Part shown: positions 1 to 48,293 of the stretch, one piece after another | Position numbering within the stretch: the stretch's first letter is position 1 | Layout: each line of letters opens with the position of its first letter | Source: a virus | IMG/VR virus record: IMGVR_UViG_3300028840_002776 | Coordinates: 1-48,293 of that record | DNA: 48,293 nucleotides | Reading direction: 5' to 3' (one strand) | Position numbers and translations under genes: made by a program | The notes under the pieces: generated by a model | Databases searched by the model: none | What the model was told of the DNA's origin: nothing | What the model saw: the letters and a program-made list of their open reading frames with translations, nothing else

Positions 1-144
1 CACATGGGCGAGATCGTCTGGCCCCACGCACGAGGAGAGGCCGTAGGTACCTGGCGAATGCAACCCGAGACGTATCGACTCCTGGACGCCAGACTCCGTC
101 TGGTCGGATCGTTCACCGTCGTACTCACGTGTTGGCACGACCAG
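1..144. repeat. Left copy of exact 144-bp terminal direct repeat
   Basis: Bases 1-144 are identical, base for base, to 48150-48293. Both copies lie inside one kinase gene whose frame continues across the join. The simplest reading is the overlap of a circular or circularly permuted genome assembly, giving a unit length of 48,149 bp, rather than a biological terminal repeat. Confidence 0.97.
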
Positions 145-384
145 CTGGCGGAGCGACTGGCGAAGTCGGAACACATGTACGACCAGACGACGATCCTCAG
201 GGCCAACAACGCGTATCTAGATATCGTCAACACCGGTCGCTTCGGTCTGTACAGGCCCGACTATGACTACGTCGTCCGTGAGACCCAGTTCCACCCGTAC
301 CCGTCGAGTTCCGACGTGAACGACATCGTCCATCAATACCTTCAGAGACAGAAGGAGATCGATGAAAGAACGCCAAAGAATTAA
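1..384 (+). CDS. Deoxynucleoside monophosphate kinase, C-terminal part (gene continues from 47976)
   Basis: This is the 3' part of a P-loop kinase gene that starts at 47976 and runs through the circular junction in the same frame, giving 185 aa in all. The Walker A motif (GADGTGKST) is in the other part. This part holds the helical core and an Arg-containing segment (residues about 60-120) typical of thymidylate-kinase-like proteins. Expected role: phosphorylation of a dNMP to a dNDP with ATP. Its neighbours are a thymidylate-synthase homologue upstream and dCMP deaminase downstream, whose start overlaps its end by 23 nt. In T4 the kinase paired with dCMP hydroxymethylase phosphorylates the modified nucleotide; a similar role here is inference. 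The call as a P-loop nucleotide kinase is firm, the substrate is not. Confidence 0.85.
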   Translation, partial: HMGEIVWPHARGEAVGTWRMQPETYRLLDARLRLVGSFTVVLTCWHDQLAERLAKSEHMYDQTTILRANNAYLDIVNTGRFGLYRPDYDYVVRETQFHPYPSSSDVNDIVHQYLQRQKEIDERTPKN

Positions 385-781
385 GCGCCGTCTCTTCGTC
401 GGCATTGCCCAGATGTTCGCCGACCTGTCGACCTGTAAGAGAGACAAGGTCGGGTGTCTGGTGTGCCCGTCCGACTTGACTAGGATCGACGCCGTGGGGT
501 ACAACGGACCGCCGGCCGGCGAGGACAACGACTCGTGCACCGGCGAGATCGGGCAGTGCGGATGTATCCACGCAGAGGCGAATGCGCTGCTCAAGCTATA
601 CGTCCCGCGTCGGAAGCTGACGCTAGTCACGACGCGTTCGCCCTGCCGGCATTGCTCCGGTCTGATTATCAACTCCGGCAACATCGACGAGGTGGTGTAC
701 GGGCACAAGAGGAGTGAACTGGACCGTCTGTCGGCGGCGGGCATCCGGGTCTGGACCGTGAAGGAGTGGTGCGATGACTAG
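362..781 (+). CDS. dCMP deaminase (ComEB/T4 Cd type)
   Basis: A 139-aa zinc deaminase that converts dCMP to dUMP in the cytoplasm. The zinc and catalytic motif HAE is at residues 70-72, and the PCRHC motif at 94-98 supplies the two zinc cysteines. An extra Cys cluster (C25, C32, C35) precedes them, as in phage dCMP deaminases that carry a second zinc site. The ATG start overlaps the kinase end by 23 nt, and the end overlaps the next gene by 8 nt, so it is translated within the nucleotide-metabolism operon. Phages with modified cytosine often carry this enzyme to rebalance dCMP and dUMP pools. Family assignment is secure; allosteric control by dCTP or dTTP cannot be judged. Confidence 0.92.
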   Translation: MKERQRIKRRLFVGIAQMFADLSTCKRDKVGCLVCPSDLTRIDAVGYNGPPAGEDNDSCTGEIGQCGCIHAEANALLKLYVPRRKLTLVTTRSPCRHCSGLIINSGNIDEVVYGHKRSELDRLSAAGIRVWTVKEWCDD

Positions 782-1271
782 CCTTCTCGTCGGAGAGCGC
801 TTCAACCAGCGGACGTGGCGACCTAGCCTATTCGCGATTCCTTCTGCAAACTACGTGAACGTCATGACGCGGCTGGGTGCGTTTCCCGCGGGTCACTCAC
901 GCGTGAAGCTGGAGTCGCTCGGCGTGCGCTGGACGCAGTCGATGAACCTGCTTCCGCCCGACCCGCAGGGGGTCAAGTGGAACGCCGAGCTGGCGGCGAC
1001 GGTCGCCGCGTACCTGATGCTCCACACGGCGCACGACCTGTTGTGGCTGGCCGGCATACGGGTGGCCCGTGCGTTCGGGATCCGTGCAGACGAACAATTG
1101 TACTTTCAGCCTCTGTCGAGCGAATCGGGAGCGTGGGAACCGTCCTACGACCCGCCGCGGCTGTGTGTAATCGTCCCTCACCCGTCGGGACTGAACCGAT
1201 GGTGGAATCACGAAGAGAACGTCGAATGGGGCAGGCGCGAAATAGCGGACCTCACGGAGCAGTTGAGATGA
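774..1271 (+). CDS. Uracil-DNA glycosylase superfamily-like protein
   Basis: 165 aa. The pattern fits the uracil-DNA glycosylase fold: an N-terminal VGER segment (residues 5-9), an NLLPP segment (58-62), a helix ending in RVARAFGI (97-103), and a C-terminal HPSGLN motif (136-141) resembling the conserved His motif of the superfamily. Proteins of this shape are common in phages but uncharacterised, and the catalytic water-activating residue is not obvious, so activity is uncertain. It lies between dCMP deaminase and DNA polymerase, overlapping both (8 nt and an ATGA overlap). Possible roles are removal of uracil produced from dCMP metabolism, or recognition of a modified base. The role is inference; the fold call is moderate. 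Confidence 0.65.
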   Translation: MTSLLVGERFNQRTWRPSLFAIPSANYVNVMTRLGAFPAGHSRVKLESLGVRWTQSMNLLPPDPQGVKWNAELAATVAAYLMLHTAHDLLWLAGIRVARAFGIRADEQLYFQPLSSESGAWEPSYDPPRLCVIVPHPSGLNRWWNHEENVEWGRREIADLTEQLR

Positions 1272-3196
1272 TCGAATTCGACAACGGCGGGCGCATGGTG
1301 GAGTGCGTTGAAGAGCTACCCGATCTTCGCGGGTCGCACAAACTATATCTCGATCTGGAGACTACGTCCGGCGACCCTCGAAAGAATTCACTCAACCCGT
1401 GGTTCGATTGCGACATACTAGGCATCGCGGTCACGTGCGACGACCTACCGATGTCGTGGTACGTGCCACTCCGACACCAGCACGGCGCTAACCTTGCTCT
1501 TCTGAACGTGACTAAGTGGCTCGAAGACACGGTGTCGACGTGTCGGGCGTGGGTCAACCACAACGTGAAGTACGACGCACACGTCCTGAAGAACCGCACC
1601 GGGATCGACCCGCCCGAGGTGCTCGTCGACACGGTGACGCAAGGAAAGATCATCGACTCCGACCGGATCATGAGGGGTGGGTACTCCCTTGCTGCGCTCA
1701 GCAAGGGGTGGCTTCACGAAGACATTCGTAAGTACGAAGAAGCGCTCAAGCCCTACCTGGTCAAGAACAAGGACTACGGCGCCATACCCGCCGACATTTG
1801 CGCAGAGTACGCCTGTCAGGACGTCGTGACGGGCCGACGGCTTTTCAAGTACGAGAACGAGAGGTGCCCGGAGCAGTGCCGTCAGGTATGGCGCACAGAG
1901 GTGGCCCTGACCCGTGTGTTGTACGACATGGAGCAGCACGGAATGCGAGTGGAGCCGCAGGAACTCAAAATTACGGAACTCGGCATTCTTCGCAAACTGA
2001 TGGAAATAGATGCTGAGCTCGCCGAGCTCGCCGGCAGGTCGTTCAGACCTCACGTGAACGAGGACTGCTTCGACGTGCTGTGTAACCAGTTCGGTCTGCC
2101 CGTGGTCGCGTGGACCGACGACGGAAATCCGTCATTCGACAAGGCGGCGATGGCACAGTATGCGGTCCACCCGAAAGCCCCCAAGGACGTCGTACGCCTG
2201 GTCATGAGCTATAGGCAGCTCAACACGCTGAATAACTTTTTCGTGACTAAGTATCAGAAGTGCAGCGTGAACGGCCGTCTCCACCCGTTCTACAACCAGG
2301 CCATCCGTACCGGTCGCATGTCGTGCAAGGAGCCCAACGCGCAGCAACTCAATGCGGCGGCCAAGCGTCTCATCCACCCGTCGCCTGGCTGTTCTTTCAT
2401 TACAGCGGACTATTCCCAGATCGAGTTTCGCGTGATCGTTCACTACATCCAAGACGCAGAGGCCATAGCCGCGTATGCGGAAAACCCCGACACAGACTTT
2501 CACGCCTGGGTCGCCGACTTGTGCGGGATGAAGCGGAAGCCTGCCAAGACGATGAATTTCATGATGGGGTACGGCGGAGGCAAAAAGACAACTGTTGCAA
2601 AGATCTCGATGGATGAAACGGTGGTTGGTGACCTTCAGGAAAAGATCGAAGCACTGATAGCGGAGAGTAAGGTGACGAGAGAGGAAGAGAAGGAAGTATT
2701 CGAGCACCTCTGTCGACAGAGAGCCGAAAAGGTCTATGCGTCCTACCACTCGGCCTTGCCCGGGCTCAAGAGAACCGCCCGTCGAGTTAGTCGTCGTGTC
2801 CAAGACCGCGGGTTCGTGTTCAACGCGTACGGCCGGCATCGTCACTTGCCGGCTGCTGCGGCGCATCGAGGTTTCAATACGATATGCCAGTCGACGGCGG
2901 CTGACCTTATGAAAGAGCGCACCGTCGCCTTGGCCCGTGCCTGTCAAGGAACACCGATTAAGCTAACGGCGAGCGTTCACGACGAGACAGTTCTCGAAGC
3001 GCCGACAGAGATCGCCGAGGATCCTCGCGTCGTGCGTGACATCGTTAACATACTGGAGTCGCCCGAAGTCGAGCTTCGTGTCCCGGTGCGCTGCGACGTA
3101 GGCGTCTCCGACGTGGACTGGCTCTCGGCCTCTAAAGCAGCGGGCGTCATTTCATACGACAAGAATTCCTGTGGAGATCTTGAATATCTCCGGTAG
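1268..3196 (+). CDS. Family A DNA polymerase with 3'-5' exonuclease
   Basis: 642 aa, a T7-gp5-sized replicative DNA polymerase. The exonuclease domain is complete: Exo I LDLET (D29, E31), Exo II NHNVKYD, Exo III YACQD. The polymerase domain has motif A DYSQIE (D381), an O-helix matching R-K-F-Y (RKPAKTMNF then YGGG), in which Phe sits at the position that excludes dideoxynucleotides, and motif C HDE (571-573). The ATG at 1268 forms an ATGA overlap with the preceding stop; the longer open frame upstream would overlap that gene wholly and is not used. It acts with the primase-helicase and SNF2 helicase encoded at the other side of the junction. A run of untranslated sequence follows its stop. 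Confidence 0.96.
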   Translation: MIEFDNGGRMVECVEELPDLRGSHKLYLDLETTSGDPRKNSLNPWFDCDILGIAVTCDDLPMSWYVPLRHQHGANLALLNVTKWLEDTVSTCRAWVNHNVKYDAHVLKNRTGIDPPEVLVDTVTQGKIIDSDRIMRGGYSLAALSKGWLHEDIRKYEEALKPYLVKNKDYGAIPADICAEYACQDVVTGRRLFKYENERCPEQCRQVWRTEVALTRVLYDMEQHGMRVEPQELKITELGILRKLMEIDAELAELAGRSFRPHVNEDCFDVLCNQFGLPVVAWTDDGNPSFDKAAMAQYAVHPKAPKDVVRLVMSYRQLNTLNNFFVTKYQKCSVNGRLHPFYNQAIRTGRMSCKEPNAQQLNAAAKRLIHPSPGCSFITADYSQIEFRVIVHYIQDAEAIAAYAENPDTDFHAWVADLCGMKRKPAKTMNFMMGYGGGKKTTVAKISMDETVVGDLQEKIEALIAESKVTREEEKEVFEHLCRQRAEKVYASYHSALPGLKRTARRVSRRVQDRGFVFNAYGRHRHLPAAAAHRGFNTICQSTAADLMKERTVALARACQGTPIKLTASVHDETVLEAPTEIAEDPRVVRDIVNILESPEVELRVPVRCDVGVSDVDWLSASKAAGVISYDKNSCGDLEYLR

Positions 3197-3265
3197 CGAA
3201 ATCTTTCAGATGAATGAACACTTTCCCCTTTACAGAAACTCCGTAATCGGGGCGGAATCAACAGG

Positions 3266-3283
3266 GGCGCCCGTACGGGCGCC
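3266..3283. promoter_or_regulatory. 18-bp perfect palindrome
   Basis: GGCGCCCGT followed directly by its reverse complement ACGGGCGCC. It has no spacer and no following T-run, so it is not a normal terminator. It may be a protein-binding site or a short hairpin with a GTAC loop, 70 nt after the polymerase stop. Function unknown. Confidence 0.6.
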
Positions 3284-3455
3284 GTACAGCCCGTATATCT
3301 CCGAGAGGGCGCGAGATCACGGCTCAGATCGTCGTTTCAATAACACGGTTTATAATACCAGTTGCTCCGATCTCCGCACTCCGGGCGTGTACGGGCCGTA
3401 TACGCACGTACCCGAATCCCTTGGAAATGTTCGGAGTTTTGTCGATTCGGCGGGG

Positions 3456-3484
3456 TTGACAACCCGCGAAATCTCTGGTACAAT
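3456..3484 (+). promoter_or_regulatory. Sigma-70-type promoter driving the hammerhead region
   Basis: TTGACA at 3456-3461 and TACAAT at 3479-3484, separated by exactly 17 bp. This is one base short of full consensus. Expected start is about 3491. The next features downstream are an untranslated leader, the two ribozymes and the gene at 3820. It is the only strong promoter visible between the polymerase and the sigma factor gene, so it probably drives early or middle expression by host RNA polymerase. Confidence 0.8.
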
Positions 3485-3496
3485 GCCCTCAGGGCA
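3484..3496. promoter_or_regulatory. 13-bp inverted repeat at the promoter start point (possible operator)
   Basis: TGCCCT-C-AGGGCA is a perfect inverted repeat that begins at the last base of the -10 box and covers the expected +1. That position suits an operator or an initially transcribed hairpin. No repressor gene is recognised in the genome, so a bound host or phage protein is inference. Confidence 0.5.
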
Positions 3497-3714
3497 ATTG
3501 ACAACTGGATCGTCGGAGCGATGCACGGCACGTAGTTCCCTTCGGAGGAGCGAGAAGCTGAAGCGACAGCCAACGGGCAAGGATGCCAGTCAGAGTCGTG
3601 CGTCGCGGCAATCGAGCTGGACCGTGAATTGGGCAAGGTCGCGAGCAGAATTGTTCGACGCAGAGTCGACCGGTGGTAGTGTCTACAGTTTTCAATCCTT
3701 CTTTTTTGTGCTAA

Positions 3715-3781
3715 GCCGAAAAGCGACGGAGTTACACGCTCCGCCGCTTCGTCGTGGGTGGTTCCCGCGGCCTGACGAGGC
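3715..3781 (+). ncRNA. Type II hammerhead ribozyme, copy 1
   Basis: All core elements are present in type II order (open at stem II). GCC (3715-3717) is followed by GAAA (3718-3721), stem III (3722-3731 with 3739-3748; one A-C mismatch in ten pairs), then the UC cleavage dinucleotide (3749-3750), stem I (3751-3758 with 3764-3771; eight pairs, two of them G-U) and CUGACGA (3772-3778). Finally GGC (3779-3781) pairs with the initial GCC as stem II. The predicted cut is between 3750 and 3751, leaving a 2',3'-cyclic phosphate and a 5'-hydroxyl. Hammerheads of this type are known from phages and bacteria. The match is by eye, not by a covariance model, but no core base is violated. Confidence 0.93.
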
Positions 3782-3819
3782 AGCCTTCCTCGATTCTACA
3801 CTCCATAGGAGACGAGACA

Positions 3820-4242
3820 ATGGCGAAAAAGACCCGTAACACGCAGACACAGGCCCCCAAGGCAAAAGCTCCCTCGGCCGCCCCCGGCGCTAAGGCTCCC
3901 GAAGCCGCGAAGGGCAAGACCGAGCGCATCGCCTACCCCGTGCCGGACGGCGGCCTGTCGGAATTCCCGAAGGACTTCGACGGGAAGAAGCACAAGACCC
4001 TCAAGCGGGGCGACTTCGCCGACGAGACCGTGTGGCTCGAGATGAAGGCGACCGAGTGCGACAAGCGGGCCGCCGCGTACCGCGCCGAAGCGACCGAGAT
4101 GAAGAAGCTCGGGACCGTGAAGGAGCGCGCCAAGGCCAAGCGCCTGCTGGCCATGCACAAGCGCATGGCGGAGCTCCAGGAGCAGCTCAAGAAGGACGGC
4201 GTCGACGTCTACGCCCTGCTGTCCGCTACGTCCGACGAGTAG
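3820..4242 (+). CDS. Unknown basic protein encoded between two hammerhead ribozymes
   Basis: 140 aa, not recognised. Residues 1-35 are Lys/Ala/Pro-rich and look disordered, resembling a nucleic-acid-binding tail. Residues 36-65 are a short Gly/Asp-containing segment, and residues 70-130 are a highly charged helix, probably a coiled coil (repeated E/K with A, M and L). The ATG is preceded by the strong site ATAGGAGACGA at about 8 nt. The gene lies wholly inside the 525-nt segment released by the two flanking ribozymes, with the second ribozyme starting 3 nt after its stop. Its mRNA would therefore be cut free of upstream and downstream RNA. High expression is likely. A structural or nucleoid-like role is possible but unsupported. 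Confidence 0.85.
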   Translation: MAKKTRNTQTQAPKAKAPSAAPGAKAPEAAKGKTERIAYPVPDGGLSEFPKDFDGKKHKTLKRGDFADETVWLEMKATECDKRAAAYRAEATEMKKLGTVKERAKAKRLLAMHKRMAELQEQLKKDGVDVYALLSATSDE

Positions 4243-4244
4243 AG

Positions 4245-4310
4245 TTGCCGAAACGCGGGGAGGGCACCCCGCGTCGTCGCCGGTCGGCTTCCGGCGGCCT
4301 GATGAGGCAA
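4245..4310 (+). ncRNA. Type II hammerhead ribozyme, copy 2
   Basis: Same architecture as copy 1, with a different sequence in the helices. UUGCC (4245-4249) is followed by GAAA (4250-4253), a perfect 7-bp stem III (4254-4260 with 4267-4273), UC (4274-4275), an 8-bp stem I (4276-4283 with 4291-4298; one G-U), CUGAUGA (4299-4305), and GGCAA (4306-4310), which pairs with UUGCC as a 5-bp stem II. The predicted cut is between 4275 and 4276. Stem I pairs differ from copy 1 by compensatory changes (G-C to C-G at the sixth pair, G-U to C-G at the fifth), which is independent support for the fold. Confidence 0.95.
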
Positions 4311-4333
4311 GCCCTTGCAGAGGAGCACAGACG

Positions 4334-4594
4334 ATGTTAAGAATGAAGGCTAAGACGTATCGCCGCCCTAAAAACTTGGAGCTGGTGATGCGGGTGCTTT
4401 GGAAACGCGGGCTGTATGTTCGCGTGGACGGCGACTCGATCACGGTCGCCGGCGCCCCGGCTCGAATGACAGACATTCCCTCGGTCATCGAGGAAGAGTC
4501 CGTCAGCTGGGCGGACGAAGATGACGTTCCGCCCTCACCCGACGACATGAGCGACCAGGCGGCTGGTGACGAGGTCGAGGACCTCGACCGCTAG
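4334..4594 (+). CDS. Small acidic protein, unknown
   Basis: 86 aa, not recognised. Residues 1-45 are basic with a predicted beta-alpha-beta-like segment (a run of Lys/Arg, then LYVRVDGDSITVAG). Residues 46-86 are strongly acidic (E/D-rich) and probably unstructured. The ATG at 4334 has AGGAG at 4319-4324; a second ATG four codons on is an alternative start. It lies 24 nt after the second hammerhead and is the first gene on the downstream cleavage product, which would carry a 5'-hydroxyl end. Confidence 0.7.
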   Translation: MLRMKAKTYRRPKNLELVMRVLWKRGLYVRVDGDSITVAGAPARMTDIPSVIEEESVSWADEDDVPPSPDDMSDQAAGDEVEDLDR

Positions 4595-4622
4595 GTCGCA
4601 TACTACATAAGGAGACTACATA

Positions 4623-5096
4623 ATGACGAAGCAGACCTCGAAGGGGGTACAAGAGGCCATCAACGACCTCGACTACCTCATGAAGGGCCACAAGAACCGC
4701 ATCAAGCATCTGCGCTTGATGGCCGAGGGCGATAAGGCCTTCGAGCGGTCCGTGAAGTGGCACAAGGAACGCATCGCGTGGCTTCAGCGGCAGCTGGAGC
4801 GGCTGCTCGACGAGCGGGAGCACGCCGACGAGCTCATCCAGAAGTCGCAGACGGCGCTGAAGAAGCTGGCGCAAAAGCGGCTCCAGCTCGAACACCACCG
4901 CGAGGTACTCAAGCTGCAGGAGCTCGCCTCTGAGATCAGTCAGCTGGAGTCGGACCTCAAGCGGACGCCCTGCCCGTACGCCCAAGGGCTCCTCTGCCCG
5001 TTCAGTGAGGTGCCCGAGCCCGACCACTGCGGCGGCTGTGAAGATCGTCTGGAGCACATCGGGGCGTGGGAGGGTCTTGACCATGACGATGAGTGA
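4623..5096 (+). CDS. Coiled-coil protein with C-terminal Cys cluster
   Basis: 157 aa, unknown function. Residues 1-115 are almost entirely charged helix with Leu heptads, so a long coiled coil is expected. A C-terminal Cys cluster (CPYAQGLLC, then CGGC about 20 residues later) looks like a zinc-binding site. The start is preceded by ACATAAGGAGACTACATA, a strong ribosome site closely like that before the helicase gene at 38414. The end overlaps the SprT-like gene by 14 nt. A DNA- or RNA-binding scaffold role is possible but unproven. Confidence 0.8.
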   Translation: MTKQTSKGVQEAINDLDYLMKGHKNRIKHLRLMAEGDKAFERSVKWHKERIAWLQRQLERLLDEREHADELIQKSQTALKKLAQKRLQLEHHREVLKLQELASEISQLESDLKRTPCPYAQGLLCPFSEVPEPDHCGGCEDRLEHIGAWEGLDHDDE

Positions 5097-5517
5097 TCTT
5101 CAAGAACTCAAAGACTGGGCGGCTAAGCGACACCGACACTGGTGTCACCGTCTCCAGACAATAGGCGAAGTTCTCGAGATGGAGTTCACGCCGCCTAAGT
5201 GCGAGTTTTCGACACGCACGTCGAAGTCCGCGGGCGTATACTTTCCCAAGGAACGGAAATGCCGGTACTACCTCGCCTACATAATTCTAGCCGGAAAGAA
5301 GTACGACGAGACCATCGCCCACGAGATCGCCCATTCCTTCGTTTATCAGACGAAGATCCGGGCGGCCTGTCACGGCGACCTGTTCCGATTCGTCGTTCAT
5401 CGCATGTGCGGTTTCGGAAACCACAAGTGCACGCACGACCTCAGTACACACAAGGCCAAGAAGCTCAGCAAGCTGCTTCGCCTGATGGAGAAGATGAATG
5501 GCAACGGTAAGGTCTAA
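5083..5517 (+). CDS. SprT-like zinc metalloprotease-fold protein
   Basis: 144 aa. It carries the HEIAH motif (H80-H84) and a third putative zinc ligand H97 in AACHGDLF, which is the SprT/Spartan arrangement. Family members degrade proteins crosslinked to DNA or act in DNA transactions. Four Cys residues (C21, C40, C60, C96) occur, but no clear C-terminal zinc ribbon. The start at 5083 has GGAGGG nine bases upstream and is preferred over an in-frame ATG at 5005, deep inside the previous gene. It overlaps the DNA ligase gene by 20 nt, which fits a role in phage DNA replication or repair. Confidence 0.85.
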   Translation: MTMSDLQELKDWAAKRHRHWCHRLQTIGEVLEMEFTPPKCEFSTRTSKSAGVYFPKERKCRYYLAYIILAGKKYDETIAHEIAHSFVYQTKIRAACHGDLFRFVVHRMCGFGNHKCTHDLSTHKAKKLSKLLRLMEKMNGNGKV

Positions 5518-6319
5518 GAACTGGACCGGCCAAGACGCCCGTTTCGCGCACGTGAAGCGAGACGGGCACTTTTTATGCGTCCGCAAAGCGAGAACTGGTC
5601 TCGTGTCTTGCCACACTCGGCACCCGCACGACGTCACAGACAAGCTTCGCGACCGCGGCTGGTACCTGAACGTATTCCGGCGTGCGCCGGCCGGGACGAC
5701 GATTCTCGGGGAACTCTGGTACCCCGGGAAACCGGCGTCCTACGTCAAGACAGCGATGAAGGAACACGACCCGCGTCTGCGGTTCGGCGCCTTCGCCCTG
5801 GAGACCGCCCCTGCGGACGCTTCGCTCTTGGAGATCGAGTCGCTGTGCGTCCTGTGGGGCGTAGAGTTCCTGCCCTTCTGGATCACGGCCGGGGCGTACA
5901 CGCCGCAGTCGATCGTCGACATGTTAACGCGTACGCCCCAGGAGAACGTCGAGGGCGTCGTCTTCAAAGACGGAAATCTCCTCAACTGGCGTAAGTGGAA
6001 GCCGGTAAAGACGATGGACCTCGTCATCGCGGGGTACCACCCCGGCCGTGGCAAGTACTACGGCGGGGTAGGGGCGCTCCGATGCGTGACCTCAGAGGGT
6101 CGCGAGGTGGCCCGCGTCTCGGGGATGGACGAGCCGACCAGGGACTGGGTCGGGGAGCATCGAGAGGAGTGTCTGGGCCTCGTCGTCGAGGTCGCCTACC
6201 AGTACGTAGGAGCCGGTGGTCGGCTCCGCCACCCTCGCTTCGTCGGATTCCGGGACGACAAGCAGCCGGAGGAGTGTACATCGGATCAGGACCTGGACCT
6301 GGAGGAACACTACAGATGA
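5498..6319 (+). CDS. ATP-dependent DNA ligase
   Basis: 273 aa, a small ATP-type ligase. Motif I is KRDG (K20 would be adenylylated), motif III is near LGELWYP (about 69-76), motif IV is EGVVFK (about 152-157), motif V is WRKWKPVKTMDLVI, and an OB-fold follows (about 185-273). The length is like other minimal phage ligases with no extra DNA-binding domain. It would seal nicks during phage replication and repair. The downstream kinase starts with an ATGA overlap. No motif residue is missing, so activity is likely. Confidence 0.88.
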   Translation: MATVRSKNWTGQDARFAHVKRDGHFLCVRKARTGLVSCHTRHPHDVTDKLRDRGWYLNVFRRAPAGTTILGELWYPGKPASYVKTAMKEHDPRLRFGAFALETAPADASLLEIESLCVLWGVEFLPFWITAGAYTPQSIVDMLTRTPQENVEGVVFKDGNLLNWRKWKPVKTMDLVIAGYHPGRGKYYGGVGALRCVTSEGREVARVSGMDEPTRDWVGEHREECLGLVVEVAYQYVGAGGRLRHPRFVGFRDDKQPEECTSDQDLDLEEHYR

Positions 6320-6972
6320 AATACACGAAGTGCTGTCCCGACGCGGAGTATCAGGCTTACTGGCTCCGCAAACTTCCGCCGGCGTACAGGCCGGCGGACG
6401 TCAAGTTCGTGCCGCCGAACAAGCTGGAGTACGAGGAGATCGACGGGTCGACGCCCAACGACTGGCGTCTCGTTCACAATGCCGCGCACAAGGCCTTCTG
6501 GGGCGAGAGGATAAGAGGCATCGACGAGACGCACGTCTTAGACTACGTGGAGTATGTGCTCTTAAAGGGCCGCACGCTCCTATCTGCGGCGGAGCAGCTG
6601 AGACTGATGCGTCTGTTAGGGTCCCTCCGTCCGACAGACCTCACGCCCGCCTATGCGACGCACGGCGACTTGACTCTAGAGAACACCTTGCTAGTCGAGG
6701 GCCAAGTAGTGTTCATCGACCCGGGCCACGACCGCGGCCTGCAATGCCGAGAGATCGACGAGGCTAAGATCTTACAGTCGCTCGACGGCTGGGACTACGT
6801 CAGGCGGCCGCGCTGCTGCCAGCCCGTCGAGCAGCCGCACGGCTTTCCGGCGCGGAGGGTGCACTGGATCTTGCTGGCGTCCCACTACGTGCGTCTGTTG
6901 TGTCACCAGCACCCGGCCGTCGCGATGAACTTCGCCCGAGGACGCCTCTCGCAGCTATTGGAGACGTTGTGA
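6316..6972 (+). CDS. Aminoglycoside/choline-kinase-like small-molecule kinase
   Basis: 218 aa with the C-lobe signature of the APH/choline kinase family: HGDLTLEN (H116, D118 catalytic, N123) and IDPG (D135 metal ligand). The N-lobe is short. It opens a run of overlapping genes (kinase, HAD phosphatase, nucleotidyltransferase, glycosyltransferase, sulfotransferase), so it probably phosphorylates a sugar, polyol or amino alcohol for nucleotide activation rather than an antibiotic. A parallel is the LicA/LicC pair for phosphocholine. The substrate is inference. The frame is open upstream, but the ATG at 6316 overlapping the ligase stop is the natural start. Confidence 0.8.
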   Translation: MKYTKCCPDAEYQAYWLRKLPPAYRPADVKFVPPNKLEYEEIDGSTPNDWRLVHNAAHKAFWGERIRGIDETHVLDYVEYVLLKGRTLLSAAEQLRLMRLLGSLRPTDLTPAYATHGDLTLENTLLVEGQVVFIDPGHDRGLQCREIDEAKILQSLDGWDYVRRPRCCQPVEQPHGFPARRVHWILLASHYVRLLCHQHPAVAMNFARGRLSQLLETL

Positions 6973-7325
6973 AAAAGAAGACCTACATAGTCGACCTGGA
7001 CGGGTGCGTCTTACAGCACTACGGCCGCGGGCCGTCCTACCAGTGGAAGACGTGCGTCCTGCTGGACGGCGTCAAGGAACAGTTCGACCGGTGGGAGATG
7101 GACGGTCACTGCGTCGTCCTGATGACCGCACGCAAGGAGTGCTGCCGGGCTGACCTCGAGGAGACGCTCCGTGCGCACGGTCTCTTCTGGGACCGCCTGG
7201 TGATGGGAGTCACCAGCGGCGAGCGGGTGCTGATAAATGACAGTAAGCCGGGTTACGAGCCGTCGGCCAGGGCCGTGACGTTGGAGAGAAACCGGGGACT
7301 GGCCTGCCTGGAGGGAAAGATATGA
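6969..7325 (+). CDS. HAD-superfamily phosphatase, glycan-precursor type
   Basis: 118 aa from a GTG start that overlaps the kinase stop. The nucleophile motif is VDLDG (D9, D11), then an LLDGVKE segment, the motif II-like MTARKE, and INDSKPGYEPSARA near the end, a signature of small HAD phosphatases found next to sugar nucleotidyltransferases in capsule clusters. Expected activity is dephosphorylation of a sugar or polyol phosphate. It is followed by the nucleotidyltransferase with a 4-nt overlap. The substrate is not predictable. Confidence 0.82.
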   Translation: MKKKTYIVDLDGCVLQHYGRGPSYQWKTCVLLDGVKEQFDRWEMDGHCVVLMTARKECCRADLEETLRAHGLFWDRLVMGVTSGERVLINDSKPGYEPSARAVTLERNRGLACLEGKI

Positions 7326-7924
7326 CTACTGGAATAGTTCTGGCAGCCGGGGAGGCGACGCGCTTCCCCAACAAGCTGCTCCTGCCGATAGCCCACGACA
7401 GGATCGTGATAGAATCGGCCATCAACTGGCTCAAGGCCGTGACGAAGCACATCACAGTCGTCGTACCGCTCGGCGACGTTCTACGCGAGGTGCTGACGGC
7501 GCGGGGCCACGACCTGCACTACGTGACACAGCCCGTCGCCCGCGGCGTGCCGGACGCGATACAGCTGTGCGCCGGCTACGTCCGGGACCACGCGTTGGTC
7601 ACGTTCGGCGACAACGTGTACGACTGGGAGACCGTGAGGGCTTACGAAACCTACGGCACCGTTCGCAAATACGAACACGACGCCGACATGGACGGGTGGT
7701 GCGGCCCGTACGGGTGGGTCGAGCGCGGCCACCCCGACAAGACCTTGACGTTCGCCGGTCACATGCTCCTCTCGCGATGGCAGATGGAGCAGGCCGACGA
7801 GACACAGTCCACCGTTCGGTTCATGAACGAGATCAAGCTCTGTCACGAGCTGTCGGAATCGCGGTGGTACGACCTTGGGACCCCGGAACGATACCTCAGA
7901 TATGTCAGAGAGGAGATGTCATGA
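7322..7924 (+). CDS. Sugar/alditol-phosphate nucleotidyltransferase
   Basis: 200 aa. The N-terminal LAAGEATRFPNKLLLPI matches the NTP-binding loop of NTP-transferase proteins (GxGTR...PK pattern, slightly altered). FGDNVYDW is the metal-binding Asp segment. It would activate a phosphorylated sugar, polyol or choline-like compound as an NDP or CDP derivative. It sits between the HAD phosphatase and a glycosyltransferase, with overlaps at both ends (ATGA to the next gene). The canonical G-x-G-x-R is degenerate (GEATR), so the base specificity and substrate are open. Confidence 0.85.
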   Translation: MTTGIVLAAGEATRFPNKLLLPIAHDRIVIESAINWLKAVTKHITVVVPLGDVLREVLTARGHDLHYVTQPVARGVPDAIQLCAGYVRDHALVTFGDNVYDWETVRAYETYGTVRKYEHDADMDGWCGPYGWVERGHPDKTLTFAGHMLLSRWQMEQADETQSTVRFMNEIKLCHELSESRWYDLGTPERYLRYVREEMS

Positions 7925-9102
7925 GAATCGTAGTGAGCAAGACGGGGTCCGCGTGGCACCTAGACCGCAAGATCGCCTCTCCCGTCGGCGAGCAGCGCGA
8001 CGCCACGGGGATCGCCTTCGGCCTGCGAGCCGCCGGTCACGACGTCTGCCTGCTGGGACGTCTCCGCGGCGAACTGGAGGGTTTCCACCACGTGGACTGG
8101 TGCGTGAAAGGATCGTACGTGTACGACGATCACGCGGACGCCGCCGTGGAGGAGTACGAACGCGTGCTTCGCGAGGTCAGGGATTGGAGCCCCGACGCGA
8201 TCGTGAACTCGGTCGGCGCCTGCCCGACCTGCAGCTGGGTTCGCAACGACAGGGCCGTACGCGTGCAGGACTTCGCCGCTAAGTACGTGGCGCCCCTCCT
8301 GTACGTCTACTGGAAGACCGGCTTGCCTCGTGTCTGCGTGATCAACGATCCGCGGAGCTACCCGCGCGACCACGAGATGTTGGACTGGCCGGCTTGCAAG
8401 CCGAGGGCCGTGCTCTCCCAGGAGAACAACGTCATCAGGCGCCGCGTTCTTCGTAAGACCTACGACATTCACGCGGCGTACGCCGGCTGTGAGAACTGGT
8501 GGAGTTTCGACGAGCCGCCTCGACCGGAGGCTAACACCGGCGAGGTGCCGATGCTCATCATCGCACATTCCCACATGAGGGACAAGCGACTGGAAAAGCT
8601 CCGGGACGAGGTCTGGTCCTGGATCCTGCGTGACGTCGACGACTACGTCATCTACGGCCGCGGGTGGGAAGACTTCTCGGGCTACAACCCGGAGCGCATG
8701 CCCGGGCCCGTGCACCCCGACGAGGTGTTCCCGAAGCTTCGCACCGGCGTCTGCGGACCGATGATTCCCATCTCCGACGGCTTCATCACCGGGAAGCTTC
8801 GACAGTACCTGGTCTCCGGGTGCCTGCCGCTGCCGTACGGCCGAGGCGACGAGTACCTGACCTACGACCGACAGGAGCACCACGTCCCGCTGAGTCACGA
8901 GCTTCGCTTCGTCGACTCACAGGGTCTGGGCGCCCTGGTTCGCCGGGCCGCGGTCGAGCCGGACTGGCGGCGCGGTCATGTGGACCGGCTGCTGGAACGC
9001 ACGACGCCGAACTTTCAGAAGCTGCTCGACTGTGTGGAGTACTTCGCCGATCGGGACGCGGCGCCGCGGTTCTCCGAGTTCGGAGGGTACGAGCGATGCT
9101 AG
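7921..9102 (+). CDS. GT-B-like glycosyltransferase
   Basis: 393 aa. The C-terminal half has the donor-binding pattern of GT-B transferases: YGRGW around residue 243, then a PDEVFPKL segment and FITGKLRQYLVSGCLPLPYG, matching the 'fit for K-x-E-x-x-x-x-G-x-x-P' layout of this fold. The N-terminal half starts with a Rossmann strand (RIVVSKTG) and has a GIAFGLRAAGH segment like acceptor domains. The donor is likely the nucleotide-activated compound made by the three genes upstream. The ATG overlaps the previous stop (ATGA), and the end overlaps the sulfotransferase by 7 nt. The fold call is moderate and the acceptor is unknown. Confidence 0.72.
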   Translation: MRIVVSKTGSAWHLDRKIASPVGEQRDATGIAFGLRAAGHDVCLLGRLRGELEGFHHVDWCVKGSYVYDDHADAAVEEYERVLREVRDWSPDAIVNSVGACPTCSWVRNDRAVRVQDFAAKYVAPLLYVYWKTGLPRVCVINDPRSYPRDHEMLDWPACKPRAVLSQENNVIRRRVLRKTYDIHAAYAGCENWWSFDEPPRPEANTGEVPMLIIAHSHMRDKRLEKLRDEVWSWILRDVDDYVIYGRGWEDFSGYNPERMPGPVHPDEVFPKLRTGVCGPMIPISDGFITGKLRQYLVSGCLPLPYGRGDEYLTYDRQEHHVPLSHELRFVDSQGLGALVRRAAVEPDWRRGHVDRLLERTTPNFQKLLDCVEYFADRDAAPRFSEFGGYERC

Positions 9103-9662
9103 TCGGGACAAAGTTCTGTCTGTGCACGCCCGCCAAGTGCGGGACGCGTAGCGTCGAGGCCATGCTCCGGCCGGATCACGCGTCGCTGCACTACCCGCGG
9201 CACGGCACCGTGCACCCGTTCGACGGGACGCGGCGCATCATGCTAGTCAGGCACCCGCACGACCGGCTGCTGTCGCACTTCGCGTACAATCACCGGCTGC
9301 GGGAACGGGGCGCCGGCATCTGGGCCGCCAAGTACAGCGAGAGCCTCGCCTCGTACTGCGAGGCCGTACTGTGGCACCGGGCGAACGCGCCCTACTGGAT
9401 CCACACGTGCAACCTTACGGAGATGGCCGCGGTCTTTCGGCCCGACGTCGTCTTCAAGCTGGAGCACGGTCTGGACGCGCTTCGCAGATACCTGAAGAAA
9501 CGCTTCGGCCTGCCGCTGCCGCGTACGCCGCACGTGAACAGGACGCGTCGCGGACCTCGCGGCGACCTGAACGAGCTGTCGCTCGCGCTGCGACGGAGGG
9601 TGCTCGACTGGCTCGCCCCCGATCTGGAGACTTTCGACTATGAGGGAATCCGACTGGACTAG
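9096..9662 (+). CDS. Small sulfotransferase
   Basis: 188 aa. The 5'-phosphosulfate loop is TPAKCGTRSVEAM (residues 11-23) and the 3'-phosphate motif is RHPHDRLLSHF (R52, S60), as in PAPS-dependent carbohydrate sulfotransferases. The protein is short but has both PAPS-binding motifs and the C-terminal part of the fold. It would transfer sulfate from host-made PAPS to a glycan hydroxyl. It ends the first glycan cluster, directly after a glycosyltransferase. It is one of three sulfotransferase domains in this genome. Confidence 0.88.
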   Translation: MLVGTKFCLCTPAKCGTRSVEAMLRPDHASLHYPRHGTVHPFDGTRRIMLVRHPHDRLLSHFAYNHRLRERGAGIWAAKYSESLASYCEAVLWHRANAPYWIHTCNLTEMAAVFRPDVVFKLEHGLDALRRYLKKRFGLPLPRTPHVNRTRRGPRGDLNELSLALRRRVLDWLAPDLETFDYEGIRLD

Positions 9663-9978
9663 GAAGGTGTGCCGGGACATGGAACAGCACGGCGCCGTCG
9701 TGCTCGCGCTGGTCGCCGGCAAGAGACAGTCGCCGGGCTGGCCCGACCGCTACGTCTGCCACCCGGCCTTTCACGGCTGGCTGGAGTTCAAGGGCGAGAA
9801 TACCCGCCTGCGTCCGCTCCAGCGGGCGGTCATGGAGAGATTGAATCTTCGAAGACCGAGAACGGCGCTCGTCGTGCGGGCGCCGGGGCGAGTCGAGGAT
9901 CACGAGGGTCGCCTCCTCGACGAGTTCGACGGGACCGGCGGAAGCCTGCTGGCGGCCCTGAGGAGGGTGACGTCGTGA
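9640..9978 (+). CDS. VRR-NUC-type PD-(D/E)xK nuclease
   Basis: 112 aa with the compact VRR-NUC layout: GWPD (D36), then EFKG (E49, K51) and a Gln-containing helix (RPLQ). Stand-alone VRR-NUC proteins are common in phages and have been shown to act as structure-specific nucleases; the substrate here is unknown. The start overlaps the sulfotransferase by 23 nt, and the end overlaps the next gene through GTGA. The residues needed for metal-dependent cleavage are present. Confidence 0.88.
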   Translation: MRESDWTRKVCRDMEQHGAVVLALVAGKRQSPGWPDRYVCHPAFHGWLEFKGENTRLRPLQRAVMERLNLRRPRTALVVRAPGRVEDHEGRLLDEFDGTGGSLLAALRRVTS

Positions 9979-10154
9979 GATACCTGCTCTGCTTCGTGTT
10001 CCCGCCGCTGGCCGTGCTGGCGTGTGGGCGGCCGTTCCTGGCCGTGCTTAACTTCTTCCTGTGCCTGCTGCTCGTCGTGCCGGGCGTCCTGCACGCGCTG
10101 CTGGTGGTCACGCAGACTATAGGAGACGAGAGATGGAAACGAAGGGTTCGGTGA
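9975..10154 (+). CDS. Pmp3/YqaE-family small membrane protein
   Basis: 59 aa from a GTG start overlapping the nuclease stop. It has two hydrophobic segments (about residues 3-19 and 24-46) with the family's LLCFVFPPLAVL and PGVLHALLVV signatures, so it should be a two-helix inner-membrane peptide. Bacterial and yeast homologues are stress-induced and affect membrane potential. Such a gene is unusual in a phage. It may change the host membrane late in infection. The end overlaps the next gene by 22 nt. Confidence 0.75.
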   Translation: MRYLLCFVFPPLAVLACGRPFLAVLNFFLCLLLVVPGVLHALLVVTQTIGDERWKRRVR

Positions 10155-10522
10155 ATGTGTACACGTGTCAGGGACAGTGTAGGATGCCCATCAGCACGGT
10201 GAACCTGACGGACGGGACGACGCCGTTCATGTCGCTCTGCCCGAGGTGCGGCGGTCCCGTCCAGTCCCAGATGTACATGGTGATGGAGTTTCTCCATAAG
10301 AACAGGATCGCCAACATTCAGATCACGCACTGCTGGTATCGTCCGACGTTCGAGGAGTTCATGACCCTCGACCCGGACACTAAGCGACACGTGCTTCACG
10401 GCGGCCTGCTGAAGTGTGAGTTTCCGCCGTCGCGGGCTACACTGCTCGAGCAGCCGCCCGAGGACTACCTCGCGTGGCTCAACGAAATTTACAAAGTCGT
10501 GGTCCTGGACGGGGATAACTGA
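10133..10522 (+). CDS. Zinc-ribbon protein, unknown function
   Basis: 129 aa. An N-terminal four-Cys site (C12, C16, C36, C39; the second pair as CPRC) suggests a zinc ribbon. The rest is alpha/beta with a W/Y-rich stretch and no recognised motif. The start at 10133 is set by ATAGGAGACGAG directly upstream. The last three codons form part of the left arm of the 18-bp inverted repeat at 10514-10531, which ties the end of this gene to the structured element that follows. Confidence 0.8.
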   Translation: METKGSVNVYTCQGQCRMPISTVNLTDGTTPFMSLCPRCGGPVQSQMYMVMEFLHKNRIANIQITHCWYRPTFEEFMTLDPDTKRHVLHGGLLKCEFPPSRATLLEQPPEDYLAWLNEIYKVVVLDGDN

Positions 10523-10753
10523 CCAGTCCTGGTGTTCGACGCTCGGGAACAGTACAGCTGAGACCAACACTCGACCAGCAAACAAAAAACAAAACAAGTA
10601 ACAAAGGAATTTTGAAGTCTTGTATGTCTGTGTCTATATGCTAGTATATTCGCTTTAGCGGAGTTTCACGCCGTGAAGAATTCTTAAAGACCCCGATCTT
10701 ACTCTGCGAAGCTAGACAGCTCTGGCTTCGAGCAACAGGACTGGTCAGTTATC
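10514..10753 (+). ncRNA. 240-nt element closed by a perfect 18-bp inverted repeat (candidate structured RNA or origin)
   Basis: 10514-10531 (GATAACTGACCAGTCCTG) is exactly the reverse complement of 10736-10753. The 204 nt between have no gene and are AT-rich for this genome. Inside are an A-rich strand (10579-10612), a weak promoter (TTGAAG 10612, 17 bp, TATATG 10635), small hairpins (CGCTTTAGCG; TTCACG-C-CGTGAA; CGAAGC with GCTTCG at 10707-10730) and GCTCG/CGAGC next to the closing stem. The right arm ends just before the ribosome site of the next gene. It could be a structured RNA, a replication origin or a regulatory hairpin. No known RNA family is recognised. Confidence 0.55.
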
Positions 10754-10767
10754 TATGAAAGGGAAAG

Positions 10768-11022
10768 ATGGATAGAGCAGAGAAAAAAGCGCTCGCCGAT
10801 CTCGCCCGTACGGCGCACGAGGCGAACCGAACGAGGGACACGCGGGAAGGGCGGCCGCGGAAAGAACGCCGACTCGCCGCTAGGTTGGCTCGCCTTCCCG
10901 CCAACCGGAGGTGCCCGTGTTGTGGTAAGATCGTACTGGCCAGTCGATCGTGGGTTTTAGATAAGCATGTTCGGTTTTCCGCCGTCTGTAGAAAGTGCTT
11001 TTTCCGGAGTATTAGAAAATGA
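10768..11022 (+). CDS. Small basic zinc-finger protein
   Basis: 84 aa. Residues 1-45 are a highly charged Arg/Lys/Ala helix. Residues 49-80 hold CPCC and CRKC, about 25 residues apart, consistent with one four-Cys zinc site. A nucleic-acid-binding or anti-sigma/transcription role would fit a protein just upstream of a sigma factor, but this is inference. The start has GGGAAAG close upstream and lies 14 nt after the inverted repeat. The stop forms an ATGA overlap with the next gene. Confidence 0.75.
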   Translation: MDRAEKKALADLARTAHEANRTRDTREGRPRKERRLAARLARLPANRRCPCCGKIVLASRSWVLDKHVRFSAVCRKCFFRSIRK

Positions 11023-11195
11023 CCGCGCACAAGGAGTGGTACGTCGTTCGCGGGACCGTGGCTCACATTCGCCGCGTCTCGACCTTCTTTACACGCGCCC
11101 AGGCAGAAGCGTACGTCGCGAGGCAGCAGGAAATGTTTCCGTACGACGAGTACGTGTTGCTCCGAGTAGAAAAAATCTTTCCTAGAAGGGGTTGA
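11019..11195 (+). CDS. Small unknown protein upstream of the sigma factor
   Basis: 58 aa (start ATGA-overlapped with the preceding stop), not recognised. It reads like a single beta-alpha-beta unit: WYVVRGTV strand, a FTRAQAEAYVARQQEM helix, and a YVLLRVEKIF strand, a pattern seen in many small phage proteins. Its stop codon lies within the -35 element of the promoter at 11192, so the end of this gene and the start of the sigma promoter share bases. Confidence 0.7.
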   Translation: MTAHKEWYVVRGTVAHIRRVSTFFTRAQAEAYVARQQEMFPYDEYVLLRVEKIFPRRG

Positions 11196-11220
11196 CAAGA
11201 TGAACGTCTCGTTGTATAAT
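11192..11220 (+). promoter_or_regulatory. Full-consensus sigma-70 promoter for the sigma factor gene
   Basis: TTGACA (11192-11197), 17 bp, TATAAT (11215-11220): both hexamers and the spacing are perfect. The expected transcription start is about 11227, which is the A of an in-frame ATG of the sigma gene, so transcripts from here may be leaderless. Host RNA polymerase should recognise it at once, which suits early expression of a phage sigma factor. Confidence 0.88.
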
Positions 11221-11739
11221 GCGACCATGATCGACCCGTGGAGATACGCACGAGAGAACGAGGCGCACATAAGACGTGTAGCGTCGCGCCTCTGTCACGG
11301 GAATCCCGACATCGTCGAGGATCTGGTCGGCGAGGCTATGGTCCGACTACCTCGCATCGCGGAGACGTACGACCCGACTCGCAAGGTTAAGTTCCACACC
11401 TACGCCACCGTCTGCCTCAGGTGGTACATGAGCAAGATGCTCCGCAAGAGAAACAAGACGCGGGAGGACGACTTTGTGGAGGAACCAGAATTCCTTCACG
11501 CCTTTGATCTCGACGAGGAAGAGGAGGTATCTAACATGCTAGAGGGACTGCACTGGCGGGAGCGCCGTGCCGTCAGAGCCAAGGTGTTGGAGAACCTTAC
11601 ATTCGAGGAGATCGGAGATGAGATGGGCGTGGCGAAGGGTACTGCTCGCAACTACTATCTTCGCGGCATCGCTAAGCTGCAGAGCCGGCGTCTTGGAGGA
11701 CCTTCAGTCCCTGCCGACGCTGGCGAGCCGGAAGGCTAA
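11200..11739 (+). CDS. Phage-encoded sigma-70 family (ECF-like) sigma factor
   Basis: 179 aa from 11200, or 170 aa from 11227. Region 2 spans about residues 18-85 (helices with DIVEDLVGEAMVRL, then FHTYATVCLRWYMSKMLRKR, the core-binding and -10 recognition part). Region 4 spans about 115-165 (LTFEEIGDEMGVAKGTARNYYLRGIAKLQ, a helix-turn-helix). It would redirect host RNA polymerase to phage promoters, probably those of the virion genes that follow. Start choice: the ATG at 11200 has AAGGGG 8 nt upstream, whereas the promoter's start point coincides with the ATG at 11227. Both may be used: read-through versus leaderless. Promoter sequences it recognises were not found. Confidence 0.88.
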   Translation: MNVSLYNATMIDPWRYARENEAHIRRVASRLCHGNPDIVEDLVGEAMVRLPRIAETYDPTRKVKFHTYATVCLRWYMSKMLRKRNKTREDDFVEEPEFLHAFDLDEEEEVSNMLEGLHWRERRAVRAKVLENLTFEEIGDEMGVAKGTARNYYLRGIAKLQSRRLGGPSVPADAGEPEG

Positions 11740-12751
11740 ACCGGTACACACGTGGAACGTCAGGCCGGGCGTGGACCCGGCCCTGCTCGACGAGTTCAGC
11801 AGGATCACGGAGTCCTGCACGCTGAACTACCAGAACGAGAAGCCCGAGCACGTGGAGGACGCGGTCGCCCGGTGCCGGCGCACAGGGGCAAAGATCTGCC
11901 TGATGATATCGCCGCGGGTGCCCGCGATGAAGGTCGTGCTCGAAGACCCCGAGACGTACGTCGCCGAGTGCGACGAGCTGGTGGCCGTTCTGGCGAAGAT
12001 CAAGGAGCGTGTCGCCGGCAGGGCGGAGTTCGTGGTCGTCGGGATCGACCTCGAGCGATGGACCTACAAGTACGATCCGAGGTCCGACGAAGATCTGCGA
12101 CGCAACGAGATCGTGCGTGCCTACAACGTGTTCCTGTATCGGACGATCAAGGCGATCATCGGCGACGTGCCGGTTCATCGTTACGGACACGGTCACGTCG
12201 GCGAGAGTGCGAGTCGGCTGCACGGCGGCTGGCATGCCTCAAGCTACGCGACGTACGCCGATCCCGTGGACGGCGGGTTCTCGCTCAGCTGGTACCGCCC
12301 GCTGTACTACCGCGACCAGATACACGAGCTCACGAAGGTCGTTGAGCGGGCCAAGCTGCACGGCGTCTGTCGAGGCGACGTCTGGCTCGCGCTGGGGGCG
12401 ACGAGCGTGACGAGCAAGTCGTGGCTCCCGCCCGGGCACGGGTATCCTTGCGTCGGTGGCAACGTGTACGCGGTTCCGTACTCGACGTACATGAGTTATA
12501 GGTACGGTAGTACACTGAACCATCCGTGGTACGACGCAGTCATCGAGGGCGAGAGCCAACACCAAGGGAGATTCCCGGCGGTGCACAAGGTGAAGACGAT
12601 CTTCCTGTGGCCGTGCGTGTTTCACCCGAGCGTGCCGGAGTACGGCGAGCACCTCGTCGCCTTCCTACGCGGCTGCATGAGGTTAGAGCATGTCTGGACC
12701 ACCGCCGGAGAACAGCCCGAGGAGGTGCCATGCCCGCCGGCGCAACGGTGA
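11618..12751 (+). CDS. Putative secreted TIM-barrel hydrolase-like protein
   Basis: 377 aa if begun at the ATG at 11618, which has GAGGAG 7 nt upstream. That start gives a signal-peptide-like N-terminus (basic RR, then LLATTIFAASLS, possible cleavage near SCRA-G). It overlaps the sigma factor by 122 nt, so the start is uncertain; a TTG at 11693 is the alternative. The body (from residue about 48) alternates strands and helices as in a (beta/alpha)8 barrel, with GIDLERW (a likely acidic active-site strand) and later SLSWYRP and FLWPCVFHP strands. A glycoside hydrolase acting on host or glycan polymers is plausible but not established. The end overlaps the next gene by 62 nt. Confidence 0.6.
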   Translation: MRWAWRRVLLATTIFAASLSCRAGVLEDLQSLPTLASRKAKPVHTWNVRPGVDPALLDEFSRITESCTLNYQNEKPEHVEDAVARCRRTGAKICLMISPRVPAMKVVLEDPETYVAECDELVAVLAKIKERVAGRAEFVVVGIDLERWTYKYDPRSDEDLRRNEIVRAYNVFLYRTIKAIIGDVPVHRYGHGHVGESASRLHGGWHASSYATYADPVDGGFSLSWYRPLYYRDQIHELTKVVERAKLHGVCRGDVWLALGATSVTSKSWLPPGHGYPCVGGNVYAVPYSTYMSYRYGSTLNHPWYDAVIEGESQHQGRFPAVHKVKTIFLWPCVFHPSVPEYGEHLVAFLRGCMRLEHVWTTAGEQPEEVPCPPAQR

Positions 12752-13319
12752 AAGGTGCAGGCGTTGGGCCCTGCGTGGCAGGGACTACTGCCAGTTCCAC
12801 GGCGGACGCCGCGGGCCCGTTAGGACGGATAGACTTCCGATGTTCTACAGCAGGCAACTGAACAGGACGCTACAGGAGGCCGTCGAGTCCCAGCTCGAGA
12901 TGGCCCCGCGCGAGCAGCTCGCGCTGTTCGAGGAGCTCGCGCTGATGCGTCTCACGGCGCAGCGCACCGTGTCTATGTGGAACGCGGCAGTGGAGACGGG
13001 CAAGCCAGAGACGGAACAGATGGCCGTCGCCTTGATGGTCGAGGCGCTTAAGAACGTCGAGCATATGTGCACCGCAGCTGCTCGCGTCGAGTCGACGGCC
13101 GCCGACAAGGTCAGCATACATACGCTCAAGGCGTTCGTTTCTCAGATAGTGCGCATCGCTTACGAGACGATGGGAGAGGAGCACGTCGAGCTGGCGAGAA
13201 AGTTCGAGAAGCTGGTGCGGGAAGAGATCAAACTGCCGTCCGAGGAGGAAGGGACGACCCTGACCCCGGACGCCGACGTGACTAGGATGGACGATACGGT
13301 TCCCAATGCCTCTGCCTGA
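12690..13319 (+). CDS. Zinc-finger DNA-packaging protein, candidate terminase small subunit
   Basis: 209 aa. The N-terminus has a C-x9-C-x10-C-x2-H cluster (C13, C23, C34, H37) followed by GGR, typical of small phage proteins encoded just before terminase genes. The remainder is mostly helical with oligomerisation-like helices (residues 60-190) and an acidic tail. The position, first of the packaging and virion half, and its DNA-binding type finger suggest a small terminase or its accessory factor. It is separated from the large terminase at 17011 by six glycan-related genes, which is unusual. Moderate confidence in the role. Confidence 0.6.
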   Translation: MSGPPPENSPRRCHARRRNGERCRRWALRGRDYCQFHGGRRGPVRTDRLPMFYSRQLNRTLQEAVESQLEMAPREQLALFEELALMRLTAQRTVSMWNAAVETGKPETEQMAVALMVEALKNVEHMCTAAARVESTAADKVSIHTLKAFVSQIVRIAYETMGEEHVELARKFEKLVREEIKLPSEEEGTTLTPDADVTRMDDTVPNASA

Positions 13320-14109
13320 CTTTATCATAGCCGGCGTGCAGAAGTGCGGCACTACTGCGCTTCAGCGCGTGCTAAGGCGTCACCCCGAGATCTACATGCC
13401 CGGGCGTGAGTTACACTTCTTCGATAAACGTCGCGGTCCGACGTCTCGATACACGTCTCGGTTCAAGTCGGGTCAGATCAACGGTGAGAAGACGCCGATC
13501 TATGTCGCGATACCGCAGGTCATGGTGCACATCGCCAGAGTCATGCCCGACGTCGGGATAGTGCTCGTCCTGCGAGATCCCGTCTTGCGGTTCGCGTCTG
13601 GGTGTGCCCACCGCAATAGGCGGAGGAAAGGGCGGAACTTTACTCCGCTTCGTAAGTTCATCGACTCGCAGGAGGGCATGATGGCACTGTGGCGAGGCAT
13701 GTATGCGCAGCAGGTAGACCACGTGCTTCAACTGTTCGATAGAGTCAAGATCGTGTTCAGCGAACAGATGCGCAGCGATCCGGTGACCGTGGTGCACGAC
13801 GTGCAAGAATTTCTCGGCTGTCGCAAGAGACACGACCTCGGGGCGAGACCCGCCGGGGCGGACCGACACATAGGCAACGCGTCCGTGCGGCAGCGACTGA
13901 TCGACTTCTACAGGAATCACAACCTGCGGCTCGTCAGGCTTCTGCCCTGGGCTGAGGAACATGTCGCCAAGTGGAGCGGAATGAATGGGTTGCTGCGAAA
14001 AGATGAGGACGTATCTCCGGGCATTGGGATGTTGGAGACGGGCCGGAAGACCGGTGCGCAGCAAGTCGGAGATACTGAGGATATTCGAGAACAGGTGTCG
14101 GCCGTGTGA
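13306..14109 (+). CDS. Sulfotransferase, heparan-sulfate-type
   Basis: 267 aa. The PAPS 5'-phosphosulfate loop is GVQKCGTTALQ (K13-T17) and the 3'-phosphate motif is LRDPVLRFASG (R90, S98), both at the spacing of Sulfotransfer_1 carbohydrate enzymes. The central part contains the basic substrate region (HRNRRRKGRNF). It would sulfate a sugar hydroxyl or amine using host PAPS. It starts 14 nt inside the preceding gene and leads the second glycan cluster, with glycosyltransferases and a methyltransferase behind it. The C-terminal about 40 residues look unstructured. Confidence 0.9.
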   Translation: MPLPDFIIAGVQKCGTTALQRVLRRHPEIYMPGRELHFFDKRRGPTSRYTSRFKSGQINGEKTPIYVAIPQVMVHIARVMPDVGIVLVLRDPVLRFASGCAHRNRRRKGRNFTPLRKFIDSQEGMMALWRGMYAQQVDHVLQLFDRVKIVFSEQMRSDPVTVVHDVQEFLGCRKRHDLGARPAGADRHIGNASVRQRLIDFYRNHNLRLVRLLPWAEEHVAKWSGMNGLLRKDEDVSPGIGMLETGRKTGAQQVGDTEDIREQVSAV

Positions 14110-14224
14110 GCACCGGGAAAACAGGTGGTGCACTCTGTGCGGGTGTCGCATCGGTCGCAAGCGCAGGCCACGCCGCAACAAGATTGCGATGGCCACGGAG
14201 CACTGCGAGGTAGGTCGATGGTAG
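14003..14224 (+). CDS. Small Cys-rich zinc-binding phage protein
   Basis: 73 aa, overlapping the end of the sulfotransferase and the start of the next gene. The Cys spacing (CRPC, then CTLCGC, then a late C in TEHCEVGRW) with the NKIAMAT segment is a recurrent small-protein pattern in phage genomes near glycosyltransferases. It probably binds zinc. Function is unknown; it may be a cofactor or regulator of the glycosyltransferases. An in-frame ATG at 13985 is an alternative start. Confidence 0.75.
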   Translation: MRTYLRALGCWRRAGRPVRSKSEILRIFENRCRPCEHRENRWCTLCGCRIGRKRRPRRNKIAMATEHCEVGRW

Positions 14225-14886
14225 TCCTAGTTTCTTGCGTCAGTCTCGATCACGACGCGGACTTCCTCCCGCACTTCGTCCCGTACTACCGGGCGCGCGG
14301 GGTCGACGACGTCAGGCTCGTGCTGCACTCGCGTGCGAGGATTCCTCGACAGTCCGTTCCCGCCAACGTCGATAAGTATGTGTGCTGGACCGGCGAGTTC
14401 AACCCGAGCGAAAAGATTCGGCGTTTGACGGATCTCATGTACGGCGCCGACGTTTATGTATCGGTAGACGTCGACGAGTTCGCCGGGATCGACGACGTGA
14501 TGGAGACGTGGCGTAAGTACGATGCGCCCTGCGTCTACGGCAAGATGGTGGACCGGTTCGCGTCGCGGCCGGGAGTCACTGGACCTTTAAGCCCGGACGG
14601 CGACCTGTTCTCGCAGTTTCCCGTCGTCGCGAGTAACTACTCGCGGAACGTGATCGGCATGCGCCAGCCGTGGCGGCCCTTCCTCCTGCCGGGTCCGCCG
14701 GCAAAGATGCACCGCTTTCCGGGGCTGGGGTTCAAGAAGTGGTGTCGCCGGTGCGGCAGGCCGCCGGTGCTCCATCACTTCAAGTGGACACACCAGAGGA
14801 TCGACAAGGCCAAAGAGCGCAGCGTTCACGGCGGCGCTCGTGGCCGCAACAGTCGCAGTCTCCTGAGGAGGGCGAGGCATGGGTAG
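14218..14886 (+). CDS. GT-A glycosyltransferase (GT2_4/GT92-like)
   Basis: 222 aa. It begins with a VSCVSLDHDADFLPHFVPYYRARG-like strand-helix, a signature of the GT92/Glyco_tranf_2_4 group. A metal-binding DVDEF motif (DxD) lies about residues 84-88 and an HHFKWT segment about residues 183-188 near the end. Expected role: transfer of a hexose from a nucleotide sugar to a glycan or protein. The start is the ATG at 14218, overlapping the previous stop by 7 nt; the longer frame upstream lies inside the Cys-rich gene. The end overlaps the next glycosyltransferase by 8 nt. Confidence 0.82.
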   Translation: MVVLVSCVSLDHDADFLPHFVPYYRARGVDDVRLVLHSRARIPRQSVPANVDKYVCWTGEFNPSEKIRRLTDLMYGADVYVSVDVDEFAGIDDVMETWRKYDAPCVYGKMVDRFASRPGVTGPLSPDGDLFSQFPVVASNYSRNVIGMRQPWRPFLLPGPPAKMHRFPGLGFKKWCRRCGRPPVLHHFKWTHQRIDKAKERSVHGGARGRNSRSLLRRARHG

Positions 14887-15562
14887 GGTCGACGTGGTGA
14901 TGACTTCGTGGGTCAAGGAGCCTAAGTTCCTCGATGTCACGAGGCGAGCTGTGGAGACATTGTTAGCGTCTAGCTCTGAGACTAAGTTCGACGTGACGGT
15001 GGTGGAGACGTCGAGGATCGACCTCCGCGTGTTCTACGACATGGGCGTCAGCTACGCCGTGCGCTACGCGGACGAGACGTTCGTCTACAACAAGGCGCTC
15101 AACATCGGCGCACAGTTCGGCGATGCGGCGTACGTCGTCTTCTGCTCGAACGATCTGACGTTCACGGCACTGTGGTGGGAAGAGCTGCTGGCGGGTATGA
15201 TAGCACGCGGGGCGGAGGCCGGTTCGCCGATCTCGCCCAGCTTCGAGATGCAGCGTGAATTCGTCAACAGCAGTCCGGTCGTGGGCTGTCGCAACGGGCG
15301 GGAGTACTCCGGGTGGTGCTTCGCGATGCGGCGCTCAGCTTACGACAGGCTCGGCGGATTTGCCCATCCCACGACATTCTGGTATAGTGACGACGTCATA
15401 GTAGAGCAGTTCAGGCGTGCAAAGGTTCGCCACGTGCTCGTGCCGTCGTCCGTCGTTCATCATGACTTTCATACGACGATGAACGAGGTCGATGCGGGGC
15501 GACGAAAACGAGACACGCACGGCCAGAGGGAGGTCTACGAGAAGTGGTTGAGCGAGGGATGA
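14879..15562 (+). CDS. Family 2 (GT-A) glycosyltransferase
   Basis: 227 aa. The N-terminal strand VDVVMTSWVKEPKF is followed by a FDVTVVETS strand, the VYNKALNIGAQFGDAAYVVFCSNDLTF segment (nucleotide-sugar and metal region, SND in place of DxD), and the acceptor part GWCFAMRRSAYDRLGGF (the conserved 'G-G-F' loop of GT2) and SDDVIVEQF. It should add one sugar of the phage glycan. It is embedded in an overlapping operon (8 nt with the gene before, ATGA with the methyltransferase after). Confidence 0.88.
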   Translation: MGRVDVVMTSWVKEPKFLDVTRRAVETLLASSSETKFDVTVVETSRIDLRVFYDMGVSYAVRYADETFVYNKALNIGAQFGDAAYVVFCSNDLTFTALWWEELLAGMIARGAEAGSPISPSFEMQREFVNSSPVVGCRNGREYSGWCFAMRRSAYDRLGGFAHPTTFWYSDDVIVEQFRRAKVRHVLVPSSVVHHDFHTTMNEVDAGRRKRDTHGQREVYEKWLSEG

Positions 15563-16125
15563 ACTTCACTAGGGACTGGTTCACAGACAGGACCGGCAGC
15601 TGGTTGACGCGTCTCAGATATCTGCGCGAGATTCCCGACGCGCGCGGCCTGGAGATCGGATCCTACGAGGGACGGTCCGCCGTGTGGACCGTAGAGAACA
15701 TACTGACGGGACCCGGCTCGATTCTCACGTGCGTGGACCCGTGGTCTGAGACCGCGTGGGAGAGGTGGAAGCCAAGGTACGGGGTGATGAATAGCATTCG
15801 TCGGCGTTTCTACAACAACACTGCTAAGTACAGGGCGGCGGGACGCATAGTACCGGTGCAGATGCGATCGAACGAGTTCTTTCGCCGGGCGTCTCCGGGC
15901 GAAACGTACGACTTCGTCTACGTCGACGGGTGTCATACTAAGTCGCAGGCTCTCAACGACATGCGGGAGTCTTGGATCCGTTTGCGGCCGGGCGGCGCCA
16001 TGGTAGTGGACGACGTCACTATGAAGTCAGTCTTGAAGGCGTGCGAGTCCTGGCTGACCGCAGCGCGACACGTCGAGGAGATGGAGCCGTCCTACAACCA
16101 GCGCTTCTTCAGGAGATTGGGATGA
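15559..16125 (+). CDS. Class I SAM-dependent methyltransferase
   Basis: 188 aa with motif I LEIGSYEGRSAVW, an acidic post-I strand (ILTCVDPWS), and YDFVYVDGCHTKSQALNDMRESW with PGGAMVVDD. This is the Methyltransf_24 layout often found in glycan clusters, where members O-methylate sugars. In this operon a sugar or glycan O-methylation role is most likely. It starts with ATGA overlap to the glycosyltransferase and ends with ATGA overlap to the next gene, so expression is tightly coupled. Confidence 0.87.
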   Translation: MNFTRDWFTDRTGSWLTRLRYLREIPDARGLEIGSYEGRSAVWTVENILTGPGSILTCVDPWSETAWERWKPRYGVMNSIRRRFYNNTAKYRAAGRIVPVQMRSNEFFRRASPGETYDFVYVDGCHTKSQALNDMRESWIRLRPGGAMVVDDVTMKSVLKACESWLTAARHVEEMEPSYNQRFFRRLG

Positions 16126-17021
16126 TAGGGCTGTACGTGGTGAACGACTACTTGAAGCCCGCCCGGCTGTTTGAAGCACAGGCGCGAATCTTCGAGATGT
16201 TCGATCAGGACCTGACCGACTATCGTGTCACGGTGATCGACCAGACGGAGGGCAAGCTACCCGTTCCGTTGAAATACGACGAGCTGTACGCGCCGAAACA
16301 GGAGTGGATCGACGGTCGCCCCGTCTGGAACTTGATCGATGCGCTCTACGAAATGACAGAACAAGACGACGTAGAGTGGCAAGTGGTGTTTCACAAGGAG
16401 CACTTGCCATCGCCCGGCTACTTCGAGAGTCTGCGGCACACGCTGTCCGTGACTAAGAGGAACGTGGTTCTCTGCAATTTGAGGCGTATCGGACCGAAGG
16501 TTGAAAAGCGTATCAACTCCAACCGTCACAACTCGGAGAGGTTGATAGACGCTATACTACAAGGGCGAGACGTGGAGCGCGTGTTTCGAGAAACGCCGTC
16601 CGTTCCATGGCAGCAATGGTACAACCCTCAGCGACATGCCGTCCGTTCTCGGAAAGGCGGCTGGTACGAGGACGTGTTCGCCGTGAGGACGTCATGGTTG
16701 CTAGAACTCGGACTCTATGACTATCGTAAGAGCATGGTGTACACGGACGTGTACGACTTGATGAAGGCCACATGGAATCACCTCAAGTTTAAGTGCTCCG
16801 TCTTATCGCAAGACTATTACCTGCTGCACCCCTTTCATCGACGCAACTATCCGGAGTTGCACCCGCCGGTCAGGGACTGGGCAAAGGGTCAGAGCGTCTT
16901 TAAGGGGTCGTCGTTGGCCGCCGGAGTCAACAACCTGTTTAAGTTGAGGCGAGCACCGGGAGGCATCGTCTGGAACTGGACACAAGACATGAAGCGAAGA
17001 GGTTGGAGACGTGCTGACTAG
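16122..17021 (+). CDS. Glycosyltransferase-like protein, divergent
   Basis: 299 aa. The N-terminus (GLYVVNDYLKPARLFEAQ) and a central VEWQVVFHKEHLPSPGYFE segment resemble GT-A glycosyltransferases, with HKE in the place of the DxD-like loop. A GGWYEDVFAVRTSWLLELGLYD stretch resembles the acceptor region of family 2 enzymes. The match is weak and the metal motif is not canonical, so it may be a degenerate or specialised transferase. Its position, last in the second glycan cluster and just before the terminase (11-nt overlap), supports the assignment. Confidence 0.6.
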   Translation: MIGLYVVNDYLKPARLFEAQARIFEMFDQDLTDYRVTVIDQTEGKLPVPLKYDELYAPKQEWIDGRPVWNLIDALYEMTEQDDVEWQVVFHKEHLPSPGYFESLRHTLSVTKRNVVLCNLRRIGPKVEKRINSNRHNSERLIDAILQGRDVERVFRETPSVPWQQWYNPQRHAVRSRKGGWYEDVFAVRTSWLLELGLYDYRKSMVYTDVYDLMKATWNHLKFKCSVLSQDYYLLHPFHRRNYPELHPPVRDWAKGQSVFKGSSLAAGVNNLFKLRRAPGGIVWNWTQDMKRRGWRRAD

Positions 17022-18288
17022 GTCGTGGACTAAGTTGAGATACCATGAGGGCCAGGCACGGCTGTGGCGCACCAGAGCCAGGTTCGTCGCGGTAGCGTGC
17101 GGGCGCGGTTCTGGAAAGACTGAGCTAGCTCGTCGTCGCATAGTTCGGTTTCTCCCGATCCGTAAGCCGTGGCCTGATCCGATGTATTTCTACGCGTTAC
17201 CGACTTACTCTCAGGCGCGGCGTGTTGCCTGGCGGAAGATAAGGGACCTCATCCCTCCGGACTGGGTCTCGAAACTCAACGAGTCGAACATGGTCGTCGA
17301 CACCGTCTTCGGTTCGTCGCTTTACATCGTCGGGATGGACAAGCCGCAGCGCATAGAGGGCGACCAGTGGGATGGTGGCGTGATCGACGAATCGTGCGAT
17401 CAGCGACCGAGGTCGTTCGATCTCAGTGTAAGACCCGCCCTGTCCCACAGAGACGGCTGGTGCTGGCGGATCGGCGTTCCGAAGAGGTACGGCGTCGGCG
17501 CTCCGGAGTTTAAGACGTTCTTTGATAAGGGAATGACCGGCGACGACTCGAGAGTAGAGGCGTACACGTGGCCCAGCTCCGACATACTGACCGCGGAGGC
17601 CATAGAGTTCGCCCAGCAGACTCTCGATGCGCGAGACTACAATGAACAATATAACGCGCAGTGGGAGACGGCTTCCGGTCTGATCTTCTACGCTTACGTA
17701 CGGGCAGACAACGTTCGGCGCGTGGACTACTTCAAGGATCGGCCTTTGCTAGTTGGTTCGGACTTCAACGTGGACCCGATGGCGTGGGTAGTTGCACAGC
17801 GCGATGAGGATAAGCTGTATGTTCTGGACGAGCTGTTCTTGCGGAACACTAACACGCAGCAGACTCTTGATGAACTCTTCAAGAGGTATGGACGACACGA
17901 GTCGGGGTTTGAGTTCTACGGCGACGCTACAGGAAGGGCGCGTAAGACGTCAGCCTCGTCTAGTGATTACATTCAGATAAGACAGGACTCCAGGTTTGCG
18001 GGCGCTAGAGTCTTCTATCCTAGGAGCAATCCGCCCGTGGCGGACAGGTTCGCAGCGTGTAATGCGATGTTTCGCAATGCAAAGGGCGTGCAGCGCCTGT
18101 TCGTCGACCCGCGATGCGTCAACTTGATCAGGGATCTGGAGACCAGGGCTTACCGCGAAGGTACAAGGGAACCCGACGATTACGGGGACGTCGGTCATAT
18201 CACAGACGCTCTCGGTTACGTCGTTTATCGCCTGTTCCCCGTCGCGCTTTCTTACGGTTCCGCCCCTCCGAAAGTAAAAGTCAGATGA
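17011..18288 (+). CDS. terL: Terminase large subunit
   Basis: 425 aa from a GTG start. The ATPase domain has Walker A CGRGSGKTE (30-38) and Walker B GGVIDES (about 121-127). The C-terminal nuclease domain has GSDFNVDP (about 251-258) with GDATGR and DVGHITDALGY supplying the further acidic ligands. It cuts concatemeric DNA and drives it into proheads through the portal. The GTG lies 11 nt inside the previous gene. Both activities look intact. The packaging type (cos or headful) cannot be read directly, but the circular assembly fits headful packaging or cohesive ends. Confidence 0.95.
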   Translation: MLTRSWTKLRYHEGQARLWRTRARFVAVACGRGSGKTELARRRIVRFLPIRKPWPDPMYFYALPTYSQARRVAWRKIRDLIPPDWVSKLNESNMVVDTVFGSSLYIVGMDKPQRIEGDQWDGGVIDESCDQRPRSFDLSVRPALSHRDGWCWRIGVPKRYGVGAPEFKTFFDKGMTGDDSRVEAYTWPSSDILTAEAIEFAQQTLDARDYNEQYNAQWETASGLIFYAYVRADNVRRVDYFKDRPLLVGSDFNVDPMAWVVAQRDEDKLYVLDELFLRNTNTQQTLDELFKRYGRHESGFEFYGDATGRARKTSASSSDYIQIRQDSRFAGARVFYPRSNPPVADRFAACNAMFRNAKGVQRLFVDPRCVNLIRDLETRAYREGTREPDDYGDVGHITDALGYVVYRLFPVALSYGSAPPKVKVR

Positions 18289-19178
18289 GCTTCTTTGATA
18301 GAGTATACGAGCCAGCCGTACGGTACGGGGAGGAGTACCCTATCTTCAATCGCGTCACGCTGGAAACCTCTTCCTGGTGCACCAGGAAGTGCCGGTTCTG
18401 TCCGTCCAGTAAGCGACGCGAACGAAAAGTAATGTCCGACTCGCTGTACTATCGTATCATAGATCAGTTGCACGAGTTAGACTTTCGAGGAACGGTCCAG
18501 TGGTTCTTACTGAACGAGCCGCTTCTCGACCCGGACTGGTATCGCCGTGTGCGGACCCTTCGGGAAGCTTGTCTTAAGTGTAAGATAATGCTGACCACCA
18601 ACGGTGACTTGCTGGACGGCGCAGACGGCGTACTTAAGATGTTCGCGGCCGGCGTGAATTCCGTGAATCTGAACGCATACGACGATCGTGACGGGCGGCT
18701 GAAGAGATACAGGACTTGGTCTTTAGAGGCGGCTGGAATAGACGAGGACATTAAGATCAAATCTAACATGAAGTGGAGCGTCGAAGGCCCACGGGCCAAG
18801 TACTTGACGGTATCGGACAGGAGAAGGCCGAGAGGTCTTCACAGCTGGGGCGACGCTAAGATAGCTGCGCTTGATTGCGTGCGTTCTAAGCCTCGGTCGA
18901 AGTACTGTGCTAGACCGCACAGGCATGTGGTCGTCATGTACGACGGTCGGGTGCCGTTGTGCTGTGCAGTGGACACCTCGCGTCCAGACTTTGAGTCGAT
19001 GGGCGATCTTAACACGCAGAAACTGACAGAGGTATGGAACGGCGAGGAGATGTTCAGGTATAGATACTTATTAGAGAACGCCGTTCGCGAGGGCCAATGT
19101 GCGGGATGTGTTGAGACGTCGGCGTATCCTCACGTGGTACGGGGCGTCGTTCCATTGGAGAGATGGAAAGATGGGTAA
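18285..19178 (+). CDS. Radical SAM enzyme with SPASM-like C-terminus
   Basis: 297 aa. The cluster motif CTRKCRFC (C32, C36, C39) binds the SAM-cleaving iron-sulfur cluster. The FLLNEPLLD and LTTNGDLL segments fit the radical SAM barrel. The C-terminal part has C-x-x-x-CC-type and late CAGC cysteines with VPLCCAVD and EVWN (SPASM/twitch layout) for an extra cluster. Relatives modify peptides, proteins or sugars. Here it sits between terminase and portal with overlaps of 4 and 8 nt, so it is an integral part of the packaging/head operon. The substrate is unknown: a virion protein or the phage glycan is possible. Confidence 0.9.
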   Translation: MSFFDRVYEPAVRYGEEYPIFNRVTLETSSWCTRKCRFCPSSKRRERKVMSDSLYYRIIDQLHELDFRGTVQWFLLNEPLLDPDWYRRVRTLREACLKCKIMLTTNGDLLDGADGVLKMFAAGVNSVNLNAYDDRDGRLKRYRTWSLEAAGIDEDIKIKSNMKWSVEGPRAKYLTVSDRRRPRGLHSWGDAKIAALDCVRSKPRSKYCARPHRHVVVMYDGRVPLCCAVDTSRPDFESMGDLNTQKLTEVWNGEEMFRYRYLLENAVREGQCAGCVETSAYPHVVRGVVPLERWKDG

Positions 19179-20442
19179 GGAAAAGACGAGTCATCAAGTC
19201 CCCAGGGTAGCCGGGCTTCTAAGCACGCTGGACACTCTTCCCAAGCCTAGTATCACGGCTTACTCCACGCTGCGGACCATGCGTCGTGATCCGACGATAG
19301 CCTTGGCACGGTGGTTAGTCGTCGCGCCGATTCTCGCTTCCGGGTGGTCCGTCGAGGCGGAGGAAGATGCGCCCGAGGGTTCCAAGGACTTTATCAACGA
19401 GCAGATGCAGCCGTTGAGGTTGCATCTGTTGAAGACTGGCATGTACGGCTGTCTTGACTTCGGGTGGCAGCCGTACGAGAAGGTGTTCAAGGTCGGTGCG
19501 GACGGGCGCGTGGTGATACGCAAGCTCAAGCCTTTGCTGCAGGACACAACCTCCATATTGATCGACACCAAGACGGGAGCGTATGTTGGTTTGAAGAACA
19601 ACATGGTTCCGTTAAAGACCGCGGAGACGTTGTTGTTGTACATCGATGTAGAGGGAACTGACTGGTACGGGCAGAGTCTTTTAGAGAACGTGAACGACCC
19701 CTATACCAAGTGGAACAGCGTGAACGAGGCTGCGGACCGCTATGATCGAAAGGTAGCCGGTTCCCACTGGGTCGTTCACTACCCGCAAGGCACGTCTAAC
19801 GTCAACGGGACGGAGACCGACAACTTCAAAGTAGCTCAAGATTTGCTTCAGACGTTGGAGTCGTCAGGCGCTATCGCTGTTCCTCGTCAACTCCAGGACG
19901 TTATAGACGATCTTAACAGACAGCAGCCGGACGCCTGGAAGATCGAATTGCTGTCCGACCAGGGTCGTGGTACCGCGTCGTTCATCGATCGTCAGAAGTA
20001 TCTGGACGCACTCAAAGTACGAGGACTCGGTCTTCCGGAGCGTGCTGTTCTGGAAGGGGAGTTTGGGACTAAAGCTGAGGCCGAGGCGCACGCCGATTTT
20101 GCGATCACCAACATGGAGATGCGGCATCGGATGATCGTACAGCTGGTGAACTGGCACCTCGTGAATCAGTTGCTTCGTTTCAATTACGGCCCAGACGCGG
20201 AGAACACGGTATATGTCGAACCGGCTCCGATTACGGACCTGGCGTTGCAACATCTTAGGAAGGTATATGACGCCATTCTGTCTAGCCCGGAAGGCTTCAT
20301 GTACGAGATGACGTCCATAGACTTGGAAGCTCTTAAGGACAGACTCGGCATACCGATTCGCACCGACGTGGATTCTCCGGGCTATGAATCTGATGTTCAG
20401 ATCGTGCCCTACAGTGACGACGAAACGCAGGAGGCAGTGTAG
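19171..20442 (+). CDS. Portal protein (Mu gp29/DUF935-like)
   Basis: 423 aa. The pattern matches DUF935 portals: an N-terminal SITAYSTLRTMRRDP region, a WSVEAEEDAPEG stretch, the Gly-Asp-Trp-type wing (VEGTDWYGQSLL), a helical DAWKIELLSDQGRGTASF region and a C-terminal ERAVLEGEFGTKAEA segment. Twelve subunits would form the DNA entry channel. Its start overlaps the radical SAM gene by 8 nt; the downstream MuF-type and protease genes fit a Mu-like head set. The acidic C-terminus ends the protein. Size is slightly below Mu gp29. Confidence 0.88.
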   Translation: MGKEKTSHQVPRVAGLLSTLDTLPKPSITAYSTLRTMRRDPTIALARWLVVAPILASGWSVEAEEDAPEGSKDFINEQMQPLRLHLLKTGMYGCLDFGWQPYEKVFKVGADGRVVIRKLKPLLQDTTSILIDTKTGAYVGLKNNMVPLKTAETLLLYIDVEGTDWYGQSLLENVNDPYTKWNSVNEAADRYDRKVAGSHWVVHYPQGTSNVNGTETDNFKVAQDLLQTLESSGAIAVPRQLQDVIDDLNRQQPDAWKIELLSDQGRGTASFIDRQKYLDALKVRGLGLPERAVLEGEFGTKAEAEAHADFAITNMEMRHRMIVQLVNWHLVNQLLRFNYGPDAENTVYVEPAPITDLALQHLRKVYDAILSSPEGFMYEMTSIDLEALKDRLGIPIRTDVDSPGYESDVQIVPYSDDETQEAV

Positions 20443-20795
20443 TGTTCGATAACATAGACAATGTAGCTCTGATCGGTCTACTAGTGGTGTACATAACCGA
20501 CAGAGTCTTAGTTCATTTGCGTTCGCGAGGGATCGACTTAAAGACGCTCTGTGAAAAAACTATTCAGACGCATGGCAGGGTGGTAGAACTTCACGAGTGG
20601 CACAATCACGACAAGGAAGGCCAGCCGGGCGTTAAGATCTGGTACGGTTCGACACAACAAGACAACATGCTAGAGCGTATGACCGGTTGTCTGGAGCAAC
20701 AGACGGACTTGATGCGTACCATGCACGAACAGCAATTGCTTTGCCGACAGAACGTGACTGAGTTAAGAAACGACGTTCACGAGTTGAGAAAATGA
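20442..20795 (+). CDS. Membrane-anchored coiled-coil protein (unknown; possible lysis accessory)
   Basis: 117 aa from a GTG start overlapping the portal stop. One N-terminal transmembrane segment (about residues 7-25) is followed by a HEWHNHD segment and a C-terminal coiled coil (residues 70-117). Small phage proteins with an N-terminal helix and an LHEWHN-like block recur in siphovirus genomes without a known function. A spanin- or holin-like role is possible. It is the first of three small genes, two of them membrane-associated, between the portal and a secreted protein. Confidence 0.65.
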   Translation: MFDNIDNVALIGLLVVYITDRVLVHLRSRGIDLKTLCEKTIQTHGRVVELHEWHNHDKEGQPGVKIWYGSTQQDNMLERMTGCLEQQTDLMRTMHEQQLLCRQNVTELRNDVHELRK

Positions 20796-20890
20796 AGAGT
20801 AAGTGGAAGTTAACTGACGTGCTGCTGTTGCCGCTCGTCGGATTGATGTGGGCCGCGTACTTCGTTTGGCGTGGCATTTCAAAGCTCTTA
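20792..20890 (+). CDS. 32-aa single-pass membrane peptide
   Basis: Short gene with ATGA overlap to the preceding gene. The translated peptide has a basic start (MKSKWK), one hydrophobic helix (about residues 9-27: VLLLPLVGLMWAAYFVW) and a short tail ending RGISSS. The size and layout suit a minimal holin-like or lysis-assisting peptide. No homologue is recognised. The tight coupling to a membrane protein upstream supports that it is translated. Confidence 0.55.
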
Positions 20891-20906
20891 AAGTGGGAGA
20901 GATGAG

Positions 20907-21248
20907 ATGGGAGCATTTCGTGTAAAGATCGAGGCTATCATCAAGCAGGCCGTCGAGGCGTGGGCTGACAAGCAGATCACGCTGCGTGAGCTGTACGGAC
21001 TGGTCGGCGAGATCATGCGTGCCGTGATCATGTTCATGGACGAGATGGAGAATCCGGAGGACTACAAGGAAGAGTTGATCGAAGACTGTGAAGGGCTGTA
21101 CGACGAGTACATCGCACCTATCGACATCGAGTGGATACCGAACTGGATCGAGCCGGTGTTCGACAAGCTCTTCAAGAGCATGGTGCGTGCGGGCATCGAG
21201 GCTGCCTACGACGTGTGGAAAGCCAGGGAGGAGATGGACGATGCATAA
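20907..21248 (+). CDS. Acidic helical protein, unknown
   Basis: 113 aa. It is almost entirely helical, rich in Glu, Asp, Trp and Met, with an amphipathic region near the end (IEWIPNWIEPVFDKLFKSM). No signal peptide or membrane helix is obvious. The gene starts just after the 32-aa peptide with GGGAGAG upstream and overlaps the secreted protein gene by 8 nt. Its position between small membrane proteins and a secreted protein may tie it to lysis or head assembly, but I do not recognise it. Confidence 0.6.
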   Translation: MGAFRVKIEAIIKQAVEAWADKQITLRELYGLVGEIMRAVIMFMDEMENPEDYKEELIEDCEGLYDEYIAPIDIEWIPNWIEPVFDKLFKSMVRAGIEAAYDVWKAREEMDDA

Positions 21249-22128
21249 GATCGTTTCGTTATCGCTGCTCTGCATCATAGCTGGAGTTGTGCGGGCGAAC
21301 GATCTGGACGTTACGGGCCCCGACAGGGCGCCGGCCGGTGAACTGGTAGTCTGCCGCGCAGATATCCCGACCGGCGCCAAGAGTAAGTGGGTCATTCACC
21401 CGCCGAAGGATTTTCTCCTAGGCTATGACGGAAAGAGCATCGGCTTCGCGACGATGACGAAAGGAAAGTACACCGTTATCTGCGCCGCGGCCGAGTGTAT
21501 CGACGGACGGGCGAATCTCCGGTTCGGCAAACACGTCGTAACGATAGGCGGCTCCGATCCTGATCCTGATCCTGATCCCGATCCTGATCCTGATCCTGAT
21601 CCCGATCCTGATCCTCCGGACAGCGATCTGGCTAAGTTAGCGTATGATGCGGCGATCAAGTACGTAAGCGACGAACATCGACACAACGGGGCGGCCCGAT
21701 TCATCACCGCAGTCAACATGGTCGTGAAGGACGTGAACGAAGGCCGGATCGCGTCAGTACGTACAGTCCGTGAACGTATGAAGGAACAAGCGCACGACGA
21801 GATGGGCGCACTGGTACAACACTGGCGTGATTGGAACGACAAGGCCATCGAGCCGGCGTTAGCCGGTATGGCGTCGCGAGGTCTGTTGGTCACACCGCAA
21901 GACTATGCGAGAGCTTACACAGAGATCGCGAAGGGGCTGCGTGCAATGGCGAAGGAACGGCTACGCCGGCTGGGACGTCTGTCCGCTAGGGGGCTGTCGG
22001 CTCACAGTCTATTTTCACCACGGCAGCCACAGCAACCGGCACCGGCCTATCGGTCTCCGACATACTATTACGGCGGACACAGTTATTACCCGACCGGCGT
22101 CGGTGCGATGTGCGTTGGCGGAACTTGA
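21241..22128 (+). CDS. Secreted protein with (Asp-Pro)10 linker
   Basis: 295 aa. The N-terminal signal peptide is MHKIVSLSLLCIIAGVVRA with cleavage likely after A19. Residues 20-104 look like a beta-sandwich (LDVTGPDRAPAGELVVCRAD..., PKD/Ig-like) and residues about 106-125 are ten Asp-Pro repeats. The C-terminal part is helical (about 130-245) and then Pro/Tyr/Gly-rich. The repeats come from ten DNA hexamers (21556-21615). It would be exported by the host Sec system. Function is unknown; an exported protein bound to the cell envelope or released at lysis is possible. The start overlaps the preceding gene by 8 nt. Confidence 0.8.
   Translation: MHKIVSLSLLCIIAGVVRANDLDVTGPDRAPAGELVVCRADIPTGAKSKWVIHPPKDFLLGYDGKSIGFATMTKGKYTVICAAAECIDGRANLRFGKHVVTIGGSDPDPDPDPDPDPDPDPDPDPPDSDLAKLAYDAAIKYVSDEHRHNGAARFITAVNMVVKDVNEGRIASVRTVRERMKEQAHDEMGALVQHWRDWNDKAIEPALAGMASRGLLVTPQDYARAYTEIAKGLRAMAKERLRRLGRLSARGLSAHSLFSPRQPQQPAPAYRSPTYYYGGHSYYPTGVGAMCVGGT
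21556..21615 (+). repeat. Ten tandem GATCCY hexamers encoding (Asp-Pro)10
   Basis: Ten copies of GATCCT or GATCCC in a row. The variant GATCCC appears at the fourth and eighth units, giving a 24-nt higher order and evidence of duplication. Each unit holds a GATC site. It encodes a rigid extended linker in the secreted protein and is likely to vary in copy number by slippage. Confidence 0.95.
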
Positions 22129-22158
22129 TTCTAAACATCAACCTCCGGGAGAGGTCAC

Positions 22159-23109
22159 ATGATCGAGAGCAACTACGGGCCGATCATCGCGGGTCCTTAT
22201 GCATACGGTGATAAGCCACCGTTGCACTTGTGCGGCTGGGACTGGGAACGGGCCCAGGATTCGTTCGAGGCGTTGAAGGACGAGTTCATACCGGTCGTCT
22301 GGGAGGGCGACAAGCGCGAGACACCAGGGCTTCCTATCTGGGAGTACGGTAAAATGGTCAACGGCGGGAATCATTTGCCGACCGGGCGACAACAGATCGG
22401 CGACTGCGTGTCGTGGGGTTGCCGTCAGGCTGGACAGTTTCTCCACGCCTACGAACGGGCCAAGCAGCAACAGGAGGAAGTGTTTAAGCTGTGGTTCGCT
22501 CCGTACATCTACGGCATGTCGCGAGCAATGCCGGACACCGGAAACGGTCAGCTCGGCAACAGCGACGGTTCGACCGGCGCTTGGGGTGCGACGGCGATGA
22601 AGAAGTACGGCATCCTGTTCGACGACGACGAGGGCGTGCCGTCGTACAGCGGCAGCGTCGCGAAGTCGTGGGGATCGCCGAGCGGACCGCCGAGCCGGTT
22701 CCGTGAGACGGCGGCGGACAACCTCGTGAAGGGCATCGGCCAGCCGATCCGAACGGTAGACGCGTTGCGCGAAGCTTTGATAAACTACAAGCCGTGCACG
22801 ATTGCTTCGATGCGGGGCTTTCAGATGCAGCCACGAGAGATGCAAGGCTATCACGTCTTCGTGCCCAGCGGGTCGTGGCCGCACCAGATGTGCTACATCG
22901 CGTGGATGGACGACCCGTTCCCGGCGGCGTATCGGTTGAACAGTTGGGGGCCGGGCGCGCACGGGAGTCCGTTGAACGGCGAACCGCCGGGCGGCGCGTG
23001 GAACCTCGCCGACGACATCGCACAAGAGTTCCGCGCTCAAGACGTGGAGTGTTACCCGCTCAGTCTGTTCGACGGCTTCCCGGGTGAGGCCGACTACGGA
23101 GTCTTATAA
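22159..23109 (+). CDS. Papain-like (C1-fold) cysteine peptidase-like protein
   Basis: 316 aa. The papain-family triad layout is visible: RQQIGDCVSWG (Q79 oxyanion, C83 nucleophile, not the usual GSCWA), then WPHQM with H242, and NSWG with N261. The order Cys-His-Asn and the NSWG sequence are those of C1 peptidases. No signal peptide is seen, so it is cytoplasmic or virion-bound. Possible roles are a virion maturation protease or a peptidoglycan endopeptidase acting in lysis or entry. It is located between the secreted protein and head genes. Fold assignment is fairly firm; the role is open. Confidence 0.78.
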   Translation: MIESNYGPIIAGPYAYGDKPPLHLCGWDWERAQDSFEALKDEFIPVVWEGDKRETPGLPIWEYGKMVNGGNHLPTGRQQIGDCVSWGCRQAGQFLHAYERAKQQQEEVFKLWFAPYIYGMSRAMPDTGNGQLGNSDGSTGAWGATAMKKYGILFDDDEGVPSYSGSVAKSWGSPSGPPSRFRETAADNLVKGIGQPIRTVDALREALINYKPCTIASMRGFQMQPREMQGYHVFVPSGSWPHQMCYIAWMDDPFPAAYRLNSWGPGAHGSPLNGEPPGGAWNLADDIAQEFRAQDVECYPLSLFDGFPGEADYGVL

Positions 23110-23549
23110 TGTACTGTTCCAGAAGTGACGTGGAGATGATCTTCGGTGCCGACAACGTAGAGAAGTGGGCTGATCTCGACAATGACGCTGATACCGACAA
23201 GATCGCGGCCAGGATCGAGTGGGCGATAGAGCTTTCACAACAGACTATCGACGATGAGCTACGGGGCGGCCCGTACGAGATTCCGTTCGACGACAGTTCG
23301 GCGTCTGGCTCCGGTTCAGGCGCTCCAGTCCTCGTGCAGGACGCCACTGCTCGTCTAGCGGGCGTATTGCTGTACGAGGCTCGCGGGGCCATAGACTGGG
23401 ATCCGGATGATGGAAAAGCGGGTCACGTTCTTCAACCCCACAAGGATCACGTCAAACGATTCATAAACCGTGTGCTAACCGGTCGCGTTAGACTGGATCT
23501 CACGCCTACCAGTACCTCGTATCCGCGTGTCATAGATGCCGACGGCTGA
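23109..23549 (+). CDS. Head-tail connector/adaptor (Mu gp36/DUF1320-like)
   Basis: 146 aa. It has the layout of DUF1320 proteins: an N-terminal SRSDVEMIFGADNVEKWADLD segment, a helical core (IAARIEWAIELSQQTIDDELRGG) with a Ser/Gly-rich loop (SSASGSGSGA), then helices ending with a small tail. These proteins form the ring next to the portal. The start overlaps the preceding stop (TAATG) and the end overlaps the next gene by 14 nt. The position among Mu-like head genes supports the call. Confidence 0.75.
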   Translation: MYCSRSDVEMIFGADNVEKWADLDNDADTDKIAARIEWAIELSQQTIDDELRGGPYEIPFDDSSASGSGSGAPVLVQDATARLAGVLLYEARGAIDWDPDDGKAGHVLQPHKDHVKRFINRVLTGRVRLDLTPTSTSYPRVIDADG

Positions 23550-25887
23550 GATAGACAGGGCCCGCCGAGAGGTTGAGTCCGTCTCCGCGAAGGGGACGGC
23601 GTTCTCCAGGTCGGTCGCAGTGCGCGTGATGAGCACTGTACTTCGGGCGTATCGGACGGGCGGGCAGTTGGAGCTCATCGATCTGGTGAAGAAGCTCCTA
23701 GGCGATACTGTTCGAGACGGAATGATCGCGTCATATTTGAGAGGCGCGCTGAGGTCCTTTCGCATGCACGACGCGGTGCTTCGTCTGGGTGTATACGACG
23801 AGATGATTAAGACCTCGTCCAGGATGCTGTTCGTCGACGTCGACGAGCTGGAGTCCAAGTATCAGACGGACGCGTTGAAGGTGCTAGAGGGCTCGACTGA
23901 GGCGGTGGAGCAGCAGCTGCGAGCCACCATGAATGAGCTCCTGGAGAAGGGTGCCCATGTAGATGAAGGCGTAAAGGTCCTCTCCGAGAAGTTCTCGTCG
24001 TTGGGTCTCAAGGGGCTGCGACCGAACGCGTTTGAGAAGATCTTCAGGACGCAGACGCAGTTGGCCTACGGCGCGGGTCGGTGGGCAGCCGACCAGGATC
24101 CCGCAGTGCAGGAGATACTGTGGGGTTATGAATACAGTACAGTTGGAGACGACAGGGTACGCGACAGTCACGCGGAGTTGGACGGCGTAAAGCTTCCGAA
24201 AGACGACCCGTTCTGGCAGAGGTTCTGGCCGCCGAACGGGTGGAACTGTAGATGCGCCGCCATTCCGTTATACGACGAGGAAAAGCCCAAGGAGGCTCCG
24301 GACGATGTCGAACCCGACGATGGCTTTGACTTCAACCCGGCGGAGGCGATGAGAGGCGGCGTACACGAGATGCGTGTGTCGCCGGACGCGCCGGATCACG
24401 TACTCGATCTAAAGGCCAGGATGGCGAACTTCTGGAAGTTGAGGCACAAGGAGCCTAAAGGGTCGCCAGCCTGGAAAAAGTACGACACCGAACGCACTAA
24501 GATAATGAAGGAGCTTCAAGGGATTCGCAAGGAACACCCGGAGTGGTTCGGCAAGGCGCCGAAGAAGCCAACGAAGGCGCCTAAGGCGCCGAAGAAGCCA
24601 ACGAAGGCGCCTAAGGCGCCTAAGGTTCTAGAGACGCCAGAGTTGAAACCCGCAGAGTTGAAGTCCAGACTAGCTCGTGTGGAACAGCCGGCGGCTAAGA
24701 TGGTGGATTGGTCGAGCCTTGATAGAAAACCCGGCGAGGATTTTGAGACGTTCGACGCGCGTCGAAAAGCAGTCCAAGCGACGCACGGTGGAGAAATTGG
24801 TAAGACCAATGCTAGTGTGTTCGCGAAGGACTATGTTGTTTTACATAACGCGGCAGCCGAAGAGTTACACGAAGCCTTCAAGGACGTAGGCGCGGATATG
24901 TGGAAAGCCGACGATGCTCGAAAGATAAGTACATCGTCCAGAAAAAGTCTGACCGAGACATTCTCTAGAATACGTATAGGAGATCTGCAGTTTCAGAATC
25001 CGGTGGTGCAGCCTTTGACGGTGCTCGATTCTTATCCAGAGGTTGCCAATGATCCCGTTAAGATGGCGCGCTTGAAGCGCAACGTCAATAAGATCACGAA
25101 GAAGTACGACAAGGCGTGGGAGAACTACCTAGAGACCGCCGGACTGAAGTACAAAGGTGGCGGAAAACTTCCGAAGACTCCGATTAAGAAGCCCAAACCG
25201 ACGCCTAAGATTAAGAAACCGAAAGCTCCGGTCACGGCACCTAAGCCTAAGGTTAAGCCTAAGCTCAAGTATCACAAGACTAAGAGTCTGGAGGAGATGC
25301 GAGGACCGGCTCGCAAGGACTTCGATATCGGCGTGAACTACTCCGCGTTGAAGAAGTCTAGAAGCGCCGGCTCCTCCAATGCGGAGCGCGTCGGTACGTG
25401 TTTCGCAGAGTTGGAGCGTATGCGTGCGAAGAATCCCGAGATCGCGAAGCTCGCCAAGAAACAAAAGATGAAGCCGATCGTCAGATTCATGACAGGCAAT
25501 CATCTACCTCGTCGATCGGGTGTAGGTGGGGGTTACGACTACATAACGGGTGAGTTATTCATGCCGGTGGATCATCGAGCTTTGTCCAGTAAGACTTTAA
25601 AGCTAGGCGGACATTCCATAGGCGAGAACGTAGCGGACATCTTTAGGCACGAATACGGTCATCATCTTCACGACAACTGTCTCGGCGCAGGGGCCCACGC
25701 TAAGTGGGAAGGCGTTTACTCCGGTCTTCGCAATAAGATGGGTAGAGTGAGCCAGTACGCCTCGACCGACGCCGCCGAGGCGTTCGCAGAATCGTTCTGC
25801 GCCTATACCCATCCTAAGTATAAGCGCGGTTCACTTCCGTACGGCATAGAGAGGTTCATGGACAACAACATCAGAGGTAAGAAATGA
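23536..25887 (+). CDS. MuF minor head protein fused to a C-terminal metalloprotease-type domain
   Basis: 783 aa. The MuF head-protein domain spans about residues 100-260, with its GDDRVRDSHAELDGV and PPNGWNCRC signatures (SPP1 gp7/Mu gp30 type). A Lys/Pro/Ala-rich hinge with a duplicated 30-bp unit follows (about 340-360) and a second basic Pro/Lys linker (about 540-580). The C-terminal about 190 residues end in a zincin motif HEYGHH (H705-H709) with a downstream Glu-rich EAFAESF. MuF proteins with variable C-terminal effector domains are known as phage polymorphic toxins. The protease domain could be injected with the DNA or act in head maturation; which one is inference. Confidence 0.88.
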   Translation: MPTAEIDRARREVESVSAKGTAFSRSVAVRVMSTVLRAYRTGGQLELIDLVKKLLGDTVRDGMIASYLRGALRSFRMHDAVLRLGVYDEMIKTSSRMLFVDVDELESKYQTDALKVLEGSTEAVEQQLRATMNELLEKGAHVDEGVKVLSEKFSSLGLKGLRPNAFEKIFRTQTQLAYGAGRWAADQDPAVQEILWGYEYSTVGDDRVRDSHAELDGVKLPKDDPFWQRFWPPNGWNCRCAAIPLYDEEKPKEAPDDVEPDDGFDFNPAEAMRGGVHEMRVSPDAPDHVLDLKARMANFWKLRHKEPKGSPAWKKYDTERTKIMKELQGIRKEHPEWFGKAPKKPTKAPKAPKKPTKAPKAPKVLETPELKPAELKSRLARVEQPAAKMVDWSSLDRKPGEDFETFDARRKAVQATHGGEIGKTNASVFAKDYVVLHNAAAEELHEAFKDVGADMWKADDARKISTSSRKSLTETFSRIRIGDLQFQNPVVQPLTVLDSYPEVANDPVKMARLKRNVNKITKKYDKAWENYLETAGLKYKGGGKLPKTPIKKPKPTPKIKKPKAPVTAPKPKVKPKLKYHKTKSLEEMRGPARKDFDIGVNYSALKKSRSAGSSNAERVGTCFAELERMRAKNPEIAKLAKKQKMKPIVRFMTGNHLPRRSGVGGGYDYITGELFMPVDHRALSSKTLKLGGHSIGENVADIFRHEYGHHLHDNCLGAGAHAKWEGVYSGLRNKMGRVSQYASTDAAEAFAESFCAYTHPKYKRGSLPYGIERFMDNNIRGKK
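24553..24612 (+). repeat. Two tandem 30-bp repeats inside the MuF hinge
   Basis: A 30-base unit (24553-24582) is repeated exactly at 24583-24612, followed by a shorter partial copy. It encodes KAPKKPTKAP-type hinge repeats between the head domain and the C-terminal effector. It arose by tandem duplication and is likely to be variable among relatives. Confidence 0.9.
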
Positions 25888-26087
25888 TTCTAGAGCCTGA
25901 GTGTTCCAAGCGTCGATGTAAGCACTACACCGGTGTCGACCAGCCGGACGGCACGGAGCGCACGGAGAGGGTCGTATGCGAGGCGTTCCCGGATGGGATT
26001 CCCGATGATATCGCGTATGGCGACGATCCTCATACAGAGTCGAGGAACGGGGAGGTGACTTATGAGCCAGACACTGGTGCTGACTGA
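25884..26087 (+). CDS. Small conserved-type phage protein with Cys motif
   Basis: 67 aa. C7 and C12 with H14 and a later C32 (C-x4-C-x-H, then VCEAFPDGIPDDIA) form a pattern seen in many small phage proteins near head genes. It may bind a metal. The start overlaps the MuF stop (ATGA). It overlaps the next gene by 26 nt. No function is known. Confidence 0.7.
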   Translation: MILEPECSKRRCKHYTGVDQPDGTERTERVVCEAFPDGIPDDIAYGDDPHTESRNGEVTYEPDTGAD

Positions 26088-26592
26088 CCTGCGATTCGTT
26101 CCAGACGGGGCGTTCGTGTTCATGGAGAACACGGTGCCGTGGCCCCTAGACTGGGCGATAGAGAAGGCGACCGGCTACCCGTCGTCGCACGTCGGGTTTC
26201 ACATGTTCGGATATGTGTATGACGCGTATCCGCCGCGTGCCCGCAAGATGCCGCTGAGTGAGTATGAGAAAGAGCTGGACAAGTGGTCACGCCAGTGGTG
26301 GACACGCCGGCTCGGCGGACTCCGGTCGTTCTGGTGGGATCCACGCGGGGCGTTCACCGGTGACGAGCTAGCATCCATGTATAGCGAGGCCGAGCGTCTC
26401 CTAGGTAAGCCCTATTCGCTGATTCTCAACTGGGCGTTCGGGCGCGGAGAGGGTTGGTTGCACTGCAGTGAGTATTGCGGAAAGATAGCCGCAGCTAGCG
26501 GACGCGTAAAATCCGACGGGTGTAGGGAGTCGCCCGGCGGTCTGCTAGAGAAATTAAAGAAGCTTCAACTCGAGGCGCGAGCCCGGGTATAA
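26062..26592 (+). CDS. YiiX/NlpC-P60-like permuted papain-fold protein
   Basis: 176 aa. The SSHVGFHMFG (His) block followed by a YDAYPP strand, an AGxLLGKPYS helix and WLHCSEYCG (Cys) is the circularly permuted NlpC/P60 (YiiX/YebB, DUF830-like) arrangement, with His before Cys. These proteins are thiol peptidases or lipid/peptide hydrolases. In a phage it may help degrade peptidoglycan or modify a virion component. It lies between the MuF protein and the protease/scaffold gene. GAGGTG precedes the ATG. The fold is likely; the substrate is unknown. Confidence 0.68.
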   Translation: MSQTLVLTDLRFVPDGAFVFMENTVPWPLDWAIEKATGYPSSHVGFHMFGYVYDAYPPRARKMPLSEYEKELDKWSRQWWTRRLGGLRSFWWDPRGAFTGDELASMYSEAERLLGKPYSLILNWAFGRGEGWLHCSEYCGKIAAASGRVKSDGCRESPGGLLEKLKKLQLEARARV

Positions 26593-26593
26593 T
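26588..26593 (+). promoter_or_regulatory. TATAAT hexamer before the protease gene (weak promoter candidate)
   Basis: TATAAT overlaps the end of the preceding gene. A poor -35 (TTCAAC, 26564-26569, 18-bp spacing) precedes it. The following 25 nt contain TCAAC and GTTGA arms and the ribosome site of the protease gene. It could be a late or host-type promoter; the support is weak. Confidence 0.35.
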
Positions 26594-26614
26594 CAACTCA
26601 TAAGGGTTGAGGAC

Positions 26615-27775
26615 ATGCCGGTATCATGCAGACAGATCGACGGTAAGTGGAGATTAGTCGGTCCTGACGGATCCATCGAGAAGACAGCGGCTGGGGCTGA
26701 CAGGGACGGCGGCGGGCACGGCTCCGAGGCGAAATGTCTGGAGCAAGCCCGTGCAGTGAACGCCTCTGTTCACGCGTCTGCCATGGTCTTTTCTTCCCCG
26801 GACGAACCATTCTCCGCGACGAAGGGTACTCGTAAGTATCGTAAAGAGCTGATTCACGTCGGACAGTTCAACACCGGGCGTGTACGGTTCGCGGTCGACG
26901 AGGCGCTCCTTCTTCATTGGAAGCGGACGTTCGATCAGTTCGCCGAGCACGGCATAGAAGTGCCCGTGCCCGTCGATCATACGAACGACCCGGAGAAGTG
27001 CCGGGGCAAGGTAGTCAACATGGAGGTGGCCCGCAACAGGAATGGGCTACCGGCGCTCTTCGGGTTCGTGGAGTTCGCGGAAGGCGCGGAAAGCTTAGCC
27101 GCGACCGCAGATGTCAGCGTGTACGTGCCGCCGGAGTTCACCGACGGAGAGGGCCGCGCGTATCACCGGCCTATTCGACACGTCGCCCTCACCAACTACC
27201 CGGTGATACCGGGACTGGACAACTTCGAGGCCATAGCGGCCTCTCTCGTGAACGAAGGAGACGATGAAATGCTAAAGGATCTCGCAAAGAAACTCGGGAT
27301 CGACCTTTCGGACGACACGTCGGACACCGACGCAGGTACAAAGATCGTGTCGACCGTCAAGTCACTTCGGGACAAGATAAGCGGTCTGGAGAAGCAGGTC
27401 GCAGATCTCAAGAAGACGCCCGACAAAAAGGAGGACAAGGAACCCGTGAAGATCGCTGCGTCCCTCGTGAACATGGCGAAGGATCTTCGCAACACCAAGC
27501 TCGATCGTCTCGTCGAGCAGGGCCGCATCACGCCGGCCGTGTGCGACAAGTTGAAGTTGCAGTTCACGTCGGACGACGCGCTGCAGCTGAGCCTCGCGTC
27601 CGAAGACGGCAAGGACGACGCGTTCGACAACGTGTTCGCCGCGTTGTCGCTCAACGAGCCGCTGGAGCTCGGAGAGAAGACCGGCGCGCAGGGCGGAGAC
27701 GTCGGAGAGCTGCTGAAGGCGGAGAAGAATCCGCTCATCGCCGACGCGGAGAGGCGCGCGCAGGAAGCCTCCTAG
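26615..27775 (+). CDS. Head maturation protease with internal scaffold (Mu gpI type)
   Basis: 386 aa. Residues about 50-215 resemble the Mu gpI protease (PVPVDHTNDPEKCRGKVV and a SVYVPPEFTDGEGRAYHRPIRHVALTNYPVIPG segment). The C-terminal part is charged helix with coiled-coil character (KSLRDKISGLEKQVADLKK), a scaffold. An in-frame internal ATG at 27269 with a strong AAGGAG site would make the scaffold alone, as the Mu I/Z genes do. The protease would cut scaffold and capsid proteins during prohead maturation. The catalytic Ser is not identified with certainty. An upstream Cys (C30ish) lies in an unassigned N-terminal piece. Confidence 0.8.
   Translation: MPVSCRQIDGKWRLVGPDGSIEKTAAGADRDGGGHGSEAKCLEQARAVNASVHASAMVFSSPDEPFSATKGTRKYRKELIHVGQFNTGRVRFAVDEALLLHWKRTFDQFAEHGIEVPVPVDHTNDPEKCRGKVVNMEVARNRNGLPALFGFVEFAEGAESLAATADVSVYVPPEFTDGEGRAYHRPIRHVALTNYPVIPGLDNFEAIAASLVNEGDDEMLKDLAKKLGIDLSDDTSDTDAGTKIVSTVKSLRDKISGLEKQVADLKKTPDKKEDKEPVKIAASLVNMAKDLRNTKLDRLVEQGRITPAVCDKLKLQFTSDDALQLSLASEDGKDDAFDNVFAALSLNEPLELGEKTGAQGGDVGELLKAEKNPLIADAERRAQEAS
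27269..27775 (+). CDS. Scaffold protein from an internal in-frame start
   Basis: A 168-aa product that would begin at an ATG inside the protease frame. It is preceded at 8 nt by AAGGAG (27255-27260), in the same AGGAGACGA context that precedes several real starts in this genome. The product is the helical, charged scaffold part only. In Mu the Z scaffold is made in the same way from the I gene. Strong by analogy, not demonstrated. Confidence 0.65.
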   Translation: MLKDLAKKLGIDLSDDTSDTDAGTKIVSTVKSLRDKISGLEKQVADLKKTPDKKEDKEPVKIAASLVNMAKDLRNTKLDRLVEQGRITPAVCDKLKLQFTSDDALQLSLASEDGKDDAFDNVFAALSLNEPLELGEKTGAQGGDVGELLKAEKNPLIADAERRAQEAS

Positions 27776-27823
27776 GGGCAACACAGTACGGTTTGACCTA
27801 ACTATCTAAACGGAGACAAGACT

Positions 27824-28225
27824 ATGTCTGACAACGCTATAACGAGCACCCCTTCCGGCGGCGACGTGATCATCGCCGAGGGGAACCCGGTCGTCACCCG
27901 TGAGAGCAAGGACGTGTCGAACAGCACCGGGTCGGACGTGACGCTGCCCGCCGGTCACCCGATGGACGATAATGTCATGTGCACGTCCGCGAACATCGCG
28001 AACGCGGACGGGATCGTCTGTCAGGAGACCGACATTCCGGACGGCGAGACCGTCAAGGTGCCAGTACTCGCCCGCGGACCTGCTGCCATCAACCAGGACG
28101 CATTGCCCGAAGAGGACTATGCGGGCACGGCCATCGTACTCGCTTCGTTCGTGTCGGCCATCGAGACCAACACGGACATCGTGGTTCGCTCGGAGCCGAG
28201 CGAGGAAGAGGTCCAGACGACCTAA
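27824..28225 (+). CDS. Capsid decoration-like protein, first copy
   Basis: 133 aa, likely a small beta-rich head decoration or accessory capsid protein. It begins MSDNAI and contains a VTLPAGHPM segment followed by ADGIVCQETDIPDGETVKVPVLARGPAAINQDAL. The next gene encodes a protein of the same length with the same start and the same PAG(H/Y)PM, VSVL/VPVLARGPAA and ETNT/EANT landmarks, so the two are tandem paralogues. Position between scaffold and major capsid suits lambda-gpD-like proteins. GGAGAC precedes the ATG. The role is inference from position and composition. Confidence 0.72.
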   Translation: MSDNAITSTPSGGDVIIAEGNPVVTRESKDVSNSTGSDVTLPAGHPMDDNVMCTSANIANADGIVCQETDIPDGETVKVPVLARGPAAINQDALPEEDYAGTAIVLASFVSAIETNTDIVVRSEPSEEEVQTT

Positions 28226-28233
28226 GGTGAGTG

Positions 28234-28635
28234 ATGTCCGACAATGCCATAAACATCGACCCGGTCGGCGGGGACGTCCTAATCTTCAAGGGCGATCCGG
28301 CGGTTGTCGTCGATAGTCGGTCCGTCACTAACAACGCCGGTTACGACTACGTGTTGCCGGCGGGTTATCCGATGGTCGGAGATGTACCGTGCCCGACCAT
28401 ACTAGTCGCGTCGAGTGTCGACGGCGTCGTGTATAAGAAAGCAAGACTGGCTGCCGGCGAGACGGCGCGAGTCTCAGTTCTGTCTCGTGGCCCGGCTGCT
28501 GTCAATCGAGACGCGCTCGCAGACGTGGACATCGCGGGTAACTCCATTTCGTTGGCCCATTACCAGTCCGGACTCGAGGCGAATACTAATATCACCGTTC
28601 GCACCGAGCCTGAACAAGAAGAACGAGTTTCTTAA
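28234..28635 (+). CDS. Capsid decoration-like protein, second (paralogous) copy
   Basis: 133 aa, a paralogue of the preceding gene by shared landmarks (MSDNAI, GGDV, LPAGYPM, RGPAAVNRDALADVDIAG, EANT), with many substitutions. Two diverged decoration proteins may sit at different capsid sites or replace one another. I prefer the ATG at 28234, which matches the start of the first copy, over an adjacent GTG at 28231. Eight bases separate it from the first copy. Confidence 0.72.
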   Translation: MSDNAINIDPVGGDVLIFKGDPAVVVDSRSVTNNAGYDYVLPAGYPMVGDVPCPTILVASSVDGVVYKKARLAAGETARVSVLSRGPAAVNRDALADVDIAGNSISLAHYQSGLEANTNITVRTEPEQEERVS

Positions 28636-28646
28636 GGAGAATCTAG

Positions 28647-29666
28647 ATGACCATACTAGACGTTTTCAGCACGGACCCGTTCACGACGGTGTCCCTCACC
28701 GCGTCCATCAATAAGATGCCTTATCAGCCCAGTCGTCTGGGTTCGATGGGTCTCTTTCGGAAGCGCGGTATTCCGTCCACCACGGCCGTGGTGGAAGAGA
28801 AGCAAGGCAGGCTTCAGCTCTTGAAGTCCCAGGCCCGCGGAACCATGCCACAGGTTACGTCAGGCCCACAGCGTAAGGCCCGTTCCTTCACGATCCCGCA
28901 CGTGCCTCTCAACGCCGACGTCATGGCGGACGACGTTCAGGGCGTGCGACAGTTCGGTTCGGAGAATGCGGTCGAGGGCGTAGTGCAGGTCGTGAACGAC
29001 AAGTTGGAGAATATGCGTCAGTCCCACGAGTACACACATGAGTATCACAGGGCCGGCGCCATCCAGGGTAACGTTCTCGACGGCGACACGACGACGACGC
29101 TGTACAACTGGTTCACCGAGTTCACCATCACGGAGACGGAAGTCGAGTTCGACTTCACGGACTCCAGCCTCGACGTCAAACTCAAGGCTCTCGAGGTCGT
29201 GCGCGCGATCGAGGATGCCCTCGGCGCCGCTCCGTACACGCGGGTTCACTGCATGTGCGGCGACACGTTCTTCGACGATCTCATCAGCCACGCGTCCGTC
29301 AAGGACGCCTTCGCTCGGTGGCAGGACGGCGCTTTCCTTCGCGAAGACCAGCGAAAGGGCTTCCCGTTCGCGAGCGTCACGTGGGAAAACTATCGCGGCA
29401 AGGTCGGCACGACGCCGTTCATCGCCGACGAGGTCGCGCGATTCTTCCCCATCGGCGTCCCCGGACTGTTCGACGAGATCTACGGTCCCGCCGACTTCGT
29501 CGAGGCCGTGAATACGGTCGGAAAAGCCACTTACGCGAAGCAAGAACGCATCGCGTTCGATAAGGGCATCATGCTTCACACGCAGTCCAACCCGTTGATC
29601 ATGTGCACGCGACCCGCCTGCCTGATCAAGGGGGTCTATCCAGGGTCCACCAGCGGTTCGGGTTAG
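28647..29666 (+). CDS. Major capsid protein (lambda gpE-like)
   Basis: 339 aa. It fits the HK97-fold gpE group: N-terminal FSTDPFTTVSLTASINKMPYQPSRLGSMGLF, a middle PLNADVMADDVQGVRQFG stretch, EALRAIEDALG-type spine helix, and a late F(D/P)xIYGPADFVEAVNTVGKATYAKQERI core. It builds the icosahedral head shell. A Ser/Gly tail (STSGSG) ends it. The gene ends 27 nt before a strong terminator hairpin. TAAGGAGA precedes the ATG. This confirms the head block. Confidence 0.9.
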   Translation: MTILDVFSTDPFTTVSLTASINKMPYQPSRLGSMGLFRKRGIPSTTAVVEEKQGRLQLLKSQARGTMPQVTSGPQRKARSFTIPHVPLNADVMADDVQGVRQFGSENAVEGVVQVVNDKLENMRQSHEYTHEYHRAGAIQGNVLDGDTTTTLYNWFTEFTITETEVEFDFTDSSLDVKLKALEVVRAIEDALGAAPYTRVHCMCGDTFFDDLISHASVKDAFARWQDGAFLREDQRKGFPFASVTWENYRGKVGTTPFIADEVARFFPIGVPGLFDEIYGPADFVEAVNTVGKATYAKQERIAFDKGIMLHTQSNPLIMCTRPACLIKGVYPGSTSGSG

Positions 29667-29692
29667 AACTTGGTTACTTTCCCTCCCTTTCG

Positions 29693-29734
29693 GCGGCGAC
29701 CGGCGATTGCGACCGCCGGTCGCCGCTTTACTTT
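29693..29734 (+). terminator. Intrinsic terminator after the major capsid gene
   Basis: A perfect 12-bp stem (GCGGCGACCGGC, 29693-29704, with its complement at 29715-29726) with a 10-nt loop, followed by TTTACTTT. It is the best terminator in the window. It ends head-gene transcripts, and the next start (29738) immediately follows, so downstream expression would need read-through or another promoter. Confidence 0.88.
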
Positions 29735-29737
29735 ACA

Positions 29738-30262
29738 ATGATCACTGCCCGCGTGAAGATAGATCTCAGCGGACTGAGAAAGTTTCGTAAGATCGTGAAT
29801 CGCGATCTTCGTGCGGGCGGAACGGGACCTATTCGAGACGCGCTGAAGCAGTGGGCCGCGAGATACCGCGGCTTCGTACAGCGTCGCTTCGTGAGGTTTT
29901 CTAGGGGCGGGGGCGACTGGCCTCCGTTGAAGCGAAAGAGAAAGCGGGGTAAGCTAGCGGCGGCCGCGATTCTTCGAGACACCGGAACGATGTTCGTGGC
30001 TCTCGATCCCGTCTTTCAGGGTAAGCCGGGTCAGCTGGAGAAGAGCATTCCGTTCGGGATCCGCGTCGGGTACGGCGGCCCGTCCAGACACCCGAAGGCG
30101 CCGATGACCGTCGCCGATCTGGCGAGAATGCACGACCAAGGGTTGGGAGCCGTTCCCGAGAGAAAGATCATAGTCGAACCCGACGACCGGACTCTGAGTT
30201 CGATGGCCGGCGACATGGAGCGTGCTTTGAAGCGTCTTGCAGACGATACGATAGGTTCATGA
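29738..30262 (+). CDS. Phage virion morphogenesis/tail-completion-type protein
   Basis: 174 aa. It resembles Mu gpG/HK97 gp10-type proteins: an N-terminal KIDLSGLRKFRKIV, a basic Arg-rich core (RFVRFSRGGGDWPPLKRKRKRGK) with the AAILRDTGTMF segment, a GIRVGYGG strand and the DLARMHDQG block. Members close the tail or join head and tail. No clear ribosome site precedes the ATG, which lies 4 nt after the terminator region. A longer frame upstream overlaps the capsid gene and is ignored. Confidence 0.75.
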   Translation: MITARVKIDLSGLRKFRKIVNRDLRAGGTGPIRDALKQWAARYRGFVQRRFVRFSRGGGDWPPLKRKRKRGKLAAAAILRDTGTMFVALDPVFQGKPGQLEKSIPFGIRVGYGGPSRHPKAPMTVADLARMHDQGLGAVPERKIIVEPDDRTLSSMAGDMERALKRLADDTIGS

Positions 30263-30777
30263 CGAGCTACCAGGACAATCCGCTGGTGTTAGTGTACGAC
30301 GCGCTGTGGGACTGTCTGGAGGCGTACCCGTTGCTGGACACGTTGGTGAAGACTAGCAACAGGATCAGGTTCGACCAGGACAAGAGCGGACCTCTGAAGA
30401 GCAACATACAGCACGGTGATCTTCCGGAGATAGTCCTAGTAAGCGAGGGAGGGTCGGCTAACACTCACGCGTCGTCGTGCCATGCAAAGCTCGTCAGACA
30501 GTACGCCTGGATGGTCTCAACCGGGGACTTCAGAATCAACCGCCTGCTGTATCAGGCTGAGTGGGCCGTGTTTTCTGCCATGATAAACTACACCAGCGCG
30601 CTGAGCGCGCTCACGTGGTTCGACGAACATTTCGTGAAGAGGACGGACCTGTTGGACATTACGGAAGGCGTATCGGACGCCGAAAAGAACAGGGGAATAC
30701 AGGGCTGGTCTTCCGTGTGGAGGTGTGAAGTGGAGATGTTCTTCCCGCACGCTCACGTGGACGCCCTGCCTGCATAG
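30259..30777 (+). CDS. Probable tail terminator/tail-completion protein
   Basis: 172 aa. It has no strong motif, but a helix-strand layout (VYDALWDCLEAYPLLDTLVK, IVLVSEGG, INRLLYQAEWAVFSAMIN) is consistent with small tail-end proteins. The position between the gpG-like protein and the tail tube supports that. The ATG overlaps the preceding stop (ATGA-type). I rate the role as positional inference. Confidence 0.55.
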   Translation: MTSYQDNPLVLVYDALWDCLEAYPLLDTLVKTSNRIRFDQDKSGPLKSNIQHGDLPEIVLVSEGGSANTHASSCHAKLVRQYAWMVSTGDFRINRLLYQAEWAVFSAMINYTSALSALTWFDEHFVKRTDLLDITEGVSDAEKNRGIQGWSSVWRCEVEMFFPHAHVDALPA

Positions 30778-30790
30778 GAGATAGTCGACG

Positions 30791-31651
30791 ATGACTTATC
30801 ACAGCGGGCGCTATGGCGCCATAAACGGTTTGACAATGCTGCGGAACTGGAACGTGAACGACCTCGCTCAACCTCACGTGATAGTGGGTTCCCAGACGCG
30901 AGGCGCCACGGCTCGGCTCGGCGGCGTTCGTGATTGGAACGGGTCGGCGTCCTTCTGGGGCGCGGCGCCCGATGCGGCGCACTGGCCCGGGTCTTTCTTT
31001 AACTTCGTCGGGTACGGGGCGCCGGCCAGCGACATCTACGGTACAGCCGGTTACACCCTGGAGGGCAGTGCCTACGTGGAGTCGATAGCGCTCACCATCA
31101 ACTGGGAGACCGGCGCCCCGCTCGCCTACACGATGAACTTCTCAGGCAACGGCGAACTGTCGGAGGAGTCCGACACGGTGCAGGACCTGTCGGAGGAGAC
31201 TCCGGAGCCTGCGTCCGGCGCGTCGATCGTGTACGACAACGAGACTGACGAGGTCGGGTCCGAGTCTGAGTCCGGCTCGGCCGGACACTTCTCGGAGACA
31301 GAGCTCTGCGCCGCTTCCTGTACGCTGACCGTGACCAGGCCGGGCATACCCTACGCCAATTCCTGCACCGACGGGTGGGTGTATCGCAAGGCGGGAATTC
31401 TGGACTGGACGCTCTCGGTAGTCACGCCGGAGAACGAGCGGGACGTCCTGGGCCTGACACCGAACGACGTCATATGGCTACGCATCAACACGTCCGCTTC
31501 GGCGTATTATGAATTGAAGTGGTCGCGATTCTTAGACTTCTCGGGCATCACGGTGAATCCCGAATCGGGCGAGATCATACAGCAGACCCTTAACTTCGGA
31601 ATGCACATGGTGCACGAGGGGATGTACGGTACTTTCGAATACGTGGACTGA
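30791..31651 (+). CDS. Major tail (tube) protein candidate
   Basis: 286 aa with a beta-rich composition. An acidic, Ser/Glu-rich stretch (EETPEPASGASIVYDNETDEVGSESESGSAG, about residues 136-165) looks like an inserted or exposed loop. It precedes the tail chaperone and tape measure genes, where the tube protein always lies in siphoviruses. AGGAGATAG precedes the ATG. No other protein in the region suits the tube better, but the sequence match itself is weak. Confidence 0.65.
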   Translation: MTYHSGRYGAINGLTMLRNWNVNDLAQPHVIVGSQTRGATARLGGVRDWNGSASFWGAAPDAAHWPGSFFNFVGYGAPASDIYGTAGYTLEGSAYVESIALTINWETGAPLAYTMNFSGNGELSEESDTVQDLSEETPEPASGASIVYDNETDEVGSESESGSAGHFSETELCAASCTLTVTRPGIPYANSCTDGWVYRKAGILDWTLSVVTPENERDVLGLTPNDVIWLRINTSASAYYELKWSRFLDFSGITVNPESGEIIQQTLNFGMHMVHEGMYGTFEYVD

Positions 31652-31653
31652 AC

Positions 31654-32169
31654 ATGAACGAGTCAAAAGAGAGGGCCAAGGCGACGGCAGCTGCGTCACC
31701 TTTGGTCTTTGCGGACGGGACCACGTTTCAGATGTCGCCTCTCACTGATCGTGACATCGCAGAACTGGATCTGTGGGTACAGGCGCGCATCGTCCAGATA
31801 GCGCGGGCCAGCCTGAATGGCGAGCCGGCTGAGATTCGTGAGGAGACGCTTCGGCTCGCCATGCAGACTGCAGCCGGAGCATCCTGGATGACGGGCATGG
31901 GTGCCCGTATCATGGCGACAGTTCCAGGCATGACCCGTCTGGTGTGGCAGTCGATCAAACGCAGCCATCCGGAAATCACAGAGGAAGAGGTCGGGCAGCA
32001 CTTATTCTCACCAGAGAATATAGAGCACGCCCGAGAAACTTTCGATAAGTTAAACCTCGAAGGAAAAAAAGGGGTGAAGAAAAAGCGACCAGGCGCCCGA
32101 CGAAAGGGCAAGTCTACCGTGCGCTCGCAAAAGCGTACGGCTACACGCCGCAAGACATCGCGGAAATGA
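31654..32169 (+). CDS. Tail assembly chaperone, unshifted product
   Basis: 171 aa. The N-terminal part (PLVFADGTTFQMSPLTDRDIAELDLWVQ) resembles tail chaperones that bind the tape measure. The basic C-terminal tail is the short-frame ending. At 32064-32070 a heptamer A AAA AAA allows slipping by -1 into a second frame that continues to 32315. Two products are therefore expected, as in the G and GT proteins of lambda. Confidence 0.78.
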   Translation: MNESKERAKATAAASPLVFADGTTFQMSPLTDRDIAELDLWVQARIVQIARASLNGEPAEIREETLRLAMQTAAGASWMTGMGARIMATVPGMTRLVWQSIKRSHPEITEEEVGQHLFSPENIEHARETFDKLNLEGKKGVKKKRPGARRKGKSTVRSQKRTATRRKTSRK

Positions 32170-32315
32170 CGCCGGCCCAGCAGTTGATGATGTTATCGAA
32201 CGAAGGGAACGACCCGACCGCGTCCGTACTTAGCTTCAACACGAGGCGCGAGTACCAGGAATGGCTCGCTAGCAAAAATGTCGGACAACGCGACGATAGA
32301 CCTGAGAGGGAATGA
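32064..32315 (+). CDS. Extension of the tail assembly chaperone by -1 frameshift
   Basis: After the slippery A7 (32064-32070) a -1 frame reads 81 codons to TGA at 32313-32315. It encodes a sensible helical segment (RALAKAYGYTPQDIAEMTPAQQLMML), the kind of T-like extension that follows lambda G. The fused product would be about 220 aa (139 + 81). The second frame overlaps the tape measure start by 38 nt. The low frequency of frameshifting sets the ratio of the two proteins. Predicted, not measured. Confidence 0.78.
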   Translation, partial: KKRGEEKATRRPTKGQVYRALAKAYGYTPQDIAEMTPAQQLMMLSNEGNDPTASVLSFNTRREYQEWLASKNVGQRDDRPERE

Positions 32316-33969
32316 CGCCCATCTCCAACGAGTTCTGGGTCGGTCTGAAAAGTCCGTGCGCAAGTTTGGCGGCGCGACGAAAGCCATCTTCGCGGCCATA
32401 GGATCTGCCGTTACGGTCTACGGCATCAAGAAGATTACCGACTTCGGTCGCAAGATAATGGACCTGTACGGCGAACAGGAGAGAGCCGAACAGCGTCTGG
32501 CCTCCGTGATTAAAGCTACAGGTGGAGCCGCCGGTTTCACGTCCCAGCAGATGTACGACATGGCCGCGGCTATGCAAGAGGTCACGACGATCGGCAACGA
32601 GACTATCATGCAAGCCCAGGCGATCATTGCTACCTTCAAGAACGTCCGCGGAGACCAGTTCAAGGAAGCAACGATGCTGGCTGCGGACATGGCCGAGGTG
32701 TTGGGAACCGACCTGAAGGGCGCATCCATGCAAGTAGCTAAGGCGCTGAACGACCCGCTGAAAGGTATCACAGCCTTGTCGAGGGCCGGCGTCTCGTTCA
32801 CTGAGAGTCAGAAGGAGATGATCAAGACGCTTGTCGAATCGGGCGACATGGTCGGGGCCCAGAAGGTCATCCTTGAAGAACTCAGAGGAGAGTTCGGAGG
32901 CGCGGCAACTGCGGCTACGGATACGTTCAGTGGTCGCATGCAGCAGCTTAGAAACAGACTGGGCGATCTCGGTGAGCAGATCGGCGAGGCGCTGCTCCCC
33001 ATGATAGAGGGCTTGGCTAACTGGGTGGGCAGGGCGACCACGTTCATGGAGAACGCCATGCCTGTCATCAAGGACATGGTGAAGATGCTAGTAGAGTGGG
33101 CCGACGCGTTCTGGGAACACCTTAAACCGGCGCTTAAGTGGATGGTCGACATCGGTATCGAGACGTTCTCCGCGGTTCAAGTCGTAATGATACACTGGAA
33201 GGACATAGCGAAGGGCGTGTTCATCGAGTTCGAGCTGGCGCTGGTCAAGTCGTGGGAGACTGTCAAGCATGTGTTTGGGACGAACGTCCCGGAGCTCCTC
33301 GGGTGGGTGGCCGATAACTGGAAGGAAATACTAACCGACATCGCTAACTTCACGATGACGGTCTTTACCAACATGGGAGAGAACATCAAGAGTTTCGTCA
33401 CGGCGTCTAAGGACTTGCTGTCCGGCAAGGGCTGGGACTTCGACCCGACCGCGCTTACCGAAGGGTTTGAAACATCTATCGAGAAGTTGCCGGAACTCTC
33501 TAAGCGTGCTAAGACAGAGACGGAACAAGCGTTAGAAGGCGAGCTTACAGCCATAGCTACTCGTGTAGCGAAGGCCTCCGATGATTTCTTGTCCGAGAAT
33601 CGCAATACATGGGCGAAGATGTTCGAGCGCGAGACGGGTAAAACGCTTGACGAGATTAAGGGTACGCCGAGCACCGAGTACGATACCCCGTCCGAGAAGG
33701 AGAAGAAGGAGAAGGAGAAGAAAGAAAAAGAGGCATTTCAGGCATCGTTCGAGGGTCTGGAGGCGCTGCATAAGAGAATTCAGTCGTCGGCCGCCTCTGC
33801 ACCAGAGGACAAGGTAGAGAAGGCCGTCAAGGAAGAGGGCGTCAAGCAAGTAGGCGAACTCAAGAAGATTGTGACCGAGGTCGGGAACATGAAGGACGGC
33901 ATTCTTCAGGTAGTAGACGGCCTCCTAGACGTGGCCGAGAAGATTCCGCTAGCGGGAGCTTTACAGTAA
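32278..33969 (+). CDS. Tape measure protein
   Basis: 563 aa. N-terminal amphipathic helices, a hydrophobic segment (about 35-50: AIFAAIGSAVTVYGI), a TMP-like core (VAKALNDPLKGITALSRAGVSFTESQKEMI, typical of phage tape measures), further hydrophobic helices, and Lys/Glu coiled coils near the C-terminus (EKEKKEKEKKEKE). Length sets tail length; at about 1.5 angstrom per residue this predicts a tail near 85 nm. The start overlaps the chaperone -1 frame by 38 nt. Relatively short for a siphovirus. Confidence 0.9.
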   Translation: MSDNATIDLRGNDAHLQRVLGRSEKSVRKFGGATKAIFAAIGSAVTVYGIKKITDFGRKIMDLYGEQERAEQRLASVIKATGGAAGFTSQQMYDMAAAMQEVTTIGNETIMQAQAIIATFKNVRGDQFKEATMLAADMAEVLGTDLKGASMQVAKALNDPLKGITALSRAGVSFTESQKEMIKTLVESGDMVGAQKVILEELRGEFGGAATAATDTFSGRMQQLRNRLGDLGEQIGEALLPMIEGLANWVGRATTFMENAMPVIKDMVKMLVEWADAFWEHLKPALKWMVDIGIETFSAVQVVMIHWKDIAKGVFIEFELALVKSWETVKHVFGTNVPELLGWVADNWKEILTDIANFTMTVFTNMGENIKSFVTASKDLLSGKGWDFDPTALTEGFETSIEKLPELSKRAKTETEQALEGELTAIATRVAKASDDFLSENRNTWAKMFERETGKTLDEIKGTPSTEYDTPSEKEKKEKEKKEKEAFQASFEGLEALHKRIQSSAASAPEDKVEKAVKEEGVKQVGELKKIVTEVGNMKDGILQVVDGLLDVAEKIPLAGALQ

Positions 33970-33970
33970 C

Positions 33971-34735
33971 ATGGGAATGTACTCCTCCGTAGACTGTTGT
34001 GAAGAACACGGTACGGCCCGTGAGAATTTCGGCGAGGACGCTACCGAGTGCGATGTGGTTCTTCGTTGCGACTGGGCCGACAGGTACCTGCTGGTAGCGG
34101 ATCTGCTGGACAACAGGCGTGCGTGGCCGAACCTGTCGGCGTGGACCTACCCGCCCCGAGCCGTGACGTGCGCCGGTCAGCCCGTGAAATCGAGTTACAC
34201 GGAGTCCGGCCAACAGTGCGTCTACACCGACTACCTGTTGGCCGTACGCTACTCCACGGACGCTGAGGAGGATCTCGTCGCGGAGACCGTCGAACCGACC
34301 GCCGAGTTTATCACGCAGGACTATCGTCGCTTCAGGTGGGGATCAGCCGCCGGTACTCCGATCCTCGAAGCTGAGGCACCGGGCAAGCTGCTGCACGGGT
34401 TGAACCTGGTAAGACAGATCTTCAAGTGGTCGAGTCCGTTGCCCGGCACGTTGCTGACTTGCGTCGGAGGCGTGAATAACGCGGCCTACGTCAGTGCCCT
34501 GCTTAACCTGACCTTCGCCACGGAGACTTTACTGTTCCAGCCACCCACGCTCAATAGGACCGTGACCACGGCGGGGGCAAAGGCTTGGAACGCGACGATG
34601 AAGTTTTCATACAAGCCGGATAACTGGAACAAGTTCTGGCGGGCCGCTACGGAGGACTTCGAACGGATGTATGACTACTACGGCGGCCAGTACGACTCTT
34701 ACCCGCAGGTCGACTTTTCGGACTTCTTATTCTGA
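33971..34735 (+). CDS. Distal tail protein candidate
   Basis: 254 aa, not matched by a motif. It is beta-rich, with Cys pairs near the N-terminus (DCC, ECD) and a C-terminal WNKFWRAATEDFERMYDYYGGQYDSYPQ segment. It is placed just after the tape measure and just before the fibre, where distal tail (Dit-like) or minor tail proteins lie. Its stop overlaps the start of the next gene. Role by position only. Confidence 0.6.
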   Translation: MGMYSSVDCCEEHGTARENFGEDATECDVVLRCDWADRYLLVADLLDNRRAWPNLSAWTYPPRAVTCAGQPVKSSYTESGQQCVYTDYLLAVRYSTDAEEDLVAETVEPTAEFITQDYRRFRWGSAAGTPILEAEAPGKLLHGLNLVRQIFKWSSPLPGTLLTCVGGVNNAAYVSALLNLTFATETLLFQPPTLNRTVTTAGAKAWNATMKFSYKPDNWNKFWRAATEDFERMYDYYGGQYDSYPQVDFSDFLF

Positions 34736-37041
34736 TGGGACGTAAGTACTTAGACGCGTTGAACGAACTTGCGAAGGGGCATCATCTCACTGCGGACGAG
34801 ATGAACGCTCTCATTCGTGGGTTAAAGACGCAGCGCGGGATGGAGAAGGGGTTCAGGTGCGAGGGCCTGGACGTCTCCAAAGAGCTCCACGTCGCCAGGT
34901 CTAAGTGGATTGTCGCTACCACCGACGAAGACGCGGCCAACGAGTACGGCATTATCGGGCCGGCAAAAGACCTCGCGGCCGACCACTACGGGGACGAGCC
35001 CTTCACGGTCTGGACGTCCACCGTGCACGGCGGCCAGAACGGCTCGCCTCTACTCGGTCTGACAGTAGGAGAGATCGAACAGCAGGGGGATAGGTATCAC
35101 TACGTTCGGCCCGTCAACGACTTTGAGCCGACCAAACTGCGTGCGTACGTCAGCAATCTCCCGAAGATAGGTCACCCGTGCGGGATCCGACCGGGATCAG
35201 ACATGGTCGAGGCGGACAGGTACGGGTTCGTGTGTCTGGCTGTAGGCCAGGACGACGGCGGCTACTACTTCGCCTGGGTGATGCGTTCCGACAGGCTGGC
35301 GAACGTCGTCGGAGTAGTTACGACGGCGGCACCCGGCTTTGACTACTACAACAACATCCTCGGCAAGGGCGAGCTGCGGATGTATTGGAGGGACAGCTCC
35401 GACGATGGGATCGAGTTGATGTCCGATCCCGAGTCACACTCGACTCCGTGGATAGTTCCGTTCTACAACATATGCCCAGACCCGGTCCCGCAGGGTTACA
35501 TCTGTGTAGCCCACTGTTGTATCAGTATAGGGTTAGTCGCCATTCAGGTGTGCGGACCCGTCTGGGAAGGATCATCAGCGTCCTCGTCCCGCGGTGCTGA
35601 AGGATCGTCTTCATCGGCATGGGCGTCTTCTTCCGCCGCGGACGAGGAACCGACTTGCCCGCTTCCCGACAAGCCCGGTAAGTGGACCTGCTACCGCAGC
35701 GTGAACAAGTTCGATCCGACAGTCCGACAGAAGCTGGTTCACGATGCGAACCCGCCCGTCGAGCTGGAGGTAGCAGCTAGCGGCGACGACGGGTACTGGA
35801 TCGAGAATGCCGACGAGGTCTTCGACGACGACGCGGGCGTGATTCATTTCGGGCGGCATGCCGACGCGCCGGCGAACGCCTTCGTGTCTTTCGACAACCT
35901 GTCGATTCCGCCGGGAGCCGTCATTCACGAAGCCTATTTGTCTGTTACGGCGGAGATAAGCCTTAAGACCGGTCTAGAGAATTATTGGGAGCTCGACGAC
36001 GAGACGGCCACCGTCGGTCAGGACTTTACGGAGGTCGGTACGGTCACGTACGACACTGGAAAGATAGGCGACTGTGCCGAGTGTCCGAGTGGAGACAACC
36101 ACCTGGAGATAGCGCACGCCGACGTCGGGAACCTGTCGGGCGGTGCGCACGACTGGACCCTGTCGTTCTGGTTCGCGTCTCGTGCGGGCGGAAGCAGCTC
36201 TACACGAGCGCTGTGCGGCATGGGAAAGATGGGAGTCAATCTCTCAAAGGAGTATGTTCTCTATCACATCGCGAATGACGACGACGTGTGGATCCGTTCT
36301 TTTGATGACGGAAGAAACGCAGACGACTCCTCTAAGTATAACGTACCGGGCGGGATCAACACCGGCGAGTGGCATCACGTCGTGCTGCGCAACGTGCACG
36401 GTACGGGCCTGGAGTTGATCATCGACGGCGACCTTGCCGGATCAGTCTCGACCACGAATCCGGAGACGCAGAGCGCTAGCGGGCCGTTCTGCCTCGGGAG
36501 CGCCTACTACACAGACGCGGCCAAGTACCCGTGGGCCGGGAACGTGGACATAGACGAGGCCGCGTTCTGGTATCGCGCCCTCACCGACGAGGAGATCTTA
36601 CAGCTCTACAACGACGGCGACGCCATCACTCACCCGTTCTCTGCGCTTCTCACGGAGACGCCGCTGTACGCGGATGTCTGTCTGGTCGACGAAGACGACG
36701 CGACGGTACCGTCCGACTACGACGAGGCCCAGGGCAAGTCGAGAACCGTGTCGGTGGCCTGGGACGTCGAAGACAGTTGGACCGAGAATGACGAGTACGT
36801 GTCTCCCAACTTAAGAAGGGCGCTTCAGGAAGTAATAGACCGGCCCGGCTGGTCGGAGAACAACAGGATCGTCCTATTATTAGAGGACGCCGGTACGACG
36901 GGGTCGGGCATTAAGACCCGGCAGGCGCGGTCATTCGATCACGCGGACGGATCGCCGCCCTCCCTGTGGGTGTCTTGGTGGGACGATGAACACGCGGCAC
37001 TCAGATGGGTGGAAGACTATGAAGGATCCCACAGCGCCTAA
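34735..37041 (+). CDS. Large tail fibre/receptor-binding protein with nested LamG domain
   Basis: 768 aa. Residues 1-280 form the tail-attachment part. A Ser-rich linker (about 279-303) and a GKWTC segment follow. From about 340 a jelly-roll-like domain starts (IHFGRHADAPANAFVSFDNLSIPPGAVIHEAYLSVTAE), is interrupted by a LamG/concanavalin-like domain (about 412-630, with WTLSFWF, GEWHHVVL and VDIDEAAFWYRALTDEEI), then resumes (YADVCLVDEDDA... VSVAWDVEDSWTENDEYVSPNL). LamG domains bind glycans. This is the likely receptor-binding protein. Overlap with the next gene is 56 nt. Confidence 0.83.
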   Translation: MGRKYLDALNELAKGHHLTADEMNALIRGLKTQRGMEKGFRCEGLDVSKELHVARSKWIVATTDEDAANEYGIIGPAKDLAADHYGDEPFTVWTSTVHGGQNGSPLLGLTVGEIEQQGDRYHYVRPVNDFEPTKLRAYVSNLPKIGHPCGIRPGSDMVEADRYGFVCLAVGQDDGGYYFAWVMRSDRLANVVGVVTTAAPGFDYYNNILGKGELRMYWRDSSDDGIELMSDPESHSTPWIVPFYNICPDPVPQGYICVAHCCISIGLVAIQVCGPVWEGSSASSSRGAEGSSSSAWASSSAADEEPTCPLPDKPGKWTCYRSVNKFDPTVRQKLVHDANPPVELEVAASGDDGYWIENADEVFDDDAGVIHFGRHADAPANAFVSFDNLSIPPGAVIHEAYLSVTAEISLKTGLENYWELDDETATVGQDFTEVGTVTYDTGKIGDCAECPSGDNHLEIAHADVGNLSGGAHDWTLSFWFASRAGGSSSTRALCGMGKMGVNLSKEYVLYHIANDDDVWIRSFDDGRNADDSSKYNVPGGINTGEWHHVVLRNVHGTGLELIIDGDLAGSVSTTNPETQSASGPFCLGSAYYTDAAKYPWAGNVDIDEAAFWYRALTDEEILQLYNDGDAITHPFSALLTETPLYADVCLVDEDDATVPSDYDEAQGKSRTVSVAWDVEDSWTENDEYVSPNLRRALQEVIDRPGWSENNRIVLLLEDAGTTGSGIKTRQARSFDHADGSPPSLWVSWWDDEHAALRWVEDYEGSHSA

Positions 37042-38371
37042 CCCGTTCGACAGGGTGGTGTGCATAACGCTGGATTCTCGCGAGGAAAGATGGCGTCGCT
37101 TTCTAGACGACCTGCCGGAGGGCTGGCCCTTCGGTGAAGTCGAGAAGTATCGCGCGATAAACGGTCGAGTGTGCAAGCCGCCGGAATGGTGGAATCAGGG
37201 ACCCGGGGCGTGGGGTTGCTATCGAAGTCACGTACGAATCATGGAGGAGTGTATCAACTCCGGGACGCACAGCGTCTTGATTCTAGAAGACGACGCGATC
37301 TGCTGCGAGGATTTCACGGAAAGATGGAAGAAGTTCTACGACTCCGTGCCGCCCGACTGGGGCATGCTGTACCTGGGCGGGCAGCATCTCAGAGCCAGGT
37401 CTAACCCGCCCCGTCGTGTCAATGACAGAGTCTTTCGACCGTACAACGTGAACAGGACCCACGCTTACGCCCTGCGGGGTGACACGATGCTGAAGGTCTA
37501 CCGTCACGTCTGTCAGACCGCAAAGTGGAAGCCGAGATTTCACATAGACCACCACCTGGGCCTCCTACTTCAGAGACGACAAGATCCGATATTCTGCCCG
37601 CGTGAATGGCTGATCGGCCAGAATGAAACGCATTCGGATATCTCCGGTAAGAACTGGGACGAGCCGCGGTTCTTCCCGCCGGCCCACGACCCGGTGTTGA
37701 ACACGCCGGAGGATACGCCGTTCGTCGCGGTCCTGGGCCTTCACAGGTCCGGGTCGTCATGCATGGCCGGCATCGTTCACAGTCTAGGTGTTCACATGGG
37801 AAATAAGTTTACAGGGTGCGAGGCTGACGGCGGGTACGAGGCACAGGATCTAGCTCGCATGTGTGAAAAGTACATGCCGTTCCCCGGTGTGAGCGTTAAA
37901 CTGAGCGCCCGGGAGATTCGCAGCAGGCTCAACAACTGGATTCACGCCCGTCAGGTAGAGGCCGAACAACAAAAGACTGTCGCCGGCGGGAAGTACCCGA
38001 ATCTTTGCACGATGGGAGAGCACTTAAGGCACGTGGTTGGCGACCAGCTTTACGTAGTGAACATCAGCCGTCCGCTCGAGGAGTCGATACAGTCCCTTAT
38101 AAAGCGCTCCGGGCGCCGTCATCGGCACGAGAGTCTCAAGAAACTTCAGCGACTGCTGATGAATAAGAAAATAGCGTTTTTGAAGACGGCGCGTCATGTC
38201 GTAACGGTCGAGTACGACGATCTCTTGAAGTACACTGAGCGCGAGGTAAGACGCATCGCGGAGTTCCTGCCGATCGAAGCGACCGAGGAGAACATTCAAG
38301 CGGCCATAAAATACGTAAAACCTGAAAAGCGACGCGTGAAACTTGAACATGAGGAACCTGCAACGGTATAA
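36986..38371 (+). CDS. Glycosyltransferase (GT25)-sulfotransferase fusion
   Basis: 461 aa. Residues about 20-235 match GT25 (LPS-type) glycosyltransferases: CITLDSREERWRRF, GCYRSHVRIMEECINSG, ILEDDA (EDD 101-103 metal motif) and a FHIDHHLG segment. Residues about 246-461 match sulfotransferases: VLGLHRSGSSCMAG (PAPS loop 249-261) and SRPLEESIQSLIKRSG (3'-phosphate motif). One chain could thus add a sugar and sulfate it. It lies directly after the fibre gene (56-nt overlap), which may be its target. In-frame ATG at 37019 is an alternative start. The best support for a sulfated glycan programme here. Confidence 0.87.
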   Translation: MNTRHSDGWKTMKDPTAPNPFDRVVCITLDSREERWRRFLDDLPEGWPFGEVEKYRAINGRVCKPPEWWNQGPGAWGCYRSHVRIMEECINSGTHSVLILEDDAICCEDFTERWKKFYDSVPPDWGMLYLGGQHLRARSNPPRRVNDRVFRPYNVNRTHAYALRGDTMLKVYRHVCQTAKWKPRFHIDHHLGLLLQRRQDPIFCPREWLIGQNETHSDISGKNWDEPRFFPPAHDPVLNTPEDTPFVAVLGLHRSGSSCMAGIVHSLGVHMGNKFTGCEADGGYEAQDLARMCEKYMPFPGVSVKLSAREIRSRLNNWIHARQVEAEQQKTVAGGKYPNLCTMGEHLRHVVGDQLYVVNISRPLEESIQSLIKRSGRRHRHESLKKLQRLLMNKKIAFLKTARHVVTVEYDDLLKYTEREVRRIAEFLPIEATEENIQAAIKYVKPEKRRVKLEHEEPATV

Positions 38372-38372
38372 T
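38343..38372 (+). promoter_or_regulatory. Promoter for the replication cluster
   Basis: TTGAAC (38343-38348), 18 bp, TATAAT (38367-38372), overlapping the end of the preceding gene. The next start (38414) is preceded by ACTACATAGGAGACGA. It is the only clear promoter before the replication genes and probably makes the early transcript from the helicase onward. Confidence 0.72.
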
Positions 38373-38413
38373 AGCCACAGAGAGAATACTACTTACTACA
38401 TAGGAGACGACAC

Positions 38414-40768
38414 ATGAAGACCCTTTCAGAGTCGACGGCCCATCTCTTTAGGCCGCTCAATCTTTCGCCCGACGATCGAATGTCGGTCGAGCTCGATGAA
38501 GAAGGAAAGAAGTTCCTGTGCCAGCTCTGGCGCGCCTCCGAACACGCCCACGAGGGGCGTACGTATCGGTCCCACGGTGCCGGCCAGTTTCCGTGGCGGG
38601 TCCCGGAGCGAAAGCGCCTGCACGGGACGCACGAGACCTGGGCTTTCGCGGCCACCGACTACACGGCCTGCCTCATCAAAGATCTGTGGCCGGCCGAGCA
38701 GCTCGTCGTGTCTGAAGACGCGGCCCGCGTCTTGAACTACCTCTGCCTCACGGTCGAGGCCCAGATGCAGAACGCCCGCCGGACTGCGGAGTGGCGGCAG
38801 CTGCGACTCGAACCGTCGGACGAGATTCTCGACAGCGAGAACTTTCCGCTCGCCGGTTATCAGCGTGTTGGGTTGCACAACTCGCTTCATCAGGAAGGCT
38901 ATTCCTTGTTCATGGAGCAAGGTACGGGAAAGACGCCCGTGGTCATCGCTCGCGTCTGTAACGAGGCGACGGAACTGCGTGAAGGGCTGCTCGACACGGA
39001 TGCGGCCCGGCAGACCGCTTCGCAGATTCACGCAGAGTATGCTCGGATGATCGCAGAGGAACGTGCAGAGATCGACTCGAACGTCGAGCGACAAATCGAG
39101 AACAAGAAGACGAAGCTGCAGAACGCCGCGAAGCGTCAGGCAGCGAAACAGACGGTGAAGCTCGACTTCGAGGGCACCGCGGACATGGCCCTCGTTCACG
39201 CGAGAAATGCCGTCAGGAACGTCGAGTCGTGGTTCGGCCGCCGCATGGTAGAGATCAACGATGAGATGCGCCGGCTCGCCGGTATCTTTCGCGCGGAGGC
39301 GGCGGATCTCAAGAGCAAGCGAGAGGCCGATCTCGCCACCATTCGGGATCGTAAGATCAATGCGATAGTGGCGCCTCGCCGACAGCCGGAGAACAGGTTC
39401 TACCGTGTCCTAGTCGTGGCGCCTAAGAACGTTCGAATGAACTGGGCGCTGGAGTTCGAGAAGTTCTCAACTTGCGACGGCAGGGTCACCGTCCTGAGAG
39501 GTGACGAGATCAAGCGTGCTAAGCAGCTAGTCGATGCGATGACCAAGAACGACAACGGCGACAATCCGCTGTACACCGTGGTCATATGCTCTTATGAGAC
39601 CCTGTCGAGAAGCTGGAACTTGCTCCAGATGATCGAGTGGGATCTTACCGTTCTCGACGAGTCGCACTACGTCAAGAACCAGGGAACGAAGAGATGGAAG
39701 TACGCTAAGAAGCTCCGTTCGCTGTCGCGTCAGCGCATGATCCTGACCGGTACGCCGATCACCAACACGCCGCTAGATCTTTACACACAACTCGAGTTTC
39801 TCGGTCACGGTTGGTCGGGCTTCCAGTCGTGGGCGAACTTTCGCAGTTTCTACGGCGTGTACAAGTCCACGGAGCAGGGCCACAACAAGCTGGTGGACGT
39901 CCAGAACATGCCGTTCATGCAAGAACGTCTCGCACGGATGTCGTTCTCCGTTAAGAAGACCGAAGCGCTGCCCGACCTCCCGGAGAAGCTCTACGACGTT
40001 CACGAGGTGGAGATGACACCGGAGCAGTCGCAGTTCTACCTCGACGTACGTGACAAGCTCGTCGCGGAGATCGAGCGCGACTTAGAGAAGAGCACGATGA
40101 ACAAGCAACTGGTCGTGAATAACATTCTCACCAAGCTACTCCGGCTCGCCCAGATCACGTCTGGCTTCATCGTGTGGGATCAGGAATACGACGGCGAGAC
40201 GCTCGGCCCGCGAGAGATCGACCGGCTCGACCCGAACCCGAAGATCGAGGCGCTGGTCGAGATTCTTAAAGACAAGAGACCCGATCAAAAGACTCTCGTG
40301 TGGGCTTGCTGGGTGCAGGACATCAAGAGCATTCGATCCAGGTTGGAGTTGGAGGGTATCGACTGTGTCACGTTCTACGGCGGCACGTCCGACGAGAAGC
40401 GGGACGAGGCCGTGCGCCGCTTCAACGAAGATCCCGATTGTAAGGTTCTCATCGGAAATGCAACCGCCGGCGGAGTCGGCTTGAATCTCTTGGGCTACCC
40501 GCCCGGTCGACCTGACGACACAGAGACTAACTGCGATCACATCGTGTACTTCTCCCAGAACTGGTCGCCCACGGCGAGAAGTCAGAGTGAGGATCGGCCT
40601 CATAGGCGAGGCACGCGATGCAACGTGCGAGTTACGGACCTCTGTGTACCGGGAACTATCGATGAAGAGATCAGGGCCCGAGTCCTGAAGAAGCGCATCG
40701 TGGCTGACGAGATCGGCGACGTTCGTTCTCTTCTTCAGAATCTGTTGCGAGGTTTCAGCGATGAGTAG
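38414..40768 (+). CDS. SNF2-family DNA helicase/translocase
   Basis: 784 aa, a superfamily 2 ATPase. Motif I is MEQGTGKT (166-173), motif II DESH (about 414-417), motif III LTGTP (about 442-446), and motif VI-type EDRPHRRGT (about 726-734). A long charged coiled-coil insert (about 195-310: repeated A/E/K/R) lies between motif I and motif Ia. The protein likely moves along dsDNA to aid replication or displace proteins. The gene opens the replication operon behind the promoter at 38343. The insert is unusually long and probably forms an arm for binding a partner. Confidence 0.92.
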   Translation: MKTLSESTAHLFRPLNLSPDDRMSVELDEEGKKFLCQLWRASEHAHEGRTYRSHGAGQFPWRVPERKRLHGTHETWAFAATDYTACLIKDLWPAEQLVVSEDAARVLNYLCLTVEAQMQNARRTAEWRQLRLEPSDEILDSENFPLAGYQRVGLHNSLHQEGYSLFMEQGTGKTPVVIARVCNEATELREGLLDTDAARQTASQIHAEYARMIAEERAEIDSNVERQIENKKTKLQNAAKRQAAKQTVKLDFEGTADMALVHARNAVRNVESWFGRRMVEINDEMRRLAGIFRAEAADLKSKREADLATIRDRKINAIVAPRRQPENRFYRVLVVAPKNVRMNWALEFEKFSTCDGRVTVLRGDEIKRAKQLVDAMTKNDNGDNPLYTVVICSYETLSRSWNLLQMIEWDLTVLDESHYVKNQGTKRWKYAKKLRSLSRQRMILTGTPITNTPLDLYTQLEFLGHGWSGFQSWANFRSFYGVYKSTEQGHNKLVDVQNMPFMQERLARMSFSVKKTEALPDLPEKLYDVHEVEMTPEQSQFYLDVRDKLVAEIERDLEKSTMNKQLVVNNILTKLLRLAQITSGFIVWDQEYDGETLGPREIDRLDPNPKIEALVEILKDKRPDQKTLVWACWVQDIKSIRSRLELEGIDCVTFYGGTSDEKRDEAVRRFNEDPDCKVLIGNATAGGVGLNLLGYPPGRPDDTETNCDHIVYFSQNWSPTARSQSEDRPHRRGTRCNVRVTDLCVPGTIDEEIRARVLKKRIVADEIGDVRSLLQNLLRGFSDE

Positions 40769-41150
40769 AACATTCGTCTTAGAGCCGACCCGGCTAGATC
40801 TGTCGCAGGCGAGAGAGTTCGGCGCTCTCGAGTACGTGTTCGAGCCGGGCGATAAGAGGTGCAGCATCTGGGCGCCAGACTTCACAAAAGAAGTCATCAA
40901 GGCGCTCCAGCGTAGGGATTACGACCCGTCTGCGGACTACCTCGTGGTCGTCGGTCACTTAGCCAACCTGGTGATGACCGTCGGCGCGATGGTGGCCCGG
41001 TACGGAACCGTGCGCGTGCTGCTTCACAGCGCGGTAGAGCGCAGATATGTAGAAAGGACACTGGGAAATGAGACGGGACGACGTGGATCTGTACCGTTCG
41101 ATACGGGAATTTCACGCGAAGACCTACGCGAGCCTACAGACAGCGCGTGA
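40761..41150 (+). CDS. Unknown replication-operon protein
   Basis: 129 aa, not recognised. It has a strand-helix layout in the middle (YLVVVGHLANLVMTVGAMVARYGTVRVLLHS), perhaps a Rossmann-like fragment, and an acidic C-terminal tail. The start overlaps the helicase stop by 8 nt and the end overlaps the next gene by 83 nt. It may be a helicase partner. Confidence 0.65.
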   Translation: MSRTFVLEPTRLDLSQAREFGALEYVFEPGDKRCSIWAPDFTKEVIKALQRRDYDPSADYLVVVGHLANLVMTVGAMVARYGTVRVLLHSAVERRYVERTLGNETGRRGSVPFDTGISREDLREPTDSA

Positions 41151-41610
41151 ACAGATAGGCAAGTGTAACGACCTAGAGGAACTAACCGATCGGGTCTACG
41201 CCCTCAGGGAGGCCTATAAGTACGCGGACGACGTTCGGAAGGAGCTTAGAAACACTAAGGAGCTCGCCGAACGTATCGCTTGCCTCATCTGGGCTAAAAT
41301 GACCGACGGCGGACCCGTCAAGACCGACTTCTGTACCGGTGTCGCCAACGTTAAGATCATGGCGTCCCTGCCGAAGAAGGGGACGGCCAGTCACGAGGCG
41401 CTTCTTAAGCACTTCGGCATATCTAAAGAACACGCTGAGACGGTTCAGTTTCACTGGCCGTCTATGGTAGAGTATCTGACACACCTGACATCAGAGGGTC
41501 GTCCCCTCCCGGCAGGTGTGGACCCAGATAGAACGTACCCCGTATACACCTTAACCGTGCGTGCCCGAAAGGGGGTTGATGAAGACACGCCGAAAAATCA
41601 CAAATCTTAA
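41068..41610 (+). CDS. Unknown helical replication-operon protein
   Basis: 180 aa. Residues 1-80 are charged helix (AREQIGKCNDLEELTDRVYALREAYKYADDVRKELRNTKELAERIACLIW), likely a coiled coil. Residues 85-170 are mixed, with a FCTGVANVKIMASLPKK segment and conserved-looking HFGISKEHAETVQFHWPSMVEYL. This pair of small proteins between SNF2 helicase and primase recurs in some phage genomes. Function is unknown; a ssDNA- or helicase-binding role is possible. It starts inside the preceding gene with GGACACTGGGAA upstream. Confidence 0.68.
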   Translation: MRRDDVDLYRSIREFHAKTYASLQTAREQIGKCNDLEELTDRVYALREAYKYADDVRKELRNTKELAERIACLIWAKMTDGGPVKTDFCTGVANVKIMASLPKKGTASHEALLKHFGISKEHAETVQFHWPSMVEYLTHLTSEGRPLPAGVDPDRTYPVYTLTVRARKGVDEDTPKNHKS

Positions 41611-41625
41611 ATCAGGAGAGTCAGA

Positions 41626-42411
41626 ATGTCACAAGTACCTATGAATCGAGAAGGAATGAATGTGCCCGCCTTCATGGACGGCACGGACGGCACAGAGTCA
41701 CTGTCACAGTACATCATCCCGCCACGGATGAAGATCGTACAGAAGCAAAGCGGCTCGCCGTTCGACGAACGGTTCAATCCGGGCGACGTGATCGTCGTAC
41801 CACAGATGCTTCAAATCACGGACAAGGAGAAGCCCTTCTACTTTCTCCCCATATTCTTTTATCCGGAGTGGTGCGTCTGGAACCCTATCCAGATGCGCGG
41901 CACGTTGCCCGTCATCAGGGAACGCACGCTCGACCCGAACCACCCACTCGTCGCCAAGTCGCGAGATCCCAAGCTGTGGTCGGAGCCCTGTCCCGAGTCC
42001 CCAGAATACGCGCTTCGCATCGTCGAGCACCTCAACTTCGTCGTGCTGCTTCTCGGTGACGTGGCCCTGAGCGACACGCCGGTCGTTGTGTCGTTCATGC
42101 GGGCGGAACACAGGTGCGGGTCGAATCTCGCGGCTCTCATACGGATGAGGAAGGCGCCGATCTTCGGGTGCCAGTTCGAGGCTCACGTCGGGCACCGTGA
42201 GAACCAGAAGGGTTCGTGGTTCGGCATCGACGTGGGCAACCCGTCCGACCAGACGATATGCGGCTCGTTCGTGGAAGACGAAATATTCTTTGAACACTGC
42301 CGTGAACTACACGAGCAGTATAAGAGTTCGCACGAGGCCTCGAAGATCGTCGTAGAGTATGACGAAGGAACCGAGGAAGTACCAGGTGACTCTACTGACA
42401 CCGAGTTCTGA
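41626..42411 (+). CDS. Unknown replication protein (possible ssDNA-binding protein)
   Basis: 261 aa, not recognised with confidence. It is beta-rich in residues 25-200 (SQYIIPPRMKIVQKQSG, FYFLPIFFYPEW, FVVLLLGDVALSDTPVVVSFMRAEHR) and ends in a strongly acidic tail (EGTEEVPGDSTDTEF). An acidic C-terminal tail after an OB-like body is typical of phage single-stranded DNA-binding proteins, and none is otherwise seen. That call is inference from layout and position between helicase and primase. AGGAGAG precedes the ATG. Confidence 0.6.
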   Translation: MSQVPMNREGMNVPAFMDGTDGTESLSQYIIPPRMKIVQKQSGSPFDERFNPGDVIVVPQMLQITDKEKPFYFLPIFFYPEWCVWNPIQMRGTLPVIRERTLDPNHPLVAKSRDPKLWSEPCPESPEYALRIVEHLNFVVLLLGDVALSDTPVVVSFMRAEHRCGSNLAALIRMRKAPIFGCQFEAHVGHRENQKGSWFGIDVGNPSDQTICGSFVEDEIFFEHCRELHEQYKSSHEASKIVVEYDEGTEEVPGDSTDTEF

Positions 42412-42413
42412 GA

Positions 42414-45224
42414 ATGGAAGTCAACGTTCTAGCGGAGCTCGAACGAACGGGCATCGGTTTCGAGTGGGCGGGCGAGAACGACGTCCGTTGTCGATGTCCA
42501 TTTCACCGGGACGAGACACCCAGCTGTTCGGTCAACGTAGAGACCGGGCTCTTCAAGTGTCACGCCGCCGGCTGCTCCGCGAAGGGAGACATTGTCTCGC
42601 TCCTTGCCACTTACCTCAAGGTCGACCGGTCGACCGTTCTCTACGACTTGGGAAAGAGATACAAGATAGAGAACGTGAAGCTGGTCGACCCTGGGGTGGT
42701 GGAGGAGTGTCATCAGAGACTAAAGAAAGCCGGACCTTTGCTCAAGGAACTTAAGAAACGTGGCGTAACCGATGAGCTTGTCCGCAAGTACAGGCTGGGC
42801 GAGCGTGACGGTCGCATCACCATTCCGGTAAAGAACGAATCGGGTCTTTACGTGAACATGCGTCTCTATCTTCCAGGCGCCCCGGGTCGCAACAAGATGA
42901 GAAACCTGCGGCGCCGCGGGACCATGCGCCTGTATCCCGTGGAGCAGTTGGAGTACGGCGAGATAGTGGTGACGGGCGGCGAGATCAAAGCCATAGTAGC
43001 GGCTGACAGACTGAACAGGTTCGGCATCGGCGCTGTGACAGCCACCGGCGGGGAGGGAAACTGGGACGCGAGATTCACGCCCTCATTCCGAGACAAGAAG
43101 GTATGGATCTGTCTGGACGTGGACGAGGGCGGACGCAAGTCTTCCCGGAGCCTGTGCACCCATCTTCACCGGATAGCCGGGTGGACGGGCGAAGTCTTAC
43201 TCCCGCTAGATGTCGACAAGTACCCGCACGGAGACGTGAATGACTTCGTCGCGTCGGAGAAGGGCGATCTTCACCAGTTGTTGAAGGACACGCCAGAGTT
43301 TAAGCTGATCTCCGAGACGAATTCGGACGCGGAGACGGAGAATGTTACACTAAACGAGGCGGTCAGTGCCTCTGCATCAGGCCGCCGTCTGAGACTGAAG
43401 ACAGTGGTCACGGCTATGGACACCGCACCGTACGTCATACCGAAGGACGTTCACGTCGAGTGCGACCGATCACAAAAGGAATGCATGCTCTGTTCGGTGT
43501 TTGCGGCTGACTCTGAGAACTTCCACGTCGACCAGGAATCGGAGGCCATACTCGACATGGTCGGGTCTACCCGCGCGTCGCAACGAGAATCTCTAATGCG
43601 TGCGATAGGCGTCCCGTGTACTTGTAAGTCGTGTGACGTACAGGTCATGACGTTCCACAACGTGGAAGACGTTCGCATATCCCCGCAGTTGGAGATAACG
43701 ACCAGGTCGTCGGAGCGGGTCATGCAGCCGGCACTGTGCGTCGGAGACGGGGCAGAACTGAACGAGACGTATTGGATGACCGGCCGCATGTACCCGCATC
43801 CCCGCACACAGCAGTCTACACTCGTCATCGGGGAGTATGAACCCGCCAAGGACGCCTTATCGACGTATGTCCCGCAGGACGTCGGTCGGTTGGGATTCTT
43901 TCGACCGGATAAGTGGACCATCGATTCTCTACGTAAGCGCCTCAACTCGATGTACGACGATCTAGAGGCGAACGTCACCAGGATATACAGCCGGCGAGCC
44001 ATGCACCTCGTCGCCGACCTGGCATGGCACAGCCCGTTGTTGATCACGTTTGACGGACGTGTCGTGAAAGGGTGGGCGGAGGTTCTGATACTTGGTGACA
44101 GTTCACAGGGCAAGTCAGAGACCGTGCTGGGATTGATGAATCACTACGGCCTCGGTGAAAAGGTCGAATGTAAGAACGCCTCGGTAGCCGGACTACTTGG
44201 CGGACTTCAGCAACTCGGCAGTAGGTGGTTTGTGACGTGGGGTGTGATCCCGACGCACGATCGAAGACTGGTCGTCCTTGAGGAACTGAAGGGCGCAAAC
44301 ACGGAGATCATCGCCAAGCTCACAGACATGAGGTCGTCTGGAGTGGCTGAGATTCCGAAGATCGAAAAGCGAAAGACGCACGCCCGCACACGACTGGTCG
44401 CCCTATCGAATCCCCGGTCCGATATGCCCGTCAGGTCGTACAGCTTCGCGGTGACCGCGATAAAGGAGCTTATAGGCTCCCTGGAGGACGTCAGACGCTT
44501 CGATATGTGTTTGATAGTCAGCGCATCGGAGATCGACCCTGCTATCCTCAATAAGCTGTACAGGGCCCGTCCAAAGGTCGATCATCGACACACGCAGGAG
44601 CTCTGTCGGTCGTTGATACTCTGGTCCTGGACTAGGACTCCGGAGCAGGTCGTGTTCGACGAGCAGACCAGTTCCATGATACTGGATGCGGCAACGAAGC
44701 TAAGCGACGAGTTCAGCGACGTGATCCCGCTCATCGACCGCGGGTCGACGAGGTACAAGCTAGCCCGTCTGGCTTCAGCACTGGCGTGTCGTACGTTCTC
44801 CACCGAAGATACGGAGTCTGTCGTCGTGCGTCCGTGTCACGTCGACTTTGTGGTTGACTTCGTACGCAAGGTATACGGATCGCAGACCTTCGGGTATGCG
44901 GACTTGACGGCGGCTGTTCGACTTACGGCAGAGCTGTCTGACCCGAAGTTGATTGAGAAGCACTTGAACGAGACGCCGTTTCCGACGGACTTCGTCCAGT
45001 CGATGCTCCACACGGAGCGTGTTGATCTGCAAGACATACAAGACTGGTGCGGGTGGGACAGGCACGAGGCTATACAGTTTTTATCGTTCTTAGTACGTAA
45101 GCATGCACTTCAGCGCGACGGAAGGGCGTACCGTAAGACGCCGCCTTTCATATCGCTCCTGAAGAACATGCAAAGTGAAGGACGAGTAATTTCCAGACCA
45201 GATTTCATAGGAGACGAGTTCTGA
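42414..45224 (+). CDS. CHC2/TOPRIM primase fused to an MCM-like AAA+ helicase
   Basis: 936 aa. The zinc-binding domain has C28, H31, C49 and C54 (CHC2). The TOPRIM part has VVTGGEIKAIVAAD (about 184-197) and WICLDVDEG (about 240-248). The C-terminal half is an AAA+ ATPase: Walker A GDSSQGKSE (about 561-569), Walker B LVVLEELKG (about 620-628), sensor-like ALSNPR (about 662-667) and an arginine-finger-like RRFDMC (about 696-701), an arrangement closer to MCM than to the RecA-fold DnaB or T7 gp4 helicase. It would synthesise primers and unwind DNA. The MCM-type pairing is unusual. The start overlaps the preceding stop. Confidence 0.88.
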   Translation: MEVNVLAELERTGIGFEWAGENDVRCRCPFHRDETPSCSVNVETGLFKCHAAGCSAKGDIVSLLATYLKVDRSTVLYDLGKRYKIENVKLVDPGVVEECHQRLKKAGPLLKELKKRGVTDELVRKYRLGERDGRITIPVKNESGLYVNMRLYLPGAPGRNKMRNLRRRGTMRLYPVEQLEYGEIVVTGGEIKAIVAADRLNRFGIGAVTATGGEGNWDARFTPSFRDKKVWICLDVDEGGRKSSRSLCTHLHRIAGWTGEVLLPLDVDKYPHGDVNDFVASEKGDLHQLLKDTPEFKLISETNSDAETENVTLNEAVSASASGRRLRLKTVVTAMDTAPYVIPKDVHVECDRSQKECMLCSVFAADSENFHVDQESEAILDMVGSTRASQRESLMRAIGVPCTCKSCDVQVMTFHNVEDVRISPQLEITTRSSERVMQPALCVGDGAELNETYWMTGRMYPHPRTQQSTLVIGEYEPAKDALSTYVPQDVGRLGFFRPDKWTIDSLRKRLNSMYDDLEANVTRIYSRRAMHLVADLAWHSPLLITFDGRVVKGWAEVLILGDSSQGKSETVLGLMNHYGLGEKVECKNASVAGLLGGLQQLGSRWFVTWGVIPTHDRRLVVLEELKGANTEIIAKLTDMRSSGVAEIPKIEKRKTHARTRLVALSNPRSDMPVRSYSFAVTAIKELIGSLEDVRRFDMCLIVSASEIDPAILNKLYRARPKVDHRHTQELCRSLILWSWTRTPEQVVFDEQTSSMILDAATKLSDEFSDVIPLIDRGSTRYKLARLASALACRTFSTEDTESVVVRPCHVDFVVDFVRKVYGSQTFGYADLTAAVRLTAELSDPKLIEKHLNETPFPTDFVQSMLHTERVDLQDIQDWCGWDRHEAIQFLSFLVRKHALQRDGRAYRKTPPFISLLKNMQSEGRVISRPDFIGDEF

Positions 45225-45916
45225 TGCAAGTTTACATCGACGCAGTTCAGGCGTTTCACGAGAAGATGGGAGTGAGTGGACAGCAGCGGCTTCGCAAGAA
45301 AAAGCTCGATAGCTTAGACAGCGTAGGAGAGCTGCTCATCACCCATGCCGGGTCCTTCAACAACCGGCTGGGTGACAAGGATCGACGTTTCCTTCGAGCT
45401 CATCTGCTCCTGGAGGAACTGGGCGAGACGCTTCAGGCTATGGCGCACGGCGACGAGTTGAAGATGCTCGACGGGCTGTGCGACCTTCTCTATGTCTTGT
45501 TCGGCACCGCAGTCACGTTCGACCTGCCGCTACAAGCCGGGTTCTCCGAGGTGCACGCATCCAACATGACGAAGGAACGGCAACCCGACGATCCGGAGGG
45601 CGACCGCGTGCGCGACAAGGGGCCGAACTGGCGGGCGCCGGATCTCGAATGCGTCTTAACCAGTTGGCGTGCGTGCGAGACGAAGCGCAAGATCTGCAAC
45701 CGCAGGTCAGTCGAGACCCTGTTGTGCCACATGCAGCCTGGCTTCCTCGGCGACCTGTCTCGTGAGCAGCAGATGTTGGTGCGAAAGATCTGCGGAATCA
45801 TCAACTGGAGCAGACCCATCGACGCCTTCGGGACTGAGGAGCTGCGTAAGCTTCTCGCCAGTCTGGAGGGAATGCAGGAAGCGGAGGAGACGACATGTCA
45901 GGAAGAAGAGCCGTAG
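45224..45916 (+). CDS. MazG-like all-alpha NTP pyrophosphohydrolase
   Basis: 230 aa. The catalytic helices are LLLEELGETLQAM (EExxE) and LDGLCDLLYVLFGTA (metal-binding Asp-rich helix with DLLYV) at residues about 60-110; the family removes dNTPs such as dUTP or dCTP. A C-terminal extension (about 150-230) of unknown role has extra Cys residues. In phages with modified bases such enzymes deplete the normal dNTP, so the next genes (methyltransferase, dCMP-type synthase) give it a context. The ATG overlaps the preceding stop (TGATG). The substrate is inference. Confidence 0.8.
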   Translation: MQVYIDAVQAFHEKMGVSGQQRLRKKKLDSLDSVGELLITHAGSFNNRLGDKDRRFLRAHLLLEELGETLQAMAHGDELKMLDGLCDLLYVLFGTAVTFDLPLQAGFSEVHASNMTKERQPDDPEGDRVRDKGPNWRAPDLECVLTSWRACETKRKICNRRSVETLLCHMQPGFLGDLSREQQMLVRKICGIINWSRPIDAFGTEELRKLLASLEGMQEAEETTCQEEEP

Positions 45917-47157
45917 GGATTCACGTCTTCGCCGGCGGGTTCACGATGGGCGTCAAACGTGTCTTCGATGTACCGTGCCAGCTGGAGACACACGGATTCG
46001 GCAGGGAGACGTGCGAGGCGCTGGGCGTCGAGTTCGTGAACGAGCCGGAAGCCGCGTGGCCAGACCTCGAGGGAGAGATGGCGTTCGGCAACCCCAGGTG
46101 CACCGGCTTCTCGTGTATCACGTCCGGCTACGGGAAAGAGACGCACGGCGCCTGGTCGAAGCAGACGATCGATGTGCACCAGCTCTGTAAGTATGCGGTG
46201 GATAGATTCGACGTGATAGTGTGGGAATCTGTGCAACAGGCCTATTCCGTCGGTCGCCCGTTGTTGGATCACCTCGTGAAGGACGTCTTCGCGCCGAAGC
46301 ACTATCGCATCGCGCACGTCATGCTCAACGCCGCGTCCTTCGGGAACTGTCAACAGCGTAAGCGGTACTTCTTCATCGCCTATCGCGATGACCGCAACTT
46401 CAACATCGTCCCGCCCGTCATCGCTACCCGATTCTCCGTACTGTACGATGCAATATGGGACTTGCGTGATCGGGAGTGCAACGAACGCCGTCTCTTCAAG
46501 CGGGACTGCGAATACGACGAGAACTCTCACGTGGTACTGACGGACGACGAAAAGCATTGTGTTCCCAATCTCCCGAACGGCTGGGGTCTCAACGCCATGG
46601 GTCGGTATGCCTACGACAAGTTACCGCCTAAGTACCAGGTCACGTGGGACACACGTCTTTCCGGCATGCCGTTTAGCATGCACTGTATTCATCGCGCCAA
46701 CTGGCTGCGCCCCTGCCCTACTCTTCACAGCAGTAGCGGCCGACTCATCCACCCGGATCACCATAGACCGCTGACTGTCCGCGAATTGTCAACCGTGATG
46801 GGATGGGACGTGATCCCTTCCGGACCGCTGCCGGTCGCACAGATAGTGAAGGGTATCGTGCCCGACGCCGGTGAGTGGCTAGCACGACAGGTCGTTCGGT
46901 ATCTAGACAATGAATGGGGCGATGAGGACTGGGAGTCGACTTACGACGACAACGCCGGGGAGTGGAAGGGCGAGAACGCTCGAGGTAAGCTAGAAAAGTT
47001 CTTTAACCTGACGAGATACGTCAGCAAGGAGCCACCAGATCATGATCTCGAACCCGTACAGAGGCATCGACACCGCGTGGACGTCAGTCGTCTCCGACCT
47101 TCTAGCCTACGGAGACAGGCACGTCAGCAGGATAGGGGAGACGCTGGAACTTCGTGA
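45895..47157 (+). CDS. Divergent C5-cytosine DNA methyltransferase-like protein
   Basis: 420 aa. Motif I is VFAGGFTMGV (11-20), motif II carries the acidic ETHGF region, motif IV is GNPRCTGFS (C69, the catalytic Cys position; the usual proline before it is Arg), motif VI is ESV instead of ENV (E111), and motif VIII is QQRKRYFFIA (153-161). These match the C5-MTase fold with altered catalytic loops. It may act on cytosine at C5, perhaps on a modified cytosine made by the next gene. The C-terminal about 40 residues overlap the next gene (116 nt) and are Arg-rich. Activity is uncertain. Confidence 0.8.
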   Translation: MSGRRAVGIHVFAGGFTMGVKRVFDVPCQLETHGFGRETCEALGVEFVNEPEAAWPDLEGEMAFGNPRCTGFSCITSGYGKETHGAWSKQTIDVHQLCKYAVDRFDVIVWESVQQAYSVGRPLLDHLVKDVFAPKHYRIAHVMLNAASFGNCQQRKRYFFIAYRDDRNFNIVPPVIATRFSVLYDAIWDLRDRECNERRLFKRDCEYDENSHVVLTDDEKHCVPNLPNGWGLNAMGRYAYDKLPPKYQVTWDTRLSGMPFSMHCIHRANWLRPCPTLHSSSGRLIHPDHHRPLTVRELSTVMGWDVIPSGPLPVAQIVKGIVPDAGEWLARQVVRYLDNEWGDEDWESTYDDNAGEWKGENARGKLEKFFNLTRYVSKEPPDHDLEPVQRHRHRVDVSRLRPSSLRRQARQQDRGDAGTS

Positions 47158-48028
47158 CTGTCACTTCAGACTAGCATCGACAGATCACACGTTCCTAATC
47201 AACCGTAGGCGGGCCCTGTCCGCGACTTACGCGTGCGCCGAGCTCATCTGGTACCTTGCACGCACTCGCGACATTAGAGGCATCGTCGCCTATGCGCCGC
47301 AGTACAAGAACTTCGCCGAGGGCAACGAGGCGCACGGCGCCTACGGCGCCAGGTGGGATGAGAACGTGAGCGGTCCGCACGGCCAGCTGTATTTCGTCGA
47401 GAAGATTCTTCGAAGCGCACAGGGATCCCGGCAGTGTGTAGTGACCATGTGGCGTGCCGATGATCTTCAACACGCGCTGAATCTCGACAGGAAAGATCTT
47501 CCGTGCACCGTCTACTGGCAGTTCATGGTACGTGGCAACCAGCTCCACCTTTCCTGCTGCATGCGAAGCGAGGACGCGTGGCTCGGGCTGCCGTACGACG
47601 TGTTCGTGAACACGACGATACAGCGACTCGTCGCCTCGGAGTTGCACGTGGTGCCGGGTCAGTACTCCCACTATGTCGGAAGCATGCACCTGTACGAGAA
47701 ACACTTCGAGGCAGCTCGAGAGGCCGTGAAAACCCCTCACGTTTTTCAGCCCGGTCACGAGTGGCTGGGTTACGATGACGTGTCGCACGCTGAGTACGCG
47801 GTCAAACTCGAGGAGAACCTGCGACTGAGCTTGATCTCTACGTCGCAAGGTGTACAAGCTACCACTTACTGGTACCGGATAAGAGACGTCTATCGTGACG
47901 CGGTGGCGTGCATCGCGTCGCACTGGGGCGTCCACTTACCCGTGAGTTCGCATCCACTAAAGAAGGGACTGGAGCATGATCATAGTAGAAGGCGCAGACG
48001 GGACGGGAAAGTCGACGTTGTGTCGTAA
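47042..48028 (+). CDS. Thymidylate synthase-family enzyme, dCMP-type (hydroxymethylase-like)
   Basis: 328 aa. The catalytic Cys lies in LPCTVYWQF (C155), the RSED-LGLP motif at about 175-184, and GSMHLY with H216 and Y218 complete the nucleotide site. The residue that is Asn in thymidylate synthases (N177 in E. coli, N229 in L. casei) is Asp here (D186, GLPYD). In T4 dCMP hydroxymethylase the same change selects cytosine over uracil. So the substrate is probably dCMP, giving 5-hydroxymethyl-dCMP or 5-methyl-dCMP. It overlaps the kinase start by 53 nt. The C-terminal about 25 residues are basic and unlike the family. Confidence 0.83.
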   Translation: MISNPYRGIDTAWTSVVSDLLAYGDRHVSRIGETLELRDCHFRLASTDHTFLINRRRALSATYACAELIWYLARTRDIRGIVAYAPQYKNFAEGNEAHGAYGARWDENVSGPHGQLYFVEKILRSAQGSRQCVVTMWRADDLQHALNLDRKDLPCTVYWQFMVRGNQLHLSCCMRSEDAWLGLPYDVFVNTTIQRLVASELHVVPGQYSHYVGSMHLYEKHFEAAREAVKTPHVFQPGHEWLGYDDVSHAEYAVKLEENLRLSLISTSQGVQATTYWYRIRDVYRDAVACIASHWGVHLPVSSHPLKKGLEHDHSRRRRRDGKVDVVS

Positions 48029-48293
48029 CTTGCTCGATAGACTCGGCGAGGAGTACGTGTACGCCCATTTGAGCCGACCGCCCGAGGGCTTCGACGTGTG
48101 GTACGGGCACCTCGGCATGATCAACCGGTTCACCGTGCAGGACCGTTTTCACATGGGCGAGATCGTCTGGCCCCACGCACGAGGAGAGGCCGTAGGTACC
48201 TGGCGAATGCAACCCGAGACGTATCGACTCCTGGACGCCAGACTCCGTCTGGTCGGATCGTTCACCGTCGTACTCACGTGTTGGCACGACCAG
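47976..48293 (+). CDS. Deoxynucleoside monophosphate kinase, N-terminal part (continues at 1-384)
   Basis: The ATG at 47976, preceded by GGAG, begins a 185-aa kinase whose 3' part is at the other end of the window. The Walker A motif GADGTGKST (residues 6-14) is complete. The LID/acceptor region with DRFHMGE begins at residue about 57. The sequence runs through the repeat copy without a frame change, proving that the two ends join. It overlaps the synthase gene by 53 nt. The specificity (dTMP, dCMP or a modified dNMP) is not determined. Confidence 0.88.
   Translation, partial: MIIVEGADGTGKSTLCRNLLDRLGEEYVYAHLSRPPEGFDVWYGHLGMINRFTVQDRFHMGEIVWPHARGEAVGTWRMQPETYRLLDARLRLVGSFTVVLTCWHDQ
48150..48293. 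repeat. Right copy of exact 144-bp terminal direct repeat
   Basis: Identical to 1-144. See the left copy. It lies in the same reading frame of the kinase, so the repeat is the closure overlap of a circular assembly. Confidence 0.97.

Follow-up and report, generated by a model that had tools for sequence, protein, structure and literature searches.

Two type II hammerhead ribozymes, HHR1 and HHR2, lie on the same strand to either side of a single small gene in a tailed-phage genome, and the analysis shows the motif, its position, its orientation, the conservation of its fold and the recurrence of such elements beside homologues of the same gene in related phages. The pair is probably to be understood as operon punctuation, whereby one transcript would be cut into mRNAs of one gene each, with a hairpin capping every new end. 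The window analysed is the 48,293-base IMG/VR virus record IMGVR_UViG_3300028840_002776, of environmental origin and assigned to a tailed phage from its terminase, portal, tape measure, primase and family A DNA polymerase genes. Features of the ribozyme region are collected in Table 1.

Table 1. Features around the bracketed gene, in window coordinates (complementarity only for the pseudoknots)
Feature	Positions	Strand	Details
Sigma70-like promoter	3456..3484	+	TTGACA-17-TACAAT, TG ahead of second hexamer; 11/12 consensus bases; consensus match only
Non-coding leader, promoter to HHR1	3485..3713	+	From reading frames and folding (z = -0.05)
HHR1, type II hammerhead	3714..3789	+	RF02276, 34.5 bits; exact core; predicted cut 3750/3751
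HHR1 stem II	3715-3717/3779-3781	+	GCC/GGC; 3 bp
HHR1 core	3718-3721, 3772-3778	+	GAAA, CUGACGA
HHR1 stem III	3722-3731/3739-3748	+	10 positions, one A-C mismatch
HHR1 cut-site bases	3749, 3750	+	U, C
HHR1 stem I	3751-3758/3764-3771	+	8 bp
HHR1 pseudoknot	3760..3785	+	Loop I GGUU (3760-3763) with AGCC (3782-3785)
Bracketed gene, 140 aa	3820..4242	+	Shine-Dalgarno AGGAG 3807-3811; homologues in related phage contigs
HHR2, type II hammerhead	4246..4317	+	RF02276, 29.3 bits; exact core; predicted cut 4275/4276
HHR2 stem II	4247-4249/4306-4308	+	GCC/GGC; stem of 5 bp
HHR2 core	4250-4253, 4299-4305	+	GAAA, CUGAUGA
HHR2 stem III	4254-4260/4267-4273	+	7 bp
HHR2 cut-site bases	4274, 4275	+	U, C
HHR2 stem I	4276-4283/4291-4298	+	8 bp
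HHR2 pseudoknot	4286..4313	+	Loop I GGCUU (4286-4290) with AAGCC (4309-4313)
Next gene, 86 aa	4334..4594	+	Shine-Dalgarno GAGGAG 4320-4325; 58-nt 5' leader after predicted cleavage

Results

Structure and conservation of the two hammerheads

Both elements show the type II order of parts, with stem II open and loops closing stems III and I, and both carry the catalytic core (CUGANGA, GAAA and UH at the cut site) without deviation. The original prediction of two tandem type II hammerheads around one small gene, complete in GAAA, in UC at the cut site and in CUGANGA, is thus borne out in location and in core. Its description of well-paired stems holds for the pairing overall, with the reservation that stem II of HHR1 has just 3 bp and its stem III contains a mismatch; the HHR1 core was also missed by single-sequence folding. 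The compensatory changes that it named are real, yet few: two aligned pairs differ on both sides between HHR1 and HHR2 (stem I pair 6, G-C against C-G; stem III pair 1, A-U against C-G), and stem I pair 5 is U-G in the one and C-G in the other. Covariation inside the window is accordingly modest. It is strong over 68 distinct ribozymes, in which all three stems use several Watson-Crick pair types per position and the paired columns covary, in support of the claim that selection has retained the folds. These counts were taken from the coordinates of a structural descriptor, a MAFFT alignment having placed the cut site wrongly in several rows. The descriptor itself requires pairing, so that information comes only from the diversity of pair types and from the pseudoknot, on which it places no demand. 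A pseudoknot of at least 4 bp can form in 55 of 71 distinct ribozymes, compared to 28.7 on average and at most 42 in 1000 shuffled re-pairings.

HHR1 and HHR2 were the sole matches at E ≤ 1 when the window was searched with all 4227 Rfam families, with E-values of 0.0024 and 0.055 over that whole set and of 5.7e-7 and 1.4e-5 against RF02276 alone. Core, type II order, stem lengths and pseudoknot agree with RF02276, the differences being the longer, imperfect stem III of HHR1 and scores that for both elements lie under the family's gathering cut-off of 37 bits. The Rfam type II search proposed at the outset therefore returned the expected family and no other, but below its threshold in both cases, which is literally the outcome that the original prediction had named as speaking against itself. 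That cut-off serves curation and does not define a structural feature; it is a strict one here, the same fold in related arrays scoring 18-58 bits. Given these scores, specificity was tested separately with the descriptor (GAAA, UH and CUGANGA plus paired stems) on 1.38 Mb of related phage DNA, a total that includes overlapping loci. It found 93 matches, on one strand per locus and in coding sense, as compared to 0 on the opposite strand and 0 in reversed sequence. A chance resemblance of elements that are not ribozymes, for which the sub-threshold scores are the argument, is contradicted by this result together with the exact cores, pseudoknots, covariation and homologous placement, and it can be considered ruled out for practical purposes.

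Gene setting in the window

The putative promoter is a strong one by its consensus match, and a transcript from it would start ∼260 nt 5' of the HHR1 cut. The stretch 3197-3713 that contains this promoter appears non-coding; no ordinary gene is found in the leader 3485-3713, and folding of positions 3490-3712 is no better than that of shuffled sequence. HHR1 is preceded by a non-coding leader, without an upstream gene, and is not placed on a stop codon. A ∼260-nt non-coding RNA (3485-3750), its 3' end formed by the stem III hairpin, would come free between promoter and HHR1 cut. HHR2 begins 3 nt past the stop codon of the bracketed gene, and that stop ends 7 nt before the HHR2 core; the original placement "3 nt after the stop" is correct for HHR2 and does not apply to HHR1. 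The 86-aa gene that follows has no PHROGs or Pfam match.

Elsewhere in the window, the family A DNA polymerase (1259-3193) has ∼26% identity to Acinetobacter phage polymerases, one of them annotated DpoZ. A gene cluster at 5498-9662 encodes an ATP-dependent ligase, a HAD phosphatase with a weak PNKP-type match and a MobA-like nucleotidyltransferase, along with kinase-like, glycosyltransferase-like and sulfotransferase-like proteins (the last three read by eye only). The idea of RNA repair by the HAD/PNKP-like domain and the nearby ATP-dependent ligase was considered and rejected, the HAD match being below cut-off and the neighbours resembling sugar-modification genes. A radical SAM protein with a SPASM domain occupies an unexpected location at 18114-19175, with terminase and portal genes on either side, and a sigma70-type promoter of perfect consensus (TTGACA-17-TATAAT) is found at 11192-11220.

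Anchoring to stop codons

In 56 of the 71 distinct ribozymes, an open reading frame has its stop codon ending 2-9 nt, mostly 2-5 nt, before the core GAAA (G12). Random positions on these strands show the same spacing in 2.5% of cases, and GAAA sites in 4.9%; reading frames of at least 50 codons were counted, a mechanical threshold and not a gene call. Where the sequence reads TAG-CC-GAAA, stem II has as its outer base the final nucleotide of that stop codon. Mostly 18-53 nt past the core (median 32) comes the next start codon that has a Shine-Dalgarno-like sequence, and predicted cutting leaves, as medians, 28 nt behind the stop and 60 nt ahead of the following start. Except for the ribosome-binding site, the ribozyme is the entire intercistronic spacer. 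The stop-to-core spacing of HHR2 is looser than in most ribozymes compared.

A terminating ribosome covers about a dozen nucleotides beyond the stop codon. This footprint corresponds to the stem II strand plus GAAA, which raises the thought of translation-gated cutting: the ribosome would hold the ribozyme unfolded, and cutting would occur only in the gaps between ribosomes. Cutting would then be a readout of upstream-gene translation and would fall selectively on transcripts that are translated poorly. The 2-9 nt spacing of most stop codons and the sharing of a base between stop and stem II are consistent with such gating. Compact phage genomes, however, favour zero spacing regardless, and HHR1 lacks an upstream gene altogether; we regard the idea as doubtful. 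About equally doubtful is the broader proposal built on it, in which stop-anchored type II hammerheads serve one phage lineage as translation-sensitive punctuation that is occluded by the ribosome, cuts once free into hairpin-capped single-gene mRNAs and replaces promoter and terminator at gene borders.

The bracketed gene as a bounded unit

The bracketed protein is predicted to comprise an N-terminus that is disordered and a helical hairpin modelled with confidence (AlphaFold mean pLDDT 80). No function was obtained from PHROGs, Pfam, PDB sequences or viral folds, and a single-sequence search of viral contigs found no relatives. Related phages were collected by searches with the polymerase and then by an alignment-based search with the bracketed protein, and 27 other loci of the compared set have homologues of it. 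The gene stands directly 3' of a canonical hammerhead in 7 of the 28 phages (window included) and directly 5' of one in 4, with both sides occupied in two (the window and L101). Copies with altered cores are found beside it in three more, on both sides in L063 and behind the gene in L044 and L083. Where no ribozyme precedes the gene, a strong promoter just upstream is frequent (e.g., L033, L054). A stable hairpin (dG ≤ -20) within 110 nt past the stop is present in 26 of 28 family members, compared to 109 of 338 control genes; in ribozyme-bearing genomes that hairpin is partly the ribozyme itself. Since borders of its own recur, as promoter, hairpin or ribozyme, the gene is a unit for which the hammerhead is one possible border: it is kept bounded throughout, and a ribozyme can replace a boundary. 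The exchange of promoter for ribozyme is based on few phages, and the window has both together.

Arrays in related phages

The view of a matched pair as something special did not survive comparison, for the pair marks the lower end of a range extending to 8-9 ribozymes per viral contig. Viral contigs searched with a strict pattern gave 18 loci, among them records with 9, 8, 5 and 4 type II hammerheads. Arrays of 2-9 hammerheads are placed between successive genes in related phages and other viral contigs, all in coding sense: 9 in L036 (its record G013), 8-9 in L037, 5 in L038 and in L055/L138, and 4 each in L150, L155 and L157. No other Rfam ribozyme class reached gathering scores in the array loci. 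In bacterial genomes, the strict pattern occurred at two loci only, one of which, in a Sphingomonas MAG, was confirmed by the descriptor, with the end of a stop codon 5 nt ahead of the core.

Canonical type II hammerheads, 1-5 each, are present in 14 of 52 polymerase-bearing loci, and altered cores in 3 more. L044/L053 and L083 have an extra U ahead of stem II, and in L063 UUGAAUAA replaces CUGANGA; in L083, A15.1-U16.1 is apparently exchanged to U-A. These elements (just before 10451 and just after 10915 in L063, after 4390 in L044, after 10076 in L083) take the same positions as canonical ones and may be active variants or decayed copies.

The distribution of ribozymes on the polymerase tree is patchy, which suggests their repeated gain or loss and implies that the hammerheads are not essential. 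Near-identical copies also occur inside one phage (L039, L146, L150). Both observations would fit spacers of little or no function, multiplied locally through duplication and recombination and retained since intergenic cutting does little harm. We consider this quite improbable, given that diverged copies retain intact cores and covarying stems and that all ribozymes are in coding sense at gene ends, with the same gene family flanked repeatedly.

Discussion

The evidence favours operon punctuation by HHR1 and HHR2 as the probable reading. A transcript starting at or before the promoter at 3456 would run through 3820-4242 into the genes beyond, and cutting by both ribozymes would free a 525-nt one-gene mRNA (3751-4275) with a 69-nt leader and 33 nt past the stop. 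The upstream mRNA would end in the stem III hairpin, 33 nt past its stop codon, with a 2',3'-cyclic phosphate; the downstream mRNA would start exactly at the stem I hairpin, with a 5'-OH. Type II is the sole circular permutation to place closed hairpins on both products (III upstream, I downstream), and by this order of parts each cleavage product would keep a complete hairpin at its new end. Such ends are expected to slow exonucleases and 5'-end-dependent decay, and each small mRNA could thereby have a stability of its own and be translated independently of its neighbours. Cleavage is predicted for HHR1 and HHR2 from their intact cores and the published activity of similar tandem hammerheads; its purpose, we infer, is mRNA stability and independence. 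Points against punctuation are the patchy tree, the location of HHR1 off a stop codon and the loose stop spacing of HHR2.

The same 525-nt RNA, with its 5'-OH and 2',3'-cyclic phosphate, could in principle be closed into a circular mRNA, either by its own joined hammerhead (5' half of HHR2 plus 3' half of HHR1) or by the host ligase RtcB. The joined ends do fold as a full hammerhead with a stem II of 6 bp, and stem II is cross-compatible in 34 of 40 adjacent ribozyme pairs. In the other 6 (from L037, L038, L153 and L157), stem II self-pairs and cannot pair across, and cross-pairing is therefore not required; likeness of stem II within one phage is explicable by duplication. Considering further that Perreault et al. 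2011 (PMC3088659) sought circular and spliced products and found none, we regard a circular mRNA as very improbable.

Closely similar arrangements have been described. Contrary to the original prediction, which took a phage gene bounded by a matched pair to be not well described, hammerhead clusters on either side of single phage genes were reported by Perreault et al. 2011 (PMC3088659), together with their cleavage both in vitro and in E. coli and a pseudoknot of loop I with nucleotides downstream of stem II. Their prophage clusters, like the present ones, involve at least two hammerheads, type II included, around single genes or short gene blocks, and their description of several neighbouring hammerheads flanking phage genes applies to the window and to many of its relatives. 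The identities of the flanked genes were not constant there, whereas here one gene family recurs across related phages. Their text does not take up the placement of stop codons, and no statement of such anchoring was found in the other papers searched, a set mostly outside the subscription literature. The type of arrangement was thus already described in 2011, and what is added is breadth, in arrays of related phages, together with the anchoring to stop codons and the recurrence of one gene family.

Retrozymes and viroid-like circular RNAs likewise have two hammerheads delimiting an RNA of several hundred nucleotides; the present case differs in having type II elements in a DNA phage operon, a protein gene inside, and no sign of an RNA replicon or circle. 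Self-cleaving ribozymes placed between or before bacterial genes split one transcript into separate mRNAs or standardise 5' ends, as in the RiboJ insulators; such designs are man-made and use other ribozyme classes or permutations. Ribozyme-assisted polycistronic co-expression is a further engineered case (Liu et al. 2022, cited in PMC12819055).

Lastly, the study has importance for a question standing since 2011, namely the role of phage hammerheads; why these are associated with phage genes, and with each other, was in 2023 still described as unknown (PMC10085705). Some relatives have a ribozyme at the border of this gene and others a promoter or hairpin, and the ribozymes are fixed to stop codons. 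From this follow clear predictions for translation coupling, for mRNA half-life and for sequencing of 5'-OH ends, whereby the old question is turned into specific tests.
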